Shown: piece after piece, positions 1 to 64,000 of the stretch
Numbering within the stretch: position 1 is the first letter of the stretch
How the letters are laid out: every line of letters starts with the position of its first letter
Origin: Achromobacter insuavis
GTDB taxonomy: Bacteria > Pseudomonadota > Gammaproteobacteria > Burkholderiales > Burkholderiaceae_B
Length of the DNA stretch: 64,000 nucleotides
NCBI RefSeq assembly: GCF_902859645.1
Contig: NZ_CADIJR010000023.1
Location: forward strand, 1 to 64,000
Direction of reading: 5' to 3'
Program-made: the position numbers and the translations under genes
The notes under the pieces: model-generated
Database searches by the model: none
Told to the model about the DNA's origin: nothing
Seen by the model: only the letters and a program-made list of their open reading frames with translations

Positions 1-1126
1 GTCACCGCCGGCGCCGGCCGCGCGCAGTCTGCCATTCCAGCCCGGCATTCCCGACCTCAAGAGCTTTCCCGCGGCGGCCTGGTCGCGCTGCGTGGCCGGC
101 CGCATCAAGTCGCTGCGCGTGCATGACCTGGGCTACGGGCCGGTGGCCGGCCTGCCGGCCCTGCGCGCCGCGATCCTGGCGCACGTCGGCGCCGCGCGCG
201 GCGTGGTGGCGCAGGTCGAGCAGGTGGTGATCCTGCCGTCGACGGCGGCCGCGATCGAACTGCTGGCCCGCGTGGTGCTGACGCCCGAGGCGCCGGTCGC
301 GTGGATCGAGGACCCCGGCTACCCGAAGGCGCGGGCCCTGCTGCAGCGGGCCGGGGCGCGGCTGGCGCCGGTGCCTTGCGACGACGCCGGCATCGACCCG
401 GCGCGCGCCGCCGACGGGCCGCCGCGCCTGATCTACGTGACCCCGTCGCACCAGTGCCCCACCGGCGCCACCATGACGCTGCCGCGGCGCCTGGCGCTGC
501 TGGAAGCGGCGCAACGCCACGACGCCTTCATCATCGAGGACGATTACGACAGCGAATTCCGCTACGCGACGCGGCCGATCGCCGCGCTGCAGGGCATCGA
601 CAGCGGCCAGCGCGTGGCCTACCTCGGCACGTTCTCCAAGACCCTGGCGCCAGGGCTGCGGGTGGCCTACGCCATCCTGCCGCCGGCGCTGGTGGCGCCG
701 TGCCTGGCCGAGATGGCGCTGCGGCAGGGCGAGGTCTCGATCCACATCCAGGCTGGCCTGGCCGACTTCCTGGACGACGGCCATTTCCGCGGCCACATCC
801 GCCGCATGCGCGGCGTCTACGCCGAGCGCATGGACAACCTGGTGGGCGCGCTGACGCGGCATTGCGGGCGCTGGCTGCGGGTGGCGGACGGGGCGGGCGG
901 CTTGAAACTGGCGGTGCGGTTCCGCAACCCGGCCATCGACGACCGCGAGGTGGTGCGGGCGCTGGCGCGGGCCGGCTACGGCGCCCGGACCTATTCGGAG
1001 TTCTGCCTGGCCGCGCCGGAGCCGGGGCTGGTGTTCGGCATCGGCCAGGCCACGCCGGCGCGCGCCGACGCGCTGGCGCTGTGCCTGGCGGCAATCCTGC
1101 GCGGCGCGACGGCGGGCGCGCGCTGA
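1..1126 (+). CDS. MocR/PdxR-type PLP-dependent regulator, C-terminal part
   Basis: The reading frame is open from base 2 of the window, so the N-terminal GntR winged helix lies outside. What remains is the fold-type I aminotransferase domain of a MocR-family regulator. It opens with the linker and FQPGIPDLKSFP box typical of the family. The FSKTLAPGLRVAY segment (lysine codon at 638-640) carries the PLP-binding lysine, and IIEDDYDSEFRY just before it is the family cofactor-pocket signature. Family members use PLP or amino-compound binding to control DNA binding, usually at a neighbouring gene. The class II aldolase starts 125 bp downstream on the same strand. Its exact target cannot be read because the DNA-binding half is missing. 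Confidence 0.9.
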   Translation, partial: SPPAPAARSLPFQPGIPDLKSFPAAAWSRCVAGRIKSLRVHDLGYGPVAGLPALRAAILAHVGAARGVVAQVEQVVILPSTAAAIELLARVVLTPEAPVAWIEDPGYPKARALLQRAGARLAPVPCDDAGIDPARAADGPPRLIYVTPSHQCPTGATMTLPRRLALLEAAQRHDAFIIEDDYDSEFRYATRPIAALQGIDSGQRVAYLGTFSKTLAPGLRVAYAILPPALVAPCLAEMALRQGEVSIHIQAGLADFLDDGHFRGHIRRMRGVYAERMDNLVGALTRHCGRWLRVADGAGGLKLAVRFRNPAIDDREVVRALARAGYGARTYSEFCLAAPEPGLVFGIGQATPARADALALCLAAILRGATAGAR

Positions 1127-1251
1127 GCGGGCGCGTTGCACGCTGCGGACGCTTGCCGTTGCCAGGCCGCCGGCGGGGCGCAAACGGAATACAGTGCGCA
1201 ACAGACCTCGCCGCGTCCTTGCGGCGGGAGAACACCACAAAGGGAGACAGC

Positions 1252-2016
1252 ATGGATACGGCAGGTCAGACGGGCGCCAGCGTGCGCGAACGGGTCGGCG
1301 AGACGGAATGGCAGGTGCGCAAGGACCTGGCGGCGCTCTACCGGCTGGTGGCGTTGTTTGGTTGGGACGACCTGATCTTCACGCACATCACCGCCAAGGT
1401 GCCGGGCACCGAGCATTTCCTCATCAACCCCTACGGCATGATGTTCGACGAGATCACGGCCTCCAGCCTGGTCAAGATCGACCTGCACGGCCGCAAGGTG
1501 ATGGACTCGGAATACGACATCAATCCGGCCGGCTTCACCATCCACAGCTGTATCCACGCGGCCCGCAAGGACGCCATGTGCGTGCTGCACACGCACTCCA
1601 TCAACGGCGTGGCGGTGTCGGCGCAGAAGGAAGGCCTGCTGCCGCTGTCGCAGTTCGCGTTCATCGTGCTGCGTTCGCTCAGCTATCACGACTACGAGGG
1701 CCTGGCGCTCAATCCCGAAGAGCAGCCGCGGCTGGTGCGCGACCTGGGCAGCAACAACTACCTGATCCTGCGCAATCACGGCCTGTTGACGGTGGGGCAG
1801 AGCATGGCCGAGGCGTTCCAGGCCATGCACCGGCTGGAAGCGGCCTGCATGGTGCAGGTGCGGGCGCAGGCGGGCGGCGAACTGACGTTCATTCCGCCCG
1901 AGGTGCTGGCGCGCGCGGCGGTGGAATCCCCAGCCGACCGGGCGCACAAGGCTTCGCTGGCCTGGCCGGGCCTGCTGCGCCGGTTGGACCGGCGCAATCC
2001 GGGCTACGCCGACTGA
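1252..2016 (+). CDS. class II aldolase/adducin family protein
   Basis: A 254-residue protein with the class II aldolase/adducin fold, probably a cytoplasmic metal-dependent aldolase or decarboxylase acting on a phosphorylated or hydroxy-acid substrate. The metal-site motifs are visible: HTHSINGVAV gives a His-x-His pair and LRNHGLLTVG gives the later His. The NPYGMMFDEITASSL stretch matches the family substrate loop. ATG 1252 is preceded by an AGGGAG ribosome site. Family length is usually 210-280 residues, so the gene is complete. The substrate is not predictable. The sequence resembles members annotated only as class II aldolase/adducin rather than L-fuculose or L-ribulose phosphate aldolases. 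Confidence 0.9.
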   Translation: MDTAGQTGASVRERVGETEWQVRKDLAALYRLVALFGWDDLIFTHITAKVPGTEHFLINPYGMMFDEITASSLVKIDLHGRKVMDSEYDINPAGFTIHSCIHAARKDAMCVLHTHSINGVAVSAQKEGLLPLSQFAFIVLRSLSYHDYEGLALNPEEQPRLVRDLGSNNYLILRNHGLLTVGQSMAEAFQAMHRLEAACMVQVRAQAGGELTFIPPEVLARAAVESPADRAHKASLAWPGLLRRLDRRNPGYAD

Positions 2017-2087
2017 CGACCCCAGCGGCCGGGCGCGTCCCGCCAGTGCGGCGGGGCGGGCGCGGCCAGGGTGGCCAGGCCCGCGCC

Positions 2088-2876
2088 TTACTTCTTCCCG
2101 GGCTGCGGTTCCAGGAACTCGCCGCAGTCCGGCACCGGCGTGGCCGGCTGGTAGACCGAGCCGTCTTCCTTCCATTTGTAGGTCACCGTGTAGCTGCACT
2201 GCTTGTCGGCCTGCGGTTGCAGTTGCGCGGCCGTCGGCGCGGGCCGCTTGCCCGGATCGGCGTAGCGGCTGGCGTCGGCCGGGCTGCGCGTGGCCTGGGT
2301 GGTGACCTGCAGGTCCGGGTACGGCTGCTTGCTGGGCAGGGCCTTCACCGTGGCGTCATAGCGGTAATAGTCCATGCAGTTGCCTTCGCGGCGTTTCTCG
2401 TCGGCCTCGTTGGCGCAGGCGCGGATGCCTGCCTTGGCAGTGTAGGGCAGCAGGTGCACCAGGGCCGCGGACTTGTCGCCCAGGTCGACCATGAACAGGT
2501 ACAGGTCGCGGCGCGAGAAGCTGCCGCCGGGGAACTGGATCTCTTCCTTGTAGTCCGGCTCGTTGGGGCCGATCACGCCCACCAGCGCGCGTTCCTCGCT
2601 CAGGCGAATGAGGTGCGGCCAGACCGTGAAGCGCGTGAAGTTCGGGATGTCGGGCAGGTCCCAGAAGCGGTAGTCGGCGCGCAGGGTGCGGCTGGTGGCG
2701 AACGGGCCGTTGTCTTCGAAGCCGCCGTCCACCTTGATCCCCACGCACCAGTCCGTCTGCGCGTTGCAGTACAGCTGGTTCTGCGGGTTGAGCGTCAAGG
2801 TCTCGACATCGGGCTGCGCCGCGCTGGCGGCGGCGGGCAGGACGGCGCAGAGCAGCAGCGCAAGGGCTTTATTCAT
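2088..2876 (-). CDS. hypothetical secreted protein
   Basis: A 262-residue protein that I do not recognise. It begins with a clear Sec signal peptide, MNKALALLLCAVLPAAASA, with likely cleavage after ASA, so the mature protein should be periplasmic. The mature part starts with paired cysteines in LYCNAQTDWCVGIKVDGG, has more cysteines near the middle and C-terminus that could form disulfides, and ends in a Lys-rich tail. ATG 2876 has an AGGA ribosome site. An upstream in-frame methionine at 2936 is rejected because it would bury the signal peptide. It converges with the aldolase gene and stands alone. Confidence 0.75.
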   Translation of the reverse strand: MNKALALLLCAVLPAAASAAQPDVETLTLNPQNQLYCNAQTDWCVGIKVDGGFEDNGPFATSRTLRADYRFWDLPDIPNFTRFTVWPHLIRLSEERALVGVIGPNEPDYKEEIQFPGGSFSRRDLYLFMVDLGDKSAALVHLLPYTAKAGIRACANEADEKRREGNCMDYYRYDATVKALPSKQPYPDLQVTTQATRSPADASRYADPGKRPAPTAAQLQPQADKQCSYTVTYKWKEDGSVYQPATPVPDCGEFLEPQPGKK

Positions 2877-2962
2877 CGTGGTTCCTCGTGGATCGGGAAA
2901 AGCGCCGGCGCATTGTGGCCCGATTTTTCCCGCCACGCGTCACCAATTGTATGAAGCGGTGC

Positions 2963-2987
2963 AAAAATCTCCCGCCCTTGGCGCGGG
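2963..2987 (-). terminator. intrinsic terminator of the LysR gene
   Basis: On the minus strand, directly after the LysR stop codon, a CCCGC/GCGGG stem with a 7-nt loop is followed by AGATTTTT. The stem is only 5 bp, so this is a likely but not strong rho-independent terminator separating the LysR gene from the next minus-strand gene. Confidence 0.45.
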
Positions 2988-3887
2988 TCAGCGTGGCCCC
3001 TGGTCGCGGTGCCGCAGGATCAGGTCGTGCAGGGCCTGGGCCGCGGGCGACAGGTGCGCGCCCTTGCGGCTGATGAGCGAAAAGGTGCGGCCCACCACCG
3101 GCGTGTGCAGCGACACCACCCGCAGCCCCGGATACGAGCCGGCCTGCCACGCCAGCCGCGGCACCACGGCGATGCCGGCGCCGGCGGCCACCAGCCCGAC
3201 GGCGGTCGAGCTGCGCTGCACTTCATAGAAGGCCGTCAGCCGCGGCGCCAGTTCGGCCAGCGCGTGATCGAGCAGCGGCCGGTTGTTGCTGCTGGCGCCG
3301 GGAAAGATCAGCCGGTGACCCTCCAGCTTTTCCCAGGGCAGCGTGCGGCGGCGCGCCAGCGGATGGTCCTCGCGGCAGATCAGCACGAAGTCGTCCTGCA
3401 GCAGCGGGATGCTCTGCAGCGTGGGGGCGTGGGTCTCGGCGATGTTGATGCCGAACTCGGCCTCGCGCGTGAGCACCGCCTGGGCCACCGCGCCGGAAGA
3501 ATGGTCCAGCACCTTGACGCGGTTCTGCGGATGCTCGGCGCTGTAGCGCTGCAGGATGTGCGGCAGGTAGTGCACGCCGATGGTCGGCACACAGGCCAGC
3601 GTCACGTCGCCGCGCTGGGCCTTGCCGGTTTCCCGGATCTCGGTGAGCGCCGCGGCCAGGTCGGCCAGCAGCCGCCGCGCCTGCGGCAGGAAGCTGTCGC
3701 CCGGCGGCGTCAGCGCGACCGAGCGGGTGGTGCGTTCCACCAGCCGCACGCCCAGGAACGATTCCAGGTTCTGCAGCCGCCGGCTCAACGCGGTCTGGGT
3801 GATGCTGAGCTCGCCGGCGGCGCGGCGAAAGCTCTTGTGATCCGCGATCGCCACGAAGGCCTGCACGCCGAGCACGTCGATTTTCAT
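2988..3887 (-). CDS. LysR family transcriptional regulator
   Basis: A 299-residue LysR-type regulator of normal length. The winged helix-turn-helix is at residues 1-65 (FVAIADHKSFRRAAGELSI, then QTALSRRLQNLE). The effector-binding domain follows from about residue 90. The gene is divergent from a 2-hydroxyacid dehydrogenase with 89 bp between start codons. The AT-rich part of that gap (about 3895-3925) is the probable shared promoter/operator. It most likely controls that dehydrogenase in response to a 2-hydroxy or 2-keto acid. The target is inferred from position only. Confidence 0.93.
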   Translation of the reverse strand: MKIDVLGVQAFVAIADHKSFRRAAGELSITQTALSRRLQNLESFLGVRLVERTTRSVALTPPGDSFLPQARRLLADLAAALTEIRETGKAQRGDVTLACVPTIGVHYLPHILQRYSAEHPQNRVKVLDHSSGAVAQAVLTREAEFGINIAETHAPTLQSIPLLQDDFVLICREDHPLARRRTLPWEKLEGHRLIFPGASSNNRPLLDHALAELAPRLTAFYEVQRSSTAVGLVAAGAGIAVVPRLAWQAGSYPGLRVVSLHTPVVGRTFSLISRKGAHLSPAAQALHDLILRHRDQGPR

Positions 3888-3976
3888 GAGAAAAACGCAT
3901 CAATTGACTAATTAATATCATTTTACGGTCGGCGGGGCGGCGCTCACAATGCCCGCATCCTGGCAGGAGACAAACC

Positions 3977-4948
3977 ATGAACATCACCATTCTCGACGAC
4001 TATTTCGACACGCTGCGGGGCTTGCCCTGTTTCCGCAAACTCGACGGCCATGCCGTCACGGTCTGGAACGACCACGTGCAGGACGTGGACGCGCTGGCCG
4101 AACGCCTGCGCGACACCGAGGCGCTGGTGCTGATCCGCGAACGCACCCAGATCCGCGCGCCGCTGATCGCGCGCCTGCCCAAGCTGCGGCTGATCAGCCA
4201 GCGCAGCGTCTATCCGCACATCGACGTCGACGCCTGCACCGCGCACGGCGTCATCCTGTCGTCGAACCAGCACGCCGGCACGCCGTCGTACGCGGCGGCG
4301 GAGCTGACCTGGGGCCTGGTGCTGGCCGGCATGCGGCGCATTCCGCAGGCGGTGCAACTGCTCAAGCAGGGCACCTGGCAGACCGGCATGGGCCGCACGC
4401 TGCGCGGCCGCACGCTCGGCATCTACGGCTATGGCCGCATCGGCGCCGAAGTGGCGCGCTACGGCGCCGCCTTTGGCATGAAGGTGCTGGTGTGGGCGCG
4501 CGAGGCCTCGCGCCAGAGGGCCCGCGACGACGGCTGGGACGTGGCGCCGGACAAGCAGGCGTTCTTCGAGACCTGCGACGTGCTGTCGCTGCACATGCGG
4601 CTGGTGCCGGACACGCGCGGCATCGTCACGGCGCAGGACCTGGCGCGCATGAAGCCGTCGGCATTGCTGGTGAACACCAGCCGCGCCGGCCTGATCGAGC
4701 CCGGCGCGCTGGCGCAGGCGCTGGCCGCCGGCCGGCCGGGCGCGGCGGCGGTGGACGTGTTCGAGTCGGAACCGATGACCGATCCGCAACATCCGCTGCT
4801 GCAACTGCCCAACGCGATCTGCACGCCGCACATCGGCTACGTCACCGAAGACGAATACGAGACCCAGTTCTCCGACGTCTTCGATCAGATCGTCGCCTAC
4901 GCCGCCGGCAAGCCGATCCACGTGATCAATCCCGCGGTCCTGGCCTGA
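3977..4948 (+). CDS. D-2-hydroxyacid dehydrogenase family protein
   Basis: A 323-residue NAD-dependent D-2-hydroxyacid dehydrogenase, acting in the cytoplasm on a 2-hydroxy/2-keto acid pair. The nucleotide-binding GxGxxG motif is [16 protein letters not shown] near residue 155. The catalytic Arg is in [16 protein letters not shown], the Glu in VFESEPM and the His in CTPHIGYV, so the full catalytic triad is present. An AGGAGA ribosome site precedes ATG 3977. It is divergent from a LysR gene. The family includes phosphoglycerate, glyoxylate, lactate and formate dehydrogenases. No residue here fixes the substrate, and isolated pairing with LysR argues against a serine-pathway SerA. Confidence 0.9.
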
Positions 4949-5047
4949 CAGGCGTTTCGCGGGCGCCGCGGCCGGTTCGCCGAGCGCCTTCGGCGGACCG
5001 TCGCTCCTGACATCACGCGCGCCCTCGGCGGCCGGCCGCGCCCGGCA

Positions 5048-6469
5048 TCACGCGCGCCGCAGGCGGCCCGTCAGCACGATGGCCGCGGCCGGCGCGATGG
5101 CGAACACGCCGAACAGCACCAGCGCCGCGCTCCTGGCGCCGTCAATGCCGCCCGGCTGGGTCAGGCCGCCGGCATTGGCGACCACGCCGGCCAGCGCCGC
5201 GGTCAGGGCGGTGGCGTACAACTGCACCGTGGTGATCGACGACGACGCCAGCGTTTCCTCGCCCGGCGCGGCGGCCGAGAACACCCGCGTCAGCAGGTGC
5301 GGCCAGCCCAGGCCGATGCCGAAGCCCACCGCCGTCAGCGCGATGCCGTGCAGCACCGTGCCCAGCGCGGCCGGCTGCCAGGCGATGACCGGCATGGTGG
5401 CCGCCAGCGCCGCCAGCGCGGCCAGCACCACGATGGGACTGGCCCGGATCAGGCGCCAGGCCCGGGCCGGCTCGCGGCCGGCGCTGTAGATCGAGGCCAG
5501 CGTCCAGCCGCCCGCCATCAGCGCGGTCATGTAGCCCGCGGCCAGCGGCGTCATCGCGTGCGCCACCTGCAGGAAGTAGGGCACGAAGATCTCGGTGGTC
5601 AGGGCCGCCACCAGCAGGCTCATGACGGCGTACAGCAGGCCCAGCTGCGTGCCGAGCGTATAGGCGCCGGTCGGCAGCAGCTTGGCGCGGGCGCGGGTGT
5701 CGATGCGCGCGATGGCGGCGGCGATGGCGATGCCCGCGACGATGCCGGCGGCGTTCCAGGCCAGGCTCTGCGACAGGCCGGCGGCCGAGATCGCCAGCAC
5801 CGACAGCACCAGCAGCGTGATGGTCAGCCAGGGCACCGGGCCTGACGCCGCCTCGCCCGCGGTCCTGCCGCGGAACTGGCTGGCCACGATCAGCGCCAGC
5901 AGCAAGGCCACCGGCACCAGCACCCAGAACGCCGGCCGCCAGTGGCCGCTCTGCGCGAACACGCCGCCGATGGCCGGGCCGCCCAGGGTCGCCACGCCCC
6001 ACATGCCGGAGACCAGCGCCATCGCCCGGGGCCACAGCCGCGCATCGAACACCACGCGGATCAAGGCATAGCTCAGCGCGAACAGCACGCCGCCGCCCAG
6101 ACCCTGCACCGTGCGGCCCAGCAGCAGGGCCGGCATCGACGGCGCCAGCGCGCAGCCGATCGCGCCGGCCGAGAACACCGCCAGCGCCAGCAGGTACGCC
6201 AGGCGCGGGCCGAGACGGTCGATGAGCTTGGCCGACAGCGCCGAGCCGACGATCGAGGCGGCCACGAACAGCGTGGTGTTCCAGGCGTAATAGGCCAGCC
6301 CGCCGATCTCGCGGATGATGGTGGGCAGGATGGTGGTGACGATGTAGATGTTGATGGCGTGCAGCGCGACGCCGCCGGCCAGCGCAATGGAGCGCAGCCC
6401 GTTCCTGCCGCGCAGCAGGTCGGCCCAGGAGGCGGTGGCGGCGCCGGACGGCGGGGGGCTCGATGACAT
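5048..6469 (-). CDS. MFS transporter, DHA2-like
   Basis: A 473-residue inner-membrane major facilitator, probably with 14 helices judging from length and hydrophobic segments. Motif A is seen as AKLIDRLGPRLAY after helix 2, and motif C-like Gly/Pro residues as GVATLGGPAIGG in helix 5, the antiporter signature of drug:H+ exporters. The start at 6469 has a strong AGAGGAGA ribosome site; the longer upstream frame runs into the divergent regulator and is rejected. It is divergent from an ArsR-rhodanese regulator 70 bp away that is the obvious candidate for its control. Substrate unknown. Confidence 0.88.
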   Translation of the reverse strand: MSSSPPPSGAATASWADLLRGRNGLRSIALAGGVALHAINIYIVTTILPTIIREIGGLAYYAWNTTLFVAASIVGSALSAKLIDRLGPRLAYLLALAVFSAGAIGCALAPSMPALLLGRTVQGLGGGVLFALSYALIRVVFDARLWPRAMALVSGMWGVATLGGPAIGGVFAQSGHWRPAFWVLVPVALLLALIVASQFRGRTAGEAASGPVPWLTITLLVLSVLAISAAGLSQSLAWNAAGIVAGIAIAAAIARIDTRARAKLLPTGAYTLGTQLGLLYAVMSLLVAALTTEIFVPYFLQVAHAMTPLAAGYMTALMAGGWTLASIYSAGREPARAWRLIRASPIVVLAALAALAATMPVIAWQPAALGTVLHGIALTAVGFGIGLGWPHLLTRVFSAAAPGEETLASSSITTVQLYATALTAALAGVVANAGGLTQPGGIDGARSAALVLFGVFAIAPAAAIVLTGRLRRA

Positions 6470-6488
6470 GGGGTCTCCTCTTTGTAAA

Positions 6489-6529
6489 TTATCAATCCAA
6501 CAAATGATGGAATGATAGGAAGATGATAA
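6489..6529. promoter_or_regulatory. AT-rich divergent promoter/operator region
   Basis: The 70-bp gap between the MFS gene and the ArsR-rhodanese gene is markedly AT-rich for this genome. Its outer ends are an inverted pair TTATCA (6489-6494) and TGATAA (6524-6529), and inside are three spaced copies of ATGAT. This is a plausible ArsR-family binding region overlapping both promoters; no exact consensus can be claimed. Confidence 0.35.
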
Positions 6530-6539
6530 GGTCGCGTCA

Positions 6540-7226
6540 ATGAAGACCCTGCCGCCGTCCCCGCCAATGACCGATGCCGCCGCCGATTCCCTCGATGACC
6601 TGGCCGATGCCGCCAAGACGCTAGGCCATCCGCATCGCCTGGCTCTATTGCAGGCCGTACTGCAGCGCGAAAGCACGGTCGAGCAGCTGGCCCTGGGGTC
6701 GGGGCTGTCGATCACCAATGCCTCGCAGCATCTGCAGCAGCTCAAGCGCGCCGGCTTCATCCAGTCGCGCCGCGACGGCAAGCACGTGCTGTACCGCGGC
6801 GGCGCAGGACCGGTGTCGGAAGTGCTGTCGGCGTTGCAGGACTACCTGTCGCACCAGCGCCAGGAAATGCGGCGCGTGGCCGCCGACAGCGTCAACCGCC
6901 CCGAGCAGCTCGAAGCGGTCTCGATCGAACAACTGGTCGCCAAGCTCGACGAAGGCGCGCTACTGCTGGACGTGCGCTCGCGCGAGGACTACGCCGCCGG
7001 CCATATTCCAGGCGCGGTCAACATCCCGACCGAGGAGCTGGAGCCGCACCTGGCGCAGCTGCCGCGCGACCAGAACATCGTGGCCTATTGCGGCGGCCGC
7101 TACTGCGTGCTGTCGATGCGCGCGGTGGCGCTGCTGCGCGCCCGCGGCTTCCAGGCGCAGCGCCTGGGCGACGGCTTCCCCGCCTGGAAGGCCGCCGGCC
7201 TGCGGGTCGAGGCGCGGCGCCACTGA
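6540..7226 (+). CDS. ArsR-type regulator with C-terminal rhodanese domain
   Basis: A 228-residue two-domain regulator. Residues 20-90 are an ArsR winged helix: [15 protein letters not shown], then the recognition segment [26 protein letters not shown]. Residues 125-225 are a rhodanese domain with [22 protein letters not shown] and the active-site loop [12 protein letters not shown], so the sulfur-carrying cysteine is present. Family members may sense sulfur, oxidant or metal chemistry through the rhodanese cysteine; the inducer here is unknown. ATG 6540 has AAGG eight bases upstream. It is divergent from an MFS pump and is a paralogue of the gene at 58248-58925, which shares the same domain order and the SQHLQQLxRAGF and RRDGKHV blocks. 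Confidence 0.9.
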
Positions 7227-7249
7227 TCACAACCAAGCAGGAGACACAC

Positions 7250-8125
7250 ATGGATATCGGATTCATCGGCCTGGGCGTCATGGGCACGCCGATGGCGCTC
7301 AACCTGGCCCGCGCCGGCACGCCGCTGGTGGTCTGGAGCCGGTCCCCCGGCGGCTATGACGCGCTGCGCGCCGCGGGCGCGCGCGTGGCCGACGAGGCCG
7401 GCCAGGTCTACGCGCAATGCCGCACCGTCATCCTGATGCTGGCCAACGACGCGGCCATCGACACGGTGCTGGCGCGCGGCACGGACGACTTCGAGACGCG
7501 CGTGCGCGACCACGTGATCGTCAACATGGGCACCACCTCGGCCGACTATTCGCGCCAGCTGGGCGCCGACATCGAGGCGGCCGGCGGCCGCTACGTCGAG
7601 GCGCCGGTGTCGGGATCGCGCAAGCCGGCCGAAGCCGGGCAACTGGTGGTGATGCTGGCCGGCCATGACGACGACGTCGCCGCCGTGCGCGAACTGGTGC
7701 GGCCGCTGTGCCGCGACAGTTTCGTCTGTGGCGCGGTGCCGTCGGCGCTGGCCATGAAGCTGTCGGTCAACCTGTTCCTCATCACCATGGTTACGGGCCT
7801 GACCGAGTCGGTGCATTTCGCTGAGCGGCAGGGCATCGACCTGGCGCTGTTCGCCGAGGTGCTGAACGCCGGGCCGATGGCCAGCGATGTGTCGCGCGTC
7901 AAACTGGGCAAGCTGGTGACGCAGGACTTTTCCGTGCAGGCGGCGATCACCGACGTCCTCAAGAACAGCCGCCTGGTGGCCGAGGCCGCGCGCAGCGCCG
8001 GCATCGCCTCGCCGCTGCTGGATGCCAGCCACGCGCTGTACGGCGAGACCGAGGCCCAGGGCCTGGGCGCGTCCGACATGGTGGCGGTAATCCGCGCCAT
8101 CGAGCGGCGCACCGACGCCGGCTGA
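7250..8125 (+). CDS. NAD(P)-dependent oxidoreductase, 3-hydroxyisobutyrate dehydrogenase family
   Basis: A 291-residue beta-hydroxyacid dehydrogenase with the N-terminal Rossmann motif [21 protein letters not shown]. The substrate-binding element is [16 protein letters not shown]. The catalytic lysine is in [11 protein letters not shown] near residue 170, matching the GxxxKxxxN family motif. The family includes 3-hydroxyisobutyrate, tartronate semialdehyde and GHB dehydrogenases; the substrate here is not resolved. GGAG lies upstream of ATG 7250. It begins 23 bp after the ArsR-rhodanese gene on the same strand and may be co-transcribed with it. Confidence 0.9.
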
Positions 8126-8165
8126 CGGCCGCCGCCAACCCTTCTTCTTTTTTTTCCGTAGCACC

Positions 8166-8615
8166 ATGATCACTCTGAGAACCTCCACCCCCGCGGACGG
8201 CGAACGCGTCGTCGACATCTGGCGCCGCGCCGTGGATGCGACCCACGACTTCCTGTCGCCGCAGGACCGCCATGACATCGAGGCCGAGGTGGTGGGCTTC
8301 CTGCCCGCCGCCACGCTCGATCTGGCCGTGGATGCGGACGACCGCGCGCTGGCGTTCATGCTGCTCGACGGCAGCCACATGGAAGCGCTGTTCGTCGATC
8401 CCGCCGCGCGCGGCACGGGCGTCGGGCGCGCGCTGGTCGAGGACGCGCTGCGGCGCCATCCCGGCCTGAGCACCGACGTCAACGAGCAGAACGCGCAGGC
8501 GATCGGCTTCTATGAACGGCTGGGCTTCGAGCGCACCGGGCGTTCCGAGCGGGATGGCCAGGGACGGGCCTATCCGCTGATCCATCTGCGTCATCGCGGC
8601 GACGCGCCGGCATGA
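8166..8615 (+). CDS. GNAT family N-acetyltransferase
   Basis: A 149-residue single-domain GNAT acetyltransferase. The acetyl-CoA pyrophosphate loop is VDPAARGTGVGRALVEDAL (the R/Q-x-x-G-x-G/A signature), followed by the C-terminal NEQNAQAIGFYERLGFE block typical of the fold. It resembles small-molecule or protein N-acetyltransferases of the YjaB type. Its stop codon overlaps the start of the next gene in an ATGA, so the two are translationally coupled. An unusual run of T residues (8140-8158) replaces a recognisable ribosome site. Acceptor substrate unknown. Confidence 0.88.
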   Translation: MITLRTSTPADGERVVDIWRRAVDATHDFLSPQDRHDIEAEVVGFLPAATLDLAVDADDRALAFMLLDGSHMEALFVDPAARGTGVGRALVEDALRRHPGLSTDVNEQNAQAIGFYERLGFERTGRSERDGQGRAYPLIHLRHRGDAPA

Positions 8616-9463
8616 GCCCGGTCTTCAAGTCCGAGCGCCACGCCGAAGCCGTGCGCCAGGCCTATGCCGCCGCGCTGGTCCATTGGCCGGCCGATGTGCG
8701 GCGGGTGACGGTGCCGACGCCGGCTGGCGACACCCATGTGCTGGTGTGTGGCCGCGAGAACGCGCCGCCGCTGGTGCTGCTGCATGGCGCGCAGAGCACG
8801 GCGGCCAGCTGGCAGCGGCAGGCGGCGGCCTGGGCGCCGCATTTCCGCATTTACGCGATCGACCTGATCGGCGAGGCCGGCCCGAGCGCGCCGGCGCGGC
8901 TGCCGCTGGCGAGCGATGCGCACGCGGCCTGGCTGGAGGCGGTGCTCGACGGCCTGGGCGTGGCGCGCGCGGCGTGCTTCGGCATTTCGCTGGGCGCGTG
9001 GCTGGCGCTGGACTTCGCCGTGCGGCGGCCGGCGCGGGTCGAGCGGCTGGCGCTGTTGTGTCCGTCCGGCATCGGCCGGCAGAAGAACATCCTGCCGTGG
9101 GTCCTGCCGCTGCTGCTGCTGGGGCCCGCGGGCCGCGCGCTGGTGCGTCGCCGCATCATCGGGCCGCTGCCGGCCGATCCGGCGCCCGCCGACCGCGCCC
9201 AGTTCGCGTTGATGCAGGCTATCGACCGCGGCTTCCGGTCGCGCTTCGGCGCCATTCCGGTCTTCGGCGACGAGGCGCTGCGCCAGCTGGCGCAGCCGCT
9301 GTTCGTGGCGGTGGGCGGGCGCGATGTGATGCTCGATTCGCAAGATACCCGAGAGCGGCTGCGCCGCCTGGCGCCGCGCGCGCAGGTGACGCTGTTGCCG
9401 CGCGAGCGCCATTTCATCCGCGGGCAGAACGACGCGGTGCTGGCGTTCCTGCGGGCGGCCTAG
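8612..9463 (+). CDS. alpha/beta hydrolase
   Basis: A 283-residue alpha/beta hydrolase. The oxyanion segment is LVLLHGAQSTAASWQRQ. The nucleophile elbow is CFGISLGAWLAL (GxSxG with Ser). The acid is expected in FVAVGGRDVMLDSQ and the catalytic His in LLPRERHFIRGQND, so the triad is complete. No signal peptide; cytoplasmic. It overlaps the upstream acetyltransferase by four bases, making a two-gene unit. Such pairs often process small esters or lactones, but nothing in the sequence fixes the substrate. Confidence 0.88.
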   Translation: MSPVFKSERHAEAVRQAYAAALVHWPADVRRVTVPTPAGDTHVLVCGRENAPPLVLLHGAQSTAASWQRQAAAWAPHFRIYAIDLIGEAGPSAPARLPLASDAHAAWLEAVLDGLGVARAACFGISLGAWLALDFAVRRPARVERLALLCPSGIGRQKNILPWVLPLLLLGPAGRALVRRRIIGPLPADPAPADRAQFALMQAIDRGFRSRFGAIPVFGDEALRQLAQPLFVAVGGRDVMLDSQDTRERLRRLAPRAQVTLLPRERHFIRGQNDAVLAFLRAA

Positions 9464-9544
9464 GGTCTGTTCACAGGCGCCTCGCACGGGCCGGCAATCG
9501 GGCGCCAGGCGAGGTCGCGCAGCACCGGGGGCGCGATTGCGCCG

Positions 9545-11863
9545 TCAGCGTGGCGCGCCCGAGGCCTCGGGTTGCAGCGCCGGCGGCTCGAAGGCGCGCA
9601 CCGCCGGCGCGTCGCCTTGCCAGCGTTCCACCTGCACCAGCGCCGACAGCGCGCTCGGGCCCTGCGCCAGCCGCGACGTGCCCACGTCCACCGTCAGCAC
9701 GTTGGGATTGCCATGGCGTTCCAGCGCGTCGTCCTGCGGATCGAACCAGGCGCCGGTGGGCATCACCACCACGCCGCGCAGCAGGTCGGCGCTGAGTTGC
9801 GCGCCGCCGAGGCAGGCGCCGCGATCATTGAAAAGGCGCACCACATCCCCCTGCGCGATGCCGCGTTCGGCGGCGTCGTCGGGATGCAGCAGCACCGCCT
9901 CGCGCCCGGCGACCTGGTTGGCGCGGGTGGCCGGCGCCGGGTCCAGCTGCGAGTGCAGCCGGTCGGCGGGCTGGCAGGTGACCAGGTGCAGCGGCCAGCG
10001 CGCGGCGCGCTCGGCGCCCAGCCATTCCACCGGCGGCAGCCAGGCCGGATGCGGCGGACAGTCGTCGTAGCCGAATTCGGCGATGGCGGCGCTGTGCAGT
10101 TCGAGCCGGCCGGAACGGGTCTTGAGCGGATGCCCGGCGGGGTCTTCACGGAACTGCTCGAACAGCACGAAGTCGCGCGCCGGCGGCGGCAGCGCGACGT
10201 GGCCGCGTTCCCAGAATTCGTCGAAGGCCGGCAGCGTCAGTTGCGCCGCTTCCCAGGCCGGCCGCATCTGTTCGTAGATGTGGCGGATCCAGGTCATCTC
10301 GTCGCGGCCTTCGGTGTAGGCCAGCTCGAAGCCGCCGCGCGCGGCCAGTTCGCGGTAGATGTCGAAGTCGTTGCGGCTGCGGCCCACCGGCGCCACCGCC
10401 TGCCGCATCGCCAGCAGGTAGCGGTCGCGCGATGAGCCGCCGATGTCGTTGCGTTCCAGCGTGGTGGTGGCGGGCAGCACGATGTCGGCGCGGCGCGCGG
10501 TCGGCGTCCACCACGGCTCGTGCACGATGATGGTCTCGGGCCGCGCCCAGGCCCGCATCAGCCGGTTCAGGTCCTGGTGGTGATGGAACGGATTGCCGCC
10601 GGCCCAGTAGACCAGGCGGATGTCCGGATAGATGCCGGTCCTGCCGTTGAATTCGTACGGCTCGCCCGGCTGCAACAGCATGTCGGTCAGGCGCGCCACG
10701 GGGATCGAGGCGCCGGCCGGATTGCGGCCGGCGCGCATCTCCGGCGCGGGCAGGTCGGGGCGCGGATTGCCGGCGCCGTTCATCGAGCCATGGCCGAAGG
10801 CGAAGCCGCCGCCGGGCAGGCCGATCTGGCCGAGCAGGGCGGCCAGCGCGACGCTGCCCCAGTAGGGCTGCTCGCCGCGATGGCCGCGCTGCAGCGACCA
10901 CGAGCACGACAGCAGCGTGCGGGCGCCGGCCGCGTCCCGCGCCAGCGCGCGGATGGTATCGGCCGGCACGCCGCAGATGCGCTCGGCCCAGGCCGCGTCC
11001 TTGGGCTGGCCGTCGGCGCGGCCCAGCAGGTAGTCGGCGTACTGCTCGAAGCCGTTGCAGCAGCGGGCCAGGAAGTCGCGGTCGTGGCGGTCCTCGGCCA
11101 GCAGCGTGTGCGCCATGCCCAGCATCATCGCGGCATCGGTGTTGGGACGGATGGGGATCCATTCGGCGGCCAGCGCCGCCGGCGCGTCGGCGCGCGTGGG
11201 GCTGACCACCACCGCGCGCATGCCGGCCTGACGCGCCCGCGCCAGCCAGCCGGGGGCGCTGTGGTCGCCCGCGCCGCCCGAGGCGATCTGGGTGTTGCGC
11301 AGCGGGATGCCGCCGAACGCGATCAGCAGCCGGGTGTGCCCGACCACGCTGTTCCAGTCGGTGATGCGGCCGGTCACGGGGGCATAGGTGCCGATGATGT
11401 GCGGCAGCAGGAATTGCGCCGCGCCCCAGCTGTAGTTGCCCGACTGGTCGACGCAGCCGCCGCCGGCATACAGGAAACGGTGCGTCAGCGTGCGCGCGTG
11501 GTGCAGCCGTCCGGCGGACGACCAGCCATATGAACCGCCGAAGATGGCGCTCGGGCCATGCTGCGCGCGCACCCGTTGCAGCTCATCGTGCACCAGCGCC
11601 AGCGCGGTGTCCCAGTCGACCTCGACATAACCGTCGACGCCGCGCAGTTCGGGCGCGCCGCGGTGCCTGAGCCAGCTGGCGCGCACGCTGGGGCGGGCGA
11701 TGCGCAGCGGCGAATGCACCATGTCGGGCATCGTGTGGATAAGCGGGGACGGAGCCTGGTCGTGAGCGAACGGCTCGCAGCCGATGACGCGGCCGTCACG
11801 CACCAGCGCGGTGTACGCGCCCCAGTGAGACAGGGACGGATAACGGGAGATCGCTTCGGACAT
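9545..11863 (-). CDS. molybdopterin-dependent S- or N-oxide reductase, BisC-like
   Basis: A 772-residue bis-MGD molybdoenzyme of the DMSO/TMAO/biotin sulfoxide reductase group. It starts with SHWGAYTALVRDGRV and has FGGSYGWSSAGRLHHA near residue 110, both hallmark BisC/TorA boxes. The DQSGNYSWGAAQF segment supplies the serine expected as the Mo ligand. No N-terminal CxxCxxxC iron-sulfur motif and no Tat leader are present, pointing to a cytoplasmic enzyme such as BisC, which reduces biotin or methionine sulfoxide. Full family length. It stands alone; the gap to the divergent DapA-like gene is 235 bp. TorA-like activity on TMAO cannot be excluded. Confidence 0.88.
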   Translation of the reverse strand: MSEAISRYPSLSHWGAYTALVRDGRVIGCEPFAHDQAPSPLIHTMPDMVHSPLRIARPSVRASWLRHRGAPELRGVDGYVEVDWDTALALVHDELQRVRAQHGPSAIFGGSYGWSSAGRLHHARTLTHRFLYAGGGCVDQSGNYSWGAAQFLLPHIIGTYAPVTGRITDWNSVVGHTRLLIAFGGIPLRNTQIASGGAGDHSAPGWLARARQAGMRAVVVSPTRADAPAALAAEWIPIRPNTDAAMMLGMAHTLLAEDRHDRDFLARCCNGFEQYADYLLGRADGQPKDAAWAERICGVPADTIRALARDAAGARTLLSCSWSLQRGHRGEQPYWGSVALAALLGQIGLPGGGFAFGHGSMNGAGNPRPDLPAPEMRAGRNPAGASIPVARLTDMLLQPGEPYEFNGRTGIYPDIRLVYWAGGNPFHHHQDLNRLMRAWARPETIIVHEPWWTPTARRADIVLPATTTLERNDIGGSSRDRYLLAMRQAVAPVGRSRNDFDIYRELAARGGFELAYTEGRDEMTWIRHIYEQMRPAWEAAQLTLPAFDEFWERGHVALPPPARDFVLFEQFREDPAGHPLKTRSGRLELHSAAIAEFGYDDCPPHPAWLPPVEWLGAERAARWPLHLVTCQPADRLHSQLDPAPATRANQVAGREAVLLHPDDAAERGIAQGDVVRLFNDRGACLGGAQLSADLLRGVVVMPTGAWFDPQDDALERHGNPNVLTVDVGTSRLAQGPSALSALVQVERWQGDAPAVRAFEPPALQPEASGAPR

Positions 11864-12098
11864 GCGGGTGGCGCCGTGAAAAGCGTATTGTTGTGGAAAT
11901 CTTCATAACTTAACGGCATTGCCTTAGAAATTCTTTGTCTTTCAGGCCCTGCGAAAGTGTGGAAAATAGAAAAATTTTCGGGGCCGCTCTTCCTATACTG
12001 CGAAAGCAGCAAGGGGAATGGTCAGGTGCAGGCGCCAACGACCGCGCGCCAGCCTGGCTTTTTTTGATTGAGCAGTCCTTCCGCATGTGGAGCAGGTC

Positions 12099-13034
12099 AT
12101 GAGCAAAATGAAAATCCAGGGGTCCTTCGTCGCCATCGTCACGCCGTTCAATCGTGACGGCAGCGTCGATTTCAGCGCCTTCCGCAGTCTGTTGAAGTTC
12201 CAGGAAGACAACGGCACCGCCGCGGTGCTGATCATGGGATCCACGGGTGAGGTCTCGCTGCTGTCGCCCGAAGAGCGCCGCCAGGTGATCGTCGAGACGG
12301 CCAAGATGAAGACCGGCAAGATGAAGCTGTTCTACGGCTGCACCGGCAACAACACCGACAGCACCATCGACTACCTGAAGTTCGCGCGCGCCAACGGCGC
12401 CGACGGCGCGATCCTGGCCGCGCCCGCCTACATCTGCGCGTCCGAGGCCGACACCGAAGCCTATTTCCTCGAAGTGGCCGACGCCACCGACCTGCCCCTG
12501 GGCATCTACAACAACCCGCCGCGGGTCAAGAGCGACCTGCACTGGGACCAGCTGCTGCGCATCTTCAAGCACCCCAACTACGTGGTGCACAAGGAATCGA
12601 CCACCCGCGTCGGCCAGGTGGCGCAGGTGCTGCGCGGCCGTCCCGATGTGTCGGTGATGTGCTGCGACTCGCCCAACCTCGGCCTGGTGGTGCCCACCAT
12701 GAGCCTGGGCGGCCACGGCACCGCCAACATGACCGGCAACATCGCGCCCGCAGAGATGGCCGACATCTCGCGTCCGTGGGACACGCCGGACGTGTCGGTC
12801 AGCTTCCGCGAAGGCTACCTGGGCCTGCTGCCGATGCTGCATTACTCGTACTCGGCCATCAACCCGGTCGCCATCAAGTCGCTGATGAAGGCGGTGGGCC
12901 TGCCGGTCGGCGATCTGCGCCGGCCGCTGCGCGGCCTGGAGGGCGATGCCCTGGCCAAGGGCCTGCGCATCGTGCGCGAGCTGGGGCTGGACGCCAAGTA
13001 CGGCTTCAGCTCCGCCCAGCTCAAGGCGGCCTGA
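12099..13034 (+). CDS. dihydrodipicolinate synthase/N-acetylneuraminate lyase family protein
   Basis: A 311-residue DapA/NanA-superfamily TIM-barrel aldolase or dehydratase. The substrate-binding GSTGEVSLLSPEER block is at about residues 45-60. The tyrosine sits in LGIYNNPPRVKSD and the Schiff-base lysine in YVVHKESTTR near residue 164. ATG 12099 is chosen over GTG 12087 because GGAG lies at the right distance upstream. The next gene is a Bug-type receptor, which suggests uptake and cleavage of a keto or sugar acid rather than lysine synthesis. GxxGE, Y and K are all present, so it should be active; the substrate is unknown. Confidence 0.88.
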   Translation: MSKMKIQGSFVAIVTPFNRDGSVDFSAFRSLLKFQEDNGTAAVLIMGSTGEVSLLSPEERRQVIVETAKMKTGKMKLFYGCTGNNTDSTIDYLKFARANGADGAILAAPAYICASEADTEAYFLEVADATDLPLGIYNNPPRVKSDLHWDQLLRIFKHPNYVVHKESTTRVGQVAQVLRGRPDVSVMCCDSPNLGLVVPTMSLGGHGTANMTGNIAPAEMADISRPWDTPDVSVSFREGYLGLLPMLHYSYSAINPVAIKSLMKAVGLPVGDLRRPLRGLEGDALAKGLRIVRELGLDAKYGFSSAQLKAA

Positions 13035-13171
13035 TTCCCCTGTTCCGGCGGCAATAGCCGCCGGATGCATGTTGACGATCCACGACATGGCGGCCGCGAG
13101 CGTCGCGGCCGGTGGCGTGGTCGGCCCCTGCGCGTCCGAAATGGACGCGCCATCGCCAAGAGAGATTCATC

Positions 13172-14182
13172 ATGTTCCGTTCGCCGTCCCGTCCCGCGCC
13201 GTTCACCCGGCTGTTCTCCGCCGCGCTGGCGGCCATGGGCATTACCTGCGGCGCCGCCGCGCTGGCCGCCGACGCGGCCTATCCGCAGCGTCCGATCACG
13301 CTGGTGGTGCCGCACCCGCCGGGCGGCTCGGTCGACGGCGTGGCGCGCCTGTATGCCGAACAGCTGGGCAAGGAGCTGGGCCAGTCGATCGTGGTGGAAA
13401 ATCGCGCCGGCGCGTCGGGCATGATCGGCGCGGCCTACGTCGCGCGGGCCGCGCCGGACGGCTACACGCTGTACCTGAACGCGTCGATCCACGCCATCAA
13501 TCCGCTGCTGTACAAGAAGACCATCAAGTTCGACTCGGTCAAGGACTTCACGCCGATCAGCGAGCTGGCGCAGGGCGCGCTGATCTTCAGCGTCTATCCC
13601 AAGGTGCCGGCCGACAATGTGGGCGACCTGGTCAAGCTGCTCAAGGCCGAGCCGCAGAAGTACTCCTTCGCCACTTCGGGCTTCGGCTCGGCCGGGCATC
13701 TGGCCGCGGCCTCGTTCCTGCATGACAACGGCCTGGACCAGATCCCCATCGTGCTCTATCGCGGCGGCGGCCCGGCGCTGTCCGACCTGGTCGGCGGCCA
13801 GGTTCAGGGCCTGATCGACCCGATGCTGTCGTCGCTGCCGATGGTGCGCGCCGGCAAGCTCAAGGCGCTGGCCGTGACCGGCGCCGCGCGCAGTCCGCTG
13901 CTGCCCGACCTGGCGACCATGAAGGAGCAGGGCCAGAAGAACTTCGAGTTCTATTCCTGGTATGGCGTGTGGGGCCCGGCCAAGCTGCCCGAGCCGGTGC
14001 TGCGCAAGCTGGAAGCGGCCTCGGCCAAGGTGATGGCCAATCCCAAGATCGTCGAGCAGCTCAATGGCCTGGGCTTCGAACCGTCGGTCAAGAATTCGGC
14101 GGCCTTCGCCAAGTTCATCGACGCCGAGATGAAGCGCTACCAGGTCATCATCGACCAGGCCAACATCCGCATCACGGAATAG
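13172..14182 (+). CDS. Bug-family tripartite tricarboxylate transporter receptor (TctC-like)
   Basis: A 336-residue periplasmic solute-binding protein of the Bug/TctC family, hugely expanded in Bordetella and relatives. A Sec signal peptide ends at about AALA-ADA. The mature N-terminus YPQRPITLVVPHPPGGSVDGVAR is the family signature that caps the carboxylate ligand, and the FATSGFGSAGHLAA loop follows. AAGAGAG precedes ATG 13172. It lies 137 bp after the DapA-like gene, so the pair probably handles one carboxylate. No TctA/TctB is adjacent; the TctBA pair at 23.8-25.7 kb has no receptor of its own, so sharing is possible but unproven. Confidence 0.92.
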   Translation: MFRSPSRPAPFTRLFSAALAAMGITCGAAALAADAAYPQRPITLVVPHPPGGSVDGVARLYAEQLGKELGQSIVVENRAGASGMIGAAYVARAAPDGYTLYLNASIHAINPLLYKKTIKFDSVKDFTPISELAQGALIFSVYPKVPADNVGDLVKLLKAEPQKYSFATSGFGSAGHLAAASFLHDNGLDQIPIVLYRGGGPALSDLVGGQVQGLIDPMLSSLPMVRAGKLKALAVTGAARSPLLPDLATMKEQGQKNFEFYSWYGVWGPAKLPEPVLRKLEAASAKVMANPKIVEQLNGLGFEPSVKNSAAFAKFIDAEMKRYQVIIDQANIRITE

Positions 14183-14198
14183 CGCGACAGGGCGTTTG

Positions 14199-14243
14199 TT
14201 TTATCCGGGTATTATTGACTGGCAATATTTACCCGGATAAAAT
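14199..14243 (+). promoter_or_regulatory. sigma-70 promoter flanked by paired TTTTATCCGGGTA operators
   Basis: A perfect 13-bp inverted repeat, TTTTATCCGGGTA (14199-14211) and TACCCGGATAAAA (14230-14242), encloses 18 bp; arm centres are 31 bp apart, about three helical turns. A near-consensus promoter TTGACT (14215-14220), 17-bp spacer, TAAAAT (14238-14243) is embedded, with the right arm covering the -10. This is a classic repressor-controlled promoter for the GIY-YIG/HTH gene pair downstream. Autorepression by the encoded HTH protein is inferred. Confidence 0.75.
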
Positions 14244-14300
14244 AATCCGCATTGACGCGTCGGAATCCCGGCGCGCGTTCCTTGTGGACGAGCCCTGGAC

Positions 14301-14663
14301 ATGACAGACCGACAGACCCTCAAACGGCAGTACCTCGAGACCAAGACCCTGGCCGGCGTCTACGCGATCCGCAACCGGATCAGCGGCCGCGCGCTGGTGG
14401 CCGGCAGCGCCAATGCCGACGGCGCGCTCAACCGGCACCGCTTCGAATTGCGCCAGGGCACGCATCGCAACGCGCTGCTGCGCCGCGATTGGCGCGAGCA
14501 TGGCGAGGCCAGCTTCACCTTCGACGTGCTGGACCGGGTCAAGCCGCGCGCCGACCCGGCCTTCGACGCCGCGCGCGAGCTGGAGGACCTGGTGGCGTTG
14601 TGGCGCCAGGACATCCCCTGCCAGGGCGAGGCGGGTTACGAACCGGCGGGAGCCACGCCATGA
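14301..14663 (+). CDS. GIY-YIG nuclease family protein
   Basis: A 120-residue single-domain GIY-YIG protein. The divergent signature reads AGVYAIRNRISGRALVAGSAN, with GVY replacing GIY and the YIG element degenerated to VAG. The following NRHRFELRQGTHRNALLRRDW region has the Arg/His residues of the active-site helix, and the Glu in LEDLVALW is a candidate metal ligand. Stand-alone proteins of this size occur widely in proteobacteria with no settled role. Its stop overlaps the start of the HTH gene (ATGA), so the two are coupled and share the operator-flanked promoter at 14199-14243. Confidence 0.8.
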   Translation: MTDRQTLKRQYLETKTLAGVYAIRNRISGRALVAGSANADGALNRHRFELRQGTHRNALLRRDWREHGEASFTFDVLDRVKPRADPAFDAARELEDLVALWRQDIPCQGEAGYEPAGATP

Positions 14664-15067
14664 CGCCGGACGCCATCGACGCCTGCCTGGCGTGGCATGG
14701 CGGCTATGTCGGCCTGCGGTTCCAGCTCGATGACGTGCTGGCCACGCATCACGGCATCGACCTGGACGACTTCGCGCTGCTGCATCGGCTGGCCGATGCG
14801 CGCGGCGAACCGGTGTCGCTGGCGACGCTGGCCGCCGCCCTGGGCGCGTCGCGTTCGGCGCTGCTGCGGCGCCTGCGGCCGCTGGAGAAAACCGGGCTGG
14901 TGAGCGGCGCTGGCGCCGCCGCCGGCTATCGCGTCGCGTTACGGCCCGCCGGCTTGCGCCTGTTGCGGGTGGCGGGCGAGAACGTCGTCGATCGCTGGAC
15001 CCGCGCGGCCGCGCAGTCCGCGCCGCTCACGGCGCCGACGGGGCTGCCAGGGGCCGGCGCGGCTTGA
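14660..15067 (+). CDS. MarR-like winged-helix transcriptional regulator
   Basis: A 135-residue small regulator. Residues 30-95 form a MarR-type winged helix: ALLHRLADARGEPVSLATLAAALG, the recognition helix SRSALLRRLRPLEKTGLVSG and a wing ending in GYRVAL. The gene is translationally coupled to the GIY-YIG gene and its 3' end overlaps the convergent MFS gene by 41 bp. It is the best candidate to bind the TTTTATCCGGGTA inverted repeat upstream of the operon. No ligand can be predicted. Confidence 0.75.
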   Translation: MTPDAIDACLAWHGGYVGLRFQLDDVLATHHGIDLDDFALLHRLADARGEPVSLATLAAALGASRSALLRRLRPLEKTGLVSGAGAAAGYRVALRPAGLRLLRVAGENVVDRWTRAAAQSAPLTAPTGLPGAGAA

Positions 15068-16244
15068 GCGTCGCGGCCAGCGCCACCAGCAGCAACAGGC
15101 CGGCGGCCACCACATAAGGCATCCACGGACGCACGCCGTACAGTAGCGTGCACACCAGCGGCGCCACCACCATCGCCATGCCCTGCACCGCGATCACCGA
15201 GCCGGCGGCGATGCCTTGCTCGTCGGCGCTGACGGCGTTGGCGGCCAGGGTCTGGATCGACGGGAACACCAGCCCCATGCCCGCGGCCATGATGGCGTAG
15301 CACGCCACCAGGCCGGCGGCGCCGCCCAGCACCGGCACCAGCAGGAAGCCGATGCCGGACAAGAGCGCGCCGCCCGCCAGGCAGCGCGCCGCGTTCATGC
15401 GGCGGGCCTTGGCCAGCCCCACCTGCACCAGGATCAGCATGACGCCGACGGTGGTCATGGCCCACGCCGCCGTCCGCGCCGCGGGGCCGGGCGCCTGGCG
15501 CAGCGCATCCATGGCGTAGAAGCCGACGATCATCTGCGCCGTGATGACGGCGCCCATGGCCAGCAGCATGGCGACCAGCGGCAGGCGCAGCCGCGGGTCG
15601 CTCAGCTTCAGCGGCGGCGTGGCGCGCGGCTCGTGCGCGGCGTCGGACGGCAGCTTCGCGGCCAGCCACAGCGTGCCCAGCAGCGGCAGCGCGGCGGCGA
15701 GGTAGAGCGGCAGGGTCAGGCTGTCCTTGACCAGCAGACCGCCGATGGCGGGCCCCAGCACCATGCCCAGGCCGTTGGCCGCGCCCAGCTTGGCCATCAT
15801 CGCGCCGCGCTGTGCCGGCGCGGTGACGTCGGCGATGCGGGCGGCGCTGACGGTGGGCATGGCGGCGTAGAAGGCGCCGATCAGCGCGCGCAGCGCCATC
15901 AGCGCCAGCAGCGCCAGCCACACCGGCGGCGGCTCGCGCAGCATCAGGTCCAGGCCCACGGCCAGCAACAGATAGCTGACGATATAGCCGGCGGCGGCGC
16001 GCAGCAGCACGCGGCGGCGGCCGATGCGGTCGCTGCGGCGGCCCCAGTAGCGCGCCATCAGCATCCACAGCACGCCGGCCACGGTGACCACCAGGCCGCC
16101 ATGCCATTCGGCCAGGCGCAGGCCGCGCACGACCGGGCCGATCACCGGCATGAAAGCCATGATTGCCGTCAGGCACAGGGTGTTGAAGACGAACAGCGCG
16201 GTGGTTTCGCTGCGCGCGCGGAGCGGGTCTGAAGAGGCGGGCAT
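15027..16244 (-). CDS. MFS transporter, probable siderophore or drug exporter
   Basis: A 405-residue 12-helix major facilitator with motif A ARYWGRRSDRIGRRRVLL between helices 2 and 3 and GLGMVLGPAIGG in helix 5, marking a drug:H+-type exporter. It is divergent from a PchR-type AraC regulator, and a strong Fur box lies between them. That context resembles the Bordetella alcS exporter/alcR regulator arrangement and suggests iron-regulated siderophore export. ATG 16244 is preferred over 16277 because the latter would place the Fur box inside the coding region; neither has a strong ribosome site. Substrate is inferred from context. Confidence 0.85.
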   Translation of the reverse strand: MPASSDPLRARSETTALFVFNTLCLTAIMAFMPVIGPVVRGLRLAEWHGGLVVTVAGVLWMLMARYWGRRSDRIGRRRVLLRAAAGYIVSYLLLAVGLDLMLREPPPVWLALLALMALRALIGAFYAAMPTVSAARIADVTAPAQRGAMMAKLGAANGLGMVLGPAIGGLLVKDSLTLPLYLAAALPLLGTLWLAAKLPSDAAHEPRATPPLKLSDPRLRLPLVAMLLAMGAVITAQMIVGFYAMDALRQAPGPAARTAAWAMTTVGVMLILVQVGLAKARRMNAARCLAGGALLSGIGFLLVPVLGGAAGLVACYAIMAAGMGLVFPSIQTLAANAVSADEQGIAAGSVIAVQGMAMVVAPLVCTLLYGVRPWMPYVVAAGLLLLVALAATLKPRRPLAAPSAP

Positions 16245-16261
16245 GTAGGGCTTGATGCGGA

Positions 16262-16276
16262 TGAAAATTGTTATCA
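16262..16276. promoter_or_regulatory. predicted Fur box
   Basis: TGAAAATTGTTATCA matches the 7-1-7 Fur consensus TGATAATNATTATCA at 12 of 14 specified positions. It sits between the divergent MFS exporter and AraC gene start codons, where bound Fur would block either promoter when iron is plentiful. Confidence 0.65.
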
Positions 16277-16337
16277 TCCAGGCCTGGCGGCGGTCGCGCT
16301 AGCGAATCCGCGCCGGAAATTGCGGAATAGGAACAAA

Positions 16338-17291
16338 ATGGCCTCTCAGCCCCGCCTTGCCCCGGACCGCGGCGCGCCGCTCACCGCGCAGGACCTGCTG
16401 CGCCTGCTGCCGCCGGACTGGCTCGAGATCCGCACCCAGCACGAGCTGCCGGGCGGCATCTCGATCGGCTGCCTCGACGGCCGGCCCGAGTCCGACTGGG
16501 CGGCCAGCGGCGCGGCCGAGTCCTGCGTCGGCGTGGCGATCGTGCTCGAAGGGCAGTTCGGCCTGGGCTTCGACGGCGGCGCGGCCCTGAGCATCCAGCC
16601 GGGCAGCGTCATCGTGCACGGCACCGCCGAACCGGTGCCTGGCTGGGACGATTTCAAGGGCCGGCGCAACATCCGCGCGGTCGACATCCGGTTTTCCAGC
16701 GAGGCCGTGCGCGCCTTGTGGCGGCGCACCCTGCAGCAGGTGCCGTCCAGCGCCTTCGCGGCCGATGGCAGCGTGCCGGCGCGCGATGCGCAGCTGGCGC
16801 TGCTGCCGCTGTGGCCGGGCCTGGCGCGCGTGGCCAGCGAGATCCTGGCCTGGAACCAGGATCGCGGCGAGATCGCCGCGCTGTATCTGCAGGGCAAGGC
16901 CCAGGAGGCCCTGGCGCTGACGCTGTCGCACCTGGCCGGCCGCGGCGCCGCCGACCTGCCGCCGCCGGCCGACCGCAGGCGGCTGGCCGAAGCGCACCGC
17001 CGCATCCAGCGCGACTACGCCGATTGCGGCGGCGTGCGGCAACTGGCGCAGGCCGTGGGCCTGAGCGAAAAGCGGCTGCAGGCCGGCTTCATGTCGCTCT
17101 ACGGGCAATCGGTGCATGGCTGCCTGCTGCAGACCCGGATGGACGCCGCCGCGCGCCTGTTGCGCCGCGGCTGCTCGGTCACCGAGACCGCCTACCGCAT
17201 CGGCTTTTCCAGCCTCAGCCATTTCATCAAGGCCTTCAAGGCGCATCGCGGCGCCACGCCCACGGCCTGGCTGCGCGGCGCCGCGCAGTAG
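16338..17291 (+). CDS. AraC family regulator, PchR/AlcR-like
   Basis: A 317-residue AraC-family regulator with the PchR-type N-terminal domain: the IVLEGQFGLGFDGGAALSIQPG region and WDDFKGRRNIRAVDIRFSSEA resemble siderophore-sensing activators. The C-terminal AraC domain (about 215-315) has GGVRQLAQAVGLSEKRLQAGF and the second helix-turn-helix ETAYRIGFSSLSHFIKAFKAHRG. ATG 16338 follows AGGA; the TTG at 16320 is less likely. PchR and AlcR activate siderophore genes when the ferric siderophore is present. Here the divergent MFS gene and the shared Fur box suggest the same logic for an exporter. Confidence 0.85.
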   Translation: MASQPRLAPDRGAPLTAQDLLRLLPPDWLEIRTQHELPGGISIGCLDGRPESDWAASGAAESCVGVAIVLEGQFGLGFDGGAALSIQPGSVIVHGTAEPVPGWDDFKGRRNIRAVDIRFSSEAVRALWRRTLQQVPSSAFAADGSVPARDAQLALLPLWPGLARVASEILAWNQDRGEIAALYLQGKAQEALALTLSHLAGRGAADLPPPADRRRLAEAHRRIQRDYADCGGVRQLAQAVGLSEKRLQAGFMSLYGQSVHGCLLQTRMDAAARLLRRGCSVTETAYRIGFSSLSHFIKAFKAHRGATPTAWLRGAAQ

Positions 17292-17410
17292 CCGCGCGTA
17301 TGGGGGGTAGCGGCAATACCGGTATCGCGGCTGGCCTTGCTGCGGGGGACGAGGCTGGCAACAATCCCGGTTCCACGACTCCACGCCCGACAGCGCCAAG
17401 GCCTTCCCCC

Positions 17411-18667
17411 ATGACTTCGTCCACTTCCCCGGAACGCGCCGACAGCGCCGCGCCGGCCGAGAACATCCATTGGCGCCGCAACCTGGCCGTCTGTTTCGCC
17501 GGCTCGTTCAGCACCATCGTGGCGATGACGCTGCTGCTGCCGTTCCTGCCGCTGTACGTGGAAGAGCTGGGCGTGCAGGGCCATGCGGCCATCGTGCAGT
17601 GGTCGGGCGTGGCCTACGGCGCCACCTTCTTCGCCGCGGCGCTGGTCGCGCCGCTGTGGGGCCGGCTGGGCGACCGCTACGGCCGCAAGCTGATGCTGGT
17701 GCGCGCCTCGTTCGGCATGGCGATCTGTATGTCGCTGACCGGCATGGTGCAGAGCGTGTGGCAGCTGGTGCTGCTGCGGCTGCTGGTGGGCCTGGCCGGC
17801 GGCTACGCGTCGGGCTCGACCATCCTGGTGGCGATGCAGGCGCCCAAGGCGCGTTCCGGCTGGGCGCTGGGCGTGCTGTCGGCCGGCATCATGGCGGGCA
17901 ACCTGGTGGGCCCGCTGATCGGCGGCGCGCTGCCGCCGCTGATCGGCATCCGCGCCACCTTCCTGCTGGCGGGCGGCGTGATCTTCCTGGCGTTCCTGGC
18001 CACCGTGTTCCTCATCAAGGAAATGCCGCGCCCGCCCAAGTCGGCTACGCAGGACGGCAAGCGCCGCGGCGGCTGGGCGCAGATCCCCGACAAGCGGCCG
18101 GTGGCCGCGATGCTGGCGACCGGCATGCTGCTGATGTTCGCCACCATGTCGATCGAGCCGATCATCACGGTCTACGTGGGCCAGCTGGTGGAGGATCCGG
18201 CGCGCGTCACGCTGGTGTCGGGCGTGGTCATGTCGGCGGCGGCGCTGGGCGCGATCCTGTCGGCCTCGCGGCTGGGCCGGCTGGCCGACCGCGTCGGCCA
18301 CTGGACCGTGATCGTCGGCGCGCTGGCCGTGGCCGCGCTGTTGTTGATCCCGCAGGCCTTCGTCACCGCCGGCTGGCAACTGGTGGCGCTGCGTTTCCTG
18401 ATGGGCCTGGCGCTGGGCGGGCTGTTGCCGTGCGTCACCAGCGTCATCCGCCACAACGTGCCCGATGGCATCGGCGGCAATGTGCTGGGCATGTCGATCT
18501 CGGCGCAGTACGTCGGCCAGGTGGCCGGCCCGTTGCTGGGCGGCTTCATCGGCGGCCATTTCGGCATGCCGGCGGTGTTCCTGGGAACCGCGGTGCTGCT
18601 GGCGCTGGGCGCCGCCGCCAACGGCGTGCTGCGGGCGCGCCACCAGCGCAGGCTGGCCGAGGCGTAG
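17411..18667 (+). CDS. MFS multidrug transporter, MdtG/TetA-like
   Basis: A 418-residue, 12-helix inner-membrane transporter. After a hydrophilic N-terminus of about 30 residues come LLLPFLPLYVEELGV in helix 1, motif A WGRLGDRYGRKLMLV and the antiporter motif C region LGVLSAGIMAGNLVGPLIGG. This combination matches the MdtG branch of DHA1 drug exporters. ATG 17411 has no good ribosome site. The upstream gap (17292-17410) contains ATACCGGTAT, a perfect 10-bp palindrome at 17316-17325 within a near-perfect 16-bp one, a possible operator. Substrate unknown. Confidence 0.88.
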   Translation: MTSSTSPERADSAAPAENIHWRRNLAVCFAGSFSTIVAMTLLLPFLPLYVEELGVQGHAAIVQWSGVAYGATFFAAALVAPLWGRLGDRYGRKLMLVRASFGMAICMSLTGMVQSVWQLVLLRLLVGLAGGYASGSTILVAMQAPKARSGWALGVLSAGIMAGNLVGPLIGGALPPLIGIRATFLLAGGVIFLAFLATVFLIKEMPRPPKSATQDGKRRGGWAQIPDKRPVAAMLATGMLLMFATMSIEPIITVYVGQLVEDPARVTLVSGVVMSAAALGAILSASRLGRLADRVGHWTVIVGALAVAALLLIPQAFVTAGWQLVALRFLMGLALGGLLPCVTSVIRHNVPDGIGGNVLGMSISAQYVGQVAGPLLGGFIGGHFGMPAVFLGTAVLLALGAAANGVLRARHQRRLAEA

Positions 18668-18714
18668 CGGGCGCGCCGCGTCGGCCGGGTGACGACGCGC
18701 GCCGGGGGGGCGCG

Positions 18715-19320
18715 TCAGAAGCCGGCCGAGCGCGCATCCATGACGTGGTCGATCAGGCCCCAGTCCACCGCCTCTTCGGCGCTCATGTAGCGGTCGCGAT
18801 CGAGGCTGCGCTCGACGTCTTCGTAGCTGCGTCCGCAGTGCTCGGCATAGAGGCGGATGATGCGCTGCTTGGTGCGCTGCATTTCCTCGGCGTGGATCAG
18901 CATGTCCGAGGCCTGCCCCTGGAAGCCGCCCAGCGGCTGGTGCACGTGCAGGCTGGCGTTGGCCAGCGCGGCGCGATGGCCGGGCTCGCCGGCCATCAGC
19001 AGGAACGATCCCATCGAGCGCGCGGTGCCCATGCACAGGGTGTGCACCGGCGACTTGATGAACTGCATGGTGTCGTACATGGCCAGCCCGCTGGTGATGA
19101 CGCCGCCGGGCGAATTGATGTACAGATGGATCGGCTTGCCGGGATTCTCGGCTTCCAGGAACAGCAGCTGCGCGCACACCAGGGCCGACATGGCGTCATT
19201 GACCTCGCCGCTCAGGAAGATGATGCGTTCGCGCAGCAGGCGCGAATAGATATCGAACGAACGTTCCCCGCGGCCGGACTGTTCCACCACCATCGGGACG
19301 AGCTGCATCGTTTCGCTCAT
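18715..19320 (-). CDS. clpP: ATP-dependent Clp protease proteolytic subunit (second copy type)
   Basis: A 201-residue ClpP serine peptidase. The catalytic triad is intact: Ser102 in [13 protein letters not shown], His127 in [12 protein letters not shown] and Asp176 in [18 protein letters not shown]. The oxyanion glycines NSPGG are present. The nucleophile motif reads ARSMG instead of the usual AASMG. It is not in a tig-clpP-clpX-lon cluster, and no Clp ATPase is adjacent, so it is probably a second ClpP that either mixes with the main one or serves special conditions. Start at ATG 19320. Confidence 0.92.
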
Positions 19321-19358
19321 GCGCGAACTCCTGTCTTGCATCAAAGGGAAAGGCGGCG

Positions 19359-19718
19359 TCAGGCGGCGAGCTTGAAGGCCGGCCAGGCATCGTTCGCGGC
19401 TTGCGGCGCGGGCCGCGCCAGCCGCGCGTCGTCGGGGGCGTGGATGATGGTCAGGCGGGTGCCGCCGTCGGCGGTGGGATTGAGCTGGAACGTGACCACG
19501 CTTTCCAGGCAGGGCGGCAGCGTGTCGCGCATGCGGTAGCGGATTTCGACGCCGGGCGTCGCGGCCAGCGGCTCGGGATCGGCCAGCGCGCCGTCCGGCA
19601 GCCACTGCTCGCGCAGGGCGGGGATGCTGAGGGCGCGCCAGACCTTCTCGGGCGGCGCATCCAGTTCGTAGTCGAGCACCAGGGTCGTGTCCCGCGAGGC
19701 GGCGTCCGTGTGGGTCAT
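19359..19718 (-). CDS. SRPBCC (AHSA1-like) domain protein
   Basis: A 119-residue START/SRPBCC-fold protein of the Aha1/COG3832 type. It opens with [27 protein letters not shown], the standard first strand and helix, and has [16 protein letters not shown] near the end. This fold forms a hydrophobic ligand pocket. Its start overlaps the stop of the ArsR gene (ATGA), a pairing common across bacteria, where the regulator controls the operon and the SRPBCC protein has no defined reaction. The family is usually about 140-160 residues, so this one is somewhat short at the C-terminus. Confidence 0.85.
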
Positions 19719-20029
19719 TGGTCCATGTCCTTGAGCAGCGTCTTCAGGGCGTCGACCCGCGCCGGCCACCAGGCGCGGTACTTCGACAGCCAGCCGGCGA
19801 GCAGCGCCAGGCCGTCCGGGTCGACTTCGTAATTGACGAAACGACCCTGGCGTTCCTCGCGCACCAGCCGCGCCTGGCGCAGCACCGCCAGGTGCTGCGA
19901 GACCGCGGGCTGGCTGATGTCCAGGCCCTCGCGCAGCGCGCTGGCGTTCATGGCGCCCGCCGCGAGCTTGTCGAACAGCGCGCGGCGGGTCGGGTCGGCC
20001 AGGGCCTTGAAGATGTCGTTTTCGATCAT
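19715..20029 (-). CDS. ArsR family transcriptional regulator
   Basis: A 104-residue ArsR/SmtB-type winged-helix repressor. The core reads [16 protein letters not shown], then the recognition helix [18 protein letters not shown] and the wing [14 protein letters not shown]. No metal-binding cysteine pair is present in the recognition helix region, so it belongs to the non-metal-sensing branch that accompanies SRPBCC genes. An inverted repeat lies directly upstream of its start, fitting autoregulation. It is translationally coupled to the SRPBCC gene. Confidence 0.92.
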
Positions 20030-20031
20030 GG

Positions 20032-20059
20032 CAACACATTAGCAGTTGCTTATGTGTTG
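20032..20059 (-). promoter_or_regulatory. inverted repeat, likely ArsR operator
   Basis: CAACACAT (20032-20039) and ATGTGTTG (20052-20059) form a perfect 8-bp inverted repeat with a 12-bp centre, immediately upstream of the ArsR start codon at 20029. The centre is itself a near-palindrome, AGCAGTTGCT. Position and symmetry suit autorepression of the ArsR-SRPBCC operon. Confidence 0.6.
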
Positions 20060-20118
20060 TGCAAGCCCGGCCCGGCCCGGATCAGGGGCCGGGCCGCCGC
20101 CCTGCGCGGGCGGGGGAC

Positions 20119-21174
20119 TCAGTGGATGACGCGGGCCGCCTTGCGGGCGCGCTTGATCTCGTACATGCGGGCATCGGCCAGGCGCACCGCTTCCTCGGCC
20201 GCCAGGCCGCGCGGATCGAGCGCCACCACGCCGACGCTGGCGCCCTCGTAGGGCAGGGCGGTCTCGCCGAGCTGGTAGCGGCCGACGGTGGCGGCGGCGG
20301 CGCGGTCTTCGAGCGAGCGCGCCGCTTCCTCGGCATCGCCGCGCTCGGCCTCGTGGCCTGGCGCCGCGTCGCCGCGCGCCAGCGCGGGGCCGGGGCCGAT
20401 CAGCACGAATTCATCGCCGCCCAGCCGCCCGACCATGTCGGAGGCGCGCAGCGCCATCGCCAGGCGCCGCGAGACTTCCTGCAGGAAGGCGTCGCCCAGC
20501 TGGTGGCCGTAGGTGTCGTTGATGCCCTTGAAGCCGTCCAGGTCGACCACGCCCACCAGCACGCTGCCGCCTTCGCGCAGCGCGCGGCCGCGCAGGCGGT
20601 CCAGTTCCTCGTACAGCGCGCGGCGGTTGGGCAGGCCGGTCAGCGGATCGGTCAGCGCGTAGGCCATCAGCTTGGTGTTGGCGGTGCGCAGTTCGGCCAC
20701 CAGCTGTTCGCGTTCCAGGAAGCTGGCGATCACGCTGGAGAACAGGCGCATGATGGCCTCGGCCTGCGGCGCGATGTCCTGGCGGCGGGCGCTGGCGCCG
20801 CACAGCGTGCCCAGCAGCAGGCCGTCGTCGGTGCGGATCGGGGTGCTGACGTAGGTCTGGATGCCGAGCTGGCGCGCCGCGTCGGAATCGGGCCAGCAGG
20901 CGCCGACGTCGCTGGTGGACATGCGGCCTTCTTCCAGCGCGCGCTTGCACAGCGTGTCCGACCACGGCACCGACAGGCCTTCCGGAATCTGCAGCGCGCC
21001 GACGTTGCGCGCGTAGCGCACGTGCTGCTGGTCCTCGTCCGGATCGATCGAGGTGAGATAGGTGGATTCCAGGCCGGTGACGGCTCCGAGCATATCCAGA
21101 AGGGGGCGCGTCAACTGTTCGACCGATTTGGCCGCCTGCAGTGACGCCGACAGTTCGGCGAGTATCGGGTCCAA
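20119..21174 (-). CDS. GAF-GGDEF diguanylate cyclase
   Basis: A 351-residue cytoplasmic c-di-GMP synthase. Residues 1-160 form a GAF-type sensor (ending in TYVSTPIRTDDGLLLGTLCG). The GGDEF domain begins at DPLTGLPNRRALYEEL and carries the intact active-site motif RLGGDEF near residue 250, so it should make c-di-GMP. No RxxD inhibitory site is seen just before it. About 20 extra Ala/Glu-rich residues follow the active-site strand. TTG 21174 is chosen because GGGAG sits six bases upstream; GTG 21195 is the alternative. It is divergent from a chemoreceptor. Confidence 0.9.
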   Translation of the reverse strand: MDPILAELSASLQAAKSVEQLTRPLLDMLGAVTGLESTYLTSIDPDEDQQHVRYARNVGALQIPEGLSVPWSDTLCKRALEEGRMSTSDVGACWPDSDAARQLGIQTYVSTPIRTDDGLLLGTLCGASARRQDIAPQAEAIMRLFSSVIASFLEREQLVAELRTANTKLMAYALTDPLTGLPNRRALYEELDRLRGRALREGGSVLVGVVDLDGFKGINDTYGHQLGDAFLQEVSRRLAMALRASDMVGRLGGDEFVLIGPGPALARGDAAPGHEAERGDAEEAARSLEDRAAAATVGRYQLGETALPYEGASVGVVALDPRGLAAEEAVRLADARMYEIKRARKAARVIH

Positions 21175-21269
21175 CGAAAGCTCCCAAAAAAACACTGACG
21201 CATCGACGCCGGCCCCGGGTCCTCGGCCCAGGGAGCGGCCTTGTCGACATTATGCCTGCCCTGCCTTCC

Positions 21270-21296
21270 TAAAGTCCTATGTTGCATTGCCGTAAG
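21270..21296 (+). promoter_or_regulatory. sigma-28 (FliA) promoter of the chemoreceptor
   Basis: TAAA (21270-21273), a 15-bp spacer, then GCCGTAAG (21289-21296) closely follow the flagellar sigma-28 consensus TAAA-N15-GCCGATAA. Transcription would start near 21303, giving a leader of about 77 bases before the chemoreceptor ATG at 21380. Confidence 0.75.
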
Positions 21297-21379
21297 CCAG
21301 GATGGCGCGGACGCTTGCGTCGTCGCGTACCTGGATACCCGTGCCCCCCGGCATGGGCAGTTGCAGTAAGAAGACAAGC

Positions 21380-23224
21380 ATGAAAATCACCTCGTTGCGC
21401 AACAGGATCCTGTTGATCACCTGCTTCACCGTCATCGGCGCGCTAGTGCTCTCGGGCATTGCGATTTATCACATCGTGCGCGACAACATGATGGCAACCA
21501 TCTCCGCGGACCTGGACGCCATCGCCGCCGGCAACGCCAGCGCCATCGAACGCTGGTCGGCCGACAAGGCCCTGGCGGTATCGGCCACCGCCGCGGTGGT
21601 GGAAAAGGGCGATCCGCGCGGCCTGACCAAGCTCATGGGCGAGACCAACGGCTTTCCCATCACCAGCATCGGCTGGTCCGACAAGAGCTACTTCTCGACC
21701 GCCCAGACGCCGGCCGACTACGATCCCACCGCGCGTCCCTGGTACAAGAGCGCGGTGTCCGCCGGCAAGCTGACCGTGACCAAGCCGTATGGCGATTCCG
21801 GCACCGGCAAGCCCTACGTGGCCTTCACCGCGCCGATCGTGCGCGCCGGCCAGACCACCGGCGCCGTCAGCGGCGCGGTGGCGCTGGACGGCATCAAGGA
21901 CGTCATCAAGGCGATCCGGCCCACGCCTTCCAGCACCGCGTTCGTGCTGGCCACCGACGGCCAGGTGATCTCGCACGTCGACGACAAGCTGGCGCTCAAG
22001 CCGTCCACCGACGTGGCCGCCGGCTTGACGCCGGCGGTGCTGGCCGGCATGGCGCACGACGGCGCCGCGCCGCTGGTGCTGAGCCTGGGCGGCGCGCCCA
22101 AGCTGCTCAAGGCGCGTCCGATCGCCGGCACCGACTGGTTCCTGGTGATCGCGCTGGACGAGGCCGAGGCCACCGCCGGCCTGTCGCAGGTGTTCAACGC
22201 CACGCTGATCTCGATGGTGGTGCTGACGCTGGTGGCCGTGCTGCTGGCCAGCGTGGTGACCTCGCGCGCCTTCAAGCGCCTGTCGGCGGTGCGCGACGCC
22301 ATGGACACCATCGGCTCGGGCGACGGCGACATGACGCACCGGCTGGCGGTGGTGGGGCATGACGAAGTGGCGCAGATCTCGTCGTCGTTCAACGCCTTCG
22401 TCGACAAGATCAGCCACGTCATGCTGGACGTGCGCAACGGCGTGCACTCGATGACCTCGGCCACGCGCGAGATCGAGATGGGCAACCGCGACCTGTCGCA
22501 ACGCACCGAAGTGTCGGCCGGCTCGCTGCAGGAGACCTCGTCGGCGCTGACCGAGCTGACCTCCAGCGTGCGCCAGACCGAGGAGGCCGCCGAGCACGCC
22601 ACGCGCCTGGCGACCGAAGCCAGCCAGGCGGCCGAGCGCGGCGGCCAGGTGGTGACCGACGCGGTCAGCACCATGGGCGCGATCGCGCAGTCGTCCGAGC
22701 GCATCACCGAGATCATCAGCGTCATCGACGGCATCGCCTTCCAGACCAACATCCTGGCGCTGAACGCGGCGGTCGAGGCCGCGCGGGCCGGCGAACAGGG
22801 CCGCGGCTTCGCCGTGGTGGCGGGCGAGGTGCGCACGCTGGCGCAGCGCAGCGCGGCCTCGGCGCAGGAGATCCGCACGCTGATCCAGGCATCGGTGCAG
22901 AACGTGCGCAGCGGCACCGAGCGGGTCCAGGCGGCCGGCTCGACCATGCACGAGATCGTTGAAGGCGTGTCGCGTGTTCAGCGTCTTGTCAGCGAGATCC
23001 ACGGCGCCATGGCCGAACAGAGCGTGGGCATCAGTCAGATCGACCGCAGCGTGTCGGAGATGGACCAGGCCACGCAACAGAACGCGGCGCTGGTGGAACA
23101 GTCGGCGGCGGCCTCGGCGATGCTGAGCGACCAGGCCGGCGCGCTGGCCGGCACCGTGGCCCTGTTCAAGCTGCGCGGCGATGCGCACGGCGCCGCGCCC
23201 CGCATGGCGGCGCTGCCGGCCTGA
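21380..23224 (+). CDS. methyl-accepting chemotaxis protein with periplasmic Cache domain
   Basis: A 614-residue chemoreceptor. Helix 1 is at about residues 11-33. The periplasmic domain (about 35-270) is dCache type, with the family motif [15 protein letters not shown] second membrane helix at about 272-298 is followed by HAMP and the signalling domain. The trimer-contact tip [33 protein letters not shown] is intact. No C-terminal NWETF-type tether for CheR is seen. Cache receptors of this type usually sense amino acids or small organic acids. A sigma-28 promoter upstream ties it to the flagellar regulon. Confidence 0.94.
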
Positions 23225-23774
23225 TCCGGCGCGGTTGGCGCGGCGGCGCGTGAGGCGCATGACGCGCCGCGCGCCGACGCGCATGGCGGTCCGTCATCCC
23301 GTGTGGTGACGGCCGCGCCAGCGTCGCGCAATGCGACGCGGGTGATGCATGGATGTCGCCGGAGATGGCGCTTGTCGTGGCGCGATGCGGTTGCATCGCG
23401 CCGATCTTTCCCGGTCCCGTTCGCGGACGTTTTTCCTGTCTTTCCACCGACCCGATCCGTCTTGCCGGAACGGCCCGCGCACGCGGCTTTCGTCTCGCTG
23501 AATGGGGGGTGAGGCCGCGGGCCGTTGTCATTTTGACATCAATTCAGTATGCAGTCAGCTTCATGTCGCCGGACCTACGGGAAAGCGATAACGCATTCAC
23601 GCGTTCCGGCGCAAAAAGCGAAAGCAGATTGGAAGTGTCGCTCTCTACTATCTGCCGACCTCGTCCGCAGCACCGAAATTTTCAGCGGGAAGACAGGCGG
23701 GGAAACCAGACCGGTTTGAGAAGCCGGGTGGCAATAACAAGCGAAAAAACGCAATGCCTGGGAGGGCGCGTCTT
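23225..23774 (+). other. 550-bp intergenic region between chemoreceptor and tctB
   Basis: No credible gene was found here. The first half is GC-rich with short inverted repeats, including the terminator-like hairpin at 23379-23402. The second half is less GC-rich: TTGACA occurs at 23533-23538, but no acceptable -10 follows at 16-18 bp, so the tctBA promoter is not resolved. GGGAGG about ten bases before ATG 23775 is the tctB ribosome site. Confidence 0.5.
23379..23410 (+). terminator. hairpin, probable terminator after the chemoreceptor gene
   Basis: GGCGCGATGC (23379-23388), loop GGTT, GCATCGCGCC (23393-23402) form a perfect 10-bp stem with a tetraloop, followed by GATCTTTCCC. The T-run is short, so termination is likely but not certain. 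Confidence 0.45.
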
Positions 23775-24203
23775 ATGTACTTTGGCAATAGAAACTTTGT
23801 CGCGGGGCTCTTCATGATCGCCTTCGCCCTGCTGTTCGGGCTGGCGGCGTTGAAGTATCAACTGGGGTCGTTCAGCCGCTCGGGGCCGGGCCTGTTCCCG
23901 CTGATGGTCAGTTCGCTGCTGGGCGTGATCGGGGTGATCTCGGTGGTGCGTTCGCGCTTTGTGCCGCCGGTGCCGCTGAGCTACAGCATCAAGAACATCG
24001 CCATCATCATGCTGAGCCTGTGCGGCTTCGCGGTGGTGTCGGGCTTCATCAACATGATCGTGGGCATCGTCTTCCTGGTGTTCTGCTCGACGCTGGCGGG
24101 CACCTCGTACTCGGTGGTGCGCAATATCAAGATCTCGCTGGGCCTGATCGCGGTGGCATTCGCCTTCCGCAACCTGCTCGGCCTGAACCTGCCGCTGTTC
24201 TGA
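23775..24203 (+). CDS. tctB: tripartite tricarboxylate transporter small membrane subunit TctB
   Basis: A 142-residue protein with four predicted membrane helices, the size and profile of TctB, the small subunit of TTT uptake systems. Helix 1 FVAGLFMIAFALLFGLAAL is followed by GSFSRSGPGLFPLMVSSLLG, a strongly conserved TctB block. ATG 23775 has GGGAGG upstream. The TctA gene begins 13 bp after its stop, so the two form one operon. It assists TctA in sodium- or proton-driven carboxylate import. No receptor (TctC/Bug) gene is in this operon. Confidence 0.9.
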   Translation: MYFGNRNFVAGLFMIAFALLFGLAALKYQLGSFSRSGPGLFPLMVSSLLGVIGVISVVRSRFVPPVPLSYSIKNIAIIMLSLCGFAVVSGFINMIVGIVFLVFCSTLAGTSYSVVRNIKISLGLIAVAFAFRNLLGLNLPLF

Positions 24204-24216
24204 GGGGAGAGCCATC

Positions 24217-25731
24217 ATGATGGAAATGTTGAACAATCTCGCGTTCGGTTTCGAGCACGCGCTGACCCTGCAGAACCTGATGTACTGCGCGATCGGTTGC
24301 GTGGTCGGCACGCTGGTCGGCCTGCTGCCGGGCCTGGGCCCGCTGTCGACCATCAGCCTGCTGTTGCCGCTGACGTATTCCATTCCCACCGGGGGCGCGC
24401 TGATCATGCTCGCCGGCATCTACTACGGCGCGCAGTACGGCGATAGCGTCAGCGCGATCACGATGAAGATCCCGCATGCGAGCAGTATCGTCGCCTGCAT
24501 CGACGGGTATCAGATGAACCTGAAGGGCAAGACCGGCCTGGCCTTGTTCACCGCGGGCGTGTCGAGCTTCATCGGCGGCACCGTGGCGATCGTGGTGCTG
24601 TCGACGATGGCGCCGGCGCTGGGCGAAGTCGGCCTGCTGTTCGGCCCGGCCGACTACTGCGCGCTGATGCTGCTGGGCTTCTTCTGCGTCAGCTTCGTCA
24701 GCAGCGGCAGCCTGCTCAATGGCCTGGCGATGGCCATGATCGGCATCCTGCTGGGCGTGATCGGCACCGACGTCAACAGCGGCGTGGCGCGCTATACGAT
24801 GGACCTGGCCTTCCTGCAGGACGGCGTGGGCCTCATCAGCATCGCGCTGGGCTGCTTCGGCATCGCCGAGATCGTCAAGAACCTGGACAACCGCAACACG
24901 CTGACGCCGTTCAACGGCAAGATCAAGCTGATCCCGACGTGGCCCGAGTTCAAGCGCATCATCCCCAGCGCGCTGCGCGGCAGCGTGGTGGGTTCGGTGC
25001 TGGGCATCCTGCCGGGCGGCGGCCCGACGATCGCGCAGTTCGCCGCCTATGCGGCCGACAAGCGCTTCAGCAAGTACCGCCACGAGATCGGCAACGGCGC
25101 CATCGAAGGCGTGGCGGGCCAGGCGGCGGCCGACGAGGCGGCCGCGCGCACCAGCTTCATCCCGCTGATGGCCATCGGCATCCCCGAAAACGCCGTCATG
25201 GCGCTGATGCTGGCCGCGTTCATCGTCAAGGGCATCCAGCCCGGTCCCAACATGATCGGCACCCACCCCGACCTGTTCTGGGGCCTGGTGGCCAGCATGT
25301 GGGTGGGCAACTGCTTCCTGCTGATCCTGAACGTGCCGCTGGTGCGCTACTGGCTGTCGGTGTTCAAGATCCCGTACACGGTGCTGTTCCCGGCGATCCT
25401 GTTCTTCTGCTGCATCGGCACGTTCAGCATCAACAACAACCTGGACGACATCTACATCACGGCGATCTTCGGCCTGATCGGCTACCTGTTCCTGCGCCTG
25501 GGCATGGAAGCGGCGCCGCTGATGCTGGGCTTCATCCTCGGCCCGATGCTGGAAGAGAACTTCCGCCGCGCCATGCTGCTCAGCCGCGGCGAGTTCGGCG
25601 TGTTCCTGACGCGGCCGATCAGCGGCACGCTGCTGGCGCTGATCGGCGCGGCCGTCGTGTGGCAGCTGGTGTCGTTCCTGCGCAAGGCGCGCAAAGCGCC
25701 GGCGCTGGAGCAGCAACCCGCCGAGCCGTGA
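24217..25731 (+). CDS. tctA: tripartite tricarboxylate transporter permease TctA
   Basis: A 504-residue polytopic permease, the large subunit of a TTT carboxylate importer. The conserved signature GLLPGLGPLSTISLLLPLTY is in the first third, with YYGAQYGDSVSAITMKIPH after it. The symmetry-related second copy of the signature is LGILPGGGPTIAQFAAYAAD around residue 270. Both repeats expected in TctA are therefore present. About 11-12 helices. It is paired with tctB, and a periplasmic Bug receptor must be supplied from elsewhere, for example the orphan at 13172-14182. The transported acid is unknown. Confidence 0.93.
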   Translation: MMEMLNNLAFGFEHALTLQNLMYCAIGCVVGTLVGLLPGLGPLSTISLLLPLTYSIPTGGALIMLAGIYYGAQYGDSVSAITMKIPHASSIVACIDGYQMNLKGKTGLALFTAGVSSFIGGTVAIVVLSTMAPALGEVGLLFGPADYCALMLLGFFCVSFVSSGSLLNGLAMAMIGILLGVIGTDVNSGVARYTMDLAFLQDGVGLISIALGCFGIAEIVKNLDNRNTLTPFNGKIKLIPTWPEFKRIIPSALRGSVVGSVLGILPGGGPTIAQFAAYAADKRFSKYRHEIGNGAIEGVAGQAAADEAAARTSFIPLMAIGIPENAVMALMLAAFIVKGIQPGPNMIGTHPDLFWGLVASMWVGNCFLLILNVPLVRYWLSVFKIPYTVLFPAILFFCCIGTFSINNNLDDIYITAIFGLIGYLFLRLGMEAAPLMLGFILGPMLEENFRRAMLLSRGEFGVFLTRPISGTLLALIGAAVVWQLVSFLRKARKAPALEQQPAEP

Positions 25732-25748
25732 TCGTGCGTTGAACGCCT

Positions 25749-25784
25749 GGCCCTGTCGACGCCGCCCGCGGCGCCGACAGGGCC
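25749..25784. terminator. hairpin between convergent tctA and lprI-like genes
   Basis: GGCCCTGTCG (25749-25758) and CGACAGGGCC (25775-25784) form a perfect 10-bp stem around a GC-rich loop, between two convergent genes. There is no T-run, so a bidirectional structure barrier is more likely than a canonical terminator. Confidence 0.35.
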
Positions 25785-25818
25785 GGGTCGGATGCCCGGC
25801 GCGAGCGTCATGCGCGCG

Positions 25819-26229
25819 CTAGGGCAGATTGGCCTGCCACTCCTGCAATTGCTGGGTCCGCTGTTGCGTCCTGCGCAGAAGGCATGCCATCTGGTCCGCA
25901 TTGCGCCCGGTCCCGGCCTGATTGATCAGGTACCACGCGGCACACTCGCTGTCGCGAAAGCGCACCCACCGCCGCTGGGCCTCGACGAACCGGGTTTTCA
26001 GCGCGGGATAGTCAAGCACCTCGTTCCGGGGTTGCGACAGGGTTTTCAGAAGCCGTTGATACACGCCGTTGAGGTCGCTGTCGGCCTGCTCGTAGGCGGC
26101 CTGCGCCCGCATGTCCGTGCATATCGGCGAATAGTCGTCCGCCTGGCAGTCCTGCGCATGCGCCAGGGGCGATGCGCTCAGGACAAGAGCAGCAATGAGG
26201 CGACGGCCGGACGTTGAACGCATGCGCAT
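25819..26229 (-). CDS. LprI/DUF1311 family secreted protein
   Basis: A 136-residue secreted protein. The signal peptide ends at SPLAHA-QDC. The mature part has the four-cysteine DUF1311/LprI pattern: QDCQADD, SPICTDM, SECAAWY and MACLLRRT, with the central RRWVRFRDSECAA block. LprI of Mycobacterium inhibits lysozyme, and many proteobacterial homologues have no tested role. It starts at one of two close methionines (26229 or 26223). It converges with tctA and is probably monocistronic. Confidence 0.82.
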   Translation of the reverse strand: MRMRSTSGRRLIAALVLSASPLAHAQDCQADDYSPICTDMRAQAAYEQADSDLNGVYQRLLKTLSQPRNEVLDYPALKTRFVEAQRRWVRFRDSECAAWYLINQAGTGRNADQMACLLRRTQQRTQQLQEWQANLP

Positions 26230-26310
26230 GGTGGCTGAGGGATGTCGGGTCGAGAGTCGGGAGGCGGCTTCAAGCCGCTGATTATCGCCCACGCATCCGC
26301 GCCCTGGGCG

Positions 26311-27513
26311 TCAGCCGTCCCGCCCCATGATGCGCGCGGCGGCCTGCGTCGATTGGCCGACGGCCAGCGCTCCGCGTTGCCGCAGACTCTCCTCATAGCG
26401 TTGCAAGGCCTGCTCCAGCGGCAGGCCTTGTCGCGTCTGCGCCAGCAACGCCGCCAGCGATTGCGCATCGGCCAGGGCGGTGTTCGCGCCCAATCCGCCC
26501 GCCGGGCTCATTGCGTGGACGGCATCGCCCAGGAAGGTCAGGCCCGCTTGCGTCCAGCGGGGCAGGGCGGGCGCGCTGTAGACGGTCTTCAGGGCGATGC
26601 CGGCCGGATCGCTGGCGGCCGCCATGGCGGCCAGCGCGGGATGCACCGGGGCGAGCAGCCGCTCGGCGGCGCGCTGCCAGCGACGGCCGGCATCCGCATC
26701 CCGCGGGGCCGCGTCGGCGTCGGGCAGGGGCGAGTCCTCGCCCAGCACCGCGGCGCGTTCGCCGATCACGGCCCAGTACTGGTAGTTGGGGATATCGCTG
26801 AGACGGCTGGCGGGGGCGATCCGCTGCGCAAGCGGCGGCAGCGCCGGCAGCCGCATGGCGTCCAGCACCAGCGCATAGCCGGGTCCGAACACCACGCCCG
26901 CGCCGGCCCGCAGATCCGCGGGCAGCGCATCGCCTGCCAGGCTGCCCAGCGGCGCCACGCCGAAGATCGTGACGGTGCCCGTGTCCTGCGGCGCGGCCTG
27001 CGGCAGATGCTGGCGCCGCAGCGCGGAATGCACGCCGTCGGCGGCCACGACCAGCGTGCCGGGCCGCGCGGGCAGGCCATCCAGGCGCAGCCCCGCCGCG
27101 TCCAGGCCGGCGCAGCCATGGCCGAAATGCACCCGCGGCCCCAGGCCCGACAGCAGGATCTCGCGCAGCGTCTGACGGTGGGCGGAGCGGTCGGGCGGGG
27201 TGTCGGCGCCGTCCAGACGCCAAGTGGCCGAGGCGCGCTGCGGCAGCGGCCGCAGTTGCGCGTCGAACATGCCGCCGGGCTGGTCGTGGGTCGAGCAGCT
27301 GTGTTGGAACAGGGCGTACAGGTCGGGCGGCAGGCAGTGCGCCAGCGCCGCCTGGCCGGTGGCGTCGATGCGCAGGCGGTAGCCCTGCACCCGGCTGTCG
27401 GTGCGCGCGTCGCGCTCGTAGACGTCGACCTCGATGCCGGCGCGCGCCAGCCCCTGCGCCAGGCACAGTCCGCCCAGGCCGGCGCCGATGATGGAAACGT
27501 GGAGATTCTGCAT
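26311..27513 (-). CDS. FAD-dependent monooxygenase
   Basis: A 400-residue PHBH-class flavin hydroxylase. The FAD dinucleotide motif is VSIIGAGLGGLCLAQGLARAGI at the N-terminus, the DG motif is TLVVAADGVHSALRRQ near residue 170, and the second FAD motif is LTFLGDAVHAMSPAGGLGANTALADA near residue 325. All three mark an NAD(P)H-dependent aromatic or polyketide-type hydroxylase, cytoplasmic. It is divergent from an AraC regulator whose gene starts 90 bp away, so it is probably induced by its own substrate through that regulator. It resembles salicylate- or TetX-like members, but the substrate is unknown. Confidence 0.88.
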   Translation of the reverse strand: MQNLHVSIIGAGLGGLCLAQGLARAGIEVDVYERDARTDSRVQGYRLRIDATGQAALAHCLPPDLYALFQHSCSTHDQPGGMFDAQLRPLPQRASATWRLDGADTPPDRSAHRQTLREILLSGLGPRVHFGHGCAGLDAAGLRLDGLPARPGTLVVAADGVHSALRRQHLPQAAPQDTGTVTIFGVAPLGSLAGDALPADLRAGAGVVFGPGYALVLDAMRLPALPPLAQRIAPASRLSDIPNYQYWAVIGERAAVLGEDSPLPDADAAPRDADAGRRWQRAAERLLAPVHPALAAMAAASDPAGIALKTVYSAPALPRWTQAGLTFLGDAVHAMSPAGGLGANTALADAQSLAALLAQTRQGLPLEQALQRYEESLRQRGALAVGQSTQAAARIMGRDG

Positions 27514-27553
27514 AATGTCCTCGAAGCAAGCCGGCGTCGCCGGCACCCCCACA

Positions 27554-27567
27554 GCTTGCGCGCAAGC
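27554..27567. promoter_or_regulatory. 14-bp perfect palindrome, candidate operator
   Basis: GCTTGCGCGCAAGC is a perfect 14-bp palindrome in the middle of the 90-bp gap between the divergent monooxygenase and AraC genes. Placement suggests a regulator site, though AraC proteins usually prefer direct repeats. Confidence 0.35.
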
Positions 27568-27603
27568 GCGTCCGCGCCGGTAATGCCGGCGCGCCAACAA
27601 ATC

Positions 27604-28449
27604 ATGCGAACCCGCCAGACCGCTGCCCCCGCGCCCGACTACAGCGAATTGCTCGACGGCTCGGCCGTGTACGTGTTCCATGGCGCCGACGCGCCGGGCA
27701 GCGAGTTCCGGCTGGGCTCGCGCGAATACGATTGGCACGCCCATGCCCGCGGGCAGTTGTTCGGGGTGGACAGCGGCGCGATGCGGGTGCGCACCGAGGC
27801 GGGCGCATGGCTGTTGCCGCCGCAGCGCGCGGGCTGGATCCCGCCGGGGCTGCGGCACCGGGTCAGCGTGGCGGGCGCCGCCAGCGGCTGGGTCGCGCTG
27901 GTGCATCCGCGGGCCGCCGCGGCGTTGCCGGCGGCGCCCTGCGTGCTGGGGGTGGACGGGGTGTTGCGCGCCATGGTCCTGCGCGCGGCCGATTGGCCGG
28001 ACAAGCTGGCGCTGGATCCGGCGCGCGCGCGCTTCGCGGCGGTGTTGCTGGACGAGATCGAGGCGGCGCCGCGCGAACGCCTGCACCTGCCGTGGCCGCG
28101 CGACCGGCGCCTGGCCCGGCTGGCGCAGGCGTTGGCCGACGACCCGGCCGACAGCCGGCCGCTGGACGTGCTGGCCGCGCACGCCGGCCTGGCGCCGCGC
28201 ACCGCGCAGCGCCTGTTCCGCGACGAGACCGGCCTGGGGTTCGCGCAGTGGCGCCAGCAACTGCGCCTGATCCATGCGCTGGAACGCCTGAGCGCGGGCC
28301 AGCCGGTGGCGCAGGTGGCCGACGCGCTGGGCTACGCCACGCCCGGCAATTTCATCGCCATGTTCAAGCGCGCCTTCGGCATGACGCCGGGGCGCTATCT
28401 GCGCACGCCGCTGGACGAGGGCGACGCGGGCGTCGCGGGCGTCGCCTGA
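27604..28449 (+). CDS. AraC family transcriptional regulator
   Basis: A 281-residue AraC regulator with an N-terminal cupin (about residues 20-120, including DWHAHARGQLFGVDSG and PPQRAGWIPPGLRHRV) and a C-terminal two-HTH domain (RPLDVLAAHAGLAPRTAQRLFRDE and VADALGYATPGNFIAMFKRAFG). This architecture matches the NimR-like group, which usually controls an adjacent divergent gene. Here that is the flavin monooxygenase. ATG 27604 is used; ATG 27583 would add seven residues. Neither has a good ribosome site. Confidence 0.88.
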   Translation: MRTRQTAAPAPDYSELLDGSAVYVFHGADAPGSEFRLGSREYDWHAHARGQLFGVDSGAMRVRTEAGAWLLPPQRAGWIPPGLRHRVSVAGAASGWVALVHPRAAAALPAAPCVLGVDGVLRAMVLRAADWPDKLALDPARARFAAVLLDEIEAAPRERLHLPWPRDRRLARLAQALADDPADSRPLDVLAAHAGLAPRTAQRLFRDETGLGFAQWRQQLRLIHALERLSAGQPVAQVADALGYATPGNFIAMFKRAFGMTPGRYLRTPLDEGDAGVAGVA

Positions 28450-28493
28450 TCCGCGCGCCGGGACGCGCGGCGTCCCGGCGTCTGGCGGCCGCC

Positions 28494-29660
28494 TTACTCC
28501 GCCAGCTTGCGCATCTCGGCGATCAGGTCCGCCTTGCCCTCGAAGCCGATGCCGGGCAGTTCGGGCAGCGTGACGTAGCCGTTGTCGACCCGCACGCCGT
28601 CGGGGAAGCCGCCATAGGGCTGGAACAGGTCCGGATAGGATTCATTGCCGCCCAGGCCCAGGCCGGCGGCGATGTTCAGCGACATCTGGTGGCCGCCGTG
28701 CGGAATGCAGCGGCTGGCCGACCAGCCGTGCTGGCGCAGCATGTCGAGCGTGCGCAGGTATTCCACCAGGCCGTAGCTCAGGGCGCAGTCGAATTGCAGC
28801 CAGTCGCGGTCCGGCCGCATGCCGCCGTAGCGGATCAGGTTGCGCGCGTCCTGCATCGAGAACAGGTTCTCGCCGGTGGCCATCGGCTTGTCGTAGTAGT
28901 TGCGCAGCGTGGCCTGCAGTTCGAAGTCGAGCGGGTCGCCGGCTTCCTCGTACCAGAACAGGTCGTACTGCGACAGCGCCTTGGCGTAGCGGATCGCGGT
29001 GTCCAGGTCGAAGCGGCCGTTGGCGTCCACCGCCAGTTTCTTGCCATCGCCCAGCACGCCCAGGATGGCGTCGATGCGGCGCAGGTCTTCGTCCAGCGAG
29101 GCGCCGCCGATCTTCTTCTTGACCACGGTGTAGCCGCGGTCGACGTAGCCGCGCATCTCGTCCTTAAGCTTGCCCAGGTCCTGGCCCGGATAGTAGTAGC
29201 CGCCCGCCGCATAGACGAACACGCGGCGGTCGGGGCGGCCATTGCCGTAGCGCTCGGCCAGCAGCTGGAACAGCGGCTTGCCGGCGATCTTGGCGACCGC
29301 GTCCCACACCGCCATGTCGATGGTGCCAATGGCGACCGAGCGTTCGCCATGGCCGCCCGGCTTTTCGTTGATGTACATGGCGTCCCAGACCCGGTGCGGA
29401 TCGAGGTTGTCGCCGCTGTCGTCGAGCAGGCTGGCGGGGTCGGCCTCCAGCACGCGCGGGATGAAGCGTTCGCGCATCAGCGTGCCCTGGCCATAGCGGC
29501 CGTTGGAGTTGAAGCCGTAGCCGATCACGCGCCGGCCGTCGCGCACCACGTCGGTCACCACGGCCACCAGGCTCAGCGTCATCTTGCTGAAGTCGATGTA
29601 GGCGTTGCGGATGGGGGAACTGATCGGGACGGTCTTCTCGCGGATTTCGACGATTTTCAT
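28494..29660 (-). CDS. tarD: D(-)-tartrate dehydratase (enolase superfamily)
   Basis: A 388-residue enolase-superfamily acid-sugar dehydratase that converts D-tartrate to oxaloacetate. The N-terminal TVPISSPIRNAYIDFSKMT and GGHGERSVAIGTIDMAVWDA blocks, the KxK catalytic motif in TVVKKKIGGA, the metal-ligand strands LAVDANGRFD and LFWYEEAGDPLD, MATGENLFS, and IPHGGHQMSLNIAAGLGLGG correspond closely to the characterised Bradyrhizobium enzyme as I recall it. Mg-binding Asp/Glu/Glu and the catalytic His are all present. It is divergent from a LysR regulator that probably senses tartrate. Confidence in the specific activity is high for a family-based call. Confidence 0.85.
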   Translation of the reverse strand: MKIVEIREKTVPISSPIRNAYIDFSKMTLSLVAVVTDVVRDGRRVIGYGFNSNGRYGQGTLMRERFIPRVLEADPASLLDDSGDNLDPHRVWDAMYINEKPGGHGERSVAIGTIDMAVWDAVAKIAGKPLFQLLAERYGNGRPDRRVFVYAAGGYYYPGQDLGKLKDEMRGYVDRGYTVVKKKIGGASLDEDLRRIDAILGVLGDGKKLAVDANGRFDLDTAIRYAKALSQYDLFWYEEAGDPLDFELQATLRNYYDKPMATGENLFSMQDARNLIRYGGMRPDRDWLQFDCALSYGLVEYLRTLDMLRQHGWSASRCIPHGGHQMSLNIAAGLGLGGNESYPDLFQPYGGFPDGVRVDNGYVTLPELPGIGFEGKADLIAEMRKLAE

Positions 29661-29747
29661 GGTGTCTCCTGGCCGGGGGCGGGGATGGGAAAACCGTAGA
29701 TTATTGGCTTGATGCGGCATTATGATTCGCTATCAGGCACTACTTTA

Positions 29748-29762
29748 TTAACTTGAAGTTAA
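29748..29762. promoter_or_regulatory. LysR-type operator between tarD and its regulator
   Basis: TTAACTTGAAGTTAA is a perfect 7-1-7 palindrome in the 158-bp divergent gap and the clearest LysR-type box there. Its presence also argues that the regulator starts at GTG 29819, not at the TTG (29753) that lies inside the palindrome. Confidence 0.65.
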
Positions 29763-29818
29763 AGATTCCGGCGCTCGCCTGCCGTCGCCGGCCTCGTCCG
29801 CATGAGGCGTTTCCCGCC

Positions 29819-30709
29819 GTGAACCACGATCTGGCATCTTCCCTGGAGTTCTTCGTGCTGCTGGCGCGCCACCGCAACCTGTCGACGGTGGCGCGCCTGC
29901 TCGACCTGACGCCGCCGGCGGCCACCAAGCGCCTGGCGCAGCTGGAGGCGCGGCTGGGCGTGCGGCTGGTGAACCGCACCACCCGCAGCATCAGCCTCAC
30001 GCCCGAAGGCGAAACCTACCTGCACTACGCCACGCGCATCCTGGCCGACGTGCGCGAAATGGAAGAGGTGGTGTCGTCCAGCGGTTCGGTGCCCAAGGGC
30101 CTGCTGCGCATCAACGCGACGCTCGGCTTCGGCCGCACCGCGATCGCGCCCATCGTGTCCGAGTTCGCCGCGCAGCATCCGCAGGTCGAGGTGCAGCTGG
30201 ACGTCACCGACCGGCCCATCGACCTGGTGGAAAGCGGCGTGGACCTGGGCATCCGCTTCGGCGCCTTGCCCGATCAGCGCCTGGTCGCCCGGCGCGTGCT
30301 GTCGAACCGGCGCTTCCTGTGCGCGGCGCCGCGCTACCTGGCGCGGCACGGCACGCCCGCCAGCCTGCGCGATCTGGCCAGCCACCAATGCATCATCCAC
30401 CGGCAGAACGAGGACGCCTATGGCGTCTGGCGCTTCACCCGCGACGGCCGCGCCGAGACCGTGAAGGTGCATGGCGCGCTCTCCAGCAACGATGGCGACA
30501 TCGTGCTGAACTGGGCGCTCGATGGCCACGGCATCCTGGTGCGTTCGGAGTGGGACCTGGCCAAGTACCTGGAGAGCGGGCGGCTGCGGGTGGTGCTGCC
30601 CGAGTTCATCCTGCCCTCGGCCGACCTGTTCGTGTACTACCCCAGCAAGCGCGACCTGTCGGCGCGCACGCGGGCGTTCATTGATTTCCTGATGGCGCGC
30701 TTCGCGTAG
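29819..30709 (+). CDS. LysR family regulator, DmlR/TtdR-like
   Basis: A 296-residue LysR-type regulator with the helix-turn-helix in STVARLLDLTPPAATKRLAQLEARLG and the LVNRTTRSISLTPEG wing. The effector domain (about 90-295) includes DRPIDLVESGVDLGIRFGALPD and NWALDGHGILVRSEWDL, typical of the DmlR/TtdR subgroup that responds to malate or tartrate. It is divergent from tarD with a palindromic operator between them. GTG 29819 is taken as the start. Activation of tarD by D-tartrate is the natural inference. Confidence 0.9.
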   Translation: MNHDLASSLEFFVLLARHRNLSTVARLLDLTPPAATKRLAQLEARLGVRLVNRTTRSISLTPEGETYLHYATRILADVREMEEVVSSSGSVPKGLLRINATLGFGRTAIAPIVSEFAAQHPQVEVQLDVTDRPIDLVESGVDLGIRFGALPDQRLVARRVLSNRRFLCAAPRYLARHGTPASLRDLASHQCIIHRQNEDAYGVWRFTRDGRAETVKVHGALSSNDGDIVLNWALDGHGILVRSEWDLAKYLESGRLRVVLPEFILPSADLFVYYPSKRDLSARTRAFIDFLMARFA

Positions 30710-30712
30710 GCC

Positions 30713-31165
30713 CTAGCGGAATCGATAGGCCAGCACTTCGTCGCCGGCTGCGTCGATCTCGCCGGTGGGCGTCCACCCCAGCCGCCGGTAGAAGCCGTGC
30801 GAGCGCACGCCCGGATCGGCCGCGCAGCTCAGGAACAGGCGTTCGTGGCCCAGCCCGCGCAGCGTCTGCATGACCTGGTCGAGCAATGCGCGGCCGATGC
30901 CGCGGCCCTCGCAGGCCGGCAGCAGGGCCAGCACCAGGATCTCGCCGCTGTCGCGATCGCCGAAGCAGTAGCCGGCCAGCGCGCCGTCCGCCAGTGCCAC
31001 CACGCCGGGCAGCGAGCCGTCGCGGATGCCGTCGCGCCAGCTTTCAGGCGTGATGCCGAGCGCGCGCAGGTCTTCGGCCGAGAAGGCGTTCTCGCGGGTG
31101 CGGCCGCGCAGGTCGATGCAGGCGGCGGCGTCGTCGGGATGGGCTGGGCGGTAGTGCAGGTTCAT
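30713..31165 (-). CDS. GNAT family N-acetyltransferase
   Basis: A 150-residue GNAT protein. The acetyl-CoA binding loop is LLPACEGRGIGRALLDQVM and the C-terminal strand is GFYRRLGWTPTGEID. It resembles general GCN5-related acetyltransferases with an N-terminal YRPAHPDDAAACIDLRGRTRENAF segment seen in a proteobacterial subgroup of unknown substrate. Its stop lies 3 bp from the convergent LysR stop. It may be the last gene of a minus-strand group with the DOPA dioxygenase and SUI1 genes, 76 bp upstream. Confidence 0.87.
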   Translation of the reverse strand: MNLHYRPAHPDDAAACIDLRGRTRENAFSAEDLRALGITPESWRDGIRDGSLPGVVALADGALAGYCFGDRDSGEILVLALLPACEGRGIGRALLDQVMQTLRGLGHERLFLSCAADPGVRSHGFYRRLGWTPTGEIDAAGDEVLAYRFR

Positions 31166-31241
31166 GTCGGGCGTCGTCAGGCGGAAGGGGGCGCGTCCGG
31201 CGGGTCGCGGATGCGCGCCGAGCACGGCAAGCGCGCGGGGA

Positions 31242-31592
31242 TCAGCCGCCGAGCGCGGCCAGGTTCAGCGTGTGGCTGTGGCCGATCCACACCGCGCAGT
31301 CGCGGTGGTCGCGCAGCGATTCGCCGGTGTTGGGATGCAGGAACACATCCAGCGCGCCATGGTTGAGCGCCAGCCAGGTGAGCACGCGCGGCAGCGTGGC
31401 CGGCGCGAAGGCGAGCTGGTAGCTCCATTGCGGATGCGGGCCGACCGGGCGCTCGTGGAAGCGGCCCATCTGGATGCTGTCGCCGAACGCGGCGATGGCC
31501 TGTTCGCGCAGCGCCCAGGCCGCGTCGCGGCTGTCGGCATTGAAATAGACGTGGGCGTGCCAGCTGTCGACGATGGCGGGGTCCAGGATCAT
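31242..31592 (-). CDS. DOPA 4,5-dioxygenase family protein
   Basis: A 116-residue single-domain protein of the DOPA 4,5-extradiol dioxygenase family. Conserved His residues appear in DSWHAHVYFNADSRD, MGRFHERPVGPHPQWSYQL and VFLHPNTGESLRDHRD, the family signature thought to hold non-haem iron. Bacterial members are widespread and mostly uncharacterised; the fungal and plant relatives open the ring of L-DOPA. It starts 5 bp after the SUI1-like stop codon, indicating one operon. The ring-cleaving role is a family-based guess. Confidence 0.88.
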   Translation of the reverse strand: MILDPAIVDSWHAHVYFNADSRDAAWALREQAIAAFGDSIQMGRFHERPVGPHPQWSYQLAFAPATLPRVLTWLALNHGALDVFLHPNTGESLRDHRDCAVWIGHSHTLNLAALGG

Positions 31593-31597
31593 GAGGG

Positions 31598-31957
31598 TCA
31601 ACCTCCGGCGCGCTTGGCGCGATGGCCGAGTTTGTCGAGCGCGGCCAGGATGCGGTCGCAATGGTCGCCCTGCACCTCGATGACGCCGTCCTTGACGGTG
31701 CCGCCCGAGCCGCAGGCGGTGCGCAGTTGCTTGCCCAGCGCGGCCAGGGCGTCGTCGTCCAGCGGCAGGCCCTTGACCACGGTTACGGCCTTGCCGCCGC
31801 GGCCCTTGGTTTCGCGCGAAACGCGCACGCCGCCGGGGGCCGGCACGGGCCGGGCCGCCGCCTTGCACTGGCAATCGGCGAGCGGGCGGCGGCATTGCGG
31901 GCACATCCGGCCGCCGTCGGTGGAATAGACGAGTCCGCCTGGGGAGCTGCTTTTCAT
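31598..31957 (-). CDS. yciH: SUI1-family translation factor (YciH)
   Basis: A 119-residue protein homologous to eukaryotic eIF1/SUI1. The N-terminus has four cysteines in MCPQCRRPLADCQC, a small zinc-ribbon-like element found in bacterial YciH. The SUI1 fold follows with VSRETKGRGGKAVTVVKGLPL, GKQLRTACGSGGTVKDGVIEVQGDH and a Lys-rich end. In E. coli YciH influences start-site selection under stress. It leads the minus-strand operon with the DOPA dioxygenase-like gene. Confidence 0.92.
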   Translation of the reverse strand: MKSSSPGGLVYSTDGGRMCPQCRRPLADCQCKAAARPVPAPGGVRVSRETKGRGGKAVTVVKGLPLDDDALAALGKQLRTACGSGGTVKDGVIEVQGDHCDRILAALDKLGHRAKRAGG

Positions 31958-32031
31958 GGGTGATGCGTGAGATTGCGGTTCAGGCAGCCATTATGCCGGA
32001 GCCGCCGCCGCGGGCCCGGCGCGGGCGGCGC

Positions 32032-32934
32032 TCATTCGTCGAAGCCGCGCGGCCCCAGCGACTCGACCAGGTAATCGATGAACGACTTGATGCGCGAGGA
32101 GATCGCGGTGTTGCGGTAATAGACCGCGTTGACCGGCTGGCGCACGTCCAGCGTCTGGCGCGGAAACAGCTGGCGCAGCGCGCCGGACTGGCGGTCGGCG
32201 CGCGTCATGAAGTCCGACAGGCAGACGATGCCGGCGTCGTTCAGCGCCAGTTGCCGCAGCGTCTCGCCGCTGAACGAGCGGATCGCCGGCTGGATGTGCA
32301 GCGGCTGGCCGTCGGCATCCTCCAGCGGCCACTCGTTGAGCGATTCCAGTTGCGAGAAGCCCAGCAGGCTGTGGTCCGCCAGGTCGGCCACGCGCTTGGG
32401 CGTGCCGTGCGCCGCCAGGTAGCCGGGGCTGGCCAGCACCCGCACGCGGCTGCGGCCGATCGGCACGGCATGCAGCGACGAATCCTTCAGGCTGCCGATG
32501 CGCAGCGCCAGGTCGGTGCGGCGTTCCAGCAGGTCGATGTTGCCCTCGTTGCTGTTCAGTTCCAGCTCGACCTTGGGATAGCGCTTGCGGTAGCCAGGCA
32601 CCAGCGGCACGATCACGTGCAGCATGAAGGGCGAGGCGGCGTCGACCCGCAGCCGCCCGGCCGGCTGGTTGCGGCGCGCGTGCATCTGCTCCTCGGTCTC
32701 TTCGACCGCGGCGATGATCTTGCGGGCCTGCTCCAGGTAGGCGCGGCCTTCCTCGGTCAGTTCCAGCCGCCGGGTGGTGCGGCGCATCAGCGTGGTCTGC
32801 AGCTTTTCCTCCAGCCGCGTCATGGTGCGGCTGGTGGCGGAAATGGTCTGCTGCAGCGCATCGGCGGCGGCGGTGATCGAGCCGCTGTCGACGATGGCGA
32901 TAAAGACCTGCATTTCGTCGAGTGTCGTTTTCAT
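32032..32934 (-). CDS. LysR family regulator, YafC-like
   Basis: A 300-residue LysR-type regulator: helix-turn-helix at residues 1-65 ([35 protein letters not shown]) and a full effector domain. It is divergent from dkgB with 101 bp between starts, the same arrangement as yafC-dkgB in E. coli, where yafC also encodes a LysR protein. An inverted repeat TTTGA-N7-TCAAA lies just beyond its start codon. It likely controls the 2,5-diketogluconate reductase gene. Confidence 0.92.
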
Positions 32935-32935
32935 A

Positions 32936-32952
32936 TTTGACGTTATATCAAA
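32936..32952. promoter_or_regulatory. inverted repeat TTTGA-N7-TCAAA, likely LysR box
   Basis: TTTGACGTTATATCAAA has perfect 5-bp arms and AT-rich centre, placed directly at the start of the YafC-like gene in the divergent gap with dkgB. This fits an autorepressing LysR-type site. Confidence 0.5.
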
Positions 32953-33035
32953 AGTCTTTCGCCGATACAGGGCTTATTCCGCAAGGATCGTGCGGGCACA
33001 CTGGGTGCATTCCAACACCTACCCAGGAGTTTTAC

Positions 33036-33839
33036 ATGAGCATCCCGTCTTTTGGCGTCGGCACTTTCCGCCTGCAGGGCCAGGTCGTCATCGATTCCGT
33101 GCGCAACGCGCTGGACGTCGGCTACCGCGCCGTCGATACCGCCCAGATCTATGAGAACGAGGCCGAGGTCGGCCAGGCTGTCGAGGCCAGCGGCATCGCC
33201 CGCGCCGACCTGTTCCTGACCACCAAGATCTGGGTGCCGAACTATGGCCGCGCCAAGCTCGTGCCCAGCCTGAAGGACAGCCTGGCCAAGCTGCGCACCG
33301 ACTACGTCGACCTGACCCTGATCCACTGGCCCGCGCCCGGCAACGGCGTCGCCATCGCCGAGATGATGGCCGGCCTGATGGATGCCCGCGAGCAGGGCCT
33401 GACGCGCCAGATCGGCATCTCCAACTTCCCCATTGCCGAGACCCGCGAGGCCATCGCCGCCGTCGGCAAGGACGCCATCGCCACCAACCAGATCGAGCTC
33501 AGCCCCTACCTGCAGAATGCGGCGCTGGTGGACTTCCTGAACCAGCAGGGCATCCCCGTCACGTCGTACATGACGCTGGCCTACGGCAAGGTGCTGAAGG
33601 ATCCGGTGATCGGCCAGATCGCGCAGCGCCACAACGCCACGCCGGCGCAGGTCGCTCTGGCCTGGGCGCTGCAACGCGGCTTCGCCGTGATCCCGTCGTC
33701 GACCAGGCGCGAGAACCTGGCGAGCAACCTGCTGGCCCGCGACCTGCGCCTGACCGACGCCGACATGGCGCAGATCGCCGCGCTGGAACGCAACGGCCGC
33801 GAAGTCAGCCCGGAAGGCCTGGCCGCCGCCTGGGACTGA
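33036..33839 (+). CDS. dkgB: 2,5-diketo-D-gluconic acid reductase B (aldo-keto reductase)
   Basis: A 267-residue AKR of the DkgB group, the same length as the E. coli enzyme. The catalytic tetrad is present: Asp and Tyr in [12 protein letters not shown], Lys in [11 protein letters not shown] and His in [10 protein letters not shown]. The NADPH site [14 protein letters not shown] is near the C-terminus. It ends [10 protein letters not shown], matching E. coli SPEGLAPEWD. The enzyme reduces 2,5-diketogluconate and related carbonyls such as methylglyoxal. AGGAG precedes ATG 33036. Divergent YafC-like regulator upstream; an SDR gene follows 52 bp later. Confidence 0.93.
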
Positions 33840-33891
33840 GGCACGCCATCGGCGCCGCGCGCGCCAACCAGATTTCACAAGGAGCCATTCC

Positions 33892-34782
33892 ATGAAGCTA
33901 TTCATCACCGGCGCCAGCGGGTTCATCGGCGGCGCCGTCGCCGCCTCGATGGCCAGGGCCGGCCACCAGGTCCGCGGCCTGATCCGCAATCCCGACCGCG
34001 CCGCCGAACTGCGCGGCTTCGGCATCGAACCGGTGCTGGGCACGCTGGATGACGCGGCGCAGCTGGCGGCCGAGGCGCGCGCCGCCGACGCGGTCATCAA
34101 CGCCGCCGACAGCGACCATCGCGGCGCCGTCGAGGCCCTGCTGGGCGCGCTGGCGGGCAGCGGCAAGGCGTTCATCCATACCAGCGGCAGCAGCCTGGTC
34201 GCCGACGACGCGCTGGGCGAGCCGTCCGACGCGGTGTTCGACGAAACCACGCCGGTGGCGCCGGTGCCGGGCAAGGTGGCGCGCATCGCCATCAATGACC
34301 TGATCCACGCCAGCGCGCCGGGCGTGCGCAGCGTGGTGCTGTGCCACACCCTGATCTACGGTTCGACCGAGGGGCCGCGCGCCGCAAGCGTGCAGATCCC
34401 GCCGCTGGTGGCGCAGGCCCGCGAAAGCGGCATCGCGCGCCACGTCGGCCGGGGCCTGAACCGCTGGTCCAACGTGCACATCGCCGATGTCGCGGCGCTG
34501 TATCACCTGGCGCTGGAGAAGGCGCCGGCCGGCAGCTTCTATTTCGTCGAGAACGGCGAGACCGCCTTCGTCGACCTGGTCGGCGCCATCGGCCAGGCCC
34601 TGGGGCTGGGACCGGCCCAGGCCTGGGATCCGGCGCAGGCGGTGGCTTATTGGGGCAAGGACCTGGGCGCCTACGCGCTCGGCTCCAACAGCCGGGTGCG
34701 GGCGGGCAAGGCGCGCCGCGAACTGGGCTGGGCGCCGCGGCACGATGACGTGCTGGGCTGGGTGCGCCAGGCCATCGCCTGA
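33892..34782 (+). CDS. NAD(P)-dependent epimerase/dehydratase-type SDR
   Basis: A 296-residue extended or atypical short-chain dehydrogenase. The nucleotide motif is KLFITGASGFIGGAVAASMARAG. The usual YxxxK pair is replaced: the relevant region reads LCHTLIYGSTEGPRAA, so it belongs to the atypical NmrA/epimerase-like group. RHVGRGLNRWSNVHIADVAALYHLAL is the conserved C-terminal block of this subgroup. AAGGAG precedes the ATG. It follows dkgB closely and is probably co-expressed. Reaction unknown; related proteins reduce aldehydes or bind NAD(P) as sensors. Confidence 0.87.
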   Translation: MKLFITGASGFIGGAVAASMARAGHQVRGLIRNPDRAAELRGFGIEPVLGTLDDAAQLAAEARAADAVINAADSDHRGAVEALLGALAGSGKAFIHTSGSSLVADDALGEPSDAVFDETTPVAPVPGKVARIAINDLIHASAPGVRSVVLCHTLIYGSTEGPRAASVQIPPLVAQARESGIARHVGRGLNRWSNVHIADVAALYHLALEKAPAGSFYFVENGETAFVDLVGAIGQALGLGPAQAWDPAQAVAYWGKDLGAYALGSNSRVRAGKARRELGWAPRHDDVLGWVRQAIA

Positions 34783-34919
34783 CGCGGGACGGCGCGGCGC
34801 CGGGTCGGGGCCGCGCCGGCGTCCACGGGGTGGGCCAACGGCGGGGCGCCGTCAGCAAAACGCCAACAGAGTTGCGGTAAGGTAACCGTTCCCTTCAGAG
34901 ATTCCGCACGGAGCAGAAC

Positions 34920-35969
34920 TTGAAATACCGCAAACTCGGCCGTACCGACCTGGACGTCAGCCTGATCGGCCTGGGCACCATGACCTGGGGCGAGCAGAAT
35001 ACCGAGGCCGAGGCCCACCAGCAGCTGGACTACGCGCTCGAGCGCGGCGTCAACCTGGTCGACGTGGCCGAAATGTACCCGGTGCCGCCCAAGCCGGAAA
35101 CCCAGGGCCTGACCGAAACCTACATCGGCACCTGGCTGGCGCGCAGCAAGCGGCGCCAGGACATCGTGCTGGCCAGCAAGGTGGCCGGCCCGGTGCGCGA
35201 TCCCAAGCGTCCCGGCCACATCCGCGACGGCAAGACCTTCCTCGATCGCAAGAACCTGACCGAGGCGCTGGACGCCAGCCTCAAGCGCCTGCAGACGGAT
35301 TACCTGGACCTGTACCAGCTGCACTGGCCCGACCGCACCACCGCCACCTTCGGCCAGCTGTCGTATCCGTGGGTCAAGGACGACCACACCGTGCCGATCG
35401 AGGAAACCCTGTCGGTGCTGCAGGACTTCGTGCGCGCCGGCAAGGTGCGCCACGTCGGCGTCTCCAACGAAACGCCGTGGGGCGTGTCGCAGTTCCTGAA
35501 GGCCTCCGACAATCTCGGCCTGGCGCGCATCGCTACGATCCAGAACGCCTACAGCCTGCTCAATCGCGTCTACGAGATCGGCCTGTCGGAATTCAGCCAC
35601 CACGAAGGCGTGGGCCTGCTGGCCTATTCGCCGCTGGCCATGGGCATGCTTTGCGGCAAGTACCTGGACGGCGCCCGTCCCGCCAATGCCCGCCTGACGC
35701 TGTATACGCGCTTCACCCGCTACAGCAACCCGCAGGCCGAGGCCGCCACCCGCGAGTACGTCGAACTGGCGCGCCAGCACGGCATCTCGCCGACGCACCT
35801 GGCGCTGGCCTGGGTCAACCAGCGCCCGTTCGTCACCAGCAACCTGATCGGCGCCACCAACCTGCAGCAATTGAAGGAAAATATCGATAGCGTCGACGTC
35901 GAACTGTCGTCCGACGTGCTGCAGGCCATCGACCAGATCCACGTGCGCCACCCGAATCCGGCGCCTTGA
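34920..35969 (+). CDS. tas: Tas-like aldo-keto reductase
   Basis: A 349-residue AKR closely resembling E. coli Tas, which can supply prephenate dehydrogenase-like activity in tyrosine-starved mutants. Shared blocks include LGLGTMTWGEQN, VDVAEMYPVPPKPETQGLTETY, ALDASLKRLQTDYLDLYQLHWP and VGVSNETPWGV. The catalytic Asp, Tyr, Lys and His are all in place. TTG 34920 is the start, with GGAG at good spacing. It is the third redox gene in a row on this strand after dkgB and the SDR, with 137 bp before it, so it probably has its own promoter. Confidence 0.9.
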   Translation: MKYRKLGRTDLDVSLIGLGTMTWGEQNTEAEAHQQLDYALERGVNLVDVAEMYPVPPKPETQGLTETYIGTWLARSKRRQDIVLASKVAGPVRDPKRPGHIRDGKTFLDRKNLTEALDASLKRLQTDYLDLYQLHWPDRTTATFGQLSYPWVKDDHTVPIEETLSVLQDFVRAGKVRHVGVSNETPWGVSQFLKASDNLGLARIATIQNAYSLLNRVYEIGLSEFSHHEGVGLLAYSPLAMGMLCGKYLDGARPANARLTLYTRFTRYSNPQAEAATREYVELARQHGISPTHLALAWVNQRPFVTSNLIGATNLQQLKENIDSVDVELSSDVLQAIDQIHVRHPNPAP

Positions 35970-36000
35970 TCCCGCTTGCCGGGAGCGACGAGGACCCTAT

Positions 36001-36753
36001 ATGCGCAATCTCGATTTCAGCTCCTGGCAAACCGTACTGTCCACGCTGCTGGGCCTGGCGGTCATCACCCTGATCGGGGTGGGGATCCGCCTGCTGGTGA
36101 TGCAGACCATCCAGCAGCGGCGCGAACGCGAGAACCGCCAGATCAACGAGCGCCTGCGCACCCTGATCGCGGCCTACAAGACGCTGGGCGGGTCCTTCAC
36201 CGGCAACCTGGTGGTGGACCCCAGCCATCTGCGCGACCTGCGCCATGGCGCGCCGCAAGCGGCCGTCGCCAGCGGCGCGCACGACGATGAGATCGACCCC
36301 GATGCCGCCGACCCGCTGCGGCCGGCGGCGCTGGACGGCCCCGGCGGCGAGCGCCGCCGGCGCGTGCGCGACGCGGTCGAGGCGGCGCTGTCCGACATCA
36401 TCCTGCTGGGCACCGAGGACCAGGTGCGGCTCGCGGCCCAGGCGGCCGCCGACCTGGTGGCCGGACGCCGCATCGAGACCGCCGAGCTGGTGGTGTCGCT
36501 GCGCGACTTCATCCGCCGCGTGCTGAACCTGGAACCCGTGCCGGTCGGCCTGGCGATTCCGCGCCAGGGCCCGACCCGGCCCGCGGCTGGCGGCGCGAAG
36601 GGCGGCAATGCCCGTGGCGAGGCGGGCGGCGGCGGCAAGGGCGGGGGTGGGGGTGCAGGGGGCGGCGGCGCCGCCGCGGGCATGGGCATGATGGGCGTGG
36701 GCGCCGGGCTGGCGGCCGACGATCCGCACGATCCCCACGGCGGCGCCCGCTAG
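36001..36753 (+). CDS. membrane-anchored hypothetical protein with Gly-rich tail
   Basis: A 250-residue protein that I cannot assign to a characterised family. One membrane helix at residues 12-34 (TVLSTLLGLAVITLIGVGIRLLV) is followed by a basic, coiled-coil-prone stretch (QQRRERENRQINERLRTLIAAYKTLGG). A helical core at about 115-180 includes VRDAVEAALSDIILLGTEDQVRLAAQAAADLVAG. The C-terminal 55 residues are low-complexity Gly/Ala. The cytoplasmic domain probably forms oligomers. It starts 31 bp after tas and converges with the nitrate reductase gene. Confidence 0.75.
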   Translation: MRNLDFSSWQTVLSTLLGLAVITLIGVGIRLLVMQTIQQRRERENRQINERLRTLIAAYKTLGGSFTGNLVVDPSHLRDLRHGAPQAAVASGAHDDEIDPDAADPLRPAALDGPGGERRRRVRDAVEAALSDIILLGTEDQVRLAAQAAADLVAGRRIETAELVVSLRDFIRRVLNLEPVPVGLAIPRQGPTRPAAGGAKGGNARGEAGGGGKGGGGGAGGGGAAAGMGMMGVGAGLAADDPHDPHGGAR

Positions 36754-36848
36754 CACGCAACCGTCGGTCATGCCGGCGCGGGTGATGCCTGCGCGAGCCG
36801 GCCGACGCGCCGGCCGATCATTGCGGCCGCGCGCCGCGCCGCTTCGCT

Positions 36849-39800
36849 TCAATACACATCGCGCACATAGCGCTTGTCCGCGGTCATGCGCGCCACGTAG
36901 GCCGCCGCCGCGTCGGCATCCATGCCGCCGTGTTCCCGCACCACCTGCCTGAGCATGGCGTCTACGTCGCGGGCCATCTGTCCTGCATCGCCGCAGACAT
37001 AGAAATGGGCGCCCTCCTGCAGCCACGCCCAGAGCCGCGCGCCGTGCTCGCGCATGCGGTCCTGCACGTAGATCTTGGCGGCCTGGTCGCGCGAGAACGC
37101 CAGGTCCAGCCGCGTCAGCAGGCCGTCGTCGCGCAGCGCCTGCAGTTCGTCGCGATAGTAGAAATCGCTGGCCGCGTGCCGCTCGCCGAAGAACAGCCAG
37201 TTGCGGCCGCCATCGCCGCGCGCCCGCCGCTCTTGCAGGAAGGCGCGGAACGGCGCCACGCCGGTGCCGGGGCCGACCATGATCATCGGCGTGTCGCCCT
37301 GCCGTGGCGGCCGGAAGTGGCTGGCCTCCTGCACGAAGACCGGCACGTCGGCGTCGCTCGCGCGGTCGGCCAGGAAGGTCGACGAGACGCCCTTGCGCTG
37401 GCGCCGGCCATTGTCGTAGCGCACCGCGGACACCGTCAGGTGGACCTGGCCGGGATGCGCCTTGGGGCTGGAGGCGATGGAGTACAGACGCGGTTGCAGG
37501 CGCTTGAGCGCGCCCAGCCACGCCTGCGCCGGCAGCACCGCCGGAAACGCGTGCAGCACGTCGGCCAGCTGCTTGCCCCACAGCCATTGCCGCAGGTCCG
37601 CGCGGCGTTCCTCGGCCAGCAATTGCCGCAGGCCGGGATCGCGGGTGTGTTCCGCGATCAGCGCCAGCGTGGCCGGCGCGGGGCGCGCGATTTCGTAATG
37701 CGTGGACAGCGCCCGGGCCAGCGGCATGTCGCCGACGCCCGGCACGCTGGCCACCGCGTCGCCTGACAGGCCGGCCTGCGCCAGCAGTTCCTCCACCAGC
37801 TCGGGGCAGTTCACCGGCCAGACGCCCAGCGCGTCGCCGGCCTGGTAGTCCAACCCGGTGCCGGCGATGTCCAGCGCCAGCGCGCGCGTGTCCTTGTCGC
37901 CGCTGGCGTTCAGCCGCTGGTTGCCGATCAGGCGCGCGGGCGCCGGGCGCGTCCGGGAGGGCGGCGCCGGGCGCGCGCCGATGGGCGGGGCGGCAGGTTC
38001 GGGCGGCGCGGCGGGGGCCGCCCTGCCGGACGGGGCGTCGGCAGTCAGCGCCGCCGCGATGTCGTCAGGCATCAGGCCGCCGGCCGGATGGCCATGCTGT
38101 TCGGCGTTGGCCGCATGGATGCCGGCGATGGCGCTTTCCAGCCAGGCGTCGGCCGGCGCCTCGTAGTCGGTGTCGCAATCGACCCGCGCCAGCAAGGGCC
38201 GCGCGCCCAGCTGCGCCAGCCGCTGGTCGAGCCGGCGGCCGTGGCCGCAGAAGGCGTCATAGTTGCTGTCGCCCAGCGCCAGCACCGCATAGCGCAGCGA
38301 CGCCAGCCGCGGCGCGTCGGCGGCCGACAGCGCGCGCCACAGGTCCTGGCCGTTGTCCGGCGCGTCGCCGTCGCCGAAGGTGCTGGTGATCAGCAACAGG
38401 TACTGGGCGCGCGCCAGGGCGTCGAGCGTGCAGTCCGCCATGCAGGCGGTGCGCAGCTCGAAACCGGCCGCGGCCAGCGCGGTGGCGCTGCGTTCCACCA
38501 GCGATTCGGCATTACCGGTCTGCGAGGCCCACAGCAGCGTCACGCGCGGGCGCGGGCCGATGATGCGGACGGTGGCCTCCGCCGCGTCGGTGGCAGGCGT
38601 GGTCGCTGGCGCCAACGGCCGCGGCGCGCGGCTGTACAGGCCATGCAGCAGGCCGTTGAGCCACAGGCGGGTGGCTTCGTCGAAAGGCGCGTGGACGGGC
38701 AGCTCCGGAATGCCGGGAGCGCCGCCGGCCTGCCGCAAGCCGTTGAGAAAACCCGACAGGTAGTGGCGCTGGCGCGCATCCAGCGCGGGCGGTTCCGCGC
38801 CGCTCGTCAGGCCGAGTAGCGCGGCCATGGCCTCGGCGGGGGCGGCGCCGCTGGCCGACACGGCGACGGGCTGCAGGGCCGGGCCGGTCTCCAGGTTCCC
38901 GACCGCTGTCAACGCCGGGGCCGCGTGTGCCGCGGCCAGGCCGGCAACATTGTCGGCCGCCATTTCCGTCATGGCCAACGTGGCCGGCGCTACGGCGCGC
39001 GTCGCCCTGCCGGCAGGCGCCGCGACGCGGCACAGCGCCACCGCGCAGAACTTCAGCTCGGGCTGCTGCGACACCGGATCGATGGCGTCGCTGGTGACGG
39101 CGTTGATGCACAGATCGTCGCCATACACGTCGTTCCAGTGCATGGGGGCGAAGCAGTTGCCGGGCCGCACCCGGTCGGTGACGACGGCGGGCAGCACCGC
39201 GCGGCCGCGGCGCGAACGGATCTCAACGTTGTCGCCGGCAGCGATGCCGAGCGCTGTCGCGTCATCGGGGTGGATCTCCACGAACGGCGCGGGGTTGAGT
39301 TTGTTCAGCATCGGCACCTTGCCGGTCTTGGTCAGCGTGTGCCATTGGTGCTGCAGCCGCCCGGTGTTGAGCACCATGGGATAGTCGGCGTCGGGCAGCT
39401 CGGCCGGATCGGCGTGCGGCCGCGCGTGGAACTGCGCGCGGCCGTTGGCGGTGGCGAATGCCAGGCGCGGCCGCGCGCCATCGTCCTCTTCGCGCCACGG
39501 CTGGCTGACGCCGTCGTTGAGATAGCGGATCGGATTGCGCTCGGGGCCGTCGGCGCGCGCACAGGGCCATTGCAGCGGCGTCTCGCGCAATCGCGCATGG
39601 CTGGCGCCGCGCAGGTCGTAGCCGGTGGCGGGGTTGGAAAAACCGGCGATCTCCTCGAACACCTCGGCCGCGCTGGCGTACTGGAACGCGTGGCCGTAGC
39701 CCATCTCGCAGGCCACGCCGGCGATGATGCGCCAGTCGGGCAGCGCGTCGCCGGGCGGCGGCACGGCCCGCGGCATCAGCGTCAGGGTGCGTTCGGAATT

Positions 39801-41177
39801 GATCATCACGCCGTCGGCCTCGGCCCATAGCGCGCCGGGCAGCAGGATGTCGGCGTAGCGGTTGGTCTCGGTGTCCAGGTAGGCGTCCTGCGCGATCACC
39901 AGTTCCGCCGCGCGCAGCCCGGCCACCACATTGGCGCGGTTGGCGACGCTGGCCACCGGGTTGGTGCAGATGATCCAGCAGGCCTTGACCTCGCCCGCCG
40001 CCATGCGCTGGAACAGGTCGATGGTGCCTTGCCCCAGCCGCGTATGCAGCGTGCCGGCGGGCACGCCCCAGCGCGCTTCGACAAAGGCGCGGTCGGCGGC
40101 CGACAGCACGCTGCGCTGGCCCGGCAGGCCGGGGCCCATGTAGCCCATCTCGCGTCCGCCCATCGCGTTGGGCTGGCCGGTCAGCGAGAACGGCCCGCTG
40201 CCCGGCCGGCAGATGCGGCCGGTGGCCAGGTGCAGGTTGCACAGCGCGTTGGTGTTCCAGGTGCCGTGGGTGCTCTGGTTCAGCCCCATGGTCCAGCAGC
40301 TCATCCATTCCGGCGCCGCGCCGATCCAGTCGGCGGCCTGGCGCAGTTGCGCGGCGGCAATGCCGGTCAGCGCCTCGACCCGCTCGGGCGCGTAGTCGCG
40401 CAGCAAGTCCGGCATGGCCTCCCAGCCGTCGGTGTGCGCGGCGATGAAGGCCGCGTCGGTCTTGCCGGCCCCATGCAGCAGATGCAGCAGGCCGTTGAGC
40501 AGCGCCAGGTCGGTGCCCGGCTTGATCGCCAGGTGCAGATGCGCCTTCTCGGCGGTGGTGGTGCGGCGCGGATCGACCACGATCAGGCGGGCGCCGGCCT
40601 TGACCCGGTCCATCATGCGCAGGTACAGGATCGGATGGCAGTCGGCCATGTTGGCGCCGATCACCAGGAACAGGTCGGCGCGGTCGATGTCCTGGTACGA
40701 GCCGGGCGGGCCGTCGGCGCCCAGCGACAGCTTGTAGCCGCTGCCGGCGCTGGCCATGCACAGGCGCGAATTCGATTCGATGTTGTTGGTGCCGATGAAG
40801 CCCTTGGCCAGCTTGTTGGCCAGGTACTGGGCCTCGATCGACATCTGTCCCGACACGTACAGCGATACCGCGTCGGGGCCGTGCGCGTCGATGATGGCGC
40901 GCAGCCGCCCGGCGGTGTCGCGCAGGGTGTTCGCCATCGGCCGCGGCGCCAGGTCCTGGCCGCGCCGGTCGCGCACGTAGGCGTGCTCCAGCCGACCCGA
41001 CTGGCGCAGGGCAAGGTGGGCCGACGACCCCTTGGTGCAGAGACGGCCGAAGTTGCTGGGATGCTCGCGGTTGCCGGTGATCTTCACCACCTGCTCCCGT
41101 TCCACGTGCAGGGTCATGCCGCAGCCCACGCCGCAGTAGGGGCAGACGGTGTCCACGGTGCGCTGGCTGCCGCTCAT
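36849..41177 (-). CDS. assimilatory nitrate reductase fused to CysJ-like flavoprotein reductase
   Basis: A 1442-residue natural fusion. Residues 1-700 are a bis-MGD nitrate reductase with a [4Fe-4S] site (Cys12, Cys15, Cys19, Cys47 in [10 protein letters not shown] and GRLCTKG) and [18 protein letters not shown]. Residues 700-860 are a linker. From about 870 comes a flavodoxin domain ([19 protein letters not shown]), from about 1075 the FAD-binding domain ([10 protein letters not shown]), and from about 1290 the NADPH site ([21 protein letters not shown]). Electrons would pass NADPH-FAD-FMN-FeS-Mo to reduce nitrate to nitrite in the cytoplasm. It is divergent from nirBD, which finishes reduction to ammonium. 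The 156-codon upstream extension is rejected because it spans the leader and promoter. Confidence 0.95.
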
Positions 41178-41185
41178 GCTCGGTT

Positions 41186-41239
41186 CCCAAAAAAGAAAGC
41201 GCCCTGCCTGCGCGGCCAGCGGCCGGGCGGGCAGGGCGC
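41186..41239 (-). terminator. leader terminator of the nitrate reductase transcript
   Basis: Read on the minus strand, GCGCCCTGCC and GGCAGGGCGC form a perfect 10-bp stem, followed by TTTCTTTTTT. It ends only about 10 bases before the nitrate reductase start codon at 41177, so it must be overridden for expression. It is the expected target of ANTAR-protein antitermination (NasR, encoded at 44555). Confidence 0.8.
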
Positions 41240-41249
41240 CATTGCCCTG
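41232..41249 (-). promoter_or_regulatory. candidate ANTAR antiterminator hairpin
   Basis: On the minus strand CAGGGC-AATGGC-GCCCTG gives a perfect 6-bp stem with a hexaloop whose first base is A and fourth is G, the rule for ANTAR-protein targets. Its 3' arm is the left arm of the terminator, so the two structures exclude each other. Confidence 0.6.
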
Positions 41250-41286
41250 GTTGGTTCCCGGCGTGGCCGGGTCGATACCCTGTCGA

Positions 41287-41302
41287 TGCAAGTTCCATGC
41301 CA
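41287..41302 (-). promoter_or_regulatory. sigma-54 promoter of the nitrate reductase gene
   Basis: On the minus strand TGGCATG-GAAC-TTGCA matches the sigma-54 consensus TGGCACG-N4-TTGCA with one mismatch; the -24 GG and -12 GC are kept. Transcription would begin near 41275, giving a leader of about 97 bases that contains the terminator. Confidence 0.75.
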
Positions 41303-41364
41303 ATCGGCCGCCGCCGGTGGACCGCGCCGCACGCGGACCGGCGGCGCGCGCGGTGGTGCGTGGC

Positions 41365-41381
41365 TGCACCGCCGTGGTGCG
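41365..41381. promoter_or_regulatory. NtrC-type enhancer site
   Basis: TGCACC-GCCGT-GGTGCG matches the NtrC consensus TGCACC-N5-GGTGCA at 11 of 12 positions. Its centre (41373) lies about 72 bp from the -24 element of each divergent sigma-54 promoter. A weaker partial site occurs at 41386-41402. Confidence 0.7.
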
Positions 41382-41444
41382 CCGCCGACCCGTTTGGGTG
41401 CGCGGCGGCATGGGTGGCGGGCCGCCGCGCGGGCGGCATCGCGA

Positions 41445-41460
41445 TGGCACGCTTATTGCT
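41445..41460 (+). promoter_or_regulatory. sigma-54 promoter of nirBD-nasR
   Basis: TGGCACG-CTTA-TTGCT is a perfect match to the sigma-54 consensus TGGCACG-N4-TTGCW. Transcription would start near 41470, leaving a leader of about 115 bases ahead of the nirB ATG at 41587. Confidence 0.85.
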
Positions 41461-41512
41461 TTGATAGCCATACCGGGCCCGTGTCCGGCCAGACAACGCA
41501 AGCTTTGCAGGC

Positions 41513-41554
41513 AACGGCGCCCGGACCCACCAGTCCCGGGCGCCGTTTGTCTTT
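41513..41554 (+). terminator. leader terminator of nirB
   Basis: AACGGCGCCCGG (41513-41524) and CCGGGCGCCGTT (41536-41547) form a perfect 12-bp stem with an 11-nt loop, followed by TGTCTTTT. It lies between the sigma-54 promoter and nirB. Overlapping its left arm, GGC-AACGGC-GCC (41510-41521) could form the alternative ANTAR-type hexaloop with A1 and G4, though with only 3 bp before a mismatch. Confidence 0.85.
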
Positions 41555-41586
41555 TGAAAACCGAACGGCCCAGCCTGGATAGCCCC

Positions 41587-44139
41587 ATGAGCACAGCGAC
41601 CTCCACGACTCCCATGCAGACCCTGATCGTCATCGGCAACGGCATGGTCGGCCATCACTGCGTCGAGCAACTGATCGAGCGCGGCGCGCTGGCGCGCTAC
41701 CGCATCCTGGTGTTCGGCGAAGAGACCCGGCGCGCCTACGATCGCGTGCACCTGTCCGAATACATCGGCGGCCGCGATGCCGAATCGATGGCCATGAGCG
41801 ACGCCGCGTTCTATGAGCGGCCAGGCCTGTCGCTGCGGCTGGGCGAGCCGGTGCTGCGCATCGACCGCCACGCGCGACAGGTGGTGACGGCCGCCGGCAG
41901 CCATGGCTACGACAAGCTGGTGCTGGCCACCGGCTCCTATCCCTTCGTGCCGCCGATCGCCGGCGCCGAAGGGGCCTCGCGCCTGGTGTACCGCACGCTC
42001 GATGACCTGGACCAGATCCGCGCGGCGGCCGACGGCGCCCGGCGCGGCGTGGTGGTGGGCGGCGGCCTGCTGGGCCTGGAGGCGGCCAATGCGCTCAAGT
42101 CGCTCGGGCTGGAGGCGCACGTGGTCGAGTTCGCGCCGCGCCTGATGCCGGTGCAGCTGGACGAGGCCGGCGGCGGCGCGCTCAGGGCGCGCATCGAGGC
42201 GCTGGGCGTGGGCGTGCACCTGTCGCGCGCCACGCAGGAAATCAAGGATGGCACGCAGTACCGCTACCGCATGCGTTTTGCCGAGGGCGCGCCGCTGGAA
42301 ACCGACCTGATCGTGTTCTCGGCCGGCATCCGGCCGCGCGACGGCCTGGCGCGCCAGGCCGGACTGACGGTGGCCGAGCGCGGCGGCGTGGCCGTCGACG
42401 GCCATTGCCGCAGCAGCGATGCGTCGATCTACGCGATCGGCGAATGCGCCGCGTTCGACGGCGCCATCTTCGGCCTGGTGGCGCCCGGCTACCAGATGGC
42501 GCGCGTGGCCGCCGCCGAGCTCTGTGGCGACGACAGCGCGCCGTTCGCCGGCGCCGACATGTCGACCAAGCTCAAGCTGCTGGGCGTGGACGTCGGTTCG
42601 ATCGGCGATGCCCATGGCGCCACGCCCGGCGCGCGCAGCTACCGCTACATCGACGAGGCGGGCGCCTCGTACCGCCGCCTGGTGGTGTCGGCCGACGGCA
42701 AGCGCGTCCTGGGCGCGGTGCTGGTGGGCGACAACAGCTACTACGACACGCTGCTGCAATACGCGCAGAACGGCATCGCGCCGCCGGCCGACCCGGCCAG
42801 CCTGATCCTGCCCGCCGGCCAGGCCGCGCCCGCGCTGGGCGCCGGCGCGCTGCCGGCCACCGCCACCATCTGTTCGTGCCACAACGTCAGCAAGGCCGCC
42901 ATCTGCGACGCGCTCGACGGCGGCTGCACCGACGTCGGCGGCGTCAAGGCCTGCACCAAGGCCGCCACCGGCTGCGGCGGCTGCGCGGCCCTGCTCAAGC
43001 AGGTGGTGGAACACGAACTGGCGAGCCGCGGCGTCGCGGTGGACAAGAGCCTGTGCGAGCACTTTCCCTACACCCGCCAGGAGCTCTATTCGATCGTCCG
43101 GGTGCAGGGCATCGAATCGTTCGAAGAACTGCTGGCGCGCCACGGCCGCGGCCATGTCGGCTGCGATCTCTGCAAGCCGACGGTGGCGTCGATCCTGGCG
43201 TCGTGCTGGAACCGCCCGATCCAGGATCCGAATCGGGTGCCGCTGCAGGACACCAACGACACCTTCATGGCCAACATGCAGAAGAACGGCACCTATTCGG
43301 TGGTGCCGCGCATCCCGGGCGGCGAGGTCACGCCCGACGGCCTGATCGCGATCGGCGCCGTGGCCAAGAAGTACCAGCTCTACACCAAGATCACCGGCGG
43401 CCAGCGCATCGACCTGTTCGGCGCGCAACTGCACGAGTTGCCCGACATCTGGGCCGAGCTGATCGCCGCCGGCTTCGAGACCGGCCACGCCTACGGCAAG
43501 TCCACCCGCACCGTGAAGTCCTGCGTCGGCAGCACCTGGTGCCGCTACGGCGTGCAGGACAGCGTCGCCATGGCGCTGCGCATCGAAGACCGCTACAAGG
43601 GCCTGCGCGCGCCGCACAAGCTCAAGTTCGCGGTCTCGGGCTGCACCCGCGAATGCGCCGAGGCGCAGAGCAAGGACATCGGCGTCATCGCCACCGAGAA
43701 CGGCTGGAACCTGTACGTGTGCGGCAACGGCGGCATGCGCCCGCGCCACGCCGAACTGTTCGCCCAGGACCTGGACGATGCCACGCTGATCCGCTACATC
43801 GACCGCCTGCTGATGTTCTACATCCGCACCGCCGACAAGCTGCAACGCACCTCGGTCTGGCGCGAATCGCTGGAAGGCGGCCTGGACTACCTGAAGGCCG
43901 TGGTCATCGACGACAGCCTGGGGCTGGGCGCCGAACTGGAGGCGCAGATGCAGCTGGTGGTGGACCGCTATGAATGCGAATGGGCCAACGCCCTGTCCGA
44001 CCCGGAAAAGCTCAAGCGTTTCCGCACCTTCGTCAACAGCGCCGCCGCGGATCCGGACATCCGCTTCGTGCAGGAGCGCGGCCAGCCGCGGCCCGCGCCC
44101 GCCGCGCGCGTGATTCCCATCGCCGAGGAGCTTGCCTGA
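41587..44139 (+). CDS. nirB: NADH-dependent nitrite reductase large subunit
   Basis: An 850-residue sirohaem nitrite reductase subunit that reduces nitrite to ammonium in the cytoplasm. Domains in order: FAD/NAD(P)-binding pyridine nucleotide-disulfide oxidoreductase ([30 protein letters not shown]), a Bfd-like [2Fe-2S] domain ([12 protein letters not shown] with ATGCGGC), then the ferredoxin-like and sirohaem/[4Fe-4S] domain with cysteines in [11 protein letters not shown] (about 644) and [14 protein letters not shown] (about 684). All cluster ligands are present. It is first in a nirB-nirD-nasR operon and overlaps nirD by one base. Control by a sigma-54 promoter and leader terminator is predicted. 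Confidence 0.97.
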
Positions 44140-44543
44140 TGCGCTCGAATGTCGTGATCGCCCTGCGCCAGGAGGCGCCATTCAATGCCCGGCCCGGCGC
44201 CGAGGCGTGGCAGCCTGTCTGCACCCGCCGCGACCTGGTCGCCGATTCCGGCGTGGTGGCGCTGGTCGATGGCCGCCAGGTGGCCCTGTTCTACTTGCCG
44301 GCGGTGGCCGGCGAAACGCTCTACGCCATCGACAACCGCGACCCGAAGTCGGGCGCCAACGTGATCGGCCGCGGCATCGTCGGCCACCTGGCCGGCGAGC
44401 TGGTGGTGGCCTCGCCGCTGTACAAGCAGCACTTCCGGCTGCGCGATGGCGTCTGTGTCGAGTATCCCGAGCAATCGCTGCGGGCCTGGCCGGTGCGCTT
44501 CAACGGCGACGCGGTGGAAGTCCAGCCGCCCGCCGCGGCCTGA
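44139..44543 (+). CDS. nirD: nitrite reductase small subunit
   Basis: A 134-residue Rieske-fold small subunit of NADH-nitrite reductase. Key blocks are WQPVCTRRDLVADSGVVALVDGRQVALFYLP and ETLYAIDNRDPKSGANVIGRGIVG. As in other NirD proteins, the Cys/His ligands of a true Rieske cluster are missing, so it is structural rather than electron-carrying. Its start codon overlaps the nirB stop (TGATG), ensuring coupled translation. NasR follows 11 bp later. Confidence 0.95.
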   Translation: MRSNVVIALRQEAPFNARPGAEAWQPVCTRRDLVADSGVVALVDGRQVALFYLPAVAGETLYAIDNRDPKSGANVIGRGIVGHLAGELVVASPLYKQHFRLRDGVCVEYPEQSLRAWPVRFNGDAVEVQPPAAA

Positions 44544-44554
44544 GGATCGTCGCC

Positions 44555-45823
44555 ATGTCGCAGCACGCCATGCCCTCGACCCTGCGTTTCCTCCTGGCGG
44601 CCCGCCGCAGCGAGCTGCACGGACTCGAAGCGTTGGCCAGCACCTGTGAGCTGGCCACCCTGGTCAGCAAGCTGGTGCACGTGCTGCAGAAGGAGCGCGG
44701 TTCGTCCAACCTGTATCTGTGCGGCGGCCAGGACGCGCTGCGCCAGACCCTGGCCGGCCTGAGCTCCGACGCCTGCGCGGTCGAGGAGGAAGTGCGCCGC
44801 TTCCTCGACCGGCTGGAACCGGATGCCACCCGCAGCGCCGGCAAGGCGCGGCTGCTCAACTGCATCGCCTACGCGCTGTACCGCCTGGACGAGCTGCCGC
44901 GCACGCGCCGCGCCATCCGTGACCGCCGCGTGGCGGCGGAAGAGGCCGGCGCGGTCTTCACGCGGCTCATCGCCAGCCTGTTCGCGCTGGTGTTCGAAGC
45001 CGCCGACTCGTCGCTCGACGCGGGCGTCACGCGGCTGCTGGTGGCGCTGCTCAATTTCATGCAGGGCAAGGAGCTGTGCGGACAGGAACGCGCCTATGGC
45101 GTCATGGGCTACACCGCCGGCTATTTCACCGAAGCGCAGAAGGCCCGCGTGCTGGAGCTGGCGGATCTGCAGAAGCGCTGCTTCGACAGCTTCGCGCAGT
45201 ACGCCGGCGCGGATGCGCTGGCCGCGTGGGAGCGGCTGGAGCAGAGCGCCGGCCCGGTGCTGCGGCTGCGCGACATGGCGCTGCGGACCTCCGAGGCCGA
45301 ACGCGTCGACGCCGGTCTGGCCGAGCTGTGGTTCGGCCTGTGCACCGAGCGCATCGATGCCATGCGCGCGGTCGAAAGCCTGCTGGCCGAGGCCCTGACG
45401 CTGCAATGCCATCGCCGCATCGTCGAGACCCGCGCCGAGCTCGACAACCACCGGCTGCTGCTGAGCCGTTTCGCCGACCGCGCCGGCGACGACGCGCCGG
45501 CGATGCTGTTCCAGCTGCAGGGCCGCATTCTCGACGTGCCGCCGCAGGACGGCGTGGGCGAGGCCATGGAGCGGTCCATCCTCGACCTGATGCGCGATCA
45601 GGCGCAGCGCCTGCGCCAGTCGGACGACGCGCTGGCGCTGGCGCGCGGCGCGCTGGAGGAACGGCGGCGGGTCGAGCGCGCCAAGTGGCTGCTGGTCAGC
45701 CGCCACGGCCTGAGCGAGCAGGCCGCGCACGACCAATTGCAGCGGGTGGCCATGGACTGCCGGCGTTCGCTCGACGAGGTCGCCCGGCAGGTGCTGGCCG
45801 AACTCGATACCGCGGCGCGCTGA
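44555..45823 (+). CDS. nasR: nitrate-responsive antiterminator NasR (NIT-ANTAR)
   Basis: A 422-residue protein with an N-terminal NIT (nitrate/nitrite-sensing, all-helical) domain and a C-terminal ANTAR RNA-binding domain at about 345-420 (ALEERRRVERAKWLLVSRHGLSEQAAHDQLQRVAMDCRRSLDEVA). The NIT start has LVSKLVHVLQKERGSSNLYL, the helix that carries the conserved Arg. In Klebsiella, NasR binds nitrate and stabilises an antiterminator in the nasF leader. Here it is the third gene of the nirB operon. Two leaders in the divergent gap have terminators with overlapping ANTAR-like hairpins, so it probably controls both operons, including its own. Confidence 0.9.
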   Translation: MSQHAMPSTLRFLLAARRSELHGLEALASTCELATLVSKLVHVLQKERGSSNLYLCGGQDALRQTLAGLSSDACAVEEEVRRFLDRLEPDATRSAGKARLLNCIAYALYRLDELPRTRRAIRDRRVAAEEAGAVFTRLIASLFALVFEAADSSLDAGVTRLLVALLNFMQGKELCGQERAYGVMGYTAGYFTEAQKARVLELADLQKRCFDSFAQYAGADALAAWERLEQSAGPVLRLRDMALRTSEAERVDAGLAELWFGLCTERIDAMRAVESLLAEALTLQCHRRIVETRAELDNHRLLLSRFADRAGDDAPAMLFQLQGRILDVPPQDGVGEAMERSILDLMRDQAQRLRQSDDALALARGALEERRRVERAKWLLVSRHGLSEQAAHDQLQRVAMDCRRSLDEVARQVLAELDTAAR

Positions 45824-45842
45824 ACGCCGCCGCGATGCCGGC

Positions 45843-46655
45843 CTACGCGCGCGGCACGTCCCACAACGCGTCGGGCAGGTAGCCCTCCTGCTCGCCCTTG
45901 CGGGCGTAGCCCAGCGGATTGGCGACCACGCGGCAGCCGTCCTTCACGTAGTCCAGCGGGCAGTGCAGGTGGCCGTGCAGCCACATGTCGGCCAGCGGCA
46001 GCAGGTGGTCCAGCGCGTTGCAGAAACCGGCGGTGCCCGGCGTCACGCCGTAGCGCGGATCGGCGCTGGCCAGGCTCGGCGCGAAGTGGGTGATGGCGAC
46101 CGTGGGGCCGTCGAACGGCGCGCGCAGCGCCGCTTCCAGCCAGGCCTGACAGGCCTGGCCCTGCTCGCGCATCTGCTCGGCCATGAAGGGCGCGCCGTGG
46201 CGCCGCATCTGCGCCTTTTCCAGGTAGAAATCGGCGGCCCGGAACGCCTTGCCGCGCTTGGCCAGCGCCTGCGTCAGCGTGTCGCCCGGCGCGGCCAGCG
46301 CGTCGAAGTCGGTCCACAGCGTGGTGCCCACCAGCCGCACGCCGTCGATCACCAGGGTCTCGCGCTCGAGCCACTGGATCCCCAGCGCCTCGCACAACGT
46401 CCGCAGCCGCTCGTGGGTCTCGTCGAAGTCGAGGTTGTCGTATTCATGGTTGCCCGGCACGTAGACCACCGGCGTCGGCCAGCCGTGGCGCGGGGCATAG
46501 CGGCCCAGGCCGAAGTCGTCCGTGGCCAGCCGCGAGCGCGGCTGGTACGAGCCGATGTCGCCCGCCAGCACCAGCAGGTCCGCGCCCGGCGTCGGGTCCG
46601 CGACGAAAGTGGGGTCGGATTCCAGGTGCAGATCGGACAGCAATTGGATTTTCAT
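45843..46655 (-). CDS. metallophosphoesterase
   Basis: A 270-residue calcineurin-like phosphoesterase. The metal-ligand motifs are complete: KIQLLSDLHLE (DxH), LLVLAGDIGSY (GD), VVYVPGNHEYDN (GNHE), VAITHFAPS (H) and MWLHGHLHCPLDY (GHxH). It has no signal peptide, so it acts in the cytoplasm on a phosphomonoester or diester of unknown identity. It is divergent from a MarR-GNAT fusion with a 77-bp gap carrying two palindromic operators, and is therefore probably repressed by that protein. It converges with nasR. Confidence 0.9.
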   Translation of the reverse strand: MKIQLLSDLHLESDPTFVADPTPGADLLVLAGDIGSYQPRSRLATDDFGLGRYAPRHGWPTPVVYVPGNHEYDNLDFDETHERLRTLCEALGIQWLERETLVIDGVRLVGTTLWTDFDALAAPGDTLTQALAKRGKAFRAADFYLEKAQMRRHGAPFMAEQMREQGQACQAWLEAALRAPFDGPTVAITHFAPSLASADPRYGVTPGTAGFCNALDHLLPLADMWLHGHLHCPLDYVKDGCRVVANPLGYARKGEQEGYLPDALWDVPRA

Positions 46656-46680
46656 GAGGCAGCAGGGGGGCTTGTGTTGG

Positions 46681-46715
46681 TTGCGATTCGCAAGTAAATT
46701 GGTTGCGACCCGCAA
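46681..46715. promoter_or_regulatory. two MarR-type palindromic operators
   Basis: TTGCGATTCGCAA (46681-46693) and TTGCGACCCGCAA (46703-46715) each have perfect 5-bp arms TTGCG/CGCAA around three bases. Their centres are 22 bp apart, two helical turns, so two dimers could bind the same DNA face between the divergent start codons at 46655 and 46733. Confidence 0.75.
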
Positions 46716-46732
46716 CTTCAGGACGCGCCACC

Positions 46733-47710
46733 ATGGATCTTATCGACTTTCCCACCCGATCCCGCGAACAGACCATCCGCGACCTGCGGGAATTCTCGCG
46801 CAAGCTGGTGCGCGAGCTCGGCTTCATGCGGCCTTCGCTGGCCGGCAGCGAGCTGGCGCCGTCGGCGGTGCACGCCATCATCGAGATCGGCCTGCAGCCC
46901 GGCATCCAGGCGCGCGACCTGGCGCTGGTGTTGCGGCTGGACAAATCCAACACCAGCCGCCAGGTGGCCAAGCTGGAAGCGGCCGGCCTGGTGGCGCGCG
47001 AGACCGACAGCGGCGACGCGCGCGCCTCGCGCCTGTCGCTGACGCCGGCGGGCCTGGACCTGCGCAACCGCATCGACCAGTTCGCCACCGAGCAGGTCTC
47101 GCGCGCCCTGCGGCAACTGGCGCCGCCCGACCAGGAGATCCTGGTGCGCTACCTGTCGCTCTATGCCGACGCCTTGGCGCGCGAGAATCCGAACACCCGC
47201 GCCGCCCAGGCCAGCGACGCCATCGAGCTGCAGATCCAGGAAGGCTATGCGCCGGGCTGTATCGGCGACGTGGCCGCATTGCATGCGCGTTACTACGCGC
47301 AGGCCGCCGGCTTTGGCGTGGTGTTCGAGCGCCTGGTGGCGACGGGCCTGGCGGCCTTCGCCGAGTCGCTGCCGGCGCCGGGCAAGAACCTGTGGCGCTA
47401 TGCCGACGGCAACCGCACGCTGGCCTCCATCGCCATCGACAGCGACCTGGAAAAACGCACCGCGCATCTGCGCTGGTTCATCGTCGATGAATCGCTGCGC
47501 GGACTCGGCGTCGGCCGCGCGCTGCTGACGCGCGCGATGCGCTTCGTCGACACGCTCGATATTGACGAAACGTATCTGTGGACCTTCAAGGGATTGGACG
47601 CCGCGCGCCATCTGTACGAGTCCGAAGGCTTCGTGCTGACCGAGGAAGCCGAGGGCACGCAATGGGGCGGCGTGGTGGTGGAGCAGCGCTTCAGCCGGCC
47701 CGCGCGCTGA
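46733..47710 (+). CDS. MarR helix-turn-helix/GNAT acetyltransferase fusion
   Basis: A 325-residue fusion. Residues 10-150 are a MarR winged helix (SAVHAIIEIGLQPGIQARDLALVL, recognition DKSNTSRQVAKLEAAGLVAR, wing DSGDARASRLSLTPAG). Residues 160-320 are a GNAT acetyltransferase with the acetyl-CoA loop IVDESLRGLGVGRALLTRAM and LYESEGFVLTEEAEG. Such fusions are widespread and usually annotated as bifunctional regulators; the acetyl acceptor is unknown. It is divergent from the metallophosphoesterase gene, and the two TTGCGNNNCGCAA operators between them suit autoregulation. Confidence 0.9.
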   Translation: MDLIDFPTRSREQTIRDLREFSRKLVRELGFMRPSLAGSELAPSAVHAIIEIGLQPGIQARDLALVLRLDKSNTSRQVAKLEAAGLVARETDSGDARASRLSLTPAGLDLRNRIDQFATEQVSRALRQLAPPDQEILVRYLSLYADALARENPNTRAAQASDAIELQIQEGYAPGCIGDVAALHARYYAQAAGFGVVFERLVATGLAAFAESLPAPGKNLWRYADGNRTLASIAIDSDLEKRTAHLRWFIVDESLRGLGVGRALLTRAMRFVDTLDIDETYLWTFKGLDAARHLYESEGFVLTEEAEGTQWGGVVVEQRFSRPAR

Positions 47711-47769
47711 CGCATCTGGACACACACTGAGGCCGCGCGCACGCGCCGCGGCCCGTTTCTGCACGCCAC

Positions 47770-47791
47770 CTTTCACGGCGCTGTCACGTCG
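47770..47791 (+). promoter_or_regulatory. predicted Pho box
   Basis: CTTTCACGGCG followed directly by CTGTCACGTCG is a tandem 11-bp direct repeat matching the PhoB pattern of CTGTCAY every 11 bp. A -10-like TAGACT starts at 47798. The next genes are a small lipoprotein and phospholipase C, which fit a phosphate-starvation operon. Confidence 0.6.
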
Positions 47792-47865
47792 CATTCCTAG
47801 ACTCGCTGGGGTCTTGCCGGCTGGTCGCGGCAAGGTCGGTCCTCCTCTTTCCAAAGAACCTCCCC

Positions 47866-48015
47866 ATGCCCTCCACGAGTCTTGCAAGAACCCTTGCCGC
47901 GGTCCTGCTCGCGGCCGCCACGCTCGCCGCCTGTGGCGGTGACGATTCCTCCGACGATCCCGCGCAGCCGCCGGTCACCCAACCGACCGCGCCGCAGCTG
48001 CGTTGCGCCCCGTAA
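47866..48015 (+). CDS. small lipoprotein, 49 residues
   Basis: A very short gene: MPSTSLARTLAAVLLAAATLAACGGDD opens with a type II signal peptide whose lipobox is LAAC, so it should be lipidated at Cys23. The mature part is only 27 residues, Asp- and Pro-rich (DDSSDDPAQPPVTQPTAPQLRCAP). It sits between a Pho box and the phospholipase C gene, 40 bp upstream of the latter. It may be a real micro-lipoprotein, or the stub of a longer lipoprotein whose rest has been lost; the ending PQLRCAP looks like the start of a mature enzyme domain. Confidence 0.55.
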   Translation: MPSTSLARTLAAVLLAAATLAACGGDDSSDDPAQPPVTQPTAPQLRCAP

Positions 48016-48055
48016 GCGGCGGTAGCGCCGACCTCCACGATCCCGAGTAGAGCTG

Positions 48056-50299
48056 ATGACCTCCCGCCGCAATTTCCTCCAGACCGCCACGGGCGCGGGC
48101 TTCGCCGCCGCCGCGCTCGCCGCCTTTCCGCCCAGCATCCGCCGCGCGCTCGCCATCCCCGCCAACAACGCCACCGGCACCATCAAGGACGTCGAGCACG
48201 TCATCATCCTGATGCAGGAGAACCGCTCGTTCGACCATTACTTCGGCACGCTCAAGGGCGTGCGCGGCTTCGGCGACCGCTTCCCGATTCCGCTCGCCAA
48301 CGGCCGCAAGGTCTGGCAGCAGCAACGCGCCAACGGCGCCGTGCTGACGCCGTTCCACATCGACGGCACCACCAACAACGCGCAGCGCGTCTCCGGCACC
48401 CCGCACAGCTGGGACGACAGCCAGAAAGCCTGGGACGGCGGCCGCATGGCGCAATGGCCGACGCACAAGAACGACATCTCGATGGGCTACTTCAAGGAAC
48501 GCGAGATCCCGTTCCAGTTCGCGCTCGCCAACGCGTTCACGCTGTGCGACGCCTATCACTGTTCGATGCATACCGGCACCGACGCCAACCGCTCGTTCCA
48601 CCTGACCGGCACCAACGGCGCCGTGCCCACCAACACCGCTTTCGTCAACAACGAGTGGGACTGGATCGACGGCCTGCCGGCCAACGTCAACAAGGGCTAC
48701 ACCTGGACCACCTACGCCGAGCGGCTGGAGCAGGCCGGCGTCAGCTGGATCTCGTACCAGAACATGCCCGATGAATGGGGCGACAACATGCTGGGCGCGT
48801 TCCGCGCGTTCCGCCAGGCCAACGTGAACTCCGGCTTTCCGGTGTCCAGCGGCGGCGAGCCGGGCGTGCCCTACGCCAACACCGGCCAGGCGCTGCCGTA
48901 CAAGGCCTACGACCCGGCCACCGACAATGCCGCCAATCCGCTCTACAAGGGCGTGGCCAACACGCTGCCGGGCGCCGCGCCCGAGAACTACCTGGACGCC
49001 TTCAAGCGCGACATCCGCGACGGCAAGCTGCCGCAGGTGTCCTGGATGAACGCGCCGTCGATCTACTGCGAACACCCCGGCCCGTCGAGCCCGGTGCAGG
49101 GCGCCTGGTTCCTGCAGGAAGTGCTGGACGCGCTGACCGCCGTGCCCGAGGTCTGGAGCAAGACGGTGCTGCTGGTGAATTTCGACGAGAACGATGGCTA
49201 TTTCGACCACGTGCCGTCGCCGTCCGCGCCGTCGCGCGACGCCGGCGGCAGCCCGGCCGGCAAGACCACGCTGGCCGATGCCGACCTGACGCCCGAGTAC
49301 TTCACGCACGCCTCGCCCGCCGGCAGCACGACCCAGCCGGCGACCAAGGACGGCCGCGTCTACGGCCCCGGCCCGCGCGTGCCGATGTACGTGATCTCGC
49401 CCTGGAGCCGCGGCGGCTGGGTTAACTCGCAGGTGTTCGACCACACCTCGGTGCTGCGTTTCCTAGAAGCGCGATTCGGCGTGGCCGAGCCCAACATCAG
49501 CCCGTTCCGCCGCGCGGTCTGCGGCGACCTGACCAGCACCTTCAACTTCAAGACGCCCAACACCGAGTCGCTGCCGACGCTGGCCGGACGCGCCACGCGC
49601 GCCGCGGCCGACCAGTTGCGCACCGCGCAGGAGGCCCTGCCGCAGATGCCGCTGCCCACCGATATGCAGCTGCCGCTGCAGGCCAGCGGCACGCGGCCGT
49701 CGCGCGCGCTGCCCTACGAACTGCACACCAGCGCGCGCTGCGCCGCGGCCGGCACGGTGGAGCTGGTGTTCGCCAACACCGGCACGCAGGGCGCGGTGTT
49801 CCATGTCTACGACCGCTATCACCTGGACCGGTTGCCGCGCCGCTATGCGGTCGAGGCCGGCAAGACCCTGTCCGACACCTGGAACGCGCTGCAGGACAAC
49901 CTCGGCATGTACGACCTGTGGGTGCTCGGCCCCAACGGCTACCACCGCCATTTCAAGGGCGACACCAACCGCATCGCCGACAGCGGCGCGCTGCCCGAGA
50001 TCCGGGTCTGCTACGACATCGCCAACGGCGAGGTCTACGCCGAGCTGCTCAACACCGGCGCCAAGGCCTGCACCTTTACGGTCGCGCCGCAGGCGTACCG
50101 CCAGGACGCGGCGGTGACGCTGGACGTGGCGGGCGGCGGCAAGGCCACTCGCAACTGGGGGCTGGCGGCCAGCGGGCAGTGGTATGACTTCGCCGTCACC
50201 TGCTCCAGCGATCCGGCGTTCTACCGCCGCTTCGCCGGCCGCGTCGAGACCGGCGCGCACACGGTGAGCGATCCGGCCATGGGCGTGGCCGGCGCCTGA
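48056..50299 (+). CDS. plcN: phosphocholine-specific phospholipase C
   Basis: A 747-residue exported phospholipase C of the Pseudomonas PlcH/PlcN family, which cleaves phosphocholine from phosphatidylcholine. The N-terminus has a Tat signal (TSRRNFLQTATGAGFAAAALAAFP). The catalytic phosphoesterase domain begins at VEHVIILMQENRSFDHYFGTLKGVRGF, containing the conserved Glu-Asn metal site, and continues with DAYHCSMHTGTDANR. Two C-terminal PLC-type beta domains (about 545-745) complete it. Transcription from the Pho box upstream would release phosphate and choline during phosphate shortage. No plcR-like chaperone gene is adjacent. Confidence 0.92.
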   Translation: MTSRRNFLQTATGAGFAAAALAAFPPSIRRALAIPANNATGTIKDVEHVIILMQENRSFDHYFGTLKGVRGFGDRFPIPLANGRKVWQQQRANGAVLTPFHIDGTTNNAQRVSGTPHSWDDSQKAWDGGRMAQWPTHKNDISMGYFKEREIPFQFALANAFTLCDAYHCSMHTGTDANRSFHLTGTNGAVPTNTAFVNNEWDWIDGLPANVNKGYTWTTYAERLEQAGVSWISYQNMPDEWGDNMLGAFRAFRQANVNSGFPVSSGGEPGVPYANTGQALPYKAYDPATDNAANPLYKGVANTLPGAAPENYLDAFKRDIRDGKLPQVSWMNAPSIYCEHPGPSSPVQGAWFLQEVLDALTAVPEVWSKTVLLVNFDENDGYFDHVPSPSAPSRDAGGSPAGKTTLADADLTPEYFTHASPAGSTTQPATKDGRVYGPGPRVPMYVISPWSRGGWVNSQVFDHTSVLRFLEARFGVAEPNISPFRRAVCGDLTSTFNFKTPNTESLPTLAGRATRAAADQLRTAQEALPQMPLPTDMQLPLQASGTRPSRALPYELHTSARCAAAGTVELVFANTGTQGAVFHVYDRYHLDRLPRRYAVEAGKTLSDTWNALQDNLGMYDLWVLGPNGYHRHFKGDTNRIADSGALPEIRVCYDIANGEVYAELLNTGAKACTFTVAPQAYRQDAAVTLDVAGGGKATRNWGLAASGQWYDFAVTCSSDPAFYRRFAGRVETGAHTVSDPAMGVAGA

Positions 50300-50312
50300 C
50301 GGCCGGGCGCGG

Positions 50313-51725
50313 TCAGACGCGGAAGTCCGCCGCCATGTCCTCGTCGGTGCGCATGGGCAGCTTGCCCGCGCGGCAGGCCTCGAGGAAGCGGCGGTAGTCC
50401 TTCTCGTTCTGCCGCGCGTAGCCCTGCGCATACGCCAGCAGCGCCTCGGGGAATTGGCCCGCGCGTCCCATGTACGCGGCCAGCTCCACCGAGTGCCCGC
50501 TGGCCTTGGCATGGGCCCGCGCCAGCGCGCGGCCGCACATGCGGGCGTAACCGGTCAGGATCTTCTGGTTGAAGCTCTCGACGTCGGCCGACACTTTCAT
50601 GTCGCGCAACTGGCGGAAGTAATAGTGCCTGCCGCGCGGCCCCGTCGACCACCCCAGGAAGATGTCGCTGGCCGCCTGCAGCAGCCGCTGGCCCGCCACC
50701 ACGCGATAGCCGTCATGCGCGGGCGCCTTGTCGCGGGCATAGCGGGCGATCACGGATTGGCGCGCTTCCTTGACCTGCAGGAACAGCGGATTGCCCCAGC
50801 TGTCGACCATCAGCATCACCAGGCAGACCGTGCCCACGCTGCCCACGCCCACCACCTTGAAGACCACGTCCTGCACCGCGAAGTGCTTGAGCAGTTCGCG
50901 CCGGTCCGGCGCCAGGCTGTCGAGATAACCGGCGTAGCACTTGGCCATCTTTTTCTTCCAGGTCGGCGTGTCCGGCCAGTGCTCGGCCTTGCCCAGCAGC
51001 GTCACCGGGCCGCCGGGGTGGAACATGGCCGGCGGCGCGTCGCGGATGCGCCAGTGGCCGCCGTCCAGGTACGCCATCTTGTGCAGCATGCTCTCGTTGG
51101 TGCGGCCGGCGGCCTTCTCCATGGCGCGGCCGATCAACCGGCGGCCCTCGGGCGTCTCGGCGTCCTGCAGCATGCGCTCGAAGGTGATGCCTTGGTACCA
51201 GACGTCGAGCGTGCTGTTCTGCGCGTACTCGTTCATGCGCAGCTGGTATTCGCTGGCGGCCGCCATGACGATGTCGGCGCTGTCGCCGCGGCCATAGCCC
51301 ATGTGCGCCGCCGCCACCGCCAGACTCGCCGTCAGCCGCTTGACGTCCCATTCCCACGGGCCGGTGGCGGTTTCGTCGAAGTCGTTCAGGTCGAACAGCA
51401 GCTGCCGTTCGGGCGTGGCGAAGCCGCCGAAGTTGAGCAGGTGGGCGTCGCCGCAGATGGGGATGGAGATGCCGGTATGCGGGGTGCCGGCCAGGTCGTG
51501 CGCCTGCAGGATGGCGGCGCCGCGAAAGAAGGTGAAGGGCGAGGCCGCCATGCGGCCGTAGCGCAGCGGGATCAGGGCCTGCACCCGCCCGGCGCTGTTG
51601 ATCCGCAGCAACCGGATCGGGTCCCGGTCGACATTGCCGAGGGCGGCGTGGGCCGAACGCTTGACGCGTTCCCGGGCCTTCTGTCCGTTGGACCTGCGCG
51701 CTTGAATGCTGTCTGTTTCGAGCAT
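50313..51725 (-). CDS. DUF2252 family protein
   Basis: A 470-residue DUF2252 protein, a family distantly like aminoglycoside phosphotransferase or kinase folds. Conserved blocks include ASPFTFFRGAAILQAHDLAG, ICGDAHLLNFGGFATPERQLLFDLNDFDET (kinase-like GDxHxxN and DFD motifs) and ARQSVIARYARDK. The catalytic-type Asp and Asn residues are intact, so it may be a phosphotransferase of unknown substrate. It is the last gene of a minus-strand group after the RcsB-like regulator and the pentapeptide-repeat gene, with a 103-bp gap. Start at ATG 51725. Confidence 0.85.
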   Translation of the reverse strand: MLETDSIQARRSNGQKARERVKRSAHAALGNVDRDPIRLLRINSAGRVQALIPLRYGRMAASPFTFFRGAAILQAHDLAGTPHTGISIPICGDAHLLNFGGFATPERQLLFDLNDFDETATGPWEWDVKRLTASLAVAAAHMGYGRGDSADIVMAAASEYQLRMNEYAQNSTLDVWYQGITFERMLQDAETPEGRRLIGRAMEKAAGRTNESMLHKMAYLDGGHWRIRDAPPAMFHPGGPVTLLGKAEHWPDTPTWKKKMAKCYAGYLDSLAPDRRELLKHFAVQDVVFKVVGVGSVGTVCLVMLMVDSWGNPLFLQVKEARQSVIARYARDKAPAHDGYRVVAGQRLLQAASDIFLGWSTGPRGRHYYFRQLRDMKVSADVESFNQKILTGYARMCGRALARAHAKASGHSVELAAYMGRAGQFPEALLAYAQGYARQNEKDYRRFLEACRAGKLPMRTDEDMAADFRV

Positions 51726-51828
51726 GGCGGTTCCCTGGTCGCGGACCGGTGCCGATGACCGGCCTGTCGCCAGGAGTGTAGCGGGACCGGGCGCCTTGCG
51801 GGCGTCCGCGCGGACGGCGCGGCCGCCG

Positions 51829-52548
51829 TCAGATGACGGTGATGCGCAGTTCGGCCAGCAGCGCCGCCGCCTGGGTCTTGGAGATGGCCGCGCCGGCCAG
51901 CCGCGCGGCGGCGGACAGGTCGATGCCGCCCAGGTCGGCCTCGCGCAGGTCGGCGCCCTCGAACCGCACGTTCTTGAGCGTGGCGTTGCGCAGGCTGCCG
52001 CCATGGAACACCGTGTCGCGCAGATCGCAGCCGGTCAGGTCGGCGTCGGAGAAGTCCAGTTGCTGCAATGCACACTTGCGGAACGAGATGCCGCGCACCA
52101 GCGCGCCCACCAGCAGGCAGTCTTCCAGCGTCCAGCCCAGGCAGGCGATGCCGTCGAAGTCGGCGCCGGTCAGCTTGCAGCCCTGGAAGCGGGCGCTCGC
52201 CAGGCGCGCGCGGCGCCAGTTGGCATTGTTCAGGTCGCAATGCTCGAATAGCGCCTCGCTGGCGTCGGCCGAGGCGAACACGGCCTGTCCGCCACGGCAG
52301 CGCCGCCAGACGCTGTCGGCCAGCGTCGCGCCCTGGAACGAGGCGCCGGCGATGGCGCAGGCGGTGAAGCGGGCGCCGCGCAGATCCAGGCGCGAGAAGT
52401 CGGCTTCCTGGAAGTCGCAGTCGTCGAAGGCCAGCGGCTGGCCGTCGGCCCGTTCAATCAGCGCCTGCATCGCCTGGCGGTCCAGCGCCTGGCCGATGAC
52501 GGTTTCCGGGGATTGCCGCGTCATGCCCATCTTCTCTATCGGGTTCAT
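51829..52548 (-). CDS. pentapeptide repeat-containing protein
   Basis: A 239-residue right-handed beta-helix protein. From about residue 40 to 210 it consists of A(D/N)LXX-type pentapeptides, e.g. FSRLDLRGARFTACAIAGASF and LTGADFDGIACLGWTLEDC. No signal peptide or membrane helix. Some pentapeptide proteins mimic DNA and protect gyrase, but most have no known role. A good GAGGG ribosome site lies within the end of the upstream response-regulator gene (7-bp gap), so the two are co-transcribed. Confidence 0.88.
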   Translation of the reverse strand: MNPIEKMGMTRQSPETVIGQALDRQAMQALIERADGQPLAFDDCDFQEADFSRLDLRGARFTACAIAGASFQGATLADSVWRRCRGGQAVFASADASEALFEHCDLNNANWRRARLASARFQGCKLTGADFDGIACLGWTLEDCLLVGALVRGISFRKCALQQLDFSDADLTGCDLRDTVFHGGSLRNATLKNVRFEGADLREADLGGIDLSAAARLAGAAISKTQAAALLAELRITVI

Positions 52549-52555
52549 CGAACCC

Positions 52556-53206
52556 TCATTGGAACATGCCGTGCTCGACGCAGAACGCCACCAGTTCCTG
52601 GTCGGTGCGTACGTCCAGCTTGCGCATGGCCGAGATCTTCTGGCCGCTGACGGTCTTGACGCTGCGCTTGAGGCTGCCGGCCACCTGCATCATCGACTCG
52701 CCGCGCACGAAATGCCGCAGCACCTCGAACTCCTTGGGCGAAAGGCTGTTGATGCGGTCGCCGATGAGCGCGCCGCGCCCCGCTGGCGACGGCCGCCGCG
52801 TCAGGCCGGGCGGATAGTATTTGCGGCCGCGTTGCAGCGCCTGCAGGGCGCTGACGATCTCGTTCGGGCTGTCGTGCTTGAAGACCACCGCATCGACGCC
52901 GGCGTCGTACAGCGCCGACACGATCATGGGATTGGACACCATGGTCAGCACCACCACGCGGACCCCGGGATAGTGGCGGATCAGGTACTTGACCAGGCGG
53001 ATGCCGTCGCCGTAGAGGTCGTCGCCGGGCATGGCGTAGTCGGTGATGACCACCTGCGGCAGCTCGCGCTCGAGCTGCTCGACCAGCGCCGTCGGCGAGT
53101 CCAGCGCGGCGACGACCTCGAAGCCCAGGTACTGCTTCAGCAGTTCGGTCATGGCCATCAGGACCAGGGGGTGATCGTCGGCGATGACGATGCGGAGTCT
53201 TTGCAT
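52556..53206 (-). CDS. RcsB-like response regulator
   Basis: A 216-residue NarL/RcsB-family regulator. The receiver domain starts IVIADDHPLVLMAM; Asp56 in ITDYAMPGD is the phosphoacceptor. The region after it (YGDGIRLVKYLIRHYP, VVLTMVSNPMIVSALYDAGVDAVVFK) is closely parallel to E. coli RcsB. The LuxR-type helix-turn-helix at about 150-210 reads LSPKEFEVLRHFVRGESMMQVAGSLKRSVKTVSGQKISAMRKL. No histidine kinase or phosphorelay gene is nearby, so it is an orphan in this window. It heads an operon with the pentapeptide and DUF2252 genes. An RcsB-box-like palindrome lies upstream. ATG 53206 is used. Confidence 0.9.
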   Translation of the reverse strand: MQRLRIVIADDHPLVLMAMTELLKQYLGFEVVAALDSPTALVEQLERELPQVVITDYAMPGDDLYGDGIRLVKYLIRHYPGVRVVVLTMVSNPMIVSALYDAGVDAVVFKHDSPNEIVSALQALQRGRKYYPPGLTRRPSPAGRGALIGDRINSLSPKEFEVLRHFVRGESMMQVAGSLKRSVKTVSGQKISAMRKLDVRTDQELVAFCVEHGMFQ

Positions 53207-53602
53207 GCGGGGCGCGGTCGGGTTGGCGGGAGGGACCGACGAATTATTCCGCATCGGCGGCCGCGGGCGGAGCCGGCGGCGCCGAAGCCGGACGAGGGGA
53301 CAGAATTTTAGGGTTCATGACGGCCGCAGGCGGTGGGAGGAATCTCAAAAATGCAAGCAGGACGGGCGCGCCGGCCGCACCTGGGCAGCCAGCGCCCGCT
53401 CGGATCCATCCAGGCGCGATCACGCGGCCGATTGAGAATATTCCTGTTCAATCGCTGCCCCGCCTTTGGCACCATCGTCCACATCCCTGCTGGTCTTCCG
53501 TCCGACACGGCCGGCATTGCGGCCTGGCCGCGCCCCGATGAGGTTCCATGATGTTCTCCCCCACGCGCCGCCTCTGGCCGGCGCCCGTGGTCCGGTCCCG
53601 CC
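53207..53602. other. 396-bp divergent intergenic region
   Basis: This gap separates the RcsB-like gene (minus) and the degenerate EAL gene (plus). No ORF here has a convincing start and coding pattern. It holds the GAATATTC-centred palindrome at 53433-53446 and an AT-richer patch at 53300-53350. Promoters for the two genes must lie here, but none is a clear consensus match. Confidence 0.5.
53433..53446. promoter_or_regulatory. RcsB-box-like palindrome
   Basis: TGAGAATATTCCTG matches the enterobacterial RcsAB box TAAGAATATTCCTA at 12 of 14 positions and includes the perfect palindrome GAATATTC. It is flanked by ATTGA and TCAAT arms (53431-53452). An RcsB-like regulator is encoded next door, so this is a plausible binding site for autoregulation and for control of the divergent gene. 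Confidence 0.5.
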
Positions 53603-54376
53603 ATGCGTGACGCCACTCACGCCTGCTTCCCGCCCGAAGAATCCCTGTTCCTGCGGTTCCAGCCGGTCTTCACCGCGCAAGGCCGGGTGCACGAGTACGC
53701 GGTCGCCGACAGTTTCATGCCCTGGCGCGCCGTCGATCTGGCGCCCCAGCGTGCCCGCTTGCGGGCCGCGGCGGCTTTCGCTTCCCGGCCTGACGCGCCC
53801 ATCGACCTGTCTTTCGATCATGCGCTGACCGCCCCGGGCGACGCCGACCTGGCGCAGCGCCTGTGCACCGATCTCGACCTGGGCCTGTCGCGCGAACAGC
53901 TTTGCTTCGGCGCCGCCGCCCGCCGTGACAGGACGCACCTGGCGGCCCGGCGTCTCACCTTCCAGTTGCCGTTGATCCTGCGCCTGATGCCGCAGGCGCA
54001 GGCCGTGGCCAGCTACGCCGAATTCCGTCCCGGCCTGCGCGCGCAGCTGCTGCCTGCTACTTGCGGCGGCCAGCCGGTGGCCTGTGGCGAGCTTTGCGCG
54101 ACCGGCCTGGTGTTGAAAATCCCGCGCGGACTCGGCGCCGACCGTGGGCTGCAACGCCGCTTCAACGCCTTGATGGCATGTCTCGCCGACACCCACCTGC
54201 AAGTGGTGGCTGACGACATCGCGGACATCCACGATTTCGTCTGGCTGCGTTCGCATCCCGGGTTGCTGTTTCGCGGCGCCACGCTGTCCGCGCCGCTCAG
54301 CGCACAATGCCTGGCGGTCTGGCTGGCGGCCGATGGCGCCGCCTGGCGCAGTTTCAACGCCTGCGTCTCGCCCTAG
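53603..54376 (+). CDS. degenerate EAL-domain-like protein
   Basis: A 257-residue protein that looks like a heavily degenerated EAL domain. The start SLFLRFQPVFTAQGRVHEY resembles the first EAL strand (FQPI), VVADDIADIHDFVWLRSHPGLLFRG resembles the late strands, and TLSAPLSAQCLAVWLAAD resembles the FSRPLPAxEFxxWL end. The EAL/ExL motif itself and the metal-ligand Asp/Glu residues are not recognisable, so it should not hydrolyse c-di-GMP; it may bind a partner or the nucleotide. It is divergent from the RcsB-like regulator gene. The family assignment is tentative. Confidence 0.65.
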   Translation: MRDATHACFPPEESLFLRFQPVFTAQGRVHEYAVADSFMPWRAVDLAPQRARLRAAAAFASRPDAPIDLSFDHALTAPGDADLAQRLCTDLDLGLSREQLCFGAAARRDRTHLAARRLTFQLPLILRLMPQAQAVASYAEFRPGLRAQLLPATCGGQPVACGELCATGLVLKIPRGLGADRGLQRRFNALMACLADTHLQVVADDIADIHDFVWLRSHPGLLFRGATLSAPLSAQCLAVWLAADGAAWRSFNACVSP

Positions 54377-54453
54377 GAAGCGCTCCCCGCACGGAGGGGT
54401 ACGCGTGCGAGGCGTCCTGTCGTGTTCGGCAGGCCCTGGCGCGGTCGCCCGGC

Positions 54454-54903
54454 TCAGGCGGCCTGCAGGCGGCCCAGGATGAAGCCGTCCACGGCGCTGC
54501 TGCGGCCGCGCCACAGCGTCGGCTGGCCGGCGATCGGGGTGCCGTCGGCGGTGAAGAACAGGGCGTCGGCCAGGTGGATGTAGTTGGGCAGGGGTTCGGC
54601 CGGTTGCGGCAGCCGGAACACGTCGCCCAGTTCCGCCAGCGAGGTGCGCACCGATTGCCGCGCCTGGCCGTCCGCGTCCGACAGCGAGTCGGCGAAGGTT
54701 TCGGCGAAGCGGTCGAAGTACTCGGCGCCCGACACGATCTCGCCGGACACCAGCATGCCGCCCATCTGCAGCGTCACGCCGATGCTCTTGAGCTGGCCGC
54801 CGTTGTTCACCAGGTTCACCAGGAATTGCAGGAAGACGTCGGCGGACGGCGTGGCGACGGCGGGGGCGGGCTGGGACGGGGAGGAGGTCGGTTCGAGACT
54901 CAT
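54454..54903 (-). CDS. GvpU-like gas vesicle accessory protein homologue
   Basis: A 149-residue protein resembling Bacillus megaterium GvpU. The shared blocks are MLVSGEIVSGAEYFDRFAETF in the centre and NYIHLADALFF with PTLWRGRSSAVDGFILGRL at the C-terminus, in the same order and spacing. The N-terminal 25 residues are Pro/Ala/Ser-rich. In gas-vesicle clusters GvpU affects vesicle clustering. No other gvp gene is visible in this window, so here it is an orphan and probably does something else. Start at ATG 54903; it appears monocistronic. Confidence 0.75.
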   Translation of the reverse strand: MSLEPTSSPSQPAPAVATPSADVFLQFLVNLVNNGGQLKSIGVTLQMGGMLVSGEIVSGAEYFDRFAETFADSLSDADGQARQSVRTSLAELGDVFRLPQPAEPLPNYIHLADALFFTADGTPIAGQPTLWRGRSSAVDGFILGRLQAA

Positions 54904-55055
54904 GGCGGCAGGGGCTCCGGAATGTGCGAGGGAGTCACAAGATACTCGAACTGCGGCCCGCGCGCATCGGGGCAATCAGCGGATAAACAACCGGTTCGGG
55001 TGCCATTCCTCGGCATCGGCCCGAGGGGCCGGGGAATAGGGTTCAGACGCAGGGG

Positions 55056-56039
55056 TCAGAGGCCCTCGTCGCGCGCGGCGCGGCGTTGCAGCATGCGGTC
55101 GACGCGTTCGCCCGCCTGCCGCAGGCGCTGCGCCAGCGCCGCGGGCGCCAGCACGTCGAACTCCACGTCCAGCGTCATCAGCCAGTAGGCCAGCATGTCC
55201 GGCGACTGGCCGGCGCAACGCAGCAGGCAACGGCCGTCATCGAGCGCATCGAGTTCGCCGGCCCACGGCGGAATGCGCGCCGCCATCGCCGCCCGCGGCG
55301 CGTGCAGGATGACGCGGGCGTCCTCGGCGTTGGGCGCCTGGCCCACCGATCGCGCCACGTAGCCGCGCAGGTCGCCGCCATCGGGCGGCGGCCGCGGGCG
55401 GAAATGCGCGCCCGGCGTCACCTGGCCGGCGATGCGGTCGAGGCGGAACGTGCGCCAGTCATCGCGCGCCGGATCCCAGGCCACCAGATACCAGCGCCAG
55501 CCCGTGTGCGCCAGCCCCTGCGGCTCGACCTCGCGCGTGCTGGCCTGGCCGCGGCCGTCGATGTAGCCGAAGCTCACCCGCAGCTGGTCGCGGCAGGCGG
55601 CCGCCAGCGCGGCCAGCAGGCCCGCGTCCACCAGCGGGGTGTGGCGGGCCAGCGGCACTAGCGCCGAGCGCAAGGCATCCATCTTGTGCCGCAGCCGCGA
55701 CGGCATCACCTGTTCCAGTTTCACCAGCGCGCGCAGCGCGGCCTCCTCGATGCCGCCGACCGTGCCGGTGGCGGCGGTGCGCAGGGTGATCGCCACCGTC
55801 AGCGCCTCGTCGTCGTCCAGCAGCAGCGGCGGCAGCGCGTGCCCGGCGCGGAAGGCGTAGCCGCCGGCCACGCCGCTGCTGGCCTGGATCGGGTAGCCCA
55901 GTTCGCGCAGCCGGTCGATGTCGCGCCGCAGGGTGCGCGGGTGCACTTCCAGCGTCTGCGCCAGCTCGCCTCCGGCCCAGTGGCGGCGGGTCTGCAATAG
56001 CGAAAGCAGGCGCAGGAGACGGTTGCTGGAAGTGAGCAT
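55056..56039 (-). CDS. WYL-domain transcriptional regulator (YafY family)
   Basis: A 327-residue regulator. The N-terminal winged helix reads RLLRLLSLLQTRRHWAGGELAQTLEVHPRTLRRDIDRLRELGYPI. The WYL domain (about 140-230) includes LRVSFGYIDGRGQASTREVEPQGLAHTGWRWYLVAWDPARDDWRTFRLDRI, and a WCX extension follows. WYL proteins sense nucleic acid or other ligands. It is divergent from a glutathione S-transferase gene with a 116-bp gap, where GCGGA-N5-TCCGC (56066-56080) is a possible site. ATG 56039 is used; further upstream methionines lie in the promoter region. Confidence 0.9.
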   Translation of the reverse strand: MLTSSNRLLRLLSLLQTRRHWAGGELAQTLEVHPRTLRRDIDRLRELGYPIQASSGVAGGYAFRAGHALPPLLLDDDEALTVAITLRTAATGTVGGIEEAALRALVKLEQVMPSRLRHKMDALRSALVPLARHTPLVDAGLLAALAAACRDQLRVSFGYIDGRGQASTREVEPQGLAHTGWRWYLVAWDPARDDWRTFRLDRIAGQVTPGAHFRPRPPPDGGDLRGYVARSVGQAPNAEDARVILHAPRAAMAARIPPWAGELDALDDGRCLLRCAGQSPDMLAYWLMTLDVEFDVLAPAALAQRLRQAGERVDRMLQRRAARDEGL

Positions 56040-56155
56040 GGGGACAACGATAAAACGAATCGAGGGCGGAAACTGTCCGCAATGGATTCTACAGTTCATC
56101 CCGTCGCCAGCGGCCATGGGGCCGCGGCGGGAATCCACGAAACCGGAGTTTTTCC

Positions 56156-56764
56156 ATGTCCATCGTCTTTTATTGGTATCCCCAGTCCAGCGCCTCCCCG
56201 ATCGCCGCCGCCCTGGCCGAACTGCAGGTGCCGCACGAACGCGTGAAGGTCGACATCCGCGCCGGCGAGCAGCATCGCCCCGAATTCCTGGCGATCAATC
56301 CGAATGGCAAGGTGCCGACGCTGACCGTGGACGGTGCGCCGCTGTTCGAAGGGCTGGCGATCCAGCTGTGGCTGGGCGAGCAATGGGGCGTCGAGCGCGG
56401 CCTGTGGCCCGCCGCGGGCACGCCGCAACGGCTGGCCGCCATGTCCTGGAGCGCGTGGGCCTATGTGTCGTACGGCGCGGTGCTGTGGCGCCTGTTCCAC
56501 GTCGGCTACGGCGAGGAAGGCCAACGCGATCCGAGCCAGGCGGAACGGGCGCTGGCCGACCTGGACGTCTTGCTGGCGGTGCTGGACGGTCACCTGGCGC
56601 GCCAGCCCTGGATACTGGGCGCCGAATACTCGCTGGCCGACCTGGTGGTGGGCTCGGTGATCGGCTACAGCACGATGCTCGGGGCGCGCGTGGCGGCGCA
56701 CCCGAAGGTGCAGGCCTGGCTGGGCAAGGTGCAAGCCCGGCCGGCCATGCAGATCGACCGCTGA
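56156..56764 (+). CDS. glutathione S-transferase
   Basis: A 202-residue cytosolic GST. The thioredoxin-like domain (1-78) has WYPQSSASPIAAALAELQVPHERV and NPNGKVPTLTVDGAPLFEGLAIQLWL, where KVPTL holds the cis-Pro and EG.AI contacts the glutathione carboxylates. The all-helical domain (85-200) has YSLADLVVGSVIGY, the conserved N-capping/hydrophobic-staple motif region. A Ser in SSASP is the likely catalytic residue. Detoxification or stereospecific small-molecule conversion is expected; substrate unknown. Probably controlled by the divergent WYL regulator. Confidence 0.9.
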   Translation: MSIVFYWYPQSSASPIAAALAELQVPHERVKVDIRAGEQHRPEFLAINPNGKVPTLTVDGAPLFEGLAIQLWLGEQWGVERGLWPAAGTPQRLAAMSWSAWAYVSYGAVLWRLFHVGYGEEGQRDPSQAERALADLDVLLAVLDGHLARQPWILGAEYSLADLVVGSVIGYSTMLGARVAAHPKVQAWLGKVQARPAMQIDR

Positions 56765-56786
56765 GGCGGCGTGGCCGCCCCGGCGC

Positions 56787-58100
56787 CTACCAGCCCCAGC
56801 AGGTGCCGGTGGCCGGCTTGCCGCAGGCGCGGTAGTTGACCGCGAACCACAGCTTGCCCGCGCCGCGCGGGGTGCCTTGCGGCGTGGCGTCGGCCTTGAC
56901 GTCGTTGCGCGGCAGTTCTTCCAGCGTGTCGCGCGCGGTCTTGGTGGGCGAGCCGCTGGGGGCGCCAGCCACCAGCTGGATGCGGCCCAGGCTGGCCGCC
57001 GTGCGGTCCTGGAACACGATGTCGGTGTCGGCCAGCGCGGTCATCTTCAGCGCGGCGTTGCGCACGGCGGCGGCATAGCCGTCGTTGGCGCCGGTGGGCG
57101 CCAACGCGCCGCTCAAGGTGCTGACCGTCAGGATCTGCGCGGGCGTGGACGGCGCGGCCATCGCGTACTGGTCCAGGCCGGGCAGCTGGCCGCCGGCCAC
57201 CTGGCGGCGCAGCCAGTCGCCCCACAGGAACTCCGCGAACTCCGGCAGGCTGCCGTTGCTGTAGGCGATGTCGCGGGTGAAGTACACCAGCGAGCGATAG
57301 CGGTCTTCCTGCATGCCGCCGGCTTCCTGCGCGTTGGCGATGCCCACCCGCGTCGGCAGCTGGTCCACGGTGATGGGCTGGTTCTGGCCGTCGCGCAGCC
57401 AGGCCTTGCGCTCGTCGACCATGCGCTGCCAGAAGGCCGAGGCGGTGCCGATGCCGCTGTAGTTGGCGTCGACCTTGACCCATACCGGCAGCTTGGGGCC
57501 GCCGTCGGCGATCTCGCGCAGCGACGAGAACGTGTGGTGGCCGTCGGTCAGGTACAGATTGCCGTCCCAGCCGACCACCACGGTCTTCAGGTTGGTGGGG
57601 TTTGCGCCCATCGCCGCGGTGCAGTTGAAGGTGGCCGGCTGGTCCAGGCGCGCGGCCTGCAGCTGGGCGATGGAGGTAAAGGCCTGGGACGTGTTGGCGC
57701 CCATGTCCTCGCAGTAGTCGCTGAATTTCTTGCCGACCGTGCGGTTCAGATAATCCAGCTGCTTGGTCGCGTCGGCCGCCCAGGTGGGACGGTTGAAGTC
57801 GCCTTGCCAGCGGCCCAGCTTGTAGTAGATCTGGTCGTAGCCGATGGCGGCCTGGGTCGGGTGCAGTTCCTCGATGCGGACCTTGATGACGTCGCCCGGC
57901 TTGGTCGCCAGATAGGCCTGGTTGCGGGTGTCGGTCGGCGGCGCCGGATTCTGGACGACGGGGCTGTCGTCATCATCGTCTTTGCTGCCGTTGCAGGCGG
58001 CCAGCACCAGCGGCAGCGCGGCCAGGGCCAGGATCCGCAGGGCGGGGCGCCAGCGCGCGGTGAAAGGGCGGGGAAGGACGGAGTTGGGCGAGCGGGACAT
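56787..58100 (-). CDS. ParB/Srx-domain lipoprotein
   Basis: A 437-residue lipoprotein. The signal sequence ends in the lipobox LVLAAC (Cys after about 36 residues), followed by an acidic NGSKDDDDD linker. The centre has a ParB/sulfiredoxin-like fold with IKVRIEELHPTQAAIGYDQ and YLTDGHHTFSSLREIADG, where the ParB-type GxxR motif is replaced by GHHTF. Six or more cysteines suggest disulfides. The C-terminus ends ACGKPATGTCWGW. Export makes a DNA-partition role impossible; ATP-using or nuclease activity is speculative. Homologues are annotated only by domain. Confidence 0.8.
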   Translation of the reverse strand: MSRSPNSVLPRPFTARWRPALRILALAALPLVLAACNGSKDDDDDSPVVQNPAPPTDTRNQAYLATKPGDVIKVRIEELHPTQAAIGYDQIYYKLGRWQGDFNRPTWAADATKQLDYLNRTVGKKFSDYCEDMGANTSQAFTSIAQLQAARLDQPATFNCTAAMGANPTNLKTVVVGWDGNLYLTDGHHTFSSLREIADGGPKLPVWVKVDANYSGIGTASAFWQRMVDERKAWLRDGQNQPITVDQLPTRVGIANAQEAGGMQEDRYRSLVYFTRDIAYSNGSLPEFAEFLWGDWLRRQVAGGQLPGLDQYAMAAPSTPAQILTVSTLSGALAPTGANDGYAAAVRNAALKMTALADTDIVFQDRTAASLGRIQLVAGAPSGSPTKTARDTLEELPRNDVKADATPQGTPRGAGKLWFAVNYRACGKPATGTCWGW

Positions 58101-58211
58101 GAATGAGCGTTTCGGGGTCGGCTGAAGAAGTATCCAATGATGACAGTCACGTGTTTCGTGTTCATTGCACCGTCACGCCAGGTTCACGCCAGGCGTCGTT
58201 CAAGGTCCCGC

Positions 58212-58239
58212 TTGATTGACGCGGCCCCAATGCTAAGAT
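58212..58239 (+). promoter_or_regulatory. promoter of the second ArsR-rhodanese gene
   Basis: TTGATT (58212-58217), 16-bp spacer, TAAGAT (58234-58239) preceded by TG form a plausible extended sigma-70 promoter. The start codon at 58248 is only 8 bases beyond the -10, so the transcript may be leaderless. A tandem 11-bp repeat TCACGCCAGGY (58173-58194) lies upstream. Confidence 0.45.
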
Positions 58240-58247
58240 CGCCGCCA

Positions 58248-58925
58248 ATGACCGCGCCACCCCTCCAGACCCCTCTCGCGGCCGAACTGGCCGAACTCGC
58301 CCGCACGCTGGGCAACGCCCATCGCCTGGTGCTGCTCGAGCATATCGCGCAGGGCGAGCGCCCGGTCGAACGGCTGGCCGAATTGTCCGGCCTGTCGGTC
58401 GCCAATACCTCGCAGCACCTGCAGCAGTTGCGCCGCGCCGGTTTCGTGGCGACCCGGCGCGACGGCAAGCATGTGTACTACCGGCTCGGCACCGCGCCCA
58501 TCGCCGGGCTGCTCAATGCCCTCGGGGCCGTGGCGCAGCACAACCGGAGCGAGATCCGGCGCCTGGTGGCGGACAGCCAGGATCGCCGCGACGGGCTGGA
58601 AGCCATCTCGCGCGACGAACTGCTCGACCGCCTGGGCGAAGGCAGCATGACGCTGCTGGACGTGCGGCCCGCCGACGAGTTCGCGCAAGGCCATCTGCCT
58701 GGCGCCATCAATATCCCCGCCGGCGAGTTGCTCGAGCGGCTCGGCGAATTGCCGGCCGCGCACGAGATCGTGGCCTATTGCCGCGGCCCGTTCTGCGTGC
58801 TGTCTTCCGACGCCGTCACCGCGTTGCGGGCGCACGGCCTGCGCGCCCGGCGGCTCGACGCCGGTTTCCCGGACTGGCGCGCCGAGGGGCTGGCGGTCGA
58901 GACGCCCGACCCGCCCGCGCGCTAG
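58248..58925 (+). CDS. ArsR-type regulator with C-terminal rhodanese domain (second copy)
   Basis: A 225-residue paralogue of the regulator at 6540-7226. The winged helix reads LGNAHRLVLLEHIAQGERPVERLAELSGLSVANTSQHLQQLRRAGFVATRRDGKHVYYRLG. The rhodanese domain has LLDVRPADEFAQGHLPGAINIP and the active-site loop VAYCRGPFCVLS with the persulfide cysteine. The CRGPFC loop is the typical one of this regulator family. No ribosome site precedes ATG 58248. It converges with an MFS gene 32 bp away, so the two paralogues share an ArsR-rhodanese plus MFS neighbourhood in different orientation. Confidence 0.9.
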   Translation: MTAPPLQTPLAAELAELARTLGNAHRLVLLEHIAQGERPVERLAELSGLSVANTSQHLQQLRRAGFVATRRDGKHVYYRLGTAPIAGLLNALGAVAQHNRSEIRRLVADSQDRRDGLEAISRDELLDRLGEGSMTLLDVRPADEFAQGHLPGAINIPAGELLERLGELPAAHEIVAYCRGPFCVLSSDAVTALRAHGLRARRLDAGFPDWRAEGLAVETPDPPAR

Positions 58926-58957
58926 CGCGCCGCGACGTCTTGCGCAGAGGGCCGCAT

Positions 58958-60130
58958 TCAAGCCGGCTTCGAGCGCGCCAGCAGCAACGCCAGCGCCAAC
59001 CCCAGCCACGCCAGGGACAACGGCCGGGGCGTGTCGAAAGGCAGCCATGAGGTGGCCGCCAACCCCAACCCCAGCAGGCTGTAGTAGGCCAGGCCGAACA
59101 GGGCGCCGGCGCGCCCCAGGCAATGCCCGTAGCGGCGCAGCGCCGGCCCCAGCAGATTGGGGATCGCCAGGCCATAGCCCGCGAACACCGGCAGCGCCGC
59201 GGCCGCCCACAGCCAGCCCGGTTCCGGGCGCCAGGCCATGGCGGCGGCCTGCGCCGCCGTGCCCAGCGCGACGCAGCGCAGGCCGTAGCGCACCCGGCGC
59301 TCGGCGTCCGCGGCGGCGGGCAGCCGGCGGTTGGCGGCGGCGCCCAGGCTGCCCACCAGCGCCACGCCCAGGCCCACCCAGCCGAAACCCAGTCCCGGAA
59401 GCGGGCCCGTCATGAACGGGCCGGCGGCATAGAACGAAAACACCAGCAGGTTCAGGCCGGCGACCCGCAGCACCGCCAGGCGCAGCGCGGCGTCGGCCAG
59501 CATCTGGCCGGCCAGCGCCGCCAGCGGCACGTGGCCGGTGCGCGCCGGGCGGGTTTCGTGCCAGCGCCAGGCGACCGACCCCAGCAGCAGCGCGATCACG
59601 ACGGCGAGCGTCGCCAGCACGCCGGCATAGCCATGCCGGTCGGCCAGCAGTTGGCCCGTCAACGGTCCGACGGCGGGCGACCAGGCCAGCACCGCGCCCA
59701 GCGTGACGAAGGTGCGCGTCAGCCGCGGGCCGTCCAGGCAATCGCGCAGCGCGGTCTGCGTCACCACCGAGCACGCCGCCAGGCCCAGCGCCTGGACGAA
59801 GCGGCCGCCAAGCAGCGCCGCGTAATGCGGCGCGGCCAGCGCGCCCAGCGTGCCCGCCAGCCCGGTGGCCAGGCCGGCCAGCATGGCGGGGCGGCGGCCC
59901 CAGGTATCGGCGAGATGTCCCCATAGAAACACCCCGGCGGCGAAGCCGACGAAGAAGACGCCCATGACCGGCTGCGTGGCGGCGGCATCCAGGCGCCAGT
60001 GGCGCGCCAGGTCCGGCAGGGCGGGGGCGAGAATGGTCTCGGCGATCTGCGGCAGGGCCAGCAGCGCGATGACGAGCCAGGACGGCGGCGGGGCGCCGCA
60101 GGCGGACGGGGAGCAAAGACGGGAAGACAT
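58958..60130 (-). CDS. MFS transporter, Bcr/CflA-like
   Basis: A 390-residue, 12-helix major facilitator. Helix 1 contains LPQIAETILAPALPDLARHW, motif A is WGHLADTWGRRPAMLAG and helix 4-5 has GGRFVQALGLAACSVVTQTALRD with LAWSPAVGPLTGQLLAD, matching the Bcr/CflA drug-resistance branch. Likely a proton-driven exporter of a small drug or metabolite. It is divergent from an AraC regulator (90 bp) that probably controls it, and convergent with the ArsR-rhodanese gene. Confidence 0.88.
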   Translation of the reverse strand: MSSRLCSPSACGAPPPSWLVIALLALPQIAETILAPALPDLARHWRLDAAATQPVMGVFFVGFAAGVFLWGHLADTWGRRPAMLAGLATGLAGTLGALAAPHYAALLGGRFVQALGLAACSVVTQTALRDCLDGPRLTRTFVTLGAVLAWSPAVGPLTGQLLADRHGYAGVLATLAVVIALLLGSVAWRWHETRPARTGHVPLAALAGQMLADAALRLAVLRVAGLNLLVFSFYAAGPFMTGPLPGLGFGWVGLGVALVGSLGAAANRRLPAAADAERRVRYGLRCVALGTAAQAAAMAWRPEPGWLWAAAALPVFAGYGLAIPNLLGPALRRYGHCLGRAGALFGLAYYSLLGLGLAATSWLPFDTPRPLSLAWLGLALALLLARSKPA

Positions 60131-60220
60131 GCGACGGACTTGATGCGAAAAGCCGCTAGCGTAGGCGCGCGGCGGCGCGCAAAATCACGCTATCGCGCCA
60201 TAAAACATCGCCAATCGGAC

Positions 60221-61009
60221 ATGCCTGTCTATTCCCCCGATGCCGTCGAAGATCCGGACCTCGTCGCCTGCCCCGTGGTGGGCATGGCGATCGACACGCG
60301 CGCGCACGCGTCGGACTGGCATGCGCACCAACGCGCGCAATTGCTGTATCAGGCGGAAGGCGGGGTGACGCTGTATCTCACCGACCGGGTGGGGCAGTTG
60401 GCGCCGCTGCAGGCAGCCTGGCTGCCGGCCGGGTGCGTGCATCGCACGGCCATGCAGGGCACGTTCGCCTATCGCAGCCTGTATTTCGATGTGGCGGTCT
60501 ATCCGGACCTGCCGCGCGAGCCGCGCATCCTCGACGTCAATCCGCTGTTGCGCGAAATGATCGTGCGCGTGACGCAATGGCCCTCCGACCAGGCGCTGGA
60601 CGGGCCGCGCCAGCGCCTGGTGGGCGCGTTGCTGGATGAACTGGCGGCGGCGCCCGCGGCGCCGCTGCATCTGCCCATGCCGCGCGACCGGCGGTTGGCG
60701 CCGATCGCGCGCGAACTGCTGGCAAATCCGGCCTGCGCGCTGTCGATCGATGACTGGGGCCGCCGGGTGGGCGCCAGCGGCCGTACGCTGGCGCGCGCCT
60801 TTCTGGCGGAGACCGGCTTGCCGTTCACGCGCTGGCGCACGCAATGCCGCCTGCTGATGGCGCGGGCCCGGCTGGCCGAGGGCGCGTCCGTCACGGAAGT
60901 GGCGCATGCCGTGGGCTATGCCAGCGACAGCGCCTTCATCGCCATGTACCGGCGCGCCTACGGCGAGCCGCCGGGGCGCCGGCAGCGCCGGCGCGACCCG
61001 TTGCCTTAG
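60221..61009 (+). CDS. AraC family transcriptional regulator
   Basis: A 262-residue AraC regulator with an N-terminal cupin (SDWHAHQRAQLLYQAEGGVTLYL, APLQAAWLPAGCVHRTAMQG) and C-terminal HTH pair (LSIDDWGRRVGASGRTLARAFLAETGLPFTRWR and VTEVAHAVGYASDSAFIAMYRRAYG). It belongs to the same NimR-like group as the regulator at 27604. The MFS gene starts 90 bp away on the other strand and is its probable target. Its stop codon overlaps that of the convergent porin gene. ATG 60221 is used. Confidence 0.9.
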   Translation: MPVYSPDAVEDPDLVACPVVGMAIDTRAHASDWHAHQRAQLLYQAEGGVTLYLTDRVGQLAPLQAAWLPAGCVHRTAMQGTFAYRSLYFDVAVYPDLPREPRILDVNPLLREMIVRVTQWPSDQALDGPRQRLVGALLDELAAAPAAPLHLPMPRDRRLAPIARELLANPACALSIDDWGRRVGASGRTLARAFLAETGLPFTRWRTQCRLLMARARLAEGASVTEVAHAVGYASDSAFIAMYRRAYGEPPGRRQRRRDPLP

Positions 61010-62112
61010 AACACGTGGCGGATGCCGACGCCGGCCGCGGTGCTCTTGAGGCCGTCGATGAACGCGTAGTCCTTGCCGTACGAACCATAGGCGTACAGGT
61101 TGGTGCGCTTGGACAGGTCGTAGGTGTAGCCCACGCTCCAGACGTTCATGTTGGCGTCGCCGCCGGTCAGGCGGTCATTGGACGGCGAGACGTGTTGCCA
61201 CGAGGTGAACACGCTGCTGGCGCCGCCGATCGGGAAGGTGGCGCCGAGCATGTAGGCGTTGGCCTTGAAGCCGTCCACGTAGCGGTTGGTGCCAAACTCG
61301 TCGCTGAAGGGCGTGCCAGCCGGCAGGTCCTGGCCGACGAACCAGCCGTCGGTGGTGCGGCCGTAGGCGGCGGCCAGCTTCACCACTTCCAGGTCGTACG
61401 ACGCACCGATGGCGTATTGGCGCGGCGTCGCGCCGTGGTCGATCGAGCCGCGGTTCGAGCCGTTGAGCTGGTCGTAGGTCAGGGTGACGTTGACCGGGCC
61501 CTCGACGTAGCGCAGGCCGGCGGTGATGCCGCGCGAGTTGTCGTTGGTGCGGAAATGGGTTTCGTCGCTGTTGGTATCGTCGACGTTGAAGGAATAGCCC
61601 GCGGCGAACTGGAAGCCGCTCATCGAGGGGCTGCGATACATGATCATGTTGTCCCAGCGCATGGTGTTGGCCGCGCTGAAACCCAGGCCCAGGTTCGATT
61701 GGGTGTAGCTGGTGTAGAAGGGGTCGATATCGGCCAGGTAGTTCGAGCCGACGGTGGCCTGGCGGCCGAATTCGATCGTGCCCCAGGCGTCGTTGGCCAG
61801 CCCGAGGGTGGCCTGGCGGCCGAACAGGCGGCCGCTCTGGCCGCGGGTGCCGTTGCCCGAATCGAAACCGCTTTCCAGCGTGAACACGGCGCGCAGGCCA
61901 TCGCCCAGGTCTTCGGATCCGCGCAGGCCCCAGCGGGAGCCGGCCTGGATGCCGTTGATCATGCCGAGCTTGCTGCCGTCATAGCCACTGCCCTTGATCT
62001 TGTTGTAGCCAATGCCGGTGTCGATGACACCATAGAGAGTGACTGACGTTTCTGCCTGAGCGACGCCTGCAAAAGTGGTCAACATTGCGGCTGCGAGCAG
62101 CGTCTTTTTCAT
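61006..62112 (-). CDS. outer-membrane general porin (Gram-negative porin family)
   Basis: A 368-residue 16-strand trimeric porin. The signal peptide MKKTLLAAAMLTTFAGVAQA is cleaved before ETSVTLYGVIDTGIGY, the standard betaproteobacterial porin N-terminus. The constriction-loop region contains GRQATVGSNYLADIDPFY, and the C-terminus ends GVGIRHVF with the terminal Phe needed for BAM assembly. It allows diffusion of small hydrophilic solutes. It is a close paralogue of the porin at 62407-63603 and lies downstream of it on the same strand, with a terminator between. The AAGGAG ribosome site is clear. Confidence 0.95.
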   Translation of the reverse strand: MKKTLLAAAMLTTFAGVAQAETSVTLYGVIDTGIGYNKIKGSGYDGSKLGMINGIQAGSRWGLRGSEDLGDGLRAVFTLESGFDSGNGTRGQSGRLFGRQATLGLANDAWGTIEFGRQATVGSNYLADIDPFYTSYTQSNLGLGFSAANTMRWDNMIMYRSPSMSGFQFAAGYSFNVDDTNSDETHFRTNDNSRGITAGLRYVEGPVNVTLTYDQLNGSNRGSIDHGATPRQYAIGASYDLEVVKLAAAYGRTTDGWFVGQDLPAGTPFSDEFGTNRYVDGFKANAYMLGATFPIGGASSVFTSWQHVSPSNDRLTGGDANMNVWSVGYTYDLSKRTNLYAYGSYGKDYAFIDGLKSTAAGVGIRHVF

Positions 62113-62147
62113 CCGTGGAACTCCTTGCTGTAGAGGGAAAAAATAAA

Positions 62148-62186
62148 GGGAACAACACGTTGAGCATGACGCCCAACGTGGTTCCC
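62148..62186 (-). promoter_or_regulatory. 5'-leader stem-loop of the first porin
   Basis: On the minus strand GGGAAC, ACGTTG, an 11-nt loop, CAACGT and GTTCCC form a two-part stem-loop just upstream of the porin ribosome site. The second porin has a counterpart with the same GGGAAC/GTTCCC base, suggesting an mRNA-stabilising or regulatory leader. Confidence 0.5.
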
Positions 62187-62330
62187 AGCCCCTAGTGTAG
62201 GTCAAAAAGTCCTATTTCCTGGCAAAAACCGTGATTTTCTGTCTATTTGTATCGTGAGAGGGGCGGCCACTCGTCGTTGAAAAACCGGGCAAACGGGCCA
62301 GGGCGCCGCGCGTCGTCGCAGGCCGAAGCC

Positions 62331-62363
62331 AAAAAAAACCGCCACGGAGCGGATCCGTGGCGG
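62331..62363 (-). terminator. intrinsic terminator of the second porin gene
   Basis: On the minus strand CCGCCACGGA, loop TCCGC, TCCGTGGCGG form a perfect 10-bp stem followed by eight T residues. It ends the upstream porin transcript (gene at 62407-63603), keeping the two porins as separate units. Confidence 0.92.
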
Positions 62364-62406
62364 TGTCGCGCGCGTGGCGCCGGCAGGGCCGGCCCGGCGT
62401 GGATGC

Positions 62407-63603
62407 TTAGAACAGGTGGCGCAAGCCGACGCCGCCAGCGGTGCTCTTCAAGCCTTCGATGAAGGCGTAGTTCTTGCCGTACGAACCATAGGCGTAAACC
62501 ATGGTGCGCTTGGACAGGTCGTAGGTGTAGCCCACGCTCCAGACGTTCATGTTGGCGTCATCGCCGGTCAGCTTGTCGTTGGACGGCGAGACATGCTGCC
62601 ACGAGCCGAACAGGTTGCTCATGCCGTCCAGCGGCAGGGTCGCGCCCAGCATGTAGGAGTTGGCCTTGAAGCCGGCCGCGTAGTGGAAGGTGCCCAGCTG
62701 GTCGTTGACCGCCGTGTTGGCCGCCAGGTCCTGGCCGACGAACCAGCCGTCGGTGGTGCGGCCATAGGCGGCGGCCAGCTTCAGCACTTCGAGGTCGTAG
62801 GAGGCCGCCACGGCGTACTGGCGCGGCGTGACGGAGTGGTCGAATTCGGCCGGCTTGCCGGCGACCATGACAGGGTCGCCATCGGCGTCGAGCTGGCGCG
62901 CCGAGTTCGAGCTGTTGAGCTGGTCATAGGTCAGCGAGACGTTCAGCGGGCCTTGGACGTAACGCAGGCCGGCGGTGATGCCGCGCGCGTTGTCGCCGGT
63001 GCGGAAGCCGCTCTGGTTCTTGTCGGTGCTGTCGGCGTTGAAGGAATAGCCCAGGGCGAACTGGAAGCCGTCCGACCAGGCGCTGCGGTACATGACCATG
63101 TTGTCCCAGCGCATGGTGTTGGCGGCGCTGAAGGAAGTGCCGATGTTGGCCTGGGTGAAGCTGGTGTAGAAGGGGTCGATATCGCCCAGGAAGGTGCCGC
63201 CGACGGTGGTCTGGCGGCCGAATTCCAGCGAGCCCCAGCTGTCGTTGGCCAGGCCGATGGTGGCCTGGCGGTTGAACAGGCGGCCTTGTTGGGACGTGCC
63301 GTTGCCCGAGTCGAAGCCGCTTTCGACCGTGAACATGGCGCGCAGGCCGTCGCCCAGGTCTTCGGAGCCGCGCAGGCCCCAGCGCGAGCCGGACTGGACG
63401 CCGTTGATCATGCCGATGCGGCTGGCGCCGACGTCGACGGCGCGGGGCGCGCCGGTGATGGGGTCGGTCGCGTTGACCGAGCCGGACACCTTGTTGTAGC
63501 CGATGCCGGTGTCGATGACGCCATAGAGGGTGACCGAGGTTTCAGCCTGGGCCGCGCCGGCAAGAGTGGTCAACATGGCGGCCGCGAGCAGCGTCTTTTT
63601 CAT
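62407..63603 (-). CDS. outer-membrane general porin (paralogue)
   Basis: A 398-residue porin with the signal peptide MKKTLLAAAMLTTLAGAAQA and mature start ETSVTLYGVIDTGIGY, nearly identical to its neighbour. Compared with the 368-residue copy it has extra residues near the N-terminus (SVNATDPITGAPRAVDVGAS, an extra external loop) and a longer loop around SARQLDADGDPVMVAGKPAEF. It ends GVGLRHLF with the terminal Phe. The two copies look like an old tandem duplication with loop divergence, so they may differ in pore selectivity or phage and antibody recognition. Confidence 0.95.
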   Translation of the reverse strand: MKKTLLAAAMLTTLAGAAQAETSVTLYGVIDTGIGYNKVSGSVNATDPITGAPRAVDVGASRIGMINGVQSGSRWGLRGSEDLGDGLRAMFTVESGFDSGNGTSQQGRLFNRQATIGLANDSWGSLEFGRQTTVGGTFLGDIDPFYTSFTQANIGTSFSAANTMRWDNMVMYRSAWSDGFQFALGYSFNADSTDKNQSGFRTGDNARGITAGLRYVQGPLNVSLTYDQLNSSNSARQLDADGDPVMVAGKPAEFDHSVTPRQYAVAASYDLEVLKLAAAYGRTTDGWFVGQDLAANTAVNDQLGTFHYAAGFKANSYMLGATLPLDGMSNLFGSWQHVSPSNDKLTGDDANMNVWSVGYTYDLSKRTMVYAYGSYGKNYAFIEGLKSTAGGVGLRHLF

Positions 63604-63634
63604 CCGGAGAACTCCTTGAGTGGGGAAAAACAAC

Positions 63635-63671
63635 GGGAACGACGGGGGGGCGTGCTGCCCGCGTTGTTCCC
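63635..63671 (-). promoter_or_regulatory. 5'-leader stem-loop of the second porin
   Basis: On the minus strand GGGAAC and GTTCCC pair at the base, with ACG/CGT continuing the stem around a GC-rich loop. It lies just inside the predicted transcript start and matches the leader structure of the neighbouring porin in position and base sequence. Confidence 0.5.
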
Positions 63672-63680
63672 GGTTGCCTG

Positions 63681-63710
63681 TGTAGATTGCACTCAAGCAT
63701 TCTCAGTCAA
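63681..63710 (-). promoter_or_regulatory. sigma-70 promoter of the second porin
   Basis: On the minus strand TTGACT (63705-63710), an 18-bp spacer and TCTACA (63681-63686) form a fair sigma-70 promoter. Transcription would start near 63674, just before the leader stem-loop. Confidence 0.5.
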
Positions 63711-63727
63711 CCGTCACGCATTTCCGG

Positions 63728-64000
63728 TCATCTGCGGCGATTGTCGGACCGATTGACGGGAGCGGAATCGGCCCCGGTGACGCGGTTTCGCAACAGGGCC
63801 GCGGCCGCCCATTCGCCGCTGTGGGCCGCGCCGTCGGTGGTGGGCATGGCCAGGTAATCGCCGGCCAGCACCACCGGGTCGGCGTCGCGCCATTGCCGGC
63901 GGTAATCACGGATGGCGCGCGCCCGGCCGACCGCCGACAGGGGCTCGGCCGCCGGCCAGCGGCAGAAATGGGTGAAGTCGATGCGGCCGACCAGGCCGGG
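63728..64000 (-). CDS. FAD-dependent oxidoreductase, C-terminal part
   Basis: Only the last 90 residues are in the window; the gene continues past 64000. The visible part ends with VVLAGDYLAMPTTDGAAHSGEWAAAALL, the typical C-terminal FAD-contacting segment of amine-oxidase/protoporphyrinogen-oxidase-type flavoproteins (LAGDY, then a Ser-Gly helix). A non-conserved Arg/Asn-rich tail follows to the TGA stop. It precedes the porin gene by 124 bp on the same strand. The substrate cannot be judged from this fragment. Confidence 0.75.
   Translation of the reverse strand, partial: PGLVGRIDFTHFCRWPAAEPLSAVGRARAIRDYRRQWRDADPVVLAGDYLAMPTTDGAAHSGEWAAAALLRNRVTGADSAPVNRSDNRRR

Follow-up and report, generated by a model that had tools for sequence, protein, structure and literature searches.

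Putative ANTAR attenuators with one recognisable hexaloop in the divergent nasA and nirB leaders of Achromobacter

Results

Gene content and promoters of the nasA-nirB region

The DNA analysed here, hereafter the window, is a stretch of 64,000 nucleotides from an Achromobacter genome near A. dolens and A. ruhlandii, whose NasR proteins are 97 and 96% identical to that of the window. On the minus strand, nasA (36849..41177) encodes a fusion protein that, according to Pfam, joins a molybdopterin oxidoreductase (nitrate reductase type) to flavodoxin and FAD/NAD domains; through this fusion, a single chain may pass electrons from NAD(P)H to nitrate. On the plus strand lie nirB (41587..44139, Pfam), nirD (44139..44543), which was named from its position and translated sequence and has tblastn matches after nirB in relatives, and nasR (44555..45823), assigned by Pfam as a NIT-ANTAR regulator, with 4AKK as the best match among solved structures. 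NasR carries a NIT domain (residues 39-281, 156.2 bits) followed by an ANTAR domain (residues 364-414, 62.0 bits), both above the Pfam cut-off and in the order required of the NasR class. Since nasR starts 11 nt downstream of the nirD end, it is likely to be co-transcribed with nirBD. At another Achromobacter locus (L013, 6597-9956), nirD and nasR are separated by genes for a formate/nitrite transporter, a phosphatase-kinase fusion and a tetrapyrrole methylase. The window's genome encodes two further ANTAR proteins (L002, L003), each adjoining an AmiC-like protein; named from their sequence, they look like AmiR. Throughout, "family" means the GTDB family of the window, with Achromobacter, Bordetella and their relatives as named members.

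A sigma54-type promoter pattern precedes each leader, TGGCACG-N4-TTGC for nirB (41445..41459, plus strand) and TGGCATG-N4-TTGC for nasA (41288..41302, minus strand), the latter element being visible in five relatives as well. These promoters are the only two matches to TGGCAYG-N4-TTGC in the 64 kb, where 0.28 were expected, and a looser sigma54 pattern was present in 44/46 distinct nirB leaders. We take a GG at -24 and a GC at -12 with fixed spacing to be the sigma54 (RpoN) consensus, by which, as a pattern only, the leader promoters were assigned. Between both promoters lies TGCACCGCCGTGGTGC (41365..41380, plus strand), a single pattern match in the window for what, from its consensus, is presumably an NtrC-like enhancer site. 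This match is weak alone, as at least one was found in 23 of 100 shuffles; similar GCACC-N5-RGTGC sequences were seen by eye at L004, L005, L006, L008 and L021.

Terminators and competing hexaloop hairpins

The original prediction was that each leader holds a strong intrinsic terminator whose left arm overlaps a nearly identical 13-nt element. Exact matches were found for both elements, GGCAACGGCGCCC at 41510-41522 (plus strand) and GGCAATGGCGCCC at 41234-41246 (minus strand), and they were the sole matches in the window to the pattern GGCAAYGGCGCCC (0.05 expected). Folding yielded a strong terminator in each leader, the left arm overlapping the element as foreseen: for nirB, a hairpin (41513-41547) followed by a U-rich tract (41513..41555 in all, plus strand), with -26.3 kcal/mol for a stretch of 45 nt; for nasA, a hairpin (41199-41239) and a U tract (41189..41239 in all, minus strand), with -38.7 kcal/mol for a stretch of 60 nt that includes a small extra tail hairpin. 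Neither terminator was found by a simple terminator scan within its loop and T-run limits.

The same elements can fold into a hairpin, hereafter P2, whose AAYGGC hexaloop has A at position 1 and G at position 4 (A1/G4), in line with the ANTAR rule invoked by the prediction. The P2 of nirB is GGC-[AACGGC]-GCC (41510..41521, plus strand; A1 = 41513, G4 = 41516) and that of nasA is CAGGGC-[AATGGC]-GCCCTG (41232..41249, minus strand; A1 = 41243, G4 = 41240). As had been claimed, the nasA hairpin is perfect, with a 6-bp stem (-10.3 kcal/mol when folded alone), whereas the nirB hairpin is weak, with three pairs (-2.8 kcal/mol). In both leaders the left terminator arm is shared with P2, so P2 formation would exclude the terminator, as the prediction also held. 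The 13-mer by itself was rejected as evidence: the genome as a whole contains 63 copies of its 12-mer core GGCAANGGCGCC and 14 of the reversed pattern. Given how often this GC-rich genome contains the 12-mer, context and comparison have to carry the case; the special features are the terminator overlap, the promoter and the conservation, not the 12-mer core alone.

Conservation and covariation of P2 and the terminator

The nirB start regions of 55 loci were compared (identity at least 70%, start present), 27 other nirB-matching loci being set aside as too distant or cut. GGCAA.GGC was present in 54 of the 55, the exception (L024) being cut by a contig end. The 54 regions collapse to 46 distinct leaders, which were aligned, and in all of these GCC follows GGCAA.GGC. 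Twelve further leaders (L155-L162, L183-L185, L199) were picked by GGCAA.GGCGCC, the first 46 having been picked by GGCAA.GGC; L198 (genome G091), looked at in the same way as the added twelve, contained no GGCAA.GGCGCC. Over the resulting 58 distinct leaders, GGCAA-N-GGCGCC varies at loop position 3 only (A 33, T 16, C 9). Within the set of 46, this position is paired with the right arm of the terminator in 40 leaders (A-U 27, C-G 8, U-G 5) and unpaired in six. In a cross-family set assembled with no stem filter, 78 AA.G loops lie on a terminator and follow a sigma54 element, and 75 of them can form each of the three inner stem pairs. At the second pair, G-C occurs in 49 and A-U in 26, giving 75 paired cases against a shuffle maximum of 64. 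The remaining three loops, without the stem, seem to be misregistered or chance hits. The nasA P2 (6 bp, AATGGC) is identical in the eight distinct nasA leaders fetched, with a ninth, in G031, seen as a pattern match only. A GAC/GTC-type P2 pattern matched in 2/43 Achromobacter genomes, neither match being leader-like.

The invariance of the loop, the pairing of its third position and the compensatory change in the stem together suggest that antiterminator and terminator both appear to be under selection, the sequences compared being related and the counts not independent. The comparison of leaders proposed along with the original prediction thus supported P2 as a hairpin, through the stem, and the competing terminator, through loop position 3. 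Both leaders show what is expected of the P2 of an ANTAR target, namely an A1/G4 hexaloop hairpin and an overlap with an intrinsic terminator, and we assign them with high confidence as candidate ANTAR attenuators with P2 as antiterminator.

The recognition loop of the first hairpin is missing in relatives too

In the original prediction, the usual first ANTAR hairpin (P1) had gone unrecognised in either leader and was thought to be perhaps a variant. This proved apt, as the recognition loop is missing in relatives too and was not overlooked. No A1/G4 P1 was found near P2 in the window leaders. With a stem of at least 5 bp, an A1/G4 P1 hexaloop was absent from 57/58 nirB leaders and, with at least 3 bp, from all eight nasA leaders fetched. 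Allowing any closing pair, the 58 nirB leaders contained four A1/G4 hexaloops at 3 bp or more (7.5 expected from shuffles) and two at 4 bp or more (2.7 expected). When 46 leaders were scanned to 200 nt upstream, P1 was found in three (L068, the window and L021; 0.92 expected), the P1-like matches of the window and L021 being more than 130 nt away and upstream of the promoter. In the comparison set, canonical P1 was present in 21 of 39 elements (at least 4 bp, 0.5 expected). These 39 include five from one divergent genus of the window's family (L074, L075, L076, L081), and among the 54 own-family elements, four (L022, L085, L086, L091) are weak and lie well away from nirB or nasA. Two own-family elements scored as P1-positive: L068, with a good P1, and L069, where it is 55 nt away and probably due to chance. 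P1 is present in the Thioalkalivibrio leaders. In many dual-loop leaders (L035-L049 of Thioalkalivibrio, L165-L181 linked to NasT) P1 and P2 seem to be separated by an additional hairpin, which, across a long linker, may draw the two loops close to each other.

A hairpin without the recognition loop, and by its loop not a P1, precedes P2 by 17-24 nt in the 46 nirB leaders and by 7 nt in the window's nasA leader; PMC8164766 gives 2-25 nt for the linker between two ANTAR-target hairpins. In the nirB leader of the window it occupies 41473..41488 (plus strand), and in the nasA leader it is CCCGGC-[CAC]-GCCGGG (41257..41271, minus strand). In nirB leaders the stem of this hairpin varies between species and its loop is unconserved: at the P1 position of the 46 nirB leaders there are many different stems, with a tetraloop in 35 (GCAA in 16) and an A1/G4 hexaloop in L068 only. 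As a group of related sequences these 5' hairpins exceed shuffles (sum of 678.9 versus a maximum of 561.3 in 200 shuffles); singly, the fraction of shuffles reaching the sequence runs from 0.00 to 0.83, which is weak for many and convincing not in every one. RNAalifold did not draw the 5' hairpin on the 46-leader alignment, in which MAFFT leaves it unaligned. As its loop differs between species (CAC, GCT, CGT, AAC), the nasA 5' hairpin was rejected as a P1. In the nirB leader, a spacer block (41489..41509, plus strand; consensus ACAAC..GWGCA from the alignment and column counts over 58 leaders) separates the 5' hairpin from P2. This spacer is conserved across genera and the sequence of the 5' hairpin is not; the block is absent from the nasA leaders inspected. 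The spacer was rejected as a hidden P1, given that inspection by eye showed no stem shared across genera and that the hexaloop counts are not above shuffles.

Covariance models and Rfam

A dual-hairpin model was built from 16 NasT-linked leaders of the window's family and run on 53 sources; 18 NasT loci had been fetched, of which L178 and L180 contributed none because no element was seen there. Neither window leader was listed at E 10 or less. Held-out elements with P1 (L113, L034, L115, L110, L187, L106, L200, L041, L116) scored 18.7-27.7 bits, and the best apparent chance match reached 18.4 bits (L161). The reach of the model is limited, with only 11-18 bits for L103 (8820-8877), L050, L033 and L035, and L068 unlisted; as it misses other P1-bearing elements, this test alone is weak. 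The search with an ANTAR-RNA model that had been proposed for the window therefore left its two leaders unlisted under a model of limited reach, and found an nrtABC leader elsewhere in the genome. At L103 938-996 (minus strand), away from the element given by the scan, the model also scored 25.3 bits, perhaps marking a second leader.

Rfam gave no window match at the gathering score. The narK RNA (RF03032) scored 14.9 bits on the window against a threshold of 43.2, and P11 (RF00625) was not among the window's matches. The printed consensus of RF03032 and that of RF00625, "Pseudomonas sRNA P11", both have a sigma54-like promoter and then an A1/G4 P2 element, and the narK RNA consensus also shows a P1, CC-AACGGC-GG. 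Judged by these consensus sequences, both families look like nitrate ANTAR attenuators.

Association of the leaders with NasR and NasT

Regulators were called at E 1e-20 or less for NasR and 1e-35 or less for NasT; searching the window's genome at the latter threshold gave no NasT. In the window's family, a nirB of at least 77% identity is present in 60 genomes, and NasR or NasT in 58 of these. In the two others neither was found: G033 (57% complete), where the nirB leader is present, and G091 (77% complete), where the promoter pattern is kept and P2 is gone (L198). Among genomes with a 60-63%-type nirB and neither NasR nor NasT found, the element was detected in 0/9 within about 500 bases around the start. 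P1 and P2 are both present in two genomes with NasT and a nirB of this type, G192 and G193; G188 (NasT, 63% nirB) has no element directly before nirB, which closely follows another gene (L186).

Across 43 Achromobacter genomes, NasT was found in 24 and NasR in 32 (both in 14, NasT only in 10, NasR only in 18, neither found in one), and mutual exclusion of the two was therefore rejected. The P1-less nirB leader is kept in all nine NasT-only Achromobacter genomes that have this nirB (G001, G005, G010, G015, G016, G019, G030, G041 and G042; the tenth, G025, is without it). Because they persist in NasT-only genomes, the nirB leaders are not specific to NasR: either NasT uses P2 alone too, or the spacer acts, or NasR was recently lost. 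Besides NasR, the nirB leader probably has at least one other potential reader.

In the ANTAR domain of the window's NasR, the conserved AK is directly followed by Trp378. Among 106 aligned sequences this residue is W in 28, L in 19, R in 8, H in 4, Q in 1, A in 22, G in 19 and T in 3, with two gaps; it is bulky in most NasR of the window's family and A or G in most other NIT-ANTAR proteins. Under a looser P1 rule, P1 was scored in 27/65 elements of loci with a NasR lacking W, versus 1/28 with W (L063, which looks spurious). We treat this as a lead only, since the division between bulky and small residues tracks phylogeny and P1 is present in L068, whose residue is Q.

An nrtABC leader elsewhere in the genome

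The NasT-leader covariance model gave one strong match (49.7 bits) in the window's genome, located before genes for a binding protein (NMT1_2), a permease and an ATPase, for which we use the name nrtABC. This leader is probably at least a third member of the regulon. In all nine Achromobacter NasT loci fetched (L165-L171, L176, L181, out of 24 NasT-bearing Achromobacter genomes), the P1 loop of the orthologous nrtABC leader keeps A1 and G4. Conversely, in all three NasR-only genomes where an nrtABC leader was found, the P1 stem is kept and A1 and G4 are lost, the P1 loops being GCGCGC (the window's), GCGCGC (G011) and GCGAGC (G040) and the P2 loop AACGAC being unchanged. The six-base loop of G040 is our own call, where the model aligns eight bases with two broken pairs. 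The three losses are in close relatives and may represent one event. No strong nrtABC-type leader match was obtained in NasR-only G008 and G012 (22.5 and 22.7 bits), so this target is not general. In the window's genome, three leaders were thus seen, with one recognisable loop each. In the fetched NasT loci, nasT adjoins an nrtA-type gene; in the window and near relatives, nasR adjoins nirBD.

These observations bear on the original prediction that one NIT-ANTAR protein controls two divergent operons, including its own gene. The two divergent attenuators and the position of nasR beside nirBD agree with it. NasR as the sole reader does not fit the leaders of the NasT-only genomes, and a regulon of two operons is probably too small given nrtABC.

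Discussion

The switch proposed here is of a known kind, the variation being one recognition loop instead of two. The nasF leader of Klebsiella oxytoca has a sigma54/Ntr promoter, as the window leaders appear to have, and nirBD of P. aeruginosa is under NasT antitermination. In K. oxytoca, as in the window, a NIT-ANTAR protein and a C:G-closed A1/G4 hexaloop at the terminator foot are associated with nitrate assimilation genes (PMC7496416). There, however, P1 and P2 are both needed for full affinity, NasR binding at about 1 μM with P1 and P2 versus 12 μM with P2 alone, that is, about 12-fold more weakly (PMC7496416), whereas in the window's genome P1 has no recognition loop and three separate operons are concerned. 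Targets of the EutV type share the overlap of P2 with the terminator and the A1/G4 rule (PMC3369931, PMC8934654), but both loops and their spacing are essential in EutV targets, both hairpins being described as such in PMC3369931, while the leaders described here have one loop only. In the NasS-NasT system, an ANTAR protein released by nitrate acts on nas leaders (PMC3795266), and sister species of the window carry NasT together with leaders having P1 and P2 before nrtA-type genes; NasT is a REC-ANTAR protein, unlike the NIT-ANTAR protein NasR. An accepted ANTAR target consists of two A1/G4 hexaloops (PMC8164766; PMC3369931 describes both hairpins likewise), and the target searches of PMC3369931 and PMC8164766 use dual-hairpin models. 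The 2022 structure paper (PMC8934654) asks what makes two hairpins necessary if the dimer binds a single one. In the literature on ANTAR, NasR, Achromobacter, nrtA, narK and P11, as represented by titles and abstract openings with few subscription journals, we found no description of these leaders or of P1-less ANTAR targets.

We consider it likely that both leaders are nitrate-dependent ANTAR attenuators that use P2 alone, with NasR as reader. Evidence for this comes from sequence, pattern promoters, folded terminators, conservation, covariation of P2 and terminator, and association with ANTAR genes; from it we infer binding, nitrate response, read-through, start sites and the sufficiency of P2 alone. 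Under nitrogen limitation, transcription would start from the sigma54 promoter, probably with NtrC. When nitrate and nitrite are absent, the leader transcript would end at the intrinsic terminator. In the presence of either, the ANTAR domain of NasR would bind the C:G-closed P2 hexaloop through A1 and G4, and the bound P2 would take the left arm of the terminator, allowing transcription into nasA or into nirBD-nasR, the latter providing positive feedback on nasR. The hairpin at the place of P1 would be a structural element only, there being no second A1/G4 hexaloop upstream. The nrtABC leader would be a third such leader in the same genome, and NasT would replace NasR in some sister species. 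Against a P2-only reading stand the need of EutV for both hairpins, the weaker binding of P2 alone in K. oxytoca, the 3-bp nirB P2 and the unexplained spacer block. The conserved spacer might supply what P1 does elsewhere.

The spacer also figures in the idea that these are dual-site targets in which P1 is disguised, for instance through the ACAAC..GWGCA block or a loop that is not a hexaloop, with two sites still being bound. Conservation of the spacer across genera, where the 5' hairpin is variable, speaks for it, as does the position of that hairpin, 17-24 nt before P2 in 46 leaders, where L068 has a true A1/G4 P1. We nevertheless find it unlikely: A1/G4 hexaloops are no commoner than in shuffles (4/58 and 2/58), no spacer stem was seen by eye across genera, and the nasA leaders inspected do without the spacer. 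A far more sceptical reading, in which ordinary terminators with a conserved GC-rich arm are under other control or none, can draw on the frequency of the 12-mer in the genome and the weakness of the nirB P2, but it is very improbable in view of a loop invariant except at position 3, the compensatory change in the P2 stem and the absence of the element where neither regulator was found.

A different history, compatible with P2-only attenuation by NasR, is that NasT, or either ANTAR protein, shaped the nirB leader and that NasR took over when NasT was lost. The distribution of the regulators (NasT in 24/43 and NasR in 32/43 Achromobacter genomes) and the leaders of the nine NasT-only genomes make this conceivable, although we lean against it: nrtABC leaders in NasT genomes keep a full P1, which suggests that NasT maintains P1 at its own targets, and nasR is the neighbour of nirBD, nasT that of an nrtA-type gene. 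Returning to NasR as the reader of P2 alone, we tentatively put forward, as plausible if not quite probable, that a branch of NasR proteins antiterminates from a single hexaloop, the P1 loop being kept only by NasT and lost with NasT even in the orthologous nrtABC leader. This change may be coupled to the bulky ANTAR residue after AK (W, L, R, H or Q, versus small A or G in most relatives with P1).

Searches that require two loops can miss real targets; our own model, whose reach is limited, left both window leaders unlisted. A clade in which three operons of a single genome have lost one loop, and in which close relatives retain that loop in one of these operons, would make the two-hairpin question directly testable, and the leaders described here may serve as natural tests of why two loops were thought essential.
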